The notes under the pieces are model-generated. The model ran no database searches, was not told where the DNA came from, and saw nothing but the letters and a program-made list of their open reading frames with translations. From Acidobacteria bacterium RIFCSPLOWO2_12_FULL_66_21 (GTDB lineage: Bacteria > Acidobacteriota > Vicinamibacteria > Vicinamibacterales > 2-12-FULL-66-21), in contig MELC01000022.1 of NCBI GenBank assembly GCA_001767455.1, positions 80,023-120,244 of the forward strand: DNA of 40,222 nt, written 5' to 3'. Shown in pieces: positions 1-40,222 of the stretch; position 1 is the stretch's first letter; each line of letters starts with the position of its first letter. A program made the translations under genes and the position numbers.

Positions 1-1232
<1,232 letters not shown>

Positions 1233-1309
1233 CGACCACGGCGTACTTGCGTTCCCGGCGCAACGCGGTATTCTGAAATCGCCACGCCATGCCTGCGCGG
1301 GAGGCTCCC

Positions 1310-1717
1310 ATGAGACTCTCTGTTCGTGTCATGTCCGCGGCCGCCCTGGCGTTCCTTCCTTGCGCGTGCGGCGGCCCCGATCCGCTCGGTCCGACAGCGC
1401 TCGACCAGGGCGTCATCGTGTTCATGCACTCCGGTTTCCGCGGCACCTCGCAGCAGGTCGGGATCGACGTCAGCGATCTGACCAAGGTGCAGGGCCCGTG
1501 CGGGACCGACGAGAACGAGTCGTCGCGCACCTGGAACGACTGCATTTCCTCGGTGCGATTGCTGCCCGGCTGGAGTGCGACGCTTTACGGCGACAGCAAC
1601 TTCCGCGGCGCGGCGATCGAAGTGACCGAGGACATTGCGGATCTCGCGTCGCGCGCCGGTTCCTGCTCCGGCAGCTACGACGACTGCATCTCGTCGATCC
1701 GAGTGTATAAGCGCTGA
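1310..1717 (+). CDS. Secreted beta/gamma-crystallin-like calcium-binding protein
   Basis: This is a 135-residue protein with an N-terminal hydrophobic export signal (roughly residues 1-20, MRLSVRVMSAAALAFLPCAC). The mature part holds two repeats, each ending in a motif that fits the beta/gamma-crystallin calcium-binding consensus (N/D)(N/D)XX(S/T)S: NDCISS followed by VRL, and DDCISS followed by IRV. Each motif contains a cysteine and further cysteines precede it, so disulfides are likely outside the cytoplasm. I chose the ATG at 1310 over the in-frame ATG at 1289 because GGGAGG at 1299-1304 lies 5 nt before it. A weak promoter (TTGCGT 1247-1252, 16 nt, TATTCT 1269-1274) fits this start. A related alternative name is peptidase inhibitor family I36. 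Calcium binding is inferred from the motif only. Confidence 0.75.
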   Translation: MRLSVRVMSAAALAFLPCACGGPDPLGPTALDQGVIVFMHSGFRGTSQQVGIDVSDLTKVQGPCGTDENESSRTWNDCISSVRLLPGWSATLYGDSNFRGAAIEVTEDIADLASRAGSCSGSYDDCISSIRVYKR

Positions 1718-1726
1718 GAAGAGGGG

Positions 1727-2131
1727 ATGAACGGATTACGTCGTCAGGTGTGGTTCCGTGCGGCGCTTCTCGTCGGCATCGTGTACTTCGCCGTCGGCAG
1801 GTTGTTTGCCCTTCCGGCCACGAACGTAGGCGCGTGGCGACTCGCAGCGTGGGTGGTCTGCGGCTTTGCGTATGGGGGGCATGTTGCGTACGAGCACTTC
1901 AGCCTGCGCAACCCCCCTCGAAGGACAGCGGTGCACGCCGCCGTGGCCGTCGCCATCGGGGCGCTCGCTCTTGCCATCGCCGGGATGGTTCATTCGCTGT
2001 CGACCGAGGCAGGGATGAGGCCTGCGTGGCTCGTCGCCCTCGTTGCGTGGCCGGCCGTTACCGCTGTTCCGGCGTTTCTTGGAGCCCTCGTGGCGACGGC
2101 AGTGCTCGCGCGTGCATGTGCACGTCGATGA
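1727..2131 (+). CDS. Small integral membrane protein
   Basis: A 134-residue protein with four predicted membrane segments (about residues 10-28, 36-54, 68-88 and 103-128) and few charged residues outside the loops. It begins 9 nt after the stop of the crystallin-like gene, with AAGAGGGG just before the ATG as a ribosome binding site, so the two are probably cotranscribed. I do not recognise a named family and see no catalytic motif. The 3' end faces the convergent receiver-protein gene, with 77 nt between the stops. Confidence 0.6.
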   Translation: MNGLRRQVWFRAALLVGIVYFAVGRLFALPATNVGAWRLAAWVVCGFAYGGHVAYEHFSLRNPPRRTAVHAAVAVAIGALALAIAGMVHSLSTEAGMRPAWLVALVAWPAVTAVPAFLGALVATAVLARACARR

Positions 2132-2208
2132 CCGGCTCGCGCTGTTGCGCGGGACAGGGATCAGGAGGTGGCAACGACCGCGACTCGGCAAGGGATTTCA
2201 CGGCCGCG

Positions 2209-2703
2209 CTACGTCGGGCGGCGCCGGAGGACGGCGTTGCGCAACCCGGCGAGGGGCAGCGACGGAACGGTGCGCAGCGGTCTGTCATCCACGGCGTTCA
2301 GAACGGCGGCCATCAGCCGCGAGCGGCGCACCGCGCGTTTGATTTCCGCCACCAGGTGCGACGGCATGCACGGCTTGGCAATCACGGCCGAGAGTCCGGC
2401 CGCCACGGCTTCCTTCTGCATCTCGGCGTTCCAGCGCCCGGTCATGCCCACAACGGGCACCGCCCGCGTGCGGTCGTCGGCGCGCAGCGCCGCCGCCAGG
2501 GCGAACCCGTCCAGCCCCGGCATCGCGATGTCCGTCACCACGATGTCGGGAACCGTCTCGCGCGCGCACGCAAGCGCGGCCGTGCCGTCCGTCCGCCCGA
2601 CCGCCACGAAACCGGCGGCGGTGAGGAACTCCACGTACCCCGCCAGGGCGTTCGGCTCGTCCTCCACGACCAGCACCACGGTCTCGGTCCACTCAGGGAA
2701 CAT
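2209..2703 (-). CDS. Stand-alone response-regulator receiver protein (CheY-like)
   Basis: A 164-residue protein made of one receiver domain (about residues 8-125) and a short basic tail without a recognisable output domain. The acidic pair is E14-D15 (VVEDEPN), the phospho-acceptor is D58 in VVTDIAMPG, the switch threonine is in GMTG and the conserved lysine is in AKPCMP. I use the ATG at 2703. An in-frame GTG at 2790 would add 29 residues that do not look like receiver sequence. Neither start has a good Shine-Dalgarno sequence. There is no histidine kinase next to it, so the partner kinase and the output are unknown. Confidence 0.82.
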   Translation of the reverse strand: MFPEWTETVVLVVEDEPNALAGYVEFLTAAGFVAVGRTDGTAALACARETVPDIVVTDIAMPGLDGFALAAALRADDRTRAVPVVGMTGRWNAEMQKEAVAAGLSAVIAKPCMPSHLVAEIKRAVRRSRLMAAVLNAVDDRPLRTVPSLPLAGLRNAVLRRRPT

Positions 2704-2855
2704 ACGCCGTACGGAAGCGCAAACGGCGCGCCAGCCTGAAAACCGGCCAAAATCACGCACGGAGGGTCGCCGAGCCGTCCGGCGACTCACAGATTCGTCG
2801 TCGCTCGATCAATTCGAGCCATGATCCAGCTCACCTGGCCTCGTTCGGTGAGCCG

Positions 2856-3998
2856 CTAATCTTCAGGCGTCCCTGCCAGCAGGGGCTCCAACTCCAGCGT
2901 CTGCGCTCCATTTTCAGTGCATACGGCGTATTTGGCTTCGCCGCTGTGATACATCGCCAGGCCGGCGTACTCGCCGCGCTTGTTGAGCACGAAGAATCGC
3001 ACGTTGAAGGTGGGGTTGCCCTTTGAATTGAGCAGGCGCTTCTCGATCGTGTTCGCCTTGATTCGCTTGAGCGCTTCCATGCCGGCGTCTTTCGGCGACA
3101 TGCCGCGCCGCATCGACTCGACGACGAGGAACGAGGAGAGGTTGTAGAGATTCGCCTCGCCGCGGCCGGTGGACCCCGCGGCGCCCACTTCGTTGTCGAC
3201 GTAGAGCCCGGCGCCGAGGATCGGCGAGTCCCCCGTGCGCCCGGGGATCTTCCAGGCGAGGCCGCTCGTGGTCGTCACGCCGCAGATGTTCCCGTTCGGC
3301 CCGATCCCATCGCAGTTGATGGTGCCCCAGAAGCTGCCCTCGCGGATCAGGCCGTCCCGCACCATGGACCGTCCGGCGTCGTAACCGGGATCCTCTCGGA
3401 GAACGGCAGGCGCCGTTCGCGAGCGGCCCCTGCCGTTTCTTTTTGGATCGAGATAGTGCTCGGGATCGACACGCCGCTTCCATTCGAGCCAGAGTCTGCG
3501 CGAGTTCGGTGTGTTCAGGTCGTCTTCAATCTTGAACCCCATCGCGCGCGCGAACGCCGTGGCCCCCTGGCCGGCGAGCAAATGGTGGTCGGTGTTCTCC
3601 ATTACGGCCCGTGCCACCAGCGACGGGGTCCGGACGCCTTCTATGCACGCCACGGCTCCTGCCCGCTTCTTCGGACCGTGCATGCACGATGCGTCGAGCT
3701 GCACGACGCCGTCGGCGTTCGGCAGCGCGCCGTAGCCGATGCCGGTCTCGAGCGGATCGTTCTCCGGGATGTTCACGCCGGCGACGAGCGCGTCGAGCAC
3801 GTCCTTCCCCTCGGTGATCAGACGAAAGGCGCGCGATACGGCGTTTTCGGTGCCGCCGTTCGTGAACTCCCATCCGGAGTAGTCGGAAATCACCACCGGC
3901 CGCACGGTACGCTGGATCAGGATCTCCGGCGACCGTGCGGCGGACGGAGCCGCCGCGAGGAGTGCGGCGCTCTTCACGAAGTCGCGTCTGGTCATCAT
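2856..3998 (-). CDS. N4-(beta-N-acetylglucosaminyl)-L-asparaginase, Tat-exported
   Basis: A 380-residue N-terminal nucleophile hydrolase of the glycosylasparaginase/type 2 asparaginase family. It would release ammonia or aminosugar from asparagine side chains, probably in the periplasm. The N-terminus has a twin-arginine signal (TRRDFVKSAALLAAAPSAA). The predicted self-cleavage site is before T226 in FWGTINCDG, with Gly before the Thr as in plant-type asparaginases rather than the Asp of classic glycosylasparaginases. A downstream TTTSGLAWKIPGRTGDSPI stretch fits the substrate-binding loop of the family. It starts 10 nt after the stop of the S1-domain gene, with GTGAGG about 9 nt upstream of the ATG at 3998 (a second ATG follows at 3995), so the two form an operon. 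Confidence 0.9.
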   Translation of the reverse strand: MMTRRDFVKSAALLAAAPSAARSPEILIQRTVRPVVISDYSGWEFTNGGTENAVSRAFRLITEGKDVLDALVAGVNIPENDPLETGIGYGALPNADGVVQLDASCMHGPKKRAGAVACIEGVRTPSLVARAVMENTDHHLLAGQGATAFARAMGFKIEDDLNTPNSRRLWLEWKRRVDPEHYLDPKRNGRGRSRTAPAVLREDPGYDAGRSMVRDGLIREGSFWGTINCDGIGPNGNICGVTTTSGLAWKIPGRTGDSPILGAGLYVDNEVGAAGSTGRGEANLYNLSSFLVVESMRRGMSPKDAGMEALKRIKANTIEKRLLNSKGNPTFNVRFFVLNKRGEYAGLAMYHSGEAKYAVCTENGAQTLELEPLLAGTPED

Positions 3999-4008
3999 GG
4001 CGCCAACC

Positions 4009-5277
4009 TCACTTCTTCCGCGGTTCCAGGGCGCCGCGGAGCTTGTCGGCGAGCGAGCCGAACCCCTCCCCCGGCGCACCAGTCTCCCGTTCGGCGTACT
4101 CGCGCATGTCCTCGCGCGCCTCTCCGGCGCGGGCCGAGCCCTCCGGAACGAGCGCGAGGCTGATCCGCTTCTTCTCGAGGTCGATGCTCAGGATCTCGAA
4201 CGACGCGGTCGTCCCGGGCGCGACCAGGCTGGACCATCCCCCACTGCTCGCGGGTCCCCACCCCCGCTCGCTCGCGCTGCGGCGCTCGGGAGACCTCGCT
4301 GTCCTCGCGCGGGCCGCCGGCGCTCCCTCCGATCGCCCGGTCGAAGCGAACGTGGACGCGTGCGCCAGGCCCTCGACACCCGGCTCGAGCTCGACGAACG
4401 CCCCGAACTCCGCGAGGCGCGTCACGCGGCCGGTGCGCACCTGGCCTGGCTCGTACGTGCCCGCAACGGTGGACCACGGATCGGCGGTGAGCTGCTTCAA
4501 CCCGAGCGAGATCTTCTGCGTGTCGTCGTCCACGCGCAGCACCTTGACGGCGATCTCGTCGCCAGGTTTGAGCACCTGCGACGTGTCCGACACGCGGGAC
4601 CAGCCCATCTCCGACACGTGCAGCAAGCCTTGCACGCCGGCGCCCAGGTCGACGAACGCGCCGAACTCGCGCACGGAGGTCACGCGTCCGGTCATCACCG
4701 CGCCGGCGACGATCGATCGCCGGATCTCGGCGGCGCCAGCCCGCTGCTCCTCCTCGAGAAGCGCACGGCGCGAGACGACGAGGTTCTTGCCGCCTTCCTT
4801 GAACTCGGTGATTCGAAATCGGTAGACGTGCCCTTCGTGGGCCGAGGGGTCAGCCGTCCGGAGGATGTCGATTTGCGAGAGCGGGCAGAACGCGCGCTGC
4901 CGGGCGATGCGCACTTCGTACCCGCCCTTCACCGCCTTTTCGACCTTGCCTTCCACCGGCAGGCCGCTGTGGAACGCGTCTTCGAGCTGCCGGCTGGTCG
5001 CGGCTCCCAGGGCCAGCTTCCGGGAGAGTGTCAGCCCGCCGTCGGTTGACACCACGACGGCCTGAATGCGGTCACCGACGGCGACCTCGATGTCCCCTTC
5101 GTCGTCCTTCAGTTCGCCGACGTCGATCGTGGCTTCCCCCTTGCCGCCGACGTTGACGAACGCCACCTCCGGGCCTATCGCGACGATCGTGCCCTCGATG
5201 GTCTGACCATTCCTGAAGCGCTTCGCTTTGATCGAAGCCTCGAACATCGCGGCGAAGTCTTCGTCGGGCTCGCTCAT
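4009..5277 (-). CDS. S1-domain RNA-binding protein (ribosomal protein S1-like)
   Basis: A 422-residue cytoplasmic protein with four OB-fold S1 domains at about residues 24-93, 106-175, 192-261 and 277-385. Typical motifs are GTIVAIGPEVAFVNVGGKGE in domain 1, REFGAFVDLGAGVQGLLHVSEM in domain 3 and AEFGAFVELEPGVEGLAHAS in domain 4. Such proteins bind mRNA and help translation initiation. This one has fewer domains than E. coli S1 (six). Domain 4 is split by an arginine/serine-rich stretch of about 30 residues that looks like an in-frame insertion. GAGGAG lies about 7 nt before the ATG. The gene heads an operon with the asparaginase, and a TATAAT hexamer lies 97 nt upstream. Confidence 0.88.
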   Translation of the reverse strand: MSEPDEDFAAMFEASIKAKRFRNGQTIEGTIVAIGPEVAFVNVGGKGEATIDVGELKDDEGDIEVAVGDRIQAVVVSTDGGLTLSRKLALGAATSRQLEDAFHSGLPVEGKVEKAVKGGYEVRIARQRAFCPLSQIDILRTADPSAHEGHVYRFRITEFKEGGKNLVVSRRALLEEEQRAGAAEIRRSIVAGAVMTGRVTSVREFGAFVDLGAGVQGLLHVSEMGWSRVSDTSQVLKPGDEIAVKVLRVDDDTQKISLGLKQLTADPWSTVAGTYEPGQVRTGRVTRLAEFGAFVELEPGVEGLAHASTFASTGRSEGAPAARARTARSPERRSASERGWGPASSGGWSSLVAPGTTASFEILSIDLEKKRISLALVPEGSARAGEAREDMREYAERETGAPGEGFGSLADKLRGALEPRKK

Positions 5278-5373
5278 GGCGCGCTCCTCGTGATGGTCAC
5301 AGTCCGTTCGAACTGGTTACTCGCCGGCTCTCGGCTGCCTCGCCGACGACCTGGTCCGGATCGAGTCTGGGTG

Positions 5374-5379
5374 ATTATA
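5374..5379 (-). promoter_or_regulatory. Candidate -10 element for the S1-domain gene
   Basis: A perfect TATAAT on the minus strand, 97 nt before the S1-domain start, within a 251-nt intergenic space of this GC-rich region. I find no matching -35 hexamer at 16-18 nt, so it rests on the -10 alone. Confidence 0.35.
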
Positions 5380-5528
5380 CGGGGAGGCAGTGCCGAAGGA
5401 CTGCTCATCGCTGATCGCTGCACTGACGACCGACCGTGCACGACGAATTGCTCGCCACGCTAGCGACTTCTCGCGAGCTATTCCGGTTCCGAGGAGGAGG
5501 CGCGATCTCGGAGGTCCCAGGACACACG

Positions 5529-7988
5529 TCAACCCTGCCGCAGGGCCTCGGTCGGTTGAACACGCAGCGCTCGGCGCGCCGGTGCGGCGCACGCCAGCAC
5601 GCCCACCGCCGCCATGATGACGGACGTGATCACCGACGAGGCGAGGAGATCCGCGGTCAGGCTGTCGGCGCGCCACGCGAGGAGCAGGATGAGGCTGTTG
5701 CCGGCGATGATGCCGCCGCCGAGCTGACGACCGGCACGAGCGAACACGCTGCCGAGCACGTGCCGGGGGTTGGCGCCGAGTGCGAGACGGATACCGATCT
5801 CGCGGGTGCGACGCGCCACGGCGACGGCCATGAGCGCGTACAGACCGGCCGCGGAGAAGACCAGCGCCACGAGCAGAACGCTGCCGAAGACGACGCTGCC
5901 GCCCACCATCCGTGTTTGCTCCTGTGCGACGATGTCGTCGAGGGTGACGATATCCCGGAGGTGCAGACCCGCATCGACCTGCCGCGCAAGGGCGGCGACG
6001 CGGGGCGCAAGCGGCGCCGCGTCCCCCGCGACGTGCACCGCGACCACGACAGGATCGAGCTCCGCCGCGGAGGCTGCGCGATAGATGTACGCTGCCGCAC
6101 CCCAATCGGCGGGGAACAACATCTCCAGATCGGTGACCACGCCGACGATCTCGTGCCAGGGTCCCAGCTCGCGCTCGCTGCCTCGCTGGAGCGTGCGAAC
6201 GCGTGCGCCCACGGGATTCCTGCCCACCACGCGCATGAACGCCTCGTTGACCACGACGGGCCCGTTCGGCGCCCCAGCATCAGTGGCATGCAAGGCGCGG
6301 CCGGCCACGATCCCGGCGCCGAACACGTCGTGATAGCCGGCACCGACAGCAGCCATCGCGAATCCGCCCTCGAAATTGCCGAGCAGGCGAGCCGGAGGTG
6401 CACCGTCCTGCTCCATTTCCACCGCTACCCATTCCGGGGACATCGTCGGCAGGCGATCGCCGTGTGTCACGTGCGTCACGCCAGGCTCTTTACGCAATCG
6501 GCCCGCGAATTCTTCGTATGCGAGCGCGCGACGCGCGGCGATCTGCCCATCGTCAGGCACACCATGCTCGCCGGCCAGCGCCTCGTTATCCATGCTGAGA
6601 CGGAAGGTGAGGTAACGCTCGGCCGGAAACGCGGCCCGCCTCGACTGGTCGGGGAGGGAGTTGGTGAAGATTCCCACCGCGGCGGGCACGAACAGCAGCG
6701 TGCAGGCCACCTGCGCGCCGACGATGAACGACCAGATGCCGCCGAACTTCATCGTTGCGCCGGTGCTGGTGATCCCCTGCAGTCCCTGCTGGACGGACGC
6801 GCCCGTGGCCTTCAGTGCCGGCAGCAGGCCGATCAGTGCCGCGGCGACGAGCGCGAGCAGCAGCGCATACGCGATGGTGGCAGGCTCGAGCGTCAGATCC
6901 ACCCAGAACGGAAGGTCGTCCCCAGTGATCTGACTCGCCCGGGCCCAGGCATAGCGCACTGTCGTCCGGGCCACGACGAGCCCGAGCACGGCGGCGGCGA
7001 GGGCCAGCACGAGCCCTTCGGTGACGATCTGCGCGATCACGCGGGCACGGCTCGCCCCCAGCGCGTGACGGACGACCATCTCCGGCTCGCGCATCGCCGT
7101 GCGCGCGAAGATCAGCGTCGCGACGTTCGCCGACACCGCCCCCAGCAGCAGCAGGACGATGGCGTGGACCGCCAGATCTTCCAGCCGCAGCGGATCACCC
7201 GGCGTGCGCCCGGCGAATGCGCGAACCCGCGTCCGCAACTGCGCGTGGGTTGCCGGCTGGTCGGCGGCCAGGCGTGCCGAGACGACGTCGAGCTCCGCCG
7301 CGGCATCCTGCCAGCTCGCGCCGTCGGCGAGGCGGCCGAACACTTGCACGGCCGGCCCTTCGCGCGGCGGCGCGTCCTGGACCGGCAATGGCACCCATGC
7401 CTGCTGATTGCGCGGGAAGCCGAAGCGCGGCGGCATCACGCCCACCACGGTGCGAGCCGTGCGACCCACCGTCACGACGCGGCCGATGATCGCCGGGTCG
7501 TGCAGGAACTGTCTCTGCCAGACGTCGTAACCCAGGACCACGACGGGCTCCGCACCCGGCATTTCGTCCGTCGGCTGCAGCGGCCTGCCGAGCAGCGGCG
7601 GCACGCGGGTGAGCGGAAACGCCGATGCCGTGATCTCCGCCACGCGCAGCGATTCGACACGGCGTTCGCCCGTGAGCACGTTGCGCTCGCTCACGCGCGC
7701 GGCGCCGAGTTCCGCCACGGTCTTCAACGACCGCCGCCAGATCGCGAAATCGTGGAGCACCCTCGGCTCCACGCGTGACGCCGCCGTGTCCTCGGTCTCG
7801 AGGCGCACGACTCGGCCGCCTTCATCGAACGGCAGCCGTTTGTACAGCAGTTCGTCGGCGACTTCGATGCCGACCGCCCCAATCGCGATGGCACCCGCCA
7901 GCGAGAGGCCCCCGATGATCGTGAGCGCGGGATATTTCAGCAGCAGACGCGCGCCCAGCTTCCAGTCGAGCCATGAGACCGCCGTCAT
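5529..7988 (-). CDS. ADOP-type ABC permease (duplicated MacB/FtsX-like)
   Basis: An 819-residue inner-membrane protein with the duplicated plan of acidobacterial orphan permeases. It has one N-terminal membrane segment (about 20-40), a first periplasmic MacB-like core (about 50-235), three membrane segments (about 268-400), a second anchor and periplasmic core (about 425-650), and three C-terminal membrane segments ending in LRVQPTEALRQG, a typical ADOP terminus. No ATPase gene is adjacent, as is usual for these orphans. The substrate is unknown. GGCGAGG lies 5 nt before the ATG at 7988. That start also overlaps the end of a 20-codon upstream reading frame (ATGA), which suggests translational coupling. 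The PadR-type regulator that often precedes ADOP genes is not here. Confidence 0.9.
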   Translation of the reverse strand: MTAVSWLDWKLGARLLLKYPALTIIGGLSLAGAIAIGAVGIEVADELLYKRLPFDEGGRVVRLETEDTAASRVEPRVLHDFAIWRRSLKTVAELGAARVSERNVLTGERRVESLRVAEITASAFPLTRVPPLLGRPLQPTDEMPGAEPVVVLGYDVWQRQFLHDPAIIGRVVTVGRTARTVVGVMPPRFGFPRNQQAWVPLPVQDAPPREGPAVQVFGRLADGASWQDAAAELDVVSARLAADQPATHAQLRTRVRAFAGRTPGDPLRLEDLAVHAIVLLLLGAVSANVATLIFARTAMREPEMVVRHALGASRARVIAQIVTEGLVLALAAAVLGLVVARTTVRYAWARASQITGDDLPFWVDLTLEPATIAYALLLALVAAALIGLLPALKATGASVQQGLQGITSTGATMKFGGIWSFIVGAQVACTLLFVPAAVGIFTNSLPDQSRRAAFPAERYLTFRLSMDNEALAGEHGVPDDGQIAARRALAYEEFAGRLRKEPGVTHVTHGDRLPTMSPEWVAVEMEQDGAPPARLLGNFEGGFAMAAVGAGYHDVFGAGIVAGRALHATDAGAPNGPVVVNEAFMRVVGRNPVGARVRTLQRGSERELGPWHEIVGVVTDLEMLFPADWGAAAYIYRAASAAELDPVVVAVHVAGDAAPLAPRVAALARQVDAGLHLRDIVTLDDIVAQEQTRMVGGSVVFGSVLLVALVFSAAGLYALMAVAVARRTREIGIRLALGANPRHVLGSVFARAGRQLGGGIIAGNSLILLLAWRADSLTADLLASSVITSVIMAAVGVLACAAPARRALRVQPTEALRQG

Positions 7989-8047
7989 CGGGCCTCGCCC
8001 CGCAGGCGCCCCTGAGCCTGCTGACCGCGAACCAGGCCGGCATTCAT
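7985..8047 (-). CDS. Possible 20-codon leader ORF coupled to the ADOP permease
   Basis: An ATG at 8047 is preceded 8 nt upstream by GGAGGAG (minus strand, 8062-8056), the best Shine-Dalgarno sequence of this region. It opens a 20-codon frame (MNAGLVRGQQAQGRLRGEAR) whose TGA overlaps the permease ATG as ATGA. The geometry is that of a leader peptide or of translational reinitiation. Other explanations are a frame error near the permease start or chance. No database-type support is available for such a short peptide. Confidence 0.35.
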   Translation of the reverse strand: MNAGLVRGQQAQGRLRGEAR

Positions 8048-8360
8048 GCGCTTCGCTCCTCCAGTCCGCAGATGTCTGTGCATCGGGCCATGCTCATCGA
8101 GCCGGCGGATGGAAGCATACCCCCGCGGATCAGCCGGTGTCTTCACATAGAGGTGAGCATCCCGTGAGATTCCGGTGAGCGGGGCTCAGGTGATGTTTCC
8201 ACTGGCCAGCGGCTTTGCGGCGGGCACGCGACGGACAGCTCGCGATGCACGCCGCAGTGTTTACCGACGCCGCCAACAATTCGAACGCGCTACTGACCCC
8301 TCTCGCGTGGTCCGCGGACTGCGGGAGGCAACCGGGGAACACCAACGCATAGCCACCCGT
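8048..8360 (-). other. Intergenic region upstream of the ADOP permease, no gene seen
   Basis: About 310 nt between the permease leader and the end of the carbamate kinase gene. Short open frames exist on both strands but none has a Shine-Dalgarno sequence, a recognisable motif or plausible composition. Apart from the GGAGGAG at 8062-8056 I see no clear promoter, hairpin or repeat. Confidence 0.5.
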
Positions 8361-9320
8361 TCAGGCGGGGACGATGGCGGTCCCTGCCGTGCCGTTCAGC
8401 GCGTCCTCCAGGTCTTCCGGGCACGTCACGATCGCCCGCCGCGGCTTGCTCGACGGGCTTTCCAGAAACCGGACGATCGCCTCGATCTTCGGCGCCATGC
8501 TGCCGGCGCCGAACTGACCCTCGGCGAGGTACCGCTTCGCATCACCGAGCGTCATCGTGTCGAGTGGCCGCTCGCCGGGCTTCCCGTAGTCGAGGCACAC
8601 CTTGCGCACGTCGGTGGAGATCATGAAGAGGTCCGCGTCGAGCGCGGTCGCCAGCAGCGACGACGCGAGGTCCTTGTCGATGACCGCTTCGACCCCGCGC
8701 AGGTCGCCCTCCGCGTCGCGCACAACCGGTATGCCCCCTCCGCCGACGGCGGTGACCACATAGCCGTCCTGCACGAGATGCCGGATCGCGTCCAGCTCGA
8801 CGATCCGCAGCGGCTCGGGGCTCGGCACGACCCGGCGCCAGCCGCGGCCCGGCTGCTCGGCGATCGTCCAGTGGTTCACCGTCGCGCGCTCTCGAGCGGT
8901 CGCTTCATCCATGAACGACCCGATCGGCTTCGTTGGATGGGTGAACGCGGGACTGTCCGCCGCAACCTCCACCTGAGTGACGACGGTGAGCGCCTGCCGG
9001 CTCATGCCGCGCTGCCTGAATTCGTTCGTGAGCGACTGCTGGATCATGTAGCCAATCGCCCCCTGCGTGTCCGCGCCGCACGAGTCGAGCGGCACTTCGT
9101 GCAGCTCGTGCCGCGCCAGCTCGGATCGGCGGACGATGAAGCCGACCTGCGGCCCGTTGCCGTGGGTGATGACCACGTTGTGGCCCGCTTCGATGATGTG
9201 GGCGATGTGATGGCACGTCTCGCGGGCGAGCGCCCACTGATCCGCGACGGTGCGGTGCCGGTCGTCGCGGATGAGCGAGTTGCCGCCGACCGCCAGCACG
9301 ATGAGATCGCTATCCGGCAT
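8361..9320 (-). CDS. yqeA: Carbamate kinase, YqeA/ArcC type
   Basis: A 319-residue amino-acid-kinase-fold enzyme that makes ATP from carbamoyl phosphate and ADP. Recognisable motifs are LAVGGNSLI at the N-terminus (nucleotide/phosphate loop), THGNGPQVGFI, a PIGSFMDEATA segment of the lid region, TAVGGGGIPV, EAVIDKDLASSLLA and the C-terminal QFGAGSMAPKIEA, all in family order and at family length. It is the last gene of a three-gene minus-strand operon and its start overlaps the end of the carbamoyltransferase gene by 11 nt. The context (YgeW, YgeY, YgfK) points to the purine/ureide-type set rather than arginine deiminase; no arcA is seen. I use the symbol by context. Confidence 0.92.
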   Translation of the reverse strand: MPDSDLIVLAVGGNSLIRDDRHRTVADQWALARETCHHIAHIIEAGHNVVITHGNGPQVGFIVRRSELARHELHEVPLDSCGADTQGAIGYMIQQSLTNEFRQRGMSRQALTVVTQVEVAADSPAFTHPTKPIGSFMDEATARERATVNHWTIAEQPGRGWRRVVPSPEPLRIVELDAIRHLVQDGYVVTAVGGGGIPVVRDAEGDLRGVEAVIDKDLASSLLATALDADLFMISTDVRKVCLDYGKPGERPLDTMTLGDAKRYLAEGQFGAGSMAPKIEAIVRFLESPSSKPRRAIVTCPEDLEDALNGTAGTAIVPA

Positions 9321-10509
9321 GTCCGCGCCTCGGGCGGCCGTCGTCGAGGATATGGGTGAGCGTCGCCGTCGCGCCGGGGAACCGCGTGTTCAGGATCATC
9401 GACGCGATGATGAACGGCTTGTAGCTGGCCTCACGATACGTCTCGAGGCGCGCGGATTCGAACACCGCCTGGCTCACCTCCCCCGCCGGGCAGCTGACAT
9501 CCGTGACGTCGGCGGGCAGGCAGTGCATGTAGAGCGCGCGCCCGCCGCGCGTCCGCCGCATCAGCGCGTCCGTGCATTCCCAGTGCTTGAACCGTGCATT
9601 CTGCGCGAGCGCCTGGCGCTCCAAATCCGCAAGGCCGGCGCGCTCGCCCGCCCGGATCATCCGCGTGCGCTCGTGCATCACCGCCATGGGCGCCCAGCTC
9701 TTGGGGTACACGACGTCGGCCGCCTCGAAGGCCGCGTCCATCGAGTCGGTCGTGGAGAACGAACCGCCCGTCTCGCTCGAGAACCGCCGCGCCACGGTGA
9801 GGCAGTCGTCCACCAGCTCGTAGCCCGGCGGATGCGCCAGCACGACGTCCATGCCGAACCGCGTCATCAGCCCGATGACCCCTTGCGGCACCGACAGCGG
9901 CTTGCCATAGCTCGGCGAGTACGCCCAGCTCATCACGAGCTTCCTGCCGCGGAGCGCCTCCACGCCGCCAAAGTGCTGCACCAGGTGGCGCAGATCCGCC
10001 AGCGCCTGCGTCGGGTGGTCGAGGTCCGACTGCAGGTTGATGACCGCGGGACGCTGCAACAGGATGCCGGCTTTGTGGCTCTCGTCGAGCGACGCGGACA
10101 CCTCGGTCATGTACTTGTGCCCTTCGCCCAGAAACATGTCGTCGCGGATGCCGATCACTTCGCTCAGGAACCCGACCATCGCCGACGTCTCGCGAACGGT
10201 TTCTCCGTGCGACACCTGCGACGTGGACTCGTCCAGCTCCTCGGTGGCGAGGCCGAGCAGGTTGCACGCCGCGCGGAAGCTGTAACGCGTCCGCGTGGAC
10301 TTGTCGCGAAACACCGCGACGCCGAGCCCGCTCCTGAACGTCCGCGTCGAGACGCCCGCGCGCGCGAGATCCTCGAGAATCTCCGCCGTCAGCAGGATGG
10401 CGCGCAGCGTCGGCTCGCTTGCCTCCCAGGTCAGCAGGAAGTCCTTGTTGTACAGCTCGTGGCCGAGCGCGGCCAGCGCGGCGATCTTGGGGCGCAATTG
10501 TGCATGCAT
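9310..10509 (-). CDS. ygeW: YgeW-type carbamoyltransferase (aspartate/ornithine transcarbamylase superfamily)
   Basis: A 399-residue cytoplasmic transcarbamylase homologue. It has the carbamoyl-phosphate loop STRTR (S71-R75), HPTQALADL (H165-L173) and the C-terminal HCLPADVTDVSCPAGEVSQA that marks the YgeW branch instead of the usual ornithine enzyme. The natural substrate is not settled from sequence. In ureide catabolism it would transfer the carbamoyl group to phosphate, feeding the adjacent carbamate kinase. The ATG at 10509 shares its A with the TGA of the upstream hydrolase (TGATG), with GGCGGAG just before it. Longer in-frame starts run back into that gene and are not credible. Operon order is ygeY-ygeW-yqeA. 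Confidence 0.9.
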   Translation of the reverse strand: MHAQLRPKIAALAALGHELYNKDFLLTWEASEPTLRAILLTAEILEDLARAGVSTRTFRSGLGVAVFRDKSTRTRYSFRAACNLLGLATEELDESTSQVSHGETVRETSAMVGFLSEVIGIRDDMFLGEGHKYMTEVSASLDESHKAGILLQRPAVINLQSDLDHPTQALADLRHLVQHFGGVEALRGRKLVMSWAYSPSYGKPLSVPQGVIGLMTRFGMDVVLAHPPGYELVDDCLTVARRFSSETGGSFSTTDSMDAAFEAADVVYPKSWAPMAVMHERTRMIRAGERAGLADLERQALAQNARFKHWECTDALMRRTRGGRALYMHCLPADVTDVSCPAGEVSQAVFESARLETYREASYKPFIIASMILNTRFPGATATLTHILDDGRPRRGHAG

Positions 10510-11738
10510 CAGCTCCGCCTTCCCGCCATGGTGACGACAAACGCGCCGGGAAACGCGGCGTAGAACTGCGCCGCCTTCGTGAGGTGGTCGACGGGACACT
10601 GATCGTCAGGTCCGTGAGCGTGGATCTCGTCGCCGGGCCCGAAGCCGATCGTCGGCACGCCGAACATGCCGCAGGTCGCAATGCCGTTGGTGGAGAATCC
10701 CCATTTCCCGACGCGCGGCGGCGCGCCGAGCGCCTGCTCCGCCGCCCGCACGCCGGCGACAACCGCCGGGTGGCTCTCTTCGAGCAGCCACGTCGGAAAG
10801 TACTTCTTTGTCGGATACGTCAGCCCCGTGTAGGCCGGGCGCGCGTAGTCGAGCACGGTGACCGTCGCCCCCGCCCGCCTCACGCTCTCGAGCGCCAGCA
10901 CCTCCGCGACGGCGCTCTCCATCGTCTCGCCCTGCGTGAGCCGCCGATCCAGGTGGATGGTGCTGCTGTCGGCCACGGCGCAGAGCGACGGCGAGGTCGA
11001 ACGGATCTCGGAGATCGTCACCGTGCCCTTGCCGAGGAACGGATCGGCCGTCGCCGCGAGCCGCTCGTTGAGCCGCTCGATGTCGGAGATGATGGGCGCC
11101 ATCGTGTACACGGCGTTGACGCCTCGCTCGGGCGCGGAACCATGGCACGCCAGGCCCTGCGTGCGGACCTCCATCTCCATGCGGCCGCGATGGCCGCGGT
11201 AGACGCCCAGCTTCGTCGGCTCGGTGATGACGACCACGTCGGGACGAAGCACCTGCTCCCGGAGGATGTACTGCCAGCAGAGGCCGTCGCAGTCCTCCTC
11301 CATCACGGTGCCGGTCACCCAGAGCTGGCAGTCGCCGTCGACGCCGAGCTCCTTGACGATGCGTGCGCCATACACGGCGGCGGCAAAGCCCGCCTCCTGA
11401 TCGCCGGCGCCGCGCCCGTAGATCACGCCGTCGCGCAGCTCGCCCTTGTACGGATCGCGGGTCCATGTCGACGGATCGCCGACGCCGACGGTGTCGAGGT
11501 GCGCGTCGAGCGCGACGACGGTCTTCCCGCTGCCGACGCGTCCCAGGATGTTCCCGAGCCCGTCGATTCTGATTTCGTCGAACCCGGCCTTTTCCATCTC
11601 GGCGCGAGCGCGCTCGACGACCGGGCGCTCGCCGGCGCTTTCCGACGGAATCGCAATCATGTCGCGCAGGAACGCGACCATATCGGGGGTGTATTTCTCA
11701 GCCAGGCGAGCGATCTCGCCACTGCGCAGGTCTGTCAT
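10509..11738 (-). CDS. ygeY: YgeY-type M20 family metallohydrolase
   Basis: A 409-residue M20 zinc hydrolase of the YgeY branch, found with ygeW and yqeA in purine-catabolism clusters. Metal ligands are recognisable as H80 and D82 in HLDTV, D113 in AGDQEAG, E147-E148 in VMEEDCDG, and a late His in EIHAHGPDDQ. The N-terminal ADMxxFLRDMxxIPS-like block appears as PDMVAFLRDMIAIPSESAG. I chose ATG 11738, with GAAGG 5 nt upstream, over the in-frame GTG at 11750, which also has AGGAG before it. The choice changes only four residues. It is the first gene of the operon. A GGTTCTAAA-type array lies just upstream in the leader region. Confidence 0.88.
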   Translation of the reverse strand: MTDLRSGEIARLAEKYTPDMVAFLRDMIAIPSESAGERPVVERARAEMEKAGFDEIRIDGLGNILGRVGSGKTVVALDAHLDTVGVGDPSTWTRDPYKGELRDGVIYGRGAGDQEAGFAAAVYGARIVKELGVDGDCQLWVTGTVMEEDCDGLCWQYILREQVLRPDVVVITEPTKLGVYRGHRGRMEMEVRTQGLACHGSAPERGVNAVYTMAPIISDIERLNERLAATADPFLGKGTVTISEIRSTSPSLCAVADSSTIHLDRRLTQGETMESAVAEVLALESVRRAGATVTVLDYARPAYTGLTYPTKKYFPTWLLEESHPAVVAGVRAAEQALGAPPRVGKWGFSTNGIATCGMFGVPTIGFGPGDEIHAHGPDDQCPVDHLTKAAQFYAAFPGAFVVTMAGRRS

Positions 11739-11761
11739 CGGCGCCTTCACCTCTCTCCTGA

Positions 11762-11813
11762 GGTTCTATGGGTTCTAAAGGTTCTTAAGTGTTCTAAAGG
11801 TGCTGAAGGTTCT
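11762..11813. repeat. Degenerate 9-nt tandem array, GGTTCTAAA type
   Basis: GGTTCT recurs about every 9 nt (starts 11762, 11771, 11780, then variants near 11790 and 11799, and 11808), separated by ATG, AAA, TAA or GAA. The array lies between the divergent ygeY and VWFA-related genes. The same 9-nt word recurs at 33718-33744. Confidence 0.7.
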
Positions 11814-11872
11814 GCGCGCAATTGTATTCCACGTTCGGCGCGCGACGGCGGAGGGTGTAAGCTGGGCGCATC

Positions 11873-12808
11873 ATGAGACGGCATTTGATCTCGCTCGCCA
11901 TGGTCGCGTGTTCGGCGGCGCTCGCCGCTCAGGCTCCGGTGCAGGAGCGCGGAGCCAACAGTCTTCTGATCGACGCCGTGGCGGTGGATTCGCACGGCAT
12001 GCCGGTGATGGATCTGAAGCCGGCGGAGGTCGAGGTCTGGATCTCCGGCTACCGGGTCCCGATCGAGGCGCTCACGCCGATTACGTCCGCCACCGACCCG
12101 CGCAGCAACCGTCTCGTCGTGCTGCTGCTCGACGATGTGACGCTGCCGCCGGCGATGGTGCTGCGCGTCAAGGAAGTCGCGCGGCGCTTCGTCACCCGAA
12201 TGTCGCCCGGCGATCGGATGGCCATCGTGACCCTCAGCGGCACGGCGGAGACGGAGACGACCGACGATCCCGCCCGGCTGTTCCGGATCATCGACAGGTA
12301 CAACGTGCAGGGCGGCCCCATCCGGCAGGACGTGCTGGTCGCACAGGTCTTCACGACCATGGAAGCGATTTCGCGCCAGCTCTCGGAATCCGCGGAGCGC
12401 AGGAAGACGATTGTCGGAATCGGCGGCGCCTGGCTCCTCGACAGGCCCGTGATGCCGCAGTCGGTCAGCGGCGATCTGCGCGACGAATGGACGCGCGCGA
12501 TGAGGGCGATGGCGTATGCGAACGCCGCCTACTACGTCATCGAGCCGGCGAGTGTCGGCATGGCGACGACCGTTGGCGCGGCGGGCGGCCTCGCGGAAGC
12601 CGCCGGGGGTTACGCGTTCCTCAACCGGAACGACCTCACCGGGACAGCCGATCAGATCATGCGCGAGGCGGCCAACTACTACTTGATCGAGGTGGCGGAT
12701 CCGCCGATCCAGCGCAAGGCGGACCTGCGTGAGCTGCAAGTCAAGTCGCTGCGGCGCGGAGTGAGCATCCGCGCCCGCCACGCGATCCCCGGCACGCCGG
12801 GCGCGTGA
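11873..12808 (+). CDS. Secreted VWFA-related domain protein
   Basis: A 311-residue protein with a signal peptide (about residues 1-19, ending AALAAQA) and the fold of the VWFA-related domain proteins common in acidobacteria. It has an N-terminal beta segment (LLIDAVAVDSHGMPVMDL), then NRLVVLLLDD at the position of the MIDAS strand and a GDRMAIVTLSG strand. The full DxSxS metal site is not present; I see LLLDDVTLPP. Function is unknown; likely periplasmic or surface. There is no near Shine-Dalgarno sequence. TAAGCT at 11858-11863 ends 9 nt before the ATG, fitting a leaderless transcript. It is followed after 15 nt by the glycosidase-like gene. Confidence 0.75.
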   Translation: MRRHLISLAMVACSAALAAQAPVQERGANSLLIDAVAVDSHGMPVMDLKPAEVEVWISGYRVPIEALTPITSATDPRSNRLVVLLLDDVTLPPAMVLRVKEVARRFVTRMSPGDRMAIVTLSGTAETETTDDPARLFRIIDRYNVQGGPIRQDVLVAQVFTTMEAISRQLSESAERRKTIVGIGGAWLLDRPVMPQSVSGDLRDEWTRAMRAMAYANAAYYVIEPASVGMATTVGAAGGLAEAAGGYAFLNRNDLTGTADQIMREAANYYLIEVADPPIQRKADLRELQVKSLRRGVSIRARHAIPGTPGA

Positions 12809-12823
12809 CGCGCGAGACGCCAG

Positions 12824-13897
12824 ATGCCCCTCCGAACCGCCGCCGTGCTCGCGTTCGTGGCCGCGCTCCTGCAAGCGCCCGCCGGCGGCCCACCCGCCCG
12901 TCGTTTTGGTGTCCATGTGGGTGGAGTACCTGAAGCCGGTCAGGTCGTCCGGGCGCTACAGCAGCTCGACTCGTCATGGGCACGAGTGAACGACCATCTC
13001 GACGGGCACTCGCCGGATCTCACCGCCTACCTCCGCTCCGGCATCGACCTCGTCGTGACCTTCAATAATGCGGACCCGCAGAATTCCGACTCGACGTACG
13101 GATCGCCTTCGCGGTTCCCGGGCGCGGGATTCCCGTTCCGCTCGCGCGAGCGCTATCAGACGCGCGTGCGCGAGGCGCTCGCGCCGGCCCTGCCGTTCCT
13201 CCGGCGGGGACGTCAGGTGTGGGCGCAGTGCGAGAACGAGATCATGGATGCGAAGCTGAACCCGCGCTCGCGGTTCTGGCGCGGCACCCTCGACCAGTAC
13301 GCCGCTCAGCTTGAAGCGTTCGCTGCCGCGGTCCACGCGGTCGATCCGTCCATTCCCGTCGTGTTGACGAGTGTGGCCTCGCGCACGCTCGACGCCCTGA
13401 TCGAACCCTCCAACCCCGGTCACGCCGATGCGACGCGGTTCGTCACGCGGCTGCTCAGCAGCCCCAGGTATGACGCGGTCGATCTGCACTTCTACGGGTG
13501 CGTCGAGGACATCCCGGCGAAGGTCGCGTGGGTACAGTCGCATCTGCCTGCAGGACGGCGATGGATCTCGACGGAGAATGGCGGGCCGGACGACAGGTGT
13601 CGCACGACGCCGCATGCCTACGCCGACGACCCGTCCCGTTTCGAGCAGGCACAGGCGCGCCAGGTGCCCGCCAGACTCGCTGCGTGCGCGGATCGTGGCG
13701 GCGCCGTCTGCCTCTGGTTCTCGCTGTTCGATCTGCGGGGTGAGGAAACGGCGTTCGCGCATCTCGGTCTCGTCGATATCGCTGGAGCGGCCCGCGGGCC
13801 GGCGCGGGGCCGCGGGAGGATCGGACGCGGCGACGCGCGCCGCAAAGCGGCGTTCGACAGCTTCCGTGAGTTCGTCGCGGCGCACCGGGAACCTTGA
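12824..13897 (+). CDS. Secreted TIM-barrel glycoside-hydrolase-like protein
   Basis: A 357-residue protein with a signal peptide (about 1-20) and the look of a clan GH-A barrel. A candidate acid/base glutamate lies in VWAQCENEIMD (strand 4 position, N-E) and a candidate nucleophile glutamate in RRWISTENGGPDD (strand 7 position). Between them are VVLTSVAS and DAVDLHFYG, which fit strands 5 and 6. I cannot assign a GH family or a substrate. The C-terminal tail is Arg/Gly-rich. The stop codon overlaps the next start by one base (TGATG), so translation is probably coupled. The three genes 11873-14157 form a plus-strand cassette inside an otherwise minus-strand neighbourhood. Confidence 0.65.
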   Translation: MPLRTAAVLAFVAALLQAPAGGPPARRFGVHVGGVPEAGQVVRALQQLDSSWARVNDHLDGHSPDLTAYLRSGIDLVVTFNNADPQNSDSTYGSPSRFPGAGFPFRSRERYQTRVREALAPALPFLRRGRQVWAQCENEIMDAKLNPRSRFWRGTLDQYAAQLEAFAAAVHAVDPSIPVVLTSVASRTLDALIEPSNPGHADATRFVTRLLSSPRYDAVDLHFYGCVEDIPAKVAWVQSHLPAGRRWISTENGGPDDRCRTTPHAYADDPSRFEQAQARQVPARLAACADRGGAVCLWFSLFDLRGEETAFAHLGLVDIAGAARGPARGRGRIGRGDARRKAAFDSFREFVAAHREP

Positions 13898-14157
13898 TGA
13901 CTTCCATCCGTGTGGCGGGATTGCTGATGGCGGTGATCGCGCTCCCTCAAGAGCGCCCGCCAACGCCGGGTAATCGCCTCCACAACACGAGCGCGGAGCT
14001 CGACACGTCGGCGTGGGTGACGGCGGGTGCCGCGCGGGTCGAAGAGTACGACGGCACTCGCTGCTTCGTCGTCAGAAACGGCGGGTCATTCGAGCAGGCG
14101 GTCATGCTCCCGCCGTATGCCGAGGCGGAAGCGTTCGCGCGGCGTTACGGCAGATAG
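13897..14157 (+). CDS. Short secreted protein, possibly a truncated ligand-binding-domain gene
   Basis: An 86-residue frame with a hydrophobic N-terminus (MTSIRVAGLLMAVIALPQ) followed by a beta-rich segment (SAWVTAGAARVEEYDGTRCFVVRNGGSFEQAVMLPP) that reads like the start of a galactose-binding-like sandwich. It then stops after AEAFARRYGR, too short for a whole domain. The start overlaps the upstream stop (TGATG). I could not find a clean continuation in another frame, so truncation is suspected, not shown. The end is 52 nt from the convergent ygfK-like gene. Confidence 0.5.
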   Translation: MTSIRVAGLLMAVIALPQERPPTPGNRLHNTSAELDTSAWVTAGAARVEEYDGTRCFVVRNGGSFEQAVMLPPYAEAEAFARRYGR

Positions 14158-14161
14158 AGCA

Positions 14162-14183
14162 TCTCCTGCTTTCTCACAGGAGA
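14162..14183. terminator. Hairpin between convergent genes
   Basis: TCTCCTG at 14162-14168 and CAGGAGA at 14177-14183 form a perfect 7-bp stem with an 8-nt loop between two convergent gene ends. There is no T-run, so terminator function is uncertain. Confidence 0.35.
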
Positions 14184-14209
14184 AGGGAAGAATCTGACTC
14201 CTGTTGGAT

Positions 14210-16219
<2,010 letters not shown>

Positions 16220-16225
16220 GACCGG

Positions 16226-16336
16226 TCAGCGCGGCGCGGCTTCGCGCTGGCGCGTCAGGGGCGGCACGATCCCGAGGATCCGCTCGATGATCATCAGCTG
16301 ACCGCGGTGGTGCATCTCGTGCTCCTTCGCATCATG
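16226..16336 (-). pseudogene. C-terminal remnant of a DinB-family protein
   Basis: The minus-strand frame ending at 16226 encodes about 35 residues (EHEMHHRGQLMIIERILGIV then PPLTRQ) that match the last helix of DinB/YfiT metal-dependent proteins, including the typical H-x3-H-HRGQ block. Upstream the frame dissolves into unrelated sequence without the rest of the four-helix bundle. The TGA lies 6 nt before the ygfK-like ATG, so a full gene probably once preceded it in an operon. Confidence 0.6.
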
Positions 16337-16414
16337 GGTCCTCCCCCAACGCGCATCCCTCCTCGACCGGCAAACACCAGAGTCGGCCAGTGTAGCATCG
16401 GCGCCGTGCTGACG

Positions 16415-16420
16415 TAAGAT
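16415..16420 (+). promoter_or_regulatory. Candidate -10 hexamer, amidase gene at 16428
   Basis: TAAGAT ends 7 nt before the GTG start at 16428. With no Shine-Dalgarno sequence there, this spacing fits a leaderless transcript. No clear -35. Confidence 0.35.
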
Positions 16421-16427
16421 AGCGCCC

Positions 16428-18041
16428 GTGAAGAAGACGATCCTGACGCTGCTGTTCATCACTCCGCTGGTCGTTCAGGCGCAGCAGCCGACGCGCCGGC
16501 AAAACGCCGCGCCGGTGCGCGCGCGGGTCGACGTGCGCGAAGCGAGCATCGCCGGGCTCGAGGCGCAACTGAAGACGGGGCGCCTGACCTGCCACGCGCT
16601 CGTCCAGCAGTACCTGCGCCGCATCGACGCGTACGACAAGAAAGGACCGGCGATCAACGCGATCGTGGTCGTCAACCCCGACGCGCTGCAGCAGGCGGAC
16701 GATCTCGACCGTCGCTTCACGGCATCCGGCCCAGTCGGACCGCTGCATTGCATCCCGCTCGTCGTCAAGGACAACTTCGAGACCATCGGTCTGCAGAGCG
16801 CGGACGGATCGCTCTCCCTCAAGGGCTTCGTCTCGAACACGGATGCGTTCCAGGTCCGGCGCCTCAAGGAGGCGGGCGCGCTCGTCCTGGCCAAGACGAA
16901 CATGGCGGAGTTCGCCTTCAGTCCGTATGAGACCGTCAACTCGATCCTGCCCGGCTACACGAAGAACCCGTACGCGCTCGATCGCGTGACCGCGGGATCG
17001 AGCGGCGGGACGGCGGCAGCGGTCGCCGCCAGCTTCGCCGCGGCAGGTCTCGGGAGCGACACCGGCAACTCCATCCGCGGGCCGTCGTCTCACCAGGCGC
17101 TCGTCGGCATTCGATCGACCATGGGGTTGACGAGCCGCGCCGGCGTCGCGCCGCTCAGCCTGCTGGCCGACATCGCCGGCCCGATGGCGCGCAGCGTCGA
17201 AGATGCGGTCGCGTTGTTCCAGGTGGTCGTGGGAGAGGACCCGGACGATCCTGTCACGCTTGCGAAGGACTACGTCCAGCCTGGTCTTCGGCCGTCGGGC
17301 CATCCCGCGGCCATTCCGGACTATCGTGCGTCGCTCGTGCGCGATGGATTGAAAGGCGCGCGCATCGGGATTCTCCGCCAGGCTTACGAGCGCGATACGA
17401 CGGACCCGGAGATCGTCAAGGTGTTCATGGCCGCCGTGGAGGACCTGAAGAAAGCGGGAGCGACCATCGTCGATCCGGCGGCGGTCGACCTCGCGCAGGT
17501 GCGACGGCCGCAGGGGTCGGGGCCGTGCGGCGGGTTCAAGTACGACATCAACCGCTATCTGGCGGCGCAAGGCGATCGCGTGCCGGTGCACTCGCTCCAG
17601 GACATCATCAAATCGCGTGGCTTCCATCCGTCGGTGCAGCTGCGGCTTCAGAACGCACAGGAGGGATCGGAGAACGGCCCCGAATCGGCGCCGTGCAAGG
17701 CGGAAGCGGACTACCGCGAGCAGTTCCGCGCGGCCGTCCTGAAGACGATGACCGCCCAGCGGCTCGACGCCTTCGTGTATCCGACCTGGAGCAACCCGCC
17801 GCGACTCATCGGCGATCTCAATACGACGCCGCACGGCGACAACAGCCAGGTCTTCTCGCCGACGACCGGCTTCCCCGCCGTCCAGGTGCCGATGGGCTAC
17901 ACGCGCGAGAACACGCTGCCCGCGGGGATCACGTTCTTCGGGAAGGCCTGGGACGAAGCGGCGCTGATCAGGTTCGCGTACGCGTACGAGCAGGCGACGC
18001 GTCATCGCCGGCCTCCCGCCTCGACGCCGGCGGTCCGCTGA
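16428..18041 (+). CDS. Secreted amidase-signature enzyme
   Basis: A 537-residue amidase (Ser-cisSer-Lys hydrolase, GatA-related fold) that cleaves an unknown amide. The catalytic triad is K114 (LVVKDNFE), the cis-serine at S191/S192 (AGSSGGTAAA) and the nucleophile S215 (SDTGNSIRGPS). The first 18 residues (MKKTILTLLFITPLVVQA) are a signal peptide, so it works outside the cytoplasm and is not part of tRNA amidation. Start is GTG at 16428. The PnuC gene follows after 6 nt, so the two are likely cotranscribed. Two more secreted amidases lie at 27963 and 33898. Confidence 0.93.
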   Translation: MKKTILTLLFITPLVVQAQQPTRRQNAAPVRARVDVREASIAGLEAQLKTGRLTCHALVQQYLRRIDAYDKKGPAINAIVVVNPDALQQADDLDRRFTASGPVGPLHCIPLVVKDNFETIGLQSADGSLSLKGFVSNTDAFQVRRLKEAGALVLAKTNMAEFAFSPYETVNSILPGYTKNPYALDRVTAGSSGGTAAAVAASFAAAGLGSDTGNSIRGPSSHQALVGIRSTMGLTSRAGVAPLSLLADIAGPMARSVEDAVALFQVVVGEDPDDPVTLAKDYVQPGLRPSGHPAAIPDYRASLVRDGLKGARIGILRQAYERDTTDPEIVKVFMAAVEDLKKAGATIVDPAAVDLAQVRRPQGSGPCGGFKYDINRYLAAQGDRVPVHSLQDIIKSRGFHPSVQLRLQNAQEGSENGPESAPCKAEADYREQFRAAVLKTMTAQRLDAFVYPTWSNPPRLIGDLNTTPHGDNSQVFSPTTGFPAVQVPMGYTRENTLPAGITFFGKAWDEAALIRFAYAYEQATRHRRPPASTPAVR

Positions 18042-18047
18042 CGCCGC

Positions 18048-18638
18048 ATGCTCGAGATCATCGCGGTCGCCTTCGGTCTTGCCAACATCTACCTGACCGT
18101 CCGCCAGAACATCTGGTGCTGGCCGGTCGGCGTGGTGATGGTGTCGCTCTACATTTACATCTTCTTCGGCGCGCGCCTGTATTCCGACGCGCTCCTCAAC
18201 GTCTTCTTTCTCGTGATGCAGTTCTACGGCTGGTACTGGTGGACGCGCAAGCCGACCGTGCACGCCAAGTCGCAGGTCGAGATCCACAAGCTGCACGCGC
18301 GCGGTATCGCGCTGACCGCGGCCGGCGTCATCGCGGGCGCCGCGGTGCTCGGGACGACCATGCACCGGCTCACCGACGCGTCGCTCCCCTACTACGACGC
18401 GACGACGACGATGCTGAGCGTGTTCGCGCAGTTCCTGCTGACGCGGAAGATCATCGACAACTGGACGCTGTGGATCATCGCCGACGTAATCTACATCGCG
18501 ATGTACGCCGTGAAGCACCTGTACTGGACGAGCGGCCTCTACGTCGTCTTCCTGATCCTGTGCATCGAGGGCTATCGCGAGTGGCGGCGCGACCATGTCG
18601 CGGGAGAGCATGGGGTTGTCGGAGGTCACGGACCATAA
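18048..18638 (+). CDS. pnuC: PnuC-like nicotinamide riboside transporter
   Basis: A 196-residue inner-membrane protein with about seven membrane segments and PnuC hallmarks: an N-terminal NIYLTVRQNIWCWPVGVV block (W-x-x-G substrate region), FYGWYWW, and the C-terminal QFLLTRKIIDNWTLWIIADV. It would carry nicotinamide riboside by facilitated diffusion, trapped by phosphorylation. No NadR kinase is nearby. It sits 6 nt after the amidase stop. Its own TAA (18636-18638) abuts the left arm of a long nested inverted repeat. Confidence 0.93.
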   Translation: MLEIIAVAFGLANIYLTVRQNIWCWPVGVVMVSLYIYIFFGARLYSDALLNVFFLVMQFYGWYWWTRKPTVHAKSQVEIHKLHARGIALTAAGVIAGAAVLGTTMHRLTDASLPYYDATTTMLSVFAQFLLTRKIIDNWTLWIIADVIYIAMYAVKHLYWTSGLYVVFLILCIEGYREWRRDHVAGEHGVVGGHGP

Positions 18639-18913
18639 CACGGAGGCACGGAGGCCACGGGGACGCGCGGAGAAGACAGCTCACGAGCACCGGTTGCCGC
18701 ACTGGGGATGATACCGGTCTGGCGCCGGCCGGACAAAATCTTCGGCCGGCATTCGAGATGATCTGAGATCCACAGATGCAAGCACGCGGCGCACATGGCG
18801 TGCTTGCATCTGTGGATCTCAGATCATCTCACCGCGCGTAGCGCGGCCAGACCGTCGGAGCCGACGAGCGTCACACAGCTCCGTGCGTCCCCGTGTGCTC
18901 CGTGCCTCCGTGT
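18638..18913. repeat. Nested inverted-repeat element between convergent genes
   Basis: Three nested pairs of arms fill this space. The outer arms (18638-18672 and 18879-18913) are 35 nt with 3 mismatches and carry the CACGGAGG word. The middle arms (18715-18723 and 18846-18854) are a perfect 9 nt. The inner arms (18755-18787 and 18798-18830) are a perfect 33-nt match around a 10-nt loop. A side hairpin, GCCGGCCG 18724-18731 with CGGCCGGC 18743-18750, is also present. The outer arms abut both neighbouring stop codons. It could be a transcribed structured element, a strong two-way terminator, or a MITE-like palindrome. No target duplication is evident. Confidence 0.85.
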
Positions 18914-18917
18914 GAGG

Positions 18918-20372
18918 TTACCGGGCGCCCTCCGTCTTCCCCGCGCCCTCGGTCTGCCGTTTGAAGCGCAGGTCGAAGACGCGCTCCTGGGTGACGCCCA
19001 GCTCCGTCACGCGCCCGCCGGCACGGTGGAAGCGGATCGTGCCGAGGCCGCCGGCCGAGAACGCATCTTCCGTCGTCGGACGCAGCGTGAGCTTGGTTGC
19101 GGGCCGGCGCTTCAGGACGAGCGATTCTCCTTCGACCGCGATCGTCAACACCGTCTCGGCTTCATCGCTCGCGTAGGTGCCGGCGAACGCCGCGAGGTCC
19201 GCGGCGGTCGGGTGGAAGGTCTGGGGAGGCGGCTGGCGCCGCGGCGGCGCCTCCGCTGTCGTCGTACTGATGGCGCTTCCGAGATAGAGATCCGCCACTG
19301 CACGCGCGTACTGCGTGGCGGCGCCGCTGCTCACGTTGCACAGGACCGCGACCGACACCCGCCGATCGGGATACCGCACCAGGTGCGCACGGTAGCCGGC
19401 CGTCGATCCACTGTGCCCGACTTCGCGCACGCCCTTGTACTGCCCGACCATCAGCCCGAGCGCGTAGCTGCCGGGCTTGCCGTCGTTGAACTTGCCCGGT
19501 TCCTGCTGCCGTGCGACGAACGCGGCGTCGCCGACCTTCGGGCTCTCGAAGTTCTCGTTCCAGAGCAGCAGATCGCCGACCGTGGTCAGCAGCCCGCCGT
19601 TGCCGTGCACGTTCTCGAACGGCATCGCCTGCGAGTAGCCGGACGCGTCGCTCCGGTATGCTATCGCACGGTGCTTGACGATGCGGGTGAAGTCGTCGCG
19701 CCAGGACGTGTGCGTCATGCCGAGCGGCTTGAACAGGCGCTCCTGGCAGAACTCCGCGAAGCTCTTCCCGCTCAACCGCGACACCATGATCGCCGCCAGG
19801 TTGTACCCGGAGTTGCTGTACGAATACTGCGTTCCGGGCGTGAAGTTGAGCGCCTTCTGGCGGCTGACGATGTCGAGCACGTGCGCGTGGGTGTAGACGC
19901 GCGTCGTCCGCGGCCAGCCCGCGATGGCCTCGACCGAGCCCCAGTCGCGCAGGCCGCTCATGTGGTTCAGCATGTGGCGGACGAGCAGCGGCGATCCGTA
20001 GTCGGGCAGCTCCGGGATGTGCTTGCGGACCGGATCGTCGAGCGAGAGCTTGCCCTCGCGCACGAGCAGGAGCAGGGCGGCGGCGGTGAACTGTTTCGAG
20101 ACCGAGCCGGCCTCGAAGATCGTGTCCGGCGTGTTCGGGGCGTCGTGCTCGAGATCGGCCATGCCGTAGGCCTTCTGCAGCACGCCCTGCCCACCCACGC
20201 CCACACCCACGGCGCACCCAGGGGTCTGCCCGTTCCAGCGTGCAAAGACCTGGTCGACCTTCGTTTCGAGCGACGCGGCCGGCGCCTGCGCGCCAGCGAC
20301 GCGCCCCGCGGCGCCGCCGGCGAAAGACAGTGCAAGACAGAGGAACGTCAAGAGAAGGCGTCGGGATTTCAT
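18918..20372 (-). CDS. Class C beta-lactamase-family serine hydrolase
   Basis: A 484-residue secreted protein of the beta-lactamase/D-Ala-D-Ala-carboxypeptidase/esterase superfamily. The signal peptide covers about residues 1-29. Motifs are S90-V-S-K93 (catalytic SxxK), Y186-S-N188 (YxN) and H321-S-G323 in place of KTG. A C-terminal lipocalin-like beta domain of about 90 residues follows (AFAGTYASDEAETVLTIAV). The HSG box is more usual in peptidases/esterases of the family, so beta-lactam resistance should not be assumed. TATCAT ends 8 nt before the ATG and there is no Shine-Dalgarno sequence. Confidence 0.88.
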   Translation of the reverse strand: MKSRRLLLTFLCLALSFAGGAAGRVAGAQAPAASLETKVDQVFARWNGQTPGCAVGVGVGGQGVLQKAYGMADLEHDAPNTPDTIFEAGSVSKQFTAAALLLLVREGKLSLDDPVRKHIPELPDYGSPLLVRHMLNHMSGLRDWGSVEAIAGWPRTTRVYTHAHVLDIVSRQKALNFTPGTQYSYSNSGYNLAAIMVSRLSGKSFAEFCQERLFKPLGMTHTSWRDDFTRIVKHRAIAYRSDASGYSQAMPFENVHGNGGLLTTVGDLLLWNENFESPKVGDAAFVARQQEPGKFNDGKPGSYALGLMVGQYKGVREVGHSGSTAGYRAHLVRYPDRRVSVAVLCNVSSGAATQYARAVADLYLGSAISTTTAEAPPRRQPPPQTFHPTAADLAAFAGTYASDEAETVLTIAVEGESLVLKRRPATKLTLRPTTEDAFSAGGLGTIRFHRAGGRVTELGVTQERVFDLRFKRQTEGAGKTEGAR

Positions 20373-20380
20373 GATCGCGG

Positions 20381-20386
20381 ATGATA
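20381..20386 (-). promoter_or_regulatory. Candidate extended -10, serine hydrolase gene
   Basis: TGCTATCAT on the minus strand has a TGn extension and ends 8 nt before the ATG at 20372, with no ribosome binding site, consistent with a leaderless mRNA. Confidence 0.4.
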
Positions 20387-20397
20387 GCAAACAAGAC

Positions 20398-20425
20398 GGT
20401 TCTTGGTTATCGGTTTTGGTGGTTG
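20398..20425. repeat. Short degenerate heptamer array, GGTTNTN type
   Basis: GGTTCTT, GGTTATC, GGTTTTG and GTGGTTG follow one another in register between two divergent genes. It is short and degenerate, so weak alone. Confidence 0.4.
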
Positions 20426-20504
20426 GTTTCGAGTTGTAGATTTCGCGTTGGACGTGCAAGCGCGCTTGTCGTCGCCCTGGAGCGGATGCACAATAGGGCG
20501 AACG

Positions 20505-21179
20505 ATGCGCCGCATCCCCGCCGTCCTGACGGTGCTGGCCTTCAGCGCGCCATTCTCCCCTGAGGGGCAGGCCATCCCCATCGCGCGGGCGCCCGCGGCG
20601 GTCCGGCCGTTCATCCAGCGCGCCGACGCGGCGTTCACGCGGATTCGATCGGCGCACCTGACGGAGCTCGCCGGCACGATGCGCGCCAACGGTGCCGCCG
20701 GCGCGATCGGCGTGTGCCATCTGTCTTCGGCCGCCGTCATGGATCGGATCAGACGGGAGGAACAGATCGCCGTCGGGTGGACGAGCGATCGCCTGCGGAA
20801 TCCCACCAGCACGCCGCCCGCGTGGGCAGCGCCCATCGTCAGGCAGAAAGCGGGAGCACGCGCCGCGTCGGTAAGCGGTTTCTACGTGGATCTGGGCGAT
20901 CGCGTGGGCGTGCTCCGTCCGATGCCCGAAGTGGCGCTGTGCGCCGGCTGTCATGGGCCGGCGGACAAGCTCTCGCCAGGTGTGCGGGCGGTGCTGAAGG
21001 ATCGGTACCCCGCGGACCGCGCCATCAACTTCAAGGACGGCGAGATCCGCGGCTGGCTCTGGGCGGAAATATGGAAGGTAGAACGTAGAAGGCAGGTCTA
21101 CCTTCTACCTTGCGAACTGGATCGAGCCCGCAATCCTCCGGAAGACCGGCTCGTACTGCCGGAACTCCTCGTCTGGTGA
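20505..21179 (+). CDS. Exported DUF3365-like haem-binding protein with altered C-terminus
   Basis: A 224-residue frame from ATG 20505 with a signal peptide (about 1-20). It continues as a Tll0287/DUF3365-like sensor domain: GAIGVCHLSS, then a YVDLGDRVGVLRPM core, and a single c-type haem site CAGCH. The natural end appears to be near WLWAEIWK. The frame then runs without a stop through a GTAGAAGG/CCTTCTAC inverted repeat and 75 nt of antisense of the M48 gene, adding about 26 unrelated residues. So the repeat seems to have removed the original stop. Redox sensing or electron transfer is inferred from the family. Confidence 0.7.
   Translation: MRRIPAVLTVLAFSAPFSPEGQAIPIARAPAAVRPFIQRADAAFTRIRSAHLTELAGTMRANGAAGAIGVCHLSSAAVMDRIRREEQIAVGWTSDRLRNPTSTPPAWAAPIVRQKAGARAASVSGFYVDLGDRVGVLRPMPEVALCAGCHGPADKLSPGVRAVLKDRYPADRAINFKDGEIRGWLWAEIWKVERRRQVYLLPCELDRARNPPEDRLVLPELLVW
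21075..21111. repeat. Inverted repeat between convergent genes, TAGAAGG words
   Basis: AAGGTAGAA (21075-21083) pairs with TTCTACCTT (21103-21111), and GTAGAAGG (21085-21092) with CCTTCTAC (21101-21108). The M48 stop codon TAG (21107-21105) lies inside the right arm. It may act as a terminator; there is no T-run. Confidence 0.7.
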
Positions 21180-22514
21180 GACGCCAATCAGATAGAACAG
21201 GGTGCCGTCCTGCAGCTGGGTCGTGAAGATCGCGATCCTCTCAGTGCCGCCGGTCGCCTCCGAGATGTTCGACAGCGTGGTGACGATGCCGCTGCGGCCG
21301 CCGATGGTGGCCCGCTGGTATCCCGGCGGACGGCTCATCCGCGGGTTCGCCTGCGCGAGCGACTGGATCAGCTCGGTCGTGGCCGTCTGCAGATCGTGCG
21401 TCTCGTTGCGCGCGATGCCGGCTTCGACGCCGTGCGTGAAGACGCTTTGCTGGCCGACGGTGCCGTAGGCCCCCTCCGGCGCAAAAGTGACCGAGTTGTT
21501 GCCCGGGATCTCGCGCCAGTTCGACGGCACCTTGACGCGGAACAGGTTGCCTTCGTCGTAGGTCGTCGTGCGCGACGCGGGGCCCTGGACGCGCCCCGCG
21601 CCGACGGGCGACCCCGATCCGGTCGTCGGCGCCGGGCGGTTGCCCGTATTGCCGGCATTCCTCGTGACTTCCTCCGTCGTGGGTGCCGGCGACATCGCCT
21701 GCAGCCGCCCCTTGACGTCGTTGAAGGCGCGCGTGTTGTGAACCGCGTTCTCCACGCGCAGCATCTCCGCTTCCTTCGCGATGTACGCCTGCCGGTTCCC
21801 CGGGTTCGGATGATCGCTCATCCACTGCGGACCGCCGGACTTGCCCTGCGCCTCGATGGTCTTGAACATGTTCGCCATGTCGCGTGGGTCGTAGCCGGCG
21901 CGCGCCATCATCTGCGCACCGAGCAGGTCCGCCTGCTTCTCGTATTCGCGGCTGAAGCGGAGGAACGCCGTGCCGAATCCGATCTGCGCGCCCTGCGACA
22001 CCACGCTGCCTGTCCGGCCGCCGAGAATCGAGCCCAGGATGGCGCCCGCCATCTGCCCGATGGCGTACGGCGTCGCCTTCGTCGCCTGCGCGGTGCCGTG
22101 ACGGAGCGCGACGTGGCTGAGCTCGTGCGCCATGACGCCCACGATCTCCCCTTCAGTCCTTGCCGCGTCCATCATCCCGCGGTTGACGTACATCGGCCCG
22201 CCCGGCAGCGCGAACGCGTTGATCTCGCGGACGTTCACGACCTTGAACGAGTACTGGAATTCCGGGTGACGCAGATCGGAAGGGATGACCTGTACCAGCC
22301 GGCGGCCGATGTCCGCGATGTAGGACGTGACGTTGTCGTCGCGCAGAATCGGCAGCTGCTCCTCGATCTGGCCGGCCGCCTCGCGGCCGAGCTTCACGTC
22401 ATCCTGCGGCGAATACTTGTTCTTCGGCGGCGTGATTGTCGTCTGGGCCGACAGAATCTGCGCGGCCATGACAACGGCAGCCACCGCGGACAACGAACGA
22501 GAGCGCATAGTCAT
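21105..22514 (-). CDS. Secreted M48-family zinc metalloprotease
   Basis: A 469-residue protein with a signal peptide (about 1-23, ending LSAQ) and an M48 peptidase domain like the periplasmic BepA/YfgC group. The zinc site is H130-E131-L-S-H134 (HELSHVALRH) with the third ligand E192 in SREYEKQADLLG. The C-terminal 220 residues are a low-complexity linker (about 270-305) and a beta-rich domain (GNLFRVKVPSNWREIPGNNS) without TPR repeats. A role in envelope protein quality control is inferred. GAGGTT lies 10 nt before the ATG. The gene is convergent with the DUF3365-like gene and overlaps its read-through tail. Confidence 0.9.
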   Translation of the reverse strand: MTMRSRSLSAVAAVVMAAQILSAQTTITPPKNKYSPQDDVKLGREAAGQIEEQLPILRDDNVTSYIADIGRRLVQVIPSDLRHPEFQYSFKVVNVREINAFALPGGPMYVNRGMMDAARTEGEIVGVMAHELSHVALRHGTAQATKATPYAIGQMAGAILGSILGGRTGSVVSQGAQIGFGTAFLRFSREYEKQADLLGAQMMARAGYDPRDMANMFKTIEAQGKSGGPQWMSDHPNPGNRQAYIAKEAEMLRVENAVHNTRAFNDVKGRLQAMSPAPTTEEVTRNAGNTGNRPAPTTGSGSPVGAGRVQGPASRTTTYDEGNLFRVKVPSNWREIPGNNSVTFAPEGAYGTVGQQSVFTHGVEAGIARNETHDLQTATTELIQSLAQANPRMSRPPGYQRATIGGRSGIVTTLSNISEATGGTERIAIFTTQLQDGTLFYLIGVSPDEEFRQYEPVFRRIAGSIQFAR

Positions 22515-22548
22515 TTCAGTCCAACCTCATCAACGCGGATCCGGGGAG

Positions 22549-22567
22549 GCAGCCCCAAAAGGGCTGT
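22549..22567. repeat. Single copy of the GCAGCCC-AAAA-GGGCTG hairpin element
   Basis: GCAGCCC, CAAAA, GGGCTGT forms a hairpin in the space between the divergent M48 and 22676 genes. It resembles the core of the 34-bp repeats at 33809-33910. Confidence 0.5.
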
Positions 22568-22675
22568 CTCAAGCGTCGCTTATGCGGGATCCGTGCCGCC
22601 CGCGAGCCCCTGCAACGCCGGATTTCGCATTACGGGTTTGAAGGCCATCATTTGCAGCCTCTGCAAGGAGGGATT

Positions 22676-23275
22676 ATGCACGTCAAGACGCTGGTACACG
22701 CGGCCGTGACCGCTGCTGCGGTGCTGACCACTGTCGCGGGCGGACGCGGTGTCTTCGCCCAGACGACCGTGGCTACGCTCGACGAGATGCGGCGCGACCT
22801 GCGCGCGGGCGACACCGTCCTAGTCACCCGGACGAATGGCGAACAGGTCAACGGGCGGCTGCTTCATGTCGGTGAGAACGATCTGGAGATCCGGGCGAGG
22901 GTCGGCCTGATGTCGGGCTACGTGAACAACGCGGTCCTGAAGTTATCGAACGCCGAGATCCGTTCGCTCGAGCGGCCGCGTGACTCGGTGCGCAACGGCG
23001 CCCTGATCGGCATTGGTGTTGGCGGAGGATTCAGCGCGGTCATGTTCATTACGGCCATGGCGGTCGACCGGAACGAGATGGACGAATGGGGCCCGGGGTA
23101 TGCCGCCGGTGCGGTCGCGTTGACGGCAATCGGCGCGCTGATCGGAGCGGGCATCGATGCGGCGCGTTCGAGGCCGCACATCAGGTTCGACGCGCAGCCA
23201 CGCGGCGGAAGGCACGTCAGCCTGGCTCCTCTCGTCGGCCGCCGCCGTGGAATGGCCGTCGTCGTCTCCTTTTGA
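22676..23275 (+). CDS. Exported/membrane protein with Sm-like N-terminal domain
   Basis: A 199-residue protein of unknown function. It has an N-terminal export signal (about 1-30), then a small beta domain (DTVLVTRTNGEQVNGRLLHV) that resembles Sm/LSM-like folds seen in acidobacterial exported proteins. Two hydrophobic glycine-rich segments follow (GALIGIGVGGGFSAVMFITA and YAAGAVALTAIGALIGAGID). Start is ATG 22676 because AGGAGG lies 4 nt upstream; an in-frame ATG at 22652 lacks such a site. The basic C-terminal tail ends in MAVVVSF. Function is not known. Confidence 0.6.
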   Translation: MHVKTLVHAAVTAAAVLTTVAGGRGVFAQTTVATLDEMRRDLRAGDTVLVTRTNGEQVNGRLLHVGENDLEIRARVGLMSGYVNNAVLKLSNAEIRSLERPRDSVRNGALIGIGVGGGFSAVMFITAMAVDRNEMDEWGPGYAAGAVALTAIGALIGAGIDAARSRPHIRFDAQPRGGRHVSLAPLVGRRRGMAVVVSF

Positions 23276-23311
23276 TCCGTTCCGCCTGGAGGCCGGCGGG
23301 GCCCCCCTCCA

Positions 23312-24403
23312 TCAGCCTTCTGGCTGGACCAGCAGGCGCCCGGCGTTCCCAGTGGTGGCGGCGTATTGATTGACGATATGCGCTGCAGCGGTCCGGGCTT
23401 GCGCGGCGTCGGCCAGCACCACGACCGATCCGCCGAATCCGCCGCCGGTCAGCCGCGCACCGTACACGCCGTCGGTGGCTTGGGCGATAGCGACAAGCCG
23501 GTCGATCTCGGGTACCGAGATCTCGAAGTCGTCGCGCATCGAGACGTGCGACTCGTTGCAGAGCCGACCCGCTGCGGCCAGAACGCCTCGGCCGAATGCA
23601 TCCACGGTGTCGAGCACACGCTGGTTCTCGGTGACGATGTGGCGGGCACGCCGGTCGAGCGGCGACGGAAGCTGTGACACACGATGCAGGTCGGCGATAC
23701 CGACGTCGCGCAACTGCCGAACGCCCAGGCGCGACGCCGCCTGTTCGCATTCGGCGCGGCGTTCCGCGTAGGCACCGCCGGCGTTGCGGTGCGAGATGCC
23801 GGAGTCGATGACGACGACCGCGGCAGAGGCGGGCAACTGGACGCGAGCATACGCGAGCGTGCGGGTGTCGACGAACAGCGCGGTCGCGGTGTCGGCGAAG
23901 ACGGACGCCATCTGGTCCATGATCCCGACTGGCGCGCCGACCAGCTCGTTCTCGGCACGCTGCCCCGCCATCGCCAACTGCAGATCGGTCAGCCGGAGGT
24001 GAAAGCGCTCGCGAAGCGCCCGGCCGGCGGCAATCTCCAGCGCGGCGCTCGAGGACAGCCCGCTGCCCACCGGCACATCGGAATCGACCCGCATGTCGAA
24101 TCCGCCCAACGCGCCGTGCTGGGCGAGGGCGCGGGTCATGCCTTTCACGTAATCGGTCCAGGTGCCGTCCCGGCGTTCCTCGCCAAGCGTGTAGGAGGCG
24201 ACTTCGCCCTGCGACTGCGCGCTCCACAACCGGACGGTTCCATCCGGGCGCGCGGCCAGTTCCACGCGAGTCCGCTGCGGGACGGCCGCGGGAAGGACGT
24301 AGCCGCCGTTGTAATCGGTGTGCTCGCCGATCAGATTCACGCGCCCGGGTGCGTCGGCATACACCTCCGCGTCTCGGCTGAAGAGTGCTCTGAAAGTGGG
24401 CAT
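23312..24403 (-). CDS. galK: Galactokinase
   Basis: A 363-residue GHMP kinase that phosphorylates galactose to galactose-1-phosphate (Leloir pathway). It has the galactokinase signature GRVNLIGEHTDYNGGYVLP near the N-terminus, the ATP loop VGSGLSSSAALEIA, a catalytic-base region around GIMDQMAS and the third motif GARLTGGGFGGSVV. Length is slightly below the usual 380. Start is ATG 24403; the in-frame ATG at 24415 overlaps a TACGAT hexamer that could be the -10, and longer starts are translated repeat. No other galactose genes are adjacent. Confidence 0.93.
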   Translation of the reverse strand: MPTFRALFSRDAEVYADAPGRVNLIGEHTDYNGGYVLPAAVPQRTRVELAARPDGTVRLWSAQSQGEVASYTLGEERRDGTWTDYVKGMTRALAQHGALGGFDMRVDSDVPVGSGLSSSAALEIAAGRALRERFHLRLTDLQLAMAGQRAENELVGAPVGIMDQMASVFADTATALFVDTRTLAYARVQLPASAAVVVIDSGISHRNAGGAYAERRAECEQAASRLGVRQLRDVGIADLHRVSQLPSPLDRRARHIVTENQRVLDTVDAFGRGVLAAAGRLCNESHVSMRDDFEISVPEIDRLVAIAQATDGVYGARLTGGGFGGSVVVLADAAQARTAAAHIVNQYAATTGNAGRLLVQPEG

Positions 24404-24413
24404 GGAAGAAGAC

Positions 24414-24419
24414 ATCGTA
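24414..24419 (-). promoter_or_regulatory. Candidate -10 hexamer, galactokinase gene
   Basis: TACGAT on the minus strand ends 10 nt before ATG 24403. The heptamer array begins directly upstream, so any -35 would lie inside the array. Confidence 0.3.
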
Positions 24420-24421
24420 TC

Positions 24422-24538
24422 GCAGCTCGCAGTTCGCAGCTCGCAGTTCGCAGTTCGCGGCTCGCAGTTCGCAGTTCGCAGCTCGCGGCTCGCAGTCGCA
24501 GTTCGCAGCTCGCGGCTCGCAGTCGCAGTTCGCAGCTC
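24422..24538. repeat. Heptamer tandem array GCAGTTC / GCAGCTC / GCGGCTC
   Basis: Seventeen consecutive units: fifteen heptamers of the form GC(A/G)G(T/C)TC and two 6-nt GCAGTC units, with no other bases between them. It fills nearly all the space between the divergent galactokinase and amidohydrolase genes. The sub-pattern GCGGCTC, GCAGTC, GCAGTTC, GCAGCTC occurs twice, showing duplication of a longer block. Confidence 0.95.
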
Positions 24539-24552
24539 GCACCTGGGGGCGC

Positions 24553-24558
24553 TATCAT
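24553..24558 (+). promoter_or_regulatory. Candidate -10 hexamer, amidohydrolase gene
   Basis: TATCAT ends 9 nt before ATG 24568. There is no Shine-Dalgarno sequence, and the upstream DNA is heptamer array. Confidence 0.4.
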
Positions 24559-24567
24559 AGCGGCAAC

Positions 24568-25806
24568 ATGACACGACCTCTGGCCGCGGCTGCGGCGCTG
24601 TTCATCATGATGACCGCATCACTTGCGTTCGGACAACCGACCGCCATTCGCTTCGCCCGCGTGTGGGACGGCACTCGCGTCATTCCCAATGCGGTCGTCG
24701 TCGTCGACAACGGCCGGATACTGTCGGTCGAACCCGCCGGGAAGGAGCTGCCGGCCGGAGCGCGCGTCATCGATCACCGGCGCTACACGGGACTGCCCGG
24801 GCTGATCGATCTCCACACCCACATGACCTACTACTGGGATCGCCAACCAGGAACGCGGCCGCTCGGCCAGCGGCGGCGGCCGGCCGTGACGGTGTTCCTC
24901 GCGCGGGACAATGCACGGCGGACGCTCGAGACAGGCGTGACGACCGTGCGCGATCTGGGCGCGTCGAACGACACCGACTTCGCGATGCGCGATCTGATCA
25001 ACTTGGGTGCGATGGAGGGGCCACGCATGGTCGTCGCGGGCCAGGGGATCTCCGCGCCGCGCCAGGCCAGCGGGCCGGATCCGGACACGATGCGCAAGGC
25101 GGCTGAGGATCGGATCAAGTCAGGATCGGACTGGGTCAAGGTCTACGCGTCACGCGGGAGCTTCGACAGCGTCGATACGACCCAGACCCTGACGTTCGAT
25201 GAAATGAAAGCGATCGTGGACGCCGCGCACGCCCAGGGACACAAGGTCGCGATCCACTCGTACGGCGCGTCCGGCGTGCGGGACGCCGTCCGCGCGGGCG
25301 CGGATTCGGTCGAGCACGGCGTCGATCTGGACGACGAGACGCTCGCCGAGATGGTGAAGCGGGGCACGGTGTGGGTCCCGACCATCGATCACAATCGCTA
25401 CTACGTCGACGCGAGGGACGAATTCGGTTTCAAGCCGGAAGCGATCCCGCCGCTGCGGGAGTACCTCCAGCGCAACCTGGAATCGACGCGCCGCGCGGTC
25501 ACGGCAGGCGTGCGCATCGGCATGGGATCTGACGCGGTCTACACGATGTTCGGACAGAACACGCGCGAGCTGGGATGGCTGGTCAAAGCCGGCATGACGC
25601 CGGCGCAGGCTCTGGGCGCCGCCACGACGACCGCCGCGGATCTGCTCGGCATGAGCGACCGCCTCGGCCGGGTTGCGCCCGGGTTCATCGCGGACATGAT
25701 TGCGGTCGAAGGCGACCCGCTCCAGAACATCGATGCGCTCTTCACCGGTGTGAAATGGGTGATGCAAGACGGCAGGGTCGTCATTGACAGAGTGGGTGAC
25801 AAGTAG
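24568..25806 (+). CDS. Secreted metal-dependent amidohydrolase
   Basis: A 412-residue amidohydrolase-superfamily enzyme (imidazolonepropionase/prolidase-like branch) with a signal peptide (about 1-22). Metal ligands are H-x-H in LIDLHTHMTYY, a bridging lysine in DWVKVYAS, histidines in VAIHSYG and DSVEHGVD, and the catalytic Asp in IGMGSDAV. The barrel is flanked by the usual small beta domain (N-terminal AIRFARVWDG, C-terminal GFIADMIAVEGDPLQNIDAL). Substrate is unknown; relatives act on Xaa-Pro dipeptides or cyclic amides. The stop codon TAG belongs to a TAGAA-containing stretch, and same-family heptamer arrays lie on both sides of the gene. Confidence 0.9.
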   Translation: MTRPLAAAAALFIMMTASLAFGQPTAIRFARVWDGTRVIPNAVVVVDNGRILSVEPAGKELPAGARVIDHRRYTGLPGLIDLHTHMTYYWDRQPGTRPLGQRRRPAVTVFLARDNARRTLETGVTTVRDLGASNDTDFAMRDLINLGAMEGPRMVVAGQGISAPRQASGPDPDTMRKAAEDRIKSGSDWVKVYASRGSFDSVDTTQTLTFDEMKAIVDAAHAQGHKVAIHSYGASGVRDAVRAGADSVEHGVDLDDETLAEMVKRGTVWVPTIDHNRYYVDARDEFGFKPEAIPPLREYLQRNLESTRRAVTAGVRIGMGSDAVYTMFGQNTRELGWLVKAGMTPAQALGAATTTAADLLGMSDRLGRVAPGFIADMIAVEGDPLQNIDALFTGVKWVMQDGRVVIDRVGDK

Positions 25807-25820
25807 AATGTAGAAAGCTC

Positions 25821-25848
25821 GCAGTTCGCGGTTCGCGGTTCGCGGTTC
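25821..25848. repeat. Heptamer array GCAGTTC/GCGGTTC, second copy
   Basis: Four units in register (GCAGTTC then three GCGGTTC), same family and orientation as the array at 24422-24538, about 1.3 kb apart on the other side of the amidohydrolase gene. Confidence 0.85.
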
Positions 25849-25864
25849 GATCGAGAGGTCACGT

Positions 25865-26830
25865 ATGCGCACGATTGCGGTCGGGATGGTGGCCGTGCTC
25901 CTGGGCGCCACCGGCATATCCGCGCGGCAGGATACGGAAGCGGCGCGCCGGCTGGCCGAGGCGCGACAGGCGCTCGGCGGCGAGGCGGCGCTTGCGGCGA
26001 TCGCATCGTTCTCGGTCGGTGGAACATGGTCGCAGAACCTGGGGTCGCGCACGCTCGAACGGAACGTCCAGTTCGAGTGCGTGCTGCCGGACAAGTTCGT
26101 GCGGACCGCCACGCAACGCACCGGGCCGGTCGAGATCACGATGAGCGACGGGTTCAACGGCGACGACCCCATTCGGGAGATCCTCTCCAGCATCGGGACA
26201 CCGCCGCGCGATTTCACCACGGGGCCGCAGACGCCGGAAACTATCGCCGCGGCGCGGCGGGAGAAGACAAGGCGCAATAAGCAGACGTTCCTCCGCCTTG
26301 CCCTCGCGCTGTTTGCGAAGTCTCCCGAGGCATACCCGATCCAGTTCACCTATTCCGGCCTCGATCAGGTCGGCGGCACGACCGTGGACGTGCTCGAGGG
26401 AAAGGCCGCGGACGGCTTCGTCGTGCGCCTGCACCTCGATGCGAATACCCACCTGCCTGTCATGGTCGGATGGCGTGCGGACACAGGGGTGATCATGACG
26501 ACCAGGTCAACGGTAACGACACGCACCACGCGTCAGGGAACAGAGATTGTCGCGGCCACGCCTCCCGTTCCGACACTCCCCGGCGGCGAGGCGCCGCCCG
26601 GAACGGTGATTGCCGGCAGCCCGGGCGGCGGCAACCCGGCCGCGGGCATGCCACGGGTCGAGCATCAGCTCTTCTTCAGCGACTTTCGCGCCGAGGGGGG
26701 CGTGACGTGGCCGCATCTGTTGAAGGAGTACGTGGACGGGCAGGTCAGCGAGGAGCTGCGCCTCGGCAAGTTCAAGCTGAATCCGAAGATTAGTCTGTCG
26801 AAGTTCAACGTCGAACGCTCTGATCGCTGA
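25865..26830 (+). CDS. Exported protein of unknown function
   Basis: A 321-residue protein with a signal peptide (about 1-20) then a helix containing ARQALGGEAALAAIASF, the start pattern of many exported acidobacterial proteins whose fold resembles LolA/outer-membrane lipoprotein-sorting proteins. The body is beta-rich (SVGGTWSQNL, QFECVLPDKFVRTA, IQFTYSGLDQVGGTTVDVLE), with a Pro/Gly-rich insert at about 235-260 before the final strands. No catalytic motif is seen. GAGAGGTC precedes the ATG. Its stop is followed within 10 nt by the CCAAACT array. Confidence 0.6.
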   Translation: MRTIAVGMVAVLLGATGISARQDTEAARRLAEARQALGGEAALAAIASFSVGGTWSQNLGSRTLERNVQFECVLPDKFVRTATQRTGPVEITMSDGFNGDDPIREILSSIGTPPRDFTTGPQTPETIAAARREKTRRNKQTFLRLALALFAKSPEAYPIQFTYSGLDQVGGTTVDVLEGKAADGFVVRLHLDANTHLPVMVGWRADTGVIMTTRSTVTTRTTRQGTEIVAATPPVPTLPGGEAPPGTVIAGSPGGGNPAAGMPRVEHQLFFSDFRAEGGVTWPHLLKEYVDGQVSEELRLGKFKLNPKISLSKFNVERSDR

Positions 26831-26838
26831 GGCTCGTC

Positions 26839-26989
26839 AATTCCAAACTCCAAAGTCCAGACTCCAAAGGCACTCCAAACGGCAAACTCGAAACAACTCC
26901 AAACGACCTTCGGAGTTTGGAGTTTGGAGTCCGTTTGGAGTTTGGAGTTTGGAGTCCCTTTGGAATTTGGAATTTGGAATTTGGAGTTG
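26839..26989. repeat. Facing heptamer arrays CCAAACT / AGTTTGG
   Basis: The left half (26839-26907) is a degenerate run of CTCCAAA-type words. The right half (26912-26989) is a cleaner run of GGAGTTT heptamers that changes to GGAATTT near its end. The right half is the reverse complement in type, so the whole can fold as one long imperfect hairpin around CGACCTTCGG. No gene is present here. Confidence 0.9.
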
Positions 26990-27042
26990 TAACCTCTCGC
27001 CCCCGAAGTGCATCCTCTCATACGGAGGCTCAGGATCCGGTA

Positions 27043-27225
27043 ATGCCCTTATTCGAGTTCACCTGCCGCGGATGCGGCCATACGTTCGAGACGCTGGTCA
27101 TCGGTAGCCGCCAGGCGGCGTGCCCGAACTGCCGCTCCACCGATCTGGAGAAGCTGTTCTCGACGTTCGCCGCCGGCGGATCGGCGGGGGCCGGCCGTCG
27201 CGCCGCTTCCTCGCGCGTCACCTGA
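27043..27225 (+). CDS. FmdB-like zinc-ribbon protein
   Basis: A 60-residue protein with a single zinc ribbon of the FmdB/CxxC_CxxC_SSSS family: FTCRGCGHTFE and ACPNCRST give two CxxC pairs. The C-terminus is a low-complexity Gly/Ala/Ser/Arg tail. These proteins are thought to be small regulators or metal-binding factors; the precise role is not established. I start at ATG 27043, where the family's conserved MPLFEF begins. Longer upstream frames are translated heptamer repeat. Confidence 0.82.
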   Translation: MPLFEFTCRGCGHTFETLVIGSRQAACPNCRSTDLEKLFSTFAAGGSAGAGRRAASSRVT

Positions 27226-27266
27226 GTGCCCGGCCGCGGGCCGGGTGCCTGCTGATCTCGGGTCGT

Positions 27267-27300
27267 TTGACTGAATGTGACTGGTCAATTAGACTGGTCA
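27267..27300 (+). promoter_or_regulatory. Promoter with two operator-like repeats, phd/vapC module
   Basis: TTGACT (27267-27272), a 17-nt spacer and TAGACT (27290-27295) form a sigma-70-like promoter. GACTGGTCA occurs twice (27279-27287 and 27292-27300); the first copy is part of the imperfect palindrome TGACTGGTCA. The copies overlap the spacer and -10, as expected for autorepression by the antitoxin. The -10 ends 6 nt before the ATG. Confidence 0.6.
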
Positions 27301-27301
27301 C

Positions 27302-27532
27302 ATGAAAGTGGCGGCCTCTGAATTCAAAGCGAAATGCCTGGCGCTGATTGACCGCGTTCGCGAGCGCGGCGAGCCCGTCACCATCACCAAGCGCGGCCGC
27401 GTGGTGGCGCGGCTGGTGCCCGCCGACGATGAGGACGACCGGCCGTGGCAGCGGCTTCGCGGCCTCGCCCGCTGGAACGGAGACCCGCTCGCGCCGGCGA
27501 TTGACGAATCGGACATTGAAGCGCTGCGATGA
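27302..27532 (+). CDS. Phd/YefM-family antitoxin
   Basis: A 76-residue antitoxin with the Phd/YefM start MKVAASEFKAKCLALIDRV and PVTITKRGRVVARLVP, a DNA-binding N-terminal fold followed by a disordered toxin-binding tail. It precedes a PIN-domain toxin with a 4-nt overlap. Start codon placement is firm: the ATG directly follows the promoter/operator, without a Shine-Dalgarno sequence. Autorepression of the module is inferred from the repeats in the promoter. Confidence 0.9.
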   Translation: MKVAASEFKAKCLALIDRVRERGEPVTITKRGRVVARLVPADDEDDRPWQRLRGLARWNGDPLAPAIDESDIEALR

Positions 27533-27951
27533 CCCCGCCCCTGCTGGATACGCATGCCTGGATCTGGTGGGTAGATCAGGATCGGCGACTCGGCTCCGCC
27601 ACGATTGCCGCTCTTGACGCCCTTCCCCGCGACCAGCGGCCCTTTCTCGCGGATATCAGCCTGTGGGAAGTCTCGATGCTCGTGGAGCGGGGACGGCTGG
27701 AGCTGGACCTGCCGCTGTCCGACTGGCTGGAGGCCGCCGCACATCCCCGCTCCGTGCAGCTCGTGCCGATCTCGCCGGCAATCGCGGCAGAGGCGGCGGC
27801 GCTCCCCGAGAGTTTTCACCGCGACCCGGCAGATCGTCTCATCGTCGCGACCAGTCGAGTGCTGAAGCTCCCGGTGCTCACGCACGATCGGCTCGTCATT
27901 CGGTCCCGGTTGATCACGCGGTGGCGCGCGTCGAGCGCCAGGCCTTCATAA
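27529..27951 (+). CDS. PIN-domain toxin (VapC-like)
   Basis: A 140-residue PIN-domain ribonuclease. Acidic residues for the metal site are visible at D7 (LLDTHAW), E47 (ISLWEVS), D99 and D102 (RDPADRLIVATS). The chain reads as a complete toxin of the VapC subgroup paired with Phd/YefM antitoxins. It overlaps its antitoxin by ATGA. The amidase gene follows 11 nt downstream and could be read from the same promoter. RNA target unknown. Confidence 0.9.
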   Translation: MTPPLLDTHAWIWWVDQDRRLGSATIAALDALPRDQRPFLADISLWEVSMLVERGRLELDLPLSDWLEAAAHPRSVQLVPISPAIAAEAAALPESFHRDPADRLIVATSRVLKLPVLTHDRLVIRSRLITRWRASSARPS

Positions 27952-27962
27952 GGACATCACCC

Positions 27963-30449
27963 ATGAGACACATCGCCGGTTGTGGCCTTGCCCTGCTCGG
28001 TGCGGTCGCGATGCTGGTGGACGTTGATGCCGTCACGCGCGTGCCCTCCGCTGACGGGCAGTTCTGGGACATTCAGGACACCTCCGCGTGGGCGCAGGAC
28101 AGCGGCGGCATCGCGACCGGCGGCCGCGCCTATCCGTTCAACGGCTTCGGGTATCTGAGAATCCAGATCCGGCGCGGAACCAACGCGCCGCTGCTGCGGA
28201 ACCACTATCTTCGCGGGTTCGGCCTCGCCTATGACGGCACCGCTGATCGGTTCGACTCCATCACGCCTGTTCTGAACGACGGGGTGCTGGTCGCGCGCGC
28301 GATTTTCGCGCCGCGCGACACGAGCTACCTGCGGTACTTCGACTCGTTCACCAACACCTCGGCCGAGGAGCGCGGCGTCGAAGTCGCCTGGGGCGGCGCC
28401 GCCGGCGCGTTCGAGGACGGAGGGAAGATCGCCGTCGCGATGACCTCGAACGGGGATCGACGCATCGATCTGGCGGACAGCTACGTGACCGTGATGCAGA
28501 ACGCGCGGAACGTGGCCGATCCGATGATCGGCCCGTCCGGGCACGGGCCTTCGGCGCACGTCCTCGGCTCGAAGACGGCGGGTCTGCTCGCCTCCGTCGG
28601 CGACATGTACGCGGATCCGTTCACCGACAGGTGGCCGGGCTTCGATCCCGCGCACATCGGATATGTCTTCAGGCTGCGGCTGCGGCCCGGCCAGACCGCG
28701 GCGCTCGTGACGTTCGTGGTGAAGGGGCTCAGTGAGGTGTACGACCCGCGCGGCGGGTTTCCGATCGCGGTGAAGGACGGGCTGATTGGTGGAGAGTCCG
28801 TGTACTCGGGCGCGGATGCGAAGATCCCGCCCCCGGGATCCGAGATTGCGCGCGTGACCGACGTCGCGCGGCAACTCGTGAAGAGTCCGGACCTGCGCGG
28901 CCTGACGCCACGGCAGCGCGCGCAGATCGTCAACTGGAGCCTGCCGCCCGACGGCCACCCCAGGCCGTTCACGGTTGTCGAGAAGACCGTCACCGATCTC
29001 CAGGACGCCATGACGCGCGGCGAGGTCACCTCCGAGGATATCGTCCGCGAATACCTCGCGCGACTGTCGCTGTTCGACCGGAACGGGCCGACCTACCTCG
29101 CGCTGCTCTCGCTGAACCCGCACGCCCTTGCCGACGCGCGCGCGATGGACGCGGAGCGCGCGGCGGGCCACGTGCGCGGACCGTTCCACGGCGTGCCGGT
29201 CGTGTTCAAGGACAACATCGACGCCATCGAGCTGCCTACCACGGGAGGGGCGCGCGCACTCGTCGATCACCGCCCGCGCCTCGATTCGCACATTGCCGCA
29301 GGGATGCGGCGCGGCGGCGCCATCGTCCTCGGCAAGGCCAACCTGGACGAGTTCCCGTTCGGAGACTTCGGGATCAGCACCGTCGGCGGCACGATTGGCA
29401 ACGCCTACGATCCATCGCTCAGCACGGCTGGATCGAGCGGGGGGAGCGCGACCGCGGTGTCCACCAGCATGGCCGCGCTCGGGTTCGGCACGGACACCTG
29501 CAACTCGTTGTCGAACCCGGCGGCATTCGCGTCGCTCGCGACGATTCGCGCGACCCTGGGGCTCAACAGCCGCGCGGGCGTGATGCCGCTCAATACGTTC
29601 AACGACGCCGTGGGACCGATGGGACGAACCGTGCGCGACGTCGCGCTCGCGCTCGATTGGGTCGTTGGAACCGATCCTGAAGATCCCTTCACGACGGACG
29701 CGGCTGCTCACATCAACGGCTCGTTCGCGCAAGGACTGGACGGGGCGACGCTGAAGGGCAAGCGCGTCGGACTCTTGCGGCAGCGGTTCATCGGCATCAC
29801 GGGCGAGCGCGAGATCGCGGACGCGATGGAACGCGTGGTCAAGGAGTTCCAGGCAGCGGGCGCCATTGTCGTCGATGTCGCCATTCCGGATTACGACGCG
29901 AAGTACCGCGCGGTGCGTGGCAGCGCGCCAGGATCGCTCAAAGCGGCGTGGACCGCGTATCTCGCTCGAGGGGCGAAGCCGGGCGACAAAGTCCTGACGA
30001 TCGAGGACCTGCTCGCGTCAGGAAAACTGGCGCCAATCGGCGCGCGTCGATTCGAGGATGCGCTCAGGCCGACCGCGACCGGCGCGGCGCTTGACGAAGC
30101 CGTCAAGCGCTTCTATGCGGGCCGCGAGGGGTTCCGCCAGATCTTCGTGGACCTGATGGAACAGCAGCATCTCGACGCGATCCTCTACCCTGCCAACCAG
30201 GCCCGGCCGCACACGCACGAGGGCGGACTCGAACGCTACGGCGGCGAGCCCGGCACATGCGTGGAGAGCGCGGCCACTGGTCTGCCGCAGGTGACCGTGC
30301 CCGCTGGCTTCATCGGCGGGCGCTATCCCGTCGGCATCTCGCTGCTCGGTCGAATGTGGGATGACCGCCGCCTGCTGGAAATGGCCGCCGCCTACGAGCG
30401 CGCCACGCACTACCGGCGCCCTCCGCAGATAGTAGGCAGTAAGCAGTAG
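27963..30449 (+). CDS. Large secreted amidase with N-terminal beta-sandwich domain
   Basis: An 828-residue protein. A signal peptide (about 1-23) is followed by about 300 residues of beta-rich sequence (FWDIQDTSAWAQDSGGIATG, YLRYFDSFTNTSAEERGV) that I do not recognise, then an amidase-signature domain (about 340-820). The triad is K416 (VVFKDNID), cis-Ser S491/S492 (AGSSGGSATA) and nucleophile S515 (DTCNSLSNP). Usual amidases are 450-550 residues, so the N-terminal extension is the novelty; it could bind a polymer or the cell wall. AGGA lies 9 nt before ATG 27963. The last codons and the TAG stop are supplied by AGTAGGC heptamers. Confidence 0.9.
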   Translation: MRHIAGCGLALLGAVAMLVDVDAVTRVPSADGQFWDIQDTSAWAQDSGGIATGGRAYPFNGFGYLRIQIRRGTNAPLLRNHYLRGFGLAYDGTADRFDSITPVLNDGVLVARAIFAPRDTSYLRYFDSFTNTSAEERGVEVAWGGAAGAFEDGGKIAVAMTSNGDRRIDLADSYVTVMQNARNVADPMIGPSGHGPSAHVLGSKTAGLLASVGDMYADPFTDRWPGFDPAHIGYVFRLRLRPGQTAALVTFVVKGLSEVYDPRGGFPIAVKDGLIGGESVYSGADAKIPPPGSEIARVTDVARQLVKSPDLRGLTPRQRAQIVNWSLPPDGHPRPFTVVEKTVTDLQDAMTRGEVTSEDIVREYLARLSLFDRNGPTYLALLSLNPHALADARAMDAERAAGHVRGPFHGVPVVFKDNIDAIELPTTGGARALVDHRPRLDSHIAAGMRRGGAIVLGKANLDEFPFGDFGISTVGGTIGNAYDPSLSTAGSSGGSATAVSTSMAALGFGTDTCNSLSNPAAFASLATIRATLGLNSRAGVMPLNTFNDAVGPMGRTVRDVALALDWVVGTDPEDPFTTDAAAHINGSFAQGLDGATLKGKRVGLLRQRFIGITGEREIADAMERVVKEFQAAGAIVVDVAIPDYDAKYRAVRGSAPGSLKAAWTAYLARGAKPGDKVLTIEDLLASGKLAPIGARRFEDALRPTATGAALDEAVKRFYAGREGFRQIFVDLMEQQHLDAILYPANQARPHTHEGGLERYGGEPGTCVESAATGLPQVTVPAGFIGGRYPVGISLLGRMWDDRRLLEMAAAYERATHYRRPPQIVGSKQ

Positions 30450-30462
30450 GCAGTAGGCAGTG
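30431..30462. repeat. Heptamer array AGTAGGC at the amidase stop codon
   Basis: AGTAGGC, AGTAAGC, AGTAGGC, AGTAGGC in register. The stop TAG of the large amidase (30447-30449) is inside the third unit. It is the inverse of the CTGCCTG array beginning 53 nt downstream. Confidence 0.9.
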
Positions 30463-30497
30463 GATCACGCTGTCACGCTGAATCGACTCACAGCTTG

Positions 30498-30522
30498 ACA
30501 GCTCGACTCGCTGTCTACTGCC
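30498..30522 (+). repeat. 25-nt lead-in element, copy 1
   Basis: ACAGCTCGACTC, one variable base, CTG, one variable base, CTACTGCC. It matches 32375-32399 at 23 of 25 positions. Both copies sit exactly at the left edge of a heptamer array. Confidence 0.75.
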
Positions 30523-30626
30523 CGCTGCCTGCTGCCTGCTGCCCGCTGCCCGCTGCCTGCTGCCTGCTGCCCGCTGCCTGCTGCCTGCTGCCCGCTGCCC
30601 GCTGCCTGCTGCCTGCTGCCTGCTGC
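30515..30626. repeat. Heptamer array CTGCTGC / CCGCTGC
   Basis: Sixteen perfect-length heptamers: one CTACTGC, then nine CTGCTGC and six CCGCTGC in an irregular alternation. The array ends 10 nt before the promoter-like GATAAT of the RHH/MazF module, so it provides that promoter's upstream DNA. Confidence 0.95.
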
Positions 30627-30635
30627 CTGTATGGT

Positions 30636-30641
30636 GATAAT
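30636..30641 (+). promoter_or_regulatory. Candidate -10 hexamer, RHH/MazF module
   Basis: GATAAT ends 8 nt before ATG 30650, with no Shine-Dalgarno sequence. No -35-like hexamer is visible because the upstream DNA is heptamer array. Confidence 0.4.
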
Positions 30642-30649
30642 CTATCCAC

Positions 30650-30880
30650 ATGAAGCCTATACAGGTCATGATCGACGAGCCGCTCCTGAGGCGCCTGGAT
30701 GCTGACGAGGAGGTCCGAAAGCGCGGACGTTCGGCTGTGTTGCGGCGTGCTGTCGCGGATTATCTGCGCCGATCCAGCAAGAAACGGATCGCCGAGGGGT
30801 ACCGCCGCGCCTATGGGACACACCAGCCAGACGCGGAATTGTCCGGATGGGCGGATGAGGGCGTGTGGCCCGAAGCATAA
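30650..30880 (+). CDS. Ribbon-helix-helix antitoxin (CopG/MazE-like)
   Basis: A 76-residue protein with an N-terminal ribbon-helix-helix (MKPIQVMIDEPLLRRLDADE, then a helix KRGRSAVLRRAVADYLRRSS) and an acidic/aromatic tail (ELSGWADEGVWPEA) typical of toxin-binding regions. It overlaps the MazF-type toxin by 16 nt. Together they form the second of three toxin-antitoxin modules within 5 kb. Likely represses its own promoter. There is no Shine-Dalgarno sequence. Confidence 0.85.
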   Translation: MKPIQVMIDEPLLRRLDADEEVRKRGRSAVLRRAVADYLRRSSKKRIAEGYRRAYGTHQPDAELSGWADEGVWPEA

Positions 30881-31194
30881 GCCGGGGAGAAATCTGGCGC
30901 TACCGGTTCAAGCACCCGGACAAGCTGCGACCCGTGCTCGTCCTCAGCCGCCAGGAAGTCATCGAGCTGCTCGACACGGTCATGGTCGCGCCCATCACCT
31001 CCACGATCCGCGGCGCGCCGAGCGAGGTCGTCGTCGGCGTGAATGAAGGCTTGAGGAACGATTCGGCGGTCAATCTCGATCACGTGCAGACCATCGAGCG
31101 TGCGCGACTCGTCGGGTATGTTGGCAGCCTCACCGATTCGCGCATGCGTGAGGTCTGCCGCGTGCTCGCCATCGCAGTGGACTGTGGCGGCTGA
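30865..31194 (+). CDS. MazF/PemK-family toxin
   Basis: A 109-residue endoribonuclease toxin of the MazF/PemK fold. Family motifs are SRGEIWRYRF at the N-terminus, KLRPVLVLSRQ (strand with the conserved R-P-V-L-V-L), VAPITSTIRG and the DHVQTIERARL segment near the C-terminus. Start is GTG 30865, inside the antitoxin's last codons. It ends 15 nt from the convergent zeta-type gene, so the two toxin genes face each other. Confidence 0.9.
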   Translation: MARSISRGEIWRYRFKHPDKLRPVLVLSRQEVIELLDTVMVAPITSTIRGAPSEVVVGVNEGLRNDSAVNLDHVQTIERARLVGYVGSLTDSRMREVCRVLAIAVDCGG

Positions 31195-31209
31195 AGCGGT
31201 TGCGACTCG

Positions 31210-31848
31210 TCAAGGCCGCTTGTGTGGTTTCAGTACTGAGCGCGCCCAGGCCGGCCGACACGCGCCGCGCCTCACGAGAGCGCCGTCCGCAAACTCCGCG
31301 ACAAAGCGGAAGGGCTCGGCCGCCAAACTGTTGTCGAACAGGAATGCGTGGTCGACGAATTCGAGCGCCTGAAGCAGGTTGTCGAGCGTGCGAGGAAACC
31401 GCGAGAGGATTTTCTCGTCCGGCACATCATGCCCGCCGGCTTCGACACGCTCGACCACGCGCGCGACGGCGAGGTCCGCCGTGTCCAAGCCGATGAACAC
31501 GAGCAGCACGCTGTACCGCTGCTCCCGGGCGCGTTGCAGAAACCCGATCTTCGCGCCTTGTGGATCGGACAAGACGGTTTCCATGCAGAATGACACGCCG
31601 CGCGCGATCAGATCATGGCGGACGGTATCGGCCGCCTGTGCCGCTTCGTACGCGACCGCGCCGGGATCATCCGGCGCCAGTGCTTGCGCGATCTGATCGG
31701 GATTGACGATGCGAAGGCCGGTCGGCCTCAGGAACGTGTCGACGAACGTCGATTTCCCCGCGCCGTTTGGACCGGCGACGACGATGAGGAGGCGGTCGCC
31801 GGACGTGACACTGCCGCCAATCGACGTGATGTCATCGGCCCGAGTCAT
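31210..31848 (-). CDS. Zeta-toxin-like P-loop kinase
   Basis: A 212-residue P-loop protein of the zeta-toxin/AAA_33 group. The Walker A motif is G26-PNGAGKST-34 (K32). Further matches are the substrate strand RIVNPDQIAQ, SFCMETVLS and a late SRFPRTLDNLLQAL helix. Zeta toxins phosphorylate UDP-N-acetylglucosamine; whether this one does is not shown. It is the downstream gene of a pair with a ParD-like antitoxin, with a 4-nt ATGA overlap. This pairing is not the classic epsilon-zeta. Confidence 0.85.
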   Translation of the reverse strand: MTRADDITSIGGSVTSGDRLLIVVAGPNGAGKSTFVDTFLRPTGLRIVNPDQIAQALAPDDPGAVAYEAAQAADTVRHDLIARGVSFCMETVLSDPQGAKIGFLQRAREQRYSVLLVFIGLDTADLAVARVVERVEAGGHDVPDEKILSRFPRTLDNLLQALEFVDHAFLFDNSLAAEPFRFVAEFADGALVRRGACRPAWARSVLKPHKRP

Positions 31849-32261
31849 CCGCGAGCGCGTCGGCGCTTCATCGCGACCGGCACGAACGTGCGATTTTCAA
31901 ACCGGCCACGCGTGCGGGTCCCTTCCGGTGCGATGCGCGCGACGGCCCCGGACGGATCGCTCTCGTACACGGTGCGCCCGCGCGTGAGTGTGCGCGCCAG
32001 CGCCGAACGATCCATCGCGCCGGCAATGTCTCCAAGCAACTGGTAAACCGCCTGCCGTGTCGTGGCGTTGCCGAAGGCGACGTTCAGAACGCCGCCACTG
32101 CCCTTCAATGCGAGCGCGTCCTCGTGGCGAAGGGCGGCTTCGACCGATCGCCCCAGCTTGGCCCAATGCTCGATTTGCGCCGTAATCGAGCGGTCCGCCG
32201 CGGCAGCCTCCTTGCGAGCGACCTTGACCAGTTCGTCCGACAGCTTGACGGGCATCCCCAC
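31845..32261 (-). CDS. ParD-like antitoxin
   Basis: A 138-residue protein whose first 45 residues (MPVKLSDELVKVARKEAAAA, then DRSITAQIEHWAKLGRSVE) match the ParD-like antitoxin family, which has a ribbon-helix-helix-like DNA-binding fold. The remaining 90 residues are less clear (VLNVAFGNATTRQAVYQLLG) and end in an Arg-rich tail that overlaps the zeta start. GTG 32261 has AGAGG 6 nt upstream; the ATG at 32255 is an alternative. A good promoter and a palindrome lie just upstream. Confidence 0.8.
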   Translation of the reverse strand: MGMPVKLSDELVKVARKEAAAADRSITAQIEHWAKLGRSVEAALRHEDALALKGSGGVLNVAFGNATTRQAVYQLLGDIAGAMDRSALARTLTRGRTVYESDPSGAVARIAPEGTRTRGRFENRTFVPVAMKRRRARG

Positions 32262-32273
32262 GCTGCACCTCTT

Positions 32274-32308
32274 GGTAGCATTTTACTACCCGCGTGCCCT
32301 GCTGACAA
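32274..32308 (-). promoter_or_regulatory. Promoter and operator of the ParD-like/zeta module
   Basis: On the minus strand: TTGTCA (32308-32303), a 17-nt spacer and TAAAAT (32285-32280), both five of six to consensus. GGTAG-N7-CTACC (32290-32274) is a perfect inverted repeat covering the -10, a natural site for antitoxin autorepression. Confidence 0.65.
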
Positions 32309-32374
32309 TGTCTGCCTGCTGATATCCGGCGGACTAGCGTGCATGGCCCGGAGCGTGATTACTCGATCAGTTGT

Positions 32375-33713
<1,339 letters not shown>

Positions 33714-33717
33714 TTGT

Positions 33718-33744
33718 GGTTCTATAGGTTCTATTGGTTCTACG
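33718..33744. repeat. 9-nt tandem array GGTTCTATA
   Basis: Three copies of GGTTCTANN at exact 9-nt spacing, 5 nt upstream of an M20-family gene. The same word lies in the region upstream of ygeY. Confidence 0.75.
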
Positions 33745-33762
33745 AGCGCGCTGCAAAATCAG

Positions 33763-33810
33763 CCGCGGCCGCTGGTAGCGCAGGCCTTCGGGCCTGCCAA
33801 ACGGCCGCGG
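33763..33810. repeat. Inverted-orientation hairpin module
   Basis: CCGCGGCCG (33763-33771) and CGGCCGCGG (33802-33810) are perfect inverted arms. Inside them GGTAGCGCAGGCCTTCGGGC begins a module that is the reverse-complement type of the 34-bp units that follow. Confidence 0.7.
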
Positions 33811-33910
33811 GCAGCCCTAAAGGGCTGCGCTACCACCTCAAAGGGCAGCCCTAAAGGGCTGCGCTACCACCTCAAAGGGCAGCCCTAAAGGGCTGCGCTA
33901 CCACCTCAAA
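33809..33910. repeat. Three tandem 34-bp hairpin repeats
   Basis: Three identical 34-bp units (33809-33842, 33843-33876, 33877-33910), each containing GCAGCCCTAAAGGGCTGC, a perfect 7-bp stem, followed by GCTACCACCTCAAA. The third unit overlaps the end of the amidase gene and contains its stop codon (TAG, 33900-33898). Confidence 0.95.
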
Positions 33911-35619
33911 GGCGGCACGCGGCGTCTGGTGGCCTGCTCGAAGGCGTACGCGATCTCGAGCAGGCGCGGCTCGCTGCAGGCCATCCCGGTGAAGCTCACG
34001 CCATACGGCGACGGCTTTGCTTTGAAGCCGGGCGGGAACGGCGGCGTGGGCGCGTTCGGCACCAGCGCGAACGGCACGATGACGGTCGGGTAGCCGGGCC
34101 GCGCGGCCAGCGCCGATCCGCTCGCGCCGGGAAACAGCAGCGCGTCGAGCCGCTCGGCCTTCATCACCTCGTCGATGCCGTGCGTCCCGCCGAGCGCGAT
34201 GTCCTTCGCGCGATCGGCCTCGTAGCGCGCGCGATCCTTCTCGACGTCCATCTCGTCCGAGATGTCGAGCTGCGACTGGCCGTACTTGATCGCGCCCGCG
34301 TTCTTGTGCGCGAGGTTCCATTCGCGCAGCTCCTTCAGCGTCTTGACCGGTGCGGACGGACCGAGCGACGCGAGCCACTTGTTGAAGTCCCGTTTCATCC
34401 CGTACTTCAGATCGACCGAGCAGTTCTCGTCCTTCCCTCTCGCGCTCTCCACGCCGGAACAGATCGCCCAGAGGACGAAGTTGTTCTTCGGATCCTTGTC
34501 CACGACGCTCGGAATGTTCGCCGGATCGACGATGACCGCGCCCTGTTCCTCGAGGACGCCAATCGCCTCAGCCATCGCTTTGGCCTGATCGCCGTTCAAG
34601 CCGCCGCGCGGACGATCCGAGCCGGGCACCGCCGTGCGCTCGTAGAAAAGCGCGCGCGGAATACCGATGCGCGCGCCTTTGAGTCCCTCGCGGCGCAGGA
34701 ACCTCGTGTAGTCGTGCCCCGGCGGGGGCGTGCACGTCGTGGTCGCCGGATCGTTCGGATCCGCGGCCCCTTCCAGCACCCCAAGCATGATGGCGGCGTC
34801 GGTGACCGTGCGTGCCATGGGTCCCGCCGTGTCCTGATCCGCCGTGATCGGAATCACGCCGTACCGGCTGATGCGACCGACGGTCGGCTTCACCGCCGCG
34901 AGCATGTTCTGGTTCGACGGGCTCAGGATCGATCCGGAGGTCTCGGTGCCGACGTTGGCGGCCCAGAAACTCGCCGACGTCCCGATGCCCGAGCTCGATC
35001 CGCCGGTCTGCATCGCGGGACGGCCGTCGAACGTCGCGTCGCGCGGATCGCGGCGCGGATCGTACGGGTTCATGCCGTAGCCCGCCACGGCGTTGTAGTT
35101 GCCGGGCATCGGCGTCGGCCCGCCCGCGACCCAGTTGGCCAGCTCCGTCATGCCGGTCTTCGCGATGATGATCGCGCCCGCCTCGCGCAGGTGCTTCGTG
35201 ATCGTCGCTTCGTACGGCGGCACGAAGCCGTCGAACACCAGCGCGCCGCCGGTGGTCGGCATGGTCGTCGTGTGGATGTTGTCCTTCAGCGCGACCGGAA
35301 TGCCGTGGAGCGGCCCGCGCGCCTTGCCCTGCGCGCGCTCGCGATCGCGTTCGTCGGCTTCCTTCAGCGCGTCCGGGTTCACCGTAATGACCGCGTGCAG
35401 CTTGTCCTCGTAGGTCGCGATGCGCACGAGCGATTGCACCACAATCTCGCGCGACGTCAGGCGGCCGCTCTTCATCGCGGCCTGCATCTCCGGAATCGTG
35501 GCCTCCACGACGGTGAACGGCACGCGCGGCGGCGGCGCGGGACGGATGGAGCGTTGCGCGCGCGGCGCGCCCGCGGCGACTGTCATGAAGAGGACCAGCA
35601 CAACCAGCAGGCGTTTCAT
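33898..35619 (-). CDS. Secreted amidase-signature enzyme
   Basis: A 573-residue amidase with signal peptide MKRLLVVLVLFMTVAAGAPR. The triad is K112 (ALKDNIH), the serine cluster S208-S210 (GGSSSGIGTS) and nucleophile S230 (TETSGSILSPS). It differs from the other two amidases here by a longer middle region (about 160-200) with NPYDPRRDPRDATFDG. The substrate is unknown. The TAG stop and the final PPLRW codons overlap the third 34-bp repeat. TGCTAATAT ends 7 nt before the ATG. Confidence 0.93.
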   Translation of the reverse strand: MKRLLVVLVLFMTVAAGAPRAQRSIRPAPPPRVPFTVVEATIPEMQAAMKSGRLTSREIVVQSLVRIATYEDKLHAVITVNPDALKEADERDRERAQGKARGPLHGIPVALKDNIHTTTMPTTGGALVFDGFVPPYEATITKHLREAGAIIIAKTGMTELANWVAGGPTPMPGNYNAVAGYGMNPYDPRRDPRDATFDGRPAMQTGGSSSGIGTSASFWAANVGTETSGSILSPSNQNMLAAVKPTVGRISRYGVIPITADQDTAGPMARTVTDAAIMLGVLEGAADPNDPATTTCTPPPGHDYTRFLRREGLKGARIGIPRALFYERTAVPGSDRPRGGLNGDQAKAMAEAIGVLEEQGAVIVDPANIPSVVDKDPKNNFVLWAICSGVESARGKDENCSVDLKYGMKRDFNKWLASLGPSAPVKTLKELREWNLAHKNAGAIKYGQSQLDISDEMDVEKDRARYEADRAKDIALGGTHGIDEVMKAERLDALLFPGASGSALAARPGYPTVIVPFALVPNAPTPPFPPGFKAKPSPYGVSFTGMACSEPRLLEIAYAFEQATRRRVPPLRW

Positions 35620-35626
35620 GGCGCAA

Positions 35627-35632
35627 ATATTA
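35627..35632 (-). promoter_or_regulatory. Candidate extended -10, amidase gene at 35619
   Basis: TGCTAATAT on the minus strand, ending 7 nt before the ATG with no ribosome binding site; same form as the extended -10 before the serine hydrolase gene. Confidence 0.4.
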
Positions 35633-35740
35633 GCAGAGCCCCGATCTACGGCAGAGGCTGGGCCGACTCATCCGCGGGAAATCGTTGACTTGACGTGCCT
35701 CTGCTTCTTACCATGCCGGTCCCGGGACGGACAGCAATCG

Positions 35741-35819
35741 GCTGTCAGCTGTCAGCTATCAGCTGTCAGCTGAGAGGCGTGAAAGCTGAAAGCTGAAAGC
35801 TGAGAGCTGAGAGCTGAAA
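35741..35819. repeat. Two heptamer arrays GCTGTCA and GCTGAAA
   Basis: Units GCTGTCA, GCTGTCA, GCTATCA, GCTGTCA, GCTGAGA (35741-35775) are followed after 9 nt by GCTGAAA, GCTGAAA, GCTGAGA, GCTGAGA, GCTGAAA (35785-35819). The shared GCTGAGA suggests one word changed into the other. The array ends 13 nt before the AGGAAGG ribosome binding site of the oxidase gene. Confidence 0.9.
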
Positions 35820-35843
35820 GCCAAAAACTGAGAGAGGAAGGAC

Positions 35844-37274
35844 ATGCCCACAACGAACGTGCGAAACCTCGCGGGAATCGACATCACCATCACGCAGGAG
35901 GACCTCGACGGCCTGACCGCTTCGGTCCGCGGCCAGGTGCTCCTCCCCGGGTCGACGGCCTACGACACGGCGCGCACTATCTGGAACGCGATGATCGATC
36001 GCCGCCCGGGCCTGATCGTGCGCGCGGCGAGCGCCGCGGACGTCGTCAAGACCGTGCAATTCGCGCGCAGGCACCAGCTCCTCCTCGCGATCAAGGGGGC
36101 GGGGCACAACATCGCCGGCAACGCCGTCTGCGACGGCGGCCTCATGCTCGATCTGTCGCTGATGAAGTCGGTCCACATCGACCAGCAGCGTCGCGTCGCG
36201 ACCGTCGAACCGGGCTGCACGCTCGCCGACTTCGATCACGACGCGCAGGTGTTCGGCCTCGCGACGCCACTCGGCATCAATTCGACGACGGGCGTGGCGG
36301 GACTCACGCTCGGCGGCGGGTTCGGCTGGCTCACGCGCAAGTACGGCATGTCGGTCGACAACCTGATCGCCGCCGACGTCGTGCTCGCCGACGGCACGCT
36401 CGTTCGCGCGAGCTCATCGAGCAACGACGATCTCTTCTGGGCCATCCGCGGCGGCGGCGGCAACTTCGGCGTCGTCACCTCGTTCGAGTTCCAGCTACAC
36501 CCCGTGGGGCCGGAAGTGCTCTCGGGCCTCATCGTGCACCCGTTCGCGGACGCTCCGAAGCTGCTCCGGCAGTATCGCGACTTCATCGAGAAGGCGCCCG
36601 ACGAGGTGGTCGCCTGGTTCGTGATCCGCAAGGCGCCGCCGCTGCCGTTCCTTCCGGAGTCCATCCACGGCAAGGAGATGCTCGCGTTCGCCTGCTTCTA
36701 CGCCGGCGACATCACGTCCGGCGAGCGCGCGCTCGAAGGGCTGCGCCGCTTCGGGCAGCCGATTGCCGACGTCGTGCAGCCGCATCCGTATACCGGCTGG
36801 CAGAAGGCGTTCGATCCGCTGCTCACGCCCGGCGCGCGGAACTACTGGAAGTCGCACAACTTCACGCAGCTCGAGGACGGATATCTCGACACGCTGCTCG
36901 ACTACTCGACGCGCCTGCCGTCGCCGCACTGCGAGATCTTCGTCGGCGCGCTCGGCGGCGCGGCCAACCGCGTGCCGCGCGACGCGACCGCGTACCCGCA
37001 GCGCGACGCCAAGTACGTGATGAACGTCCACGGCCGGTGGGAAACCGCCGCGGAAGATGAGACCTGCATCCGGTGGGCCCGCGAGCTCACGGCGGCCACG
37101 GCGCGCTACGCGACCGGCGGCGTGTACATCAACTTCGTCACGGCCGACGAGACCGACCGCATCCAGGCCGCGTACGGCGAGAACTACACCCGGCTCGTGT
37201 CGCTGAAGCAGAAGTACGACCCCACCAACATGTTCCGGATGAACCACAACATCCAGCCGGTGGCCGCAGTCTAA
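35844..37274 (+). CDS. BBE-type FAD-linked oxidase
   Basis: A 476-residue flavoprotein of the VAO/berberine-bridge family. The FAD-binding PCMH domain spans about 52-225, with the probable covalent histidine H88 (KGAGHNIAG) and the GVAGLTLGGGFGWLTRKYG loop. The second cysteinyl link seen in some relatives seems absent at that loop. The BBE domain ends the chain (YTRLVSLKQKYDPTNMFRMN). Substrate could be a sugar, an aldehyde or an aromatic alcohol. No signal peptide. AGGAAGG lies 5 nt before the ATG. A decamer array starts one base after the TAA. Confidence 0.9.
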   Translation: MPTTNVRNLAGIDITITQEDLDGLTASVRGQVLLPGSTAYDTARTIWNAMIDRRPGLIVRAASAADVVKTVQFARRHQLLLAIKGAGHNIAGNAVCDGGLMLDLSLMKSVHIDQQRRVATVEPGCTLADFDHDAQVFGLATPLGINSTTGVAGLTLGGGFGWLTRKYGMSVDNLIAADVVLADGTLVRASSSSNDDLFWAIRGGGGNFGVVTSFEFQLHPVGPEVLSGLIVHPFADAPKLLRQYRDFIEKAPDEVVAWFVIRKAPPLPFLPESIHGKEMLAFACFYAGDITSGERALEGLRRFGQPIADVVQPHPYTGWQKAFDPLLTPGARNYWKSHNFTQLEDGYLDTLLDYSTRLPSPHCEIFVGALGGAANRVPRDATAYPQRDAKYVMNVHGRWETAAEDETCIRWARELTAATARYATGGVYINFVTADETDRIQAAYGENYTRLVSLKQKYDPTNMFRMNHNIQPVAAV

Positions 37275-37355
37275 GGTGCTGATGGGTGCTGACGGGTCTG
37301 TACCCTTCAGCACCCTTCAGCACCCTTCAGCACCCCTCAGCACCCCTCAGCACCC
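37275..37355. repeat. Facing 10-nt arrays GGTGCTGANG / CCCTTCAGCA
   Basis: Two GGTGCTGANG units (37275-37294) are followed after GGTCTGTA by five units CCC(T/C)TCAGCA (37303-37352) in the opposite sense. The halves can pair. It begins one base after the oxidase stop codon (TAA 37272-37274). Confidence 0.9.
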
Positions 37356-37426
37356 GAGTCTGCTATCCTCCGTCCATCCTCCCCGTTTCGGGGTCTAAAG
37401 CAGCGTTCCTCCACAGGAGGCCTGCA

Positions 37427-39415
37427 GTGCCGAAAACCCGCCATTTTCTTGTGCTCGTCCTCTGTGCGTTCGCCGCGGACGCACACGCGCAAACCGCGCA
37501 GCCGCGTGCCGAAGATCCCCGCACGGCGCTCATCGTCGGCCAGGTCGTCGATGCGACCTCCGGTAAACCGATCGCGAACACCATAGTCACACTGACCCCT
37601 GGTGCGGTCGCCGTGAATGCGATTGCTGCTTTTCCGGTAGCCCCTCCCGGAGTACCTGGCGTGCCGCGCGTCATGACGGGGCCGGACGGGCAGTTCACAT
37701 TCCGGGGACTGCCGAAAGGCGTGTACGGCGTGTATGCGACGAAGCCCGATCACGTGGACGGCGCCTTCGGACGCCGCAGCCCCGGCGGCCTTGCCCAGCA
37801 GTTGGTGCTCGCCGAAGGAGAAAAGGCGGGCGACATCGTCGTGCCAATGTGGAAGTTCGCGGTGGTTTCCGGAACCGTCGTCGACGAGGCCGGTGAGCCG
37901 ATCGTCGGCGCGCAGGTGCGGATGCTGCGCCGGACGTATGTCGGGGGCCGTCCGAAGTTCACCGCGATCTACGGATTCATGGCCACGATGCGGGGCGCCG
38001 TGGCGACCGACGATCGCGGGCAGTACCGGTTCAGCGGTCTGACACCTGGCGATTACGTTGTCGGCATCGATGCCATGCAGGGATCGATACCGCTTTCACT
38101 GGCCCAGGCGTCCTCGGATCCCACAGCGCGGTCCGCCCAGCTCTCGCAGATCTTCCAGGTTCGAGGTCCCACGTCGCTCCCGGGCGCGTCTTCCGGCGCG
38201 CTGCAAATTGGCGACGCCGTGCTGGCACTTCCCCCCGGCGGCCTCACGCCGCCTCCGCCGGTGGATGGACGGCTGGCTGTCTACCCGAACGTCTACTATC
38301 CGAACGCGGCGACGGTGTCCCGCGCGACGGTCATCACGATCGGATCCGGCGAGGATCGGTCGGGCGTCGACTTCCAGCTCACGCCCGCGCCGACCTCGCG
38401 GGTGGCGGGCTCACTCGTCGGCGACCCGGATGCGGTCGGCAACGTCCAGGTCTGGTTGAATCAGCTCGACTCGCAGGACTCGTCGGTCGGCATCGACACC
38501 GTCGCGGCCACGATCACCGACTCGAGTGGCGCGTTCGTCTTTCCAGCGGTGCCGATCGGCCAGTACACGCTGCGTGCGTTGAAGACCCCGGCGTCGCCAA
38601 GGTCGGGCTCAACGACGATCATCCAGGCCGGCTCGGGGGTGGTGTTCTCGACGTCAATAGTCGGATCGGGCACGCCGACACCAGTACCGACGGAGCCGAC
38701 GATGTATGCGCTTGCGCCGGTAGCGGTGGGGCACCGCGATCTCACAGGCATCACGATCCCGCTCCAGGCGGGACCACGCGTGACGGGTCGGATCGAGTTC
38801 GACGGCAGCGCACCAAAGCCCACACCGGACCAACTCGAGCGCCTCACGGTGCAGCTCGAAGGCGTCGTCCCCGGTGGCGGAACGGGCGTGCCGTCCGGCC
38901 ACGCCGACAAGACAGGCGGGTTCTCGACCTACAGCGTGCCGGCTGGCAAGTACTTCGTTCGGCCGTCCGGGAGCCTGCCAGGCTGGACGTTCCGCTCCGC
39001 GACGTACAACGGCCGCGACCTGTCCGAAAGCCCATTGGATCTGGAAGGCGCGGATGTGACGGGCGTGGTGCTCACCTTCACCGACCGGCCCGCGGACCTC
39101 TCCGGGACGGTGCGGTCGGCCGATGGACGCGCCGACGCGGACGCGACCGTGCTGCTGTTCCCCTCCAGTCCACAGGCGTGGGCGAACGCCGGACCGCTGC
39201 GGCGGTTCCGCGCCGTGCGGGCGACGAAGACTGGCGCGTTCACCACGAGCGGTCTGCCACCCGGCTCGTACTACGCCGTGGCCGTCGCCGCCGATGCGGT
39301 TGGAGAGTGGACCGATCCACGAACGCTCGAGGCACTTGCGAAGGTCGCAACGGAGGTCCGCCTCGACGAGGGGGACAAGAAGACACAGGACCTGCGGACG
39401 AAGGAGGTGCGGTGA
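37427..39415 (+). CDS. Secreted carboxypeptidase-regulatory-like domain protein
   Basis: A 662-residue exported protein made of beta-sandwich repeats. Signal peptide about 1-22 (ending DAHAQ). A first CarboxypepD_reg-like domain begins GQVVDATSGKPIANTIVTL and continues with GQFTFRGLPKGVYGVYA. A second is VSGTVVDEAGEPIVGAQVRM with DDRGQYRFSGLTPGDYVVGI. Further domains lie at about 315-480 and 540-640. Such proteins may bind polymers or serve in surface assembly; no enzyme is attached. Start is GTG 37427 with GGAGG 6 nt upstream; in-frame upstream codons read through the decamer array. The next gene overlaps by one base and has a similar domain plan. Confidence 0.85.
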   Translation: MPKTRHFLVLVLCAFAADAHAQTAQPRAEDPRTALIVGQVVDATSGKPIANTIVTLTPGAVAVNAIAAFPVAPPGVPGVPRVMTGPDGQFTFRGLPKGVYGVYATKPDHVDGAFGRRSPGGLAQQLVLAEGEKAGDIVVPMWKFAVVSGTVVDEAGEPIVGAQVRMLRRTYVGGRPKFTAIYGFMATMRGAVATDDRGQYRFSGLTPGDYVVGIDAMQGSIPLSLAQASSDPTARSAQLSQIFQVRGPTSLPGASSGALQIGDAVLALPPGGLTPPPPVDGRLAVYPNVYYPNAATVSRATVITIGSGEDRSGVDFQLTPAPTSRVAGSLVGDPDAVGNVQVWLNQLDSQDSSVGIDTVAATITDSSGAFVFPAVPIGQYTLRALKTPASPRSGSTTIIQAGSGVVFSTSIVGSGTPTPVPTEPTMYALAPVAVGHRDLTGITIPLQAGPRVTGRIEFDGSAPKPTPDQLERLTVQLEGVVPGGGTGVPSGHADKTGGFSTYSVPAGKYFVRPSGSLPGWTFRSATYNGRDLSESPLDLEGADVTGVVLTFTDRPADLSGTVRSADGRADADATVLLFPSSPQAWANAGPLRRFRAVRATKTGAFTTSGLPPGSYYAVAVAADAVGEWTDPRTLEALAKVATEVRLDEGDKKTQDLRTKEVR

Positions 39416-40222
39416 TGATCCCGCGAGCGATCGCTCTCCTCCTCACGTTCATCGCCACGCCGGCTCTCGCCCAACAGCAGGCGGCGCGCGACGCGACCCG
39501 CCCGGCGACCGGCACCACCGCAACGATTGCCGGCGTCGTGCTGGCCGATGACACGGAGCATCGGCCGATCCGGCGCGCACGCGTGACGCTGACGAGCTCC
39601 GAGCTGCCGGTCGGCCAGACGGCGATTACCGGCGACGACGGGGCGTTTGCCTTTCACGGACTGCCGCCCGGCCGGTACATGCTCGCACCGTACAAGGAGA
39701 GTTACGTCTCTATCGCGTATGGCGCGACACGTCCGTCGCGCCCCGGCGCCGCGCTTGTCGTTGGCAACGGGGAGACAAAGCGCGTCTCGCTGCGGCTGAT
39801 GAAGGGCAGCGTCATCACGGGTACCATCCTGAACCTCGATGGATCGCCCGCGACAGGTGTGTCGATCAGGGCGATGCGTTATGCGTTCATGACCGGCGAG
39901 AGGCAGCTCGTGCCGGCCGGGGCACAGACGTCCACCGACGATCGCGGCACGTACCGGCTCTACGGACTCCAGGCGGGCGACTACGTCATCTCGTGTTCGT
40001 CGCGATCGGGAGCGCTTGCCAGCGCCGACGTCCACCCGATCACCGCCAGCGAGATGCAGTCGGCGCTCGACGAACTTCGCGGCGGCCCGTCGCAGTCGCG
40101 CGCCGCAGCCTCGGGCGCCGGGGCTGGCGATCCGCCGCGGGTCTTCGGCTATGCCGCGGTGTATTATCCCGGCACCACGCAGCTCGGGGAAGCCGCGACG
40201 ATTTCGGTCGCCCAAGGGGAGG
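39415..40222 (+). CDS. Second carboxypeptidase-regulatory-like protein, 3' end outside window
   Basis: The frame from ATG 39415 is open to the window end (269 residues visible). The ATG shares its A with the upstream TGA (TGATG), and AAGGAGG lies 7 nt upstream. A signal peptide (MIPRAIALLLTFIATPALAQ) is followed by IAGVVLADDTEHRPIRRARV with GAFAFHGLPPGRYMLAPYKE, then VITGTILNLDGSPATGVSIR with DDRGTYRLYGLQAGDYVISC. The domain order, spacing and the VYYPGTTQLGEAATISV block repeat those of the upstream gene, so this is a tandem paralogue. Confidence 0.85.
   Translation, partial: MIPRAIALLLTFIATPALAQQQAARDATRPATGTTATIAGVVLADDTEHRPIRRARVTLTSSELPVGQTAITGDDGAFAFHGLPPGRYMLAPYKESYVSIAYGATRPSRPGAALVVGNGETKRVSLRLMKGSVITGTILNLDGSPATGVSIRAMRYAFMTGERQLVPAGAQTSTDDRGTYRLYGLQAGDYVISCSSRSGALASADVHPITASEMQSALDELRGGPSQSRAAASGAGAGDPPRVFGYAAVYYPGTTQLGEAATISVAQGE

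Follow-up and report, generated by a model that had tools for sequence, protein, structure and literature searches.

A dispersed intergenic repeat of an acidobacterial genome with a four-way-junction core conserved as base pairing across its order

Analysis of a 40,222-nucleotide stretch of DNA (the window; G000:C22:80023-120244) from Acidobacteria bacterium RIFCSPLOWO2_12_FULL_66_21, whose genome (G000) is a 6.48-Mb draft of 91 contigs, showed that a palindrome between two convergent genes is one copy of a dispersed, discrete element of about 345 bp. The core of this element is conserved as base pairing while its letters turn over, both within the genome and across the order Vicinamibacterales; each outer arm is constrained as sequence, without a pairing link to its partner arm. 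An initial annotation had described the locus as a nested inverted repeat, an observation that is right but too narrow. No description of the element was found in open-access full text, a scope outside which most subscription journals lie, and the finding of a structure-conserved repeat family not found described there stands. We tentatively read the family as mobile DNA.

The inverted repeat itself is real at 18638-18913 (276 bases), and the arms, loop and mismatches ascribed to it were all borne out. Its inner arms (18755-18787 and 18798-18830) are 33 nt long and 100% complementary, and they form a central hairpin around a 10-nt loop (18788-18797) that varies in sequence among copies. The 35-nt outer arms are 91% complementary, with 3 mismatches; the left one (18638-18672, + strand) carries CRCGGRG words at offsets 1, 9, 18, and 28, and the right one (18879-18913) carries the left-arm words on the - strand. 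Between these lie the 9-bp middle arms, CGGTCTGGC at 18715-18723 and GCCAGACCG at 18846-18854, which are the 5' and 3' sides of the mid stem. Beyond what had been annotated, the copy has two side hairpins, C (GCCGGCC...GGCCGGC, about 18724-18750) and A (CGCGC GTA GCGCG, about 18833-18845), and the word arrays run outward for about 36 nt into both reading frames, at 18602-18637 (+ strand) and 18914-18949 (- strand); there are also dozens of copies in the genome. The whole element spans 18602-18949, with approximate ends placed where homology between copies mostly stops, 25-39 nt beyond the ACACGGAG anchors, and where the density of CGGAG words drops. Its four-way-junction core (18713-18856) matches covariance model R1 with 150 bits on the - strand and 86 bits on the + strand, the window copy itself being among the sequences that build R1. 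Folding z-scores of -17.3 and -17.1 on the two strands, with 0 of 200 shuffles equally stable, together with terminal-pattern matches far above a backward control, rule out a chance palindrome. There were no terminator-like sites in 18400-19100 and no T tract after the window copy; on the - strand, this copy contains one promoter-like match (9 of 12).

The left neighbor is a pnuC-like gene (NMN_transporter; 18048-18638, + strand) and the right neighbor a beta-lactamase-like gene (18918-20954, - strand). The left arm begins on the last base of the pnuC-like stop codon, and the right arm stops 4 nt short of the beta-lactamase-like gene; both genes end within the element, whose outer word arrays (18602-18638 and 18918-18949) overlap their 3' ends and encode the final residues of both proteins. 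The relatives closest to the pnuC-like protein, four proteins at 70-75% identity (G002, G004, G009, and G010), terminate 2 to 15 residues past a GYREW/GYFEW motif, and the window protein has a further 18 residues, the last of which come from the outer words. The core model gave no convincing match at these four loci (best, 12.5 bits, E 0.36; G009 was covered by 215 nt downstream), and the element is absent directly downstream of pnuC in three of the four (G004, G009, and G010). At the fourth (G002:C320; L134 1-360), a short inverted CACGGAT-like word array without a core was seen by eye directly downstream of the pnuC relative, so that the site possibly held an array earlier. On these comparisons, the full element at the pnuC site is specific to the window's lineage, but a simpler word array may be older there than the full element.

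Searching the genome with the 276 bases as a DNA query returned 118 matching pieces, grouped into about 40 places, which rules out a single-copy reading. When up to 2 mismatches were allowed, the terminal pattern ACACGGAGGCACGGAG gave 44 forward and 49 reverse matches, compared with 2 and 4 for its backward control. Among 51 places examined in this genome, 37 hold two-ended copies, with the ends 88-281 bp apart, and 26 hold a complete core. In the best 40 copy pairs (71-87% identity), homology mostly stops within about 40 nt beyond the anchors (in L040, which has a longer array, it extends to 77 nt outside them), and the count of CGGAG words drops from 21 per 10-nt bin to 2 between -40 and -50 (the bins at -60 and -70 hold 8 and 7); from these homology ends and this fall in density we infer a unit of about 345 bp. 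A first scan of genome contigs with a central-stem pattern gave 0 matches, and CACGAAG words (5 and 2 matches; control, 3 and 0) revealed no second large family in this genome. In one rearranged or interrupted copy (L144 1660-5020; G000:C86:195675-199019), 3.3 kb of DNA with unrelated ORFs separates the two halves. In another (L054; G000:C72:19600-24244), a REP array of AGCCCTAAAGGGCC units, from about 2140, lies within the central part of the element.

Structural comparison was based on 27 complete cores (26 from this genome and 1 from G011, a relative within the same family whose element lies on a 5,417-base contig) out of 52 places, leaving aside L060 and places with a weak or no central hairpin. 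All 27 fold as a four-way junction, whose helices are the mid stem, hairpin A, a central hairpin of 72-81 nt, and hairpin C. The unpaired nucleotides between helices number exactly 0, 0-1, 3-4, and 0 in 14 of them (L038 and L053 are the largest exceptions), and hairpin A comes first on the locus + strand in 16 cores and second in 11. Alignment A1 is a plain one in which some mid stems are out of register; 93.9% of its 1470 cells pair, and changes on both sides are seen in 34 of 55 pairs, whereas shuffling gives 13.4 +- 2.3 (0 of 500 shuffles reach 34) and sliding the partners by 1-3 columns gives 9-14. Mid stems have been exchanged wholesale among copies (GGTCTGGC, GGCTGGCTGC, GGTCACGC, GGTCGCGC, CGGCCGCGGC, and GGCTCTCGC).

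The central stem combines near-strict pairing with a regular set of mismatches. Watson-Crick pairs fill 787 of 810 off-grid cells, and mismatches recur on a grid of three positions 10 bp apart (0-based positions 7, 17, and 27 from the base), which are mismatched in 10 (11 in the arm alignment), 17, and 26 of the 27 cores. All but one of the grid mismatches are A.C or G.T; on the A-first strand, position 27 is A.C in 16 cores and G.T in 9. Positions 20, 22, and 23 are mismatched in 0, 1, and 0 of 27 cores, whereas coupling is lost at positions 7 and 17. Part of the recurrence on the grid may be due to shared descent, although paired changes have built up around the grid positions; because shared descent can carry the mismatch at position 27, the proportion 26/27 is descriptive only. 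The window copy is the sole core matched at that position, and its perfect stem may stem from recent arm-to-arm copying. The initial annotation had taken its perfect arms to imply recent origin or selection; selection is upheld, but perfect arms are the exception, given the mismatch at position 27 in the other 26 cores.

The outer arms behave differently from the core. Across 74 arms (37 copies of the 51 places), the CRCGGRG words are nearly invariant at their four offsets, with six columns identical in 74 of 74, whereas linker columns 8, 16, and 17 are free to vary. Within-copy mismatches between the arms match the expectation for independent arms throughout columns 0-34 (all P above 0.1), with a mismatch excess at column -4, outside the arm (P 0.014); the binomial P values for the arms, like those for central-stem positions, treat copies as independent, which they are not. 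Because arm mismatches occur as in independent arms, the outer arms are evidently kept as sequence and not as a helix, and a maintained outer helix is not supported. A gapped test agrees: for the outer arms, complementarity within copies is not above that between copies (z -2.9 in this genome, 21 copies; z 0.7 in G004, 17 copies), but it is for the central stem, with z 8.4 and 9.6, respectively (in this genome, 21 of the 27 cores were used, with L034, L046, L049, L053, L055, and L089 left out). Although CACGGAGG presumably fits the CsrA motif CANGGANG, a CsrA sponge was set aside because the words point inward in both arms and relatives carry other words.

The outer arms had also been suggested to be related to tandem arrays elsewhere in the window; this did not hold, since those arrays do not have the CACGGAG word of the outer arms, though several are likewise inverted word arrays. 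Inverted pairs of heptamer-type arrays lie at 30431-30629 (AGTAGGC/GCTGCCT), 35732-35834 (GCTGTCA/TGAAAGC), and 26846-26988 (AACTCCA/TGGAGTT) and are perhaps core-less relatives in anatomy. A direct TCGCAGC-like heptamer array of about 17.7 copies (24420-24541) directly precedes a gene. Among 84,980 species genomes, four CACRGRG words in the 8-9-10 format were found in 9 stretches from the organisms of 7 records, namely, two Acidobacteria MAGs, members of the Thermoanaerobaculales, Bacteroidales, Ignavibacteriales, and Phycisphaerales, and the archaeon Methanothrix (MAG); all of these genomes are metagenome assembled, and single cases are possibly misbinned. At such loci outside G011, the core model matched L093 alone, and weakly (28 bits, E 0.0013). 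The arrays at L090-L098 are of CACAGAG/CACGGAG words in the same format, several of them as short inverted pairs.

Model R1 matched at least 16 of 162 genomes of the order at E <= 0.01, one of these matches (L213 in G117) looking false. It found at least 18 places in G004, at least 7 in G002, at least 4 in G075, at least 3 in G126, and at least 1-4 in others; the scan scored at most the best 19 candidates per genome, so that copy numbers and absences are bounds. Among the candidates scored, the near relatives G001, G007, G008, and G010 gave no match. Searched as DNA, the window copy had no match in G004 (best 12 of 78 candidates scored) and one weak match in G002. In a phylum sample of 396 genomes, scored for the best 8 candidates per genome, G000 and G036 alone among the matches listed reached E <= 1e-4, and both belong to this order, a result that speaks to specificity; that scan missed G026, which matched in the order-wide one. 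Forty loci were fetched, and the folds seen, L213 apart, have the same anatomy with other outer words (AACGAAGG, CGCAGAGG, CACACGGAGACACGGAG, CCACGAAAGACACGAAAG, and GCAGATTGCGCAGATG) and mostly unrelated core sequence; part of L189 and the folds to L197 were covered by their central hairpins and model matches. In 41 places (40 from the fetched loci, L213 left out, plus the one of G011), 94.2% of cells pair, against 63.8% after shuffling, and 54 of 55 pairs show both-side changes, which fill 631 cells where shuffling gives 170 +- 11, in an alignment (A2) that was fitted to the covariance model and leans to it. The mismatch grid is partly kept in the other genomes, where several stems lack all three mismatches, and an ACAARC motif near the central-stem apex looks semi-conserved by eye. 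The initial annotation had proposed searching for other copies and for compensatory changes in relatives, and would have abandoned a single copy without conservation; copies number in the dozens in this genome, compensatory changes are present both among them and in other genera, and the core is found across the order.

No gene encloses any of the 37 two-ended copies. Thirty-six of them are flanked by genes at both ends, as counted with a simple purpose-made gene caller: 17 lie in tandem, 11 in convergent, and 8 in divergent pairs. The convergent share exceeds that of other gene pairs in the same loci (17 of 166; P 0.003) and of other pairs with gaps of 100 or more (4 of 67; P 0.002). Gene 3' ends concentrate 20-45 nt from the anchors, and in tandem settings the A-first core strand agrees with gene direction in 7 of 10 cases. 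When 221 neighboring proteins were clustered, the largest cluster covered 5 loci. No transposase was recognized by eye among the clusters or between the halves of the split C86 copy, and no autonomous copy was seen in the 91-contig draft; there was no match in phages or plasmids. The longest flank match at copy ends was 5.08, against 4.79 +- 0.16 for shuffled pairs (37 copies), the ends being too blurred to place precisely.

The best single account of these results is a foldback element of about 345 bp, non-autonomous and probably mobile, with a structurally recognized DNA core. It rests on the dispersed copies with common homology ends, the paired core beside uncoupled arms, the strand symmetry described below, the patchy distribution in the order, the avoidance of gene interiors, and the three pnuC relatives without the element. 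The outer words would be double-stranded binding sites of a trans-acting protein, and the core would act as folded DNA, either as an extruded cruciform or as a hairpin on single-stranded DNA at the fork. A transposase or recombinase might recognize the shape of the core and copy the unit into intergenic sites; selection for shape at each round of copying would then produce covariation without sequence conservation, and the mismatches one helical turn apart could be enzyme contacts or could keep the hairpin imperfect and so uncut. Several points speak against mobility: no transposase recognized by eye beside copies, no autonomous copy seen in the draft, no clear target duplication, no phage or plasmid match, Y1 transposase genes that lack the core, copies that are not very recent, and the convergent excess, which a 3'-end function also predicts. 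We place this account just short of an even chance because neither an enzyme nor a clear target duplication was found and because G002 has a simpler, core-less array at the pnuC site. A farther-reaching form of the proposal, which we regard as possible but rather doubtful, is that what the mobile element passes on is a DNA shape, namely, a four-way junction whose mispaired positions lie one helical turn apart and both of whose strands are selected as folded DNA, and that helices and word arrays can be rewritten while the geometry stays; given the 8-9-10 arrays in other phyla and an archaeon, what is seen in this order may be the elaborate version of a far more widespread system.

The junction could alternatively function as structured RNA in transcripts arriving from either side, for example, as a bidirectional terminator, a 3'-end protector, or an RNase III site. 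The very stable fold on both strands, the covariation of the core, the convergent excess, and the concentration of gene 3' ends near the anchors are all in keeping with this. If one RNA strand were selected, however, G-U should be tolerated over A-C, and this is not what was found: G.T and A.C number 7 and 8 in the off-grid central stem and 4 and 4 in the mid stem of the own-genome set, and 49 and 52 in other genera. The helices thus covary as structured RNA would, but the expected preference for G-U is absent, and the near equality favors folded DNA or a both-strand process, although RNA of both strands, transcribed from the two sides, would suit the strand-symmetric mismatches too. The 8 of 36 copies between divergent genes, the mere 7 of 10 agreement with tandem genes, and the missing terminator-like T tract at the window copy also weigh against RNA, as does Rfam, in which the window had no family at the gathering score (11 loci of relatives gave sub-threshold microRNA-hairpin matches). 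We therefore consider an RNA function unlikely.

It is less likely still that the repeat is a chromosome-architecture element like BIMEs, kept by the host and immobile, in which a cruciform and words bound by host proteins (gyrase, HU, or similar) would manage supercoiling. Such a role would accommodate the strictly intergenic position of two-ended copies, the convergent excess, the combination of sequence-specific words with a structured core, and the strand symmetry, but it sits poorly with the patchy distribution, the different words of each genome, and the absence of the element at the site in three of four close pnuC relatives. A passive product of mutation, with palindromes made and perfected by template switching or arm-to-arm hairpin repair without selection for shape, is the least probable, since the near-strict Watson-Crick pairing, strand symmetry, perfect window stem, and short symmetric pieces left of the central hairpin in L057, L058, and L077 that favor it are outweighed by outer arms that are not homogenized, a dispersal and a two-side-hairpin junction that it leaves unexplained, and, within one stem, a mosaic of coupled positions (20, 22, and 23), uncoupled positions (7 and 17), and a mismatch at position 27 in 26 of 27 cores, which is at odds with arm homogenization alone because copying tracts would be continuous.

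If the mobile foldback reading is true, structure and not sequence is the inherited unit of this repeat, which sequence-based repeat finders miss between genera. The contrast between coupled core and uncoupled arms, taken with the comparison of G.T and A.C, provides a way to separate DNA-level from RNA-level selection in such repeats and a starting point in the search for an enzyme that recognizes folded DNA. Short inverted arrays of words, as found in many environmental genomes, may come under one anatomy.

Among known systems, intrinsic terminators differ in that the window copy has no T tract after its GC-rich stem. REP/BIME sequences with their RAYT transposases are likewise extragenic palindromes dispersed in many copies, but REP palindromes are only 20-40 bp long (PMC3733652), compared with about 345 bp here. 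The genome does hold a REP family with Y1 transposase genes (3 Y1_Tnp matches), which adjoin another repeat, GCAGCCCTAAAGGGCTGC; this REP flanks two of the three Y1 transposase (RAYT) genes (L100 and L101) and also makes up the tandem GCAGCCCTAAAGGGCTGC repeats at 33809-33912 of the window. Neither a CACGGAG array nor the core was found at the three Y1 genes (L101 has one isolated word, and the best R1 score there was 10.5 bits, E 0.89), and an identity of the element with the REP of the local Y1 transposases was ruled out accordingly. ERIC, NEMIS, and similar repeats are extragenic imperfect palindromes of 100-200 bp in tens of copies. They share this intergenic setting and copy number with the element but are known as sequence families, whereas here a DNA search misses G004, in which the structure model finds its places. 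Like MITEs, the element is a noncoding, discrete, dispersed unit with inverted terminal ends, and its inverted word-array arms recall foldback transposons, whose inverted arms are themselves built of short tandem words; it differs from both in that no autonomous partner or clear target duplication was found and in a core that covaries while its sequence turns over. In integron attC sites, the structure of folded single-stranded DNA with unpaired positions outweighs sequence. The element is dispersed among ordinary genes, unlike attC sites, and the likeness is a resemblance only, yet in both structure takes precedence over sequence.
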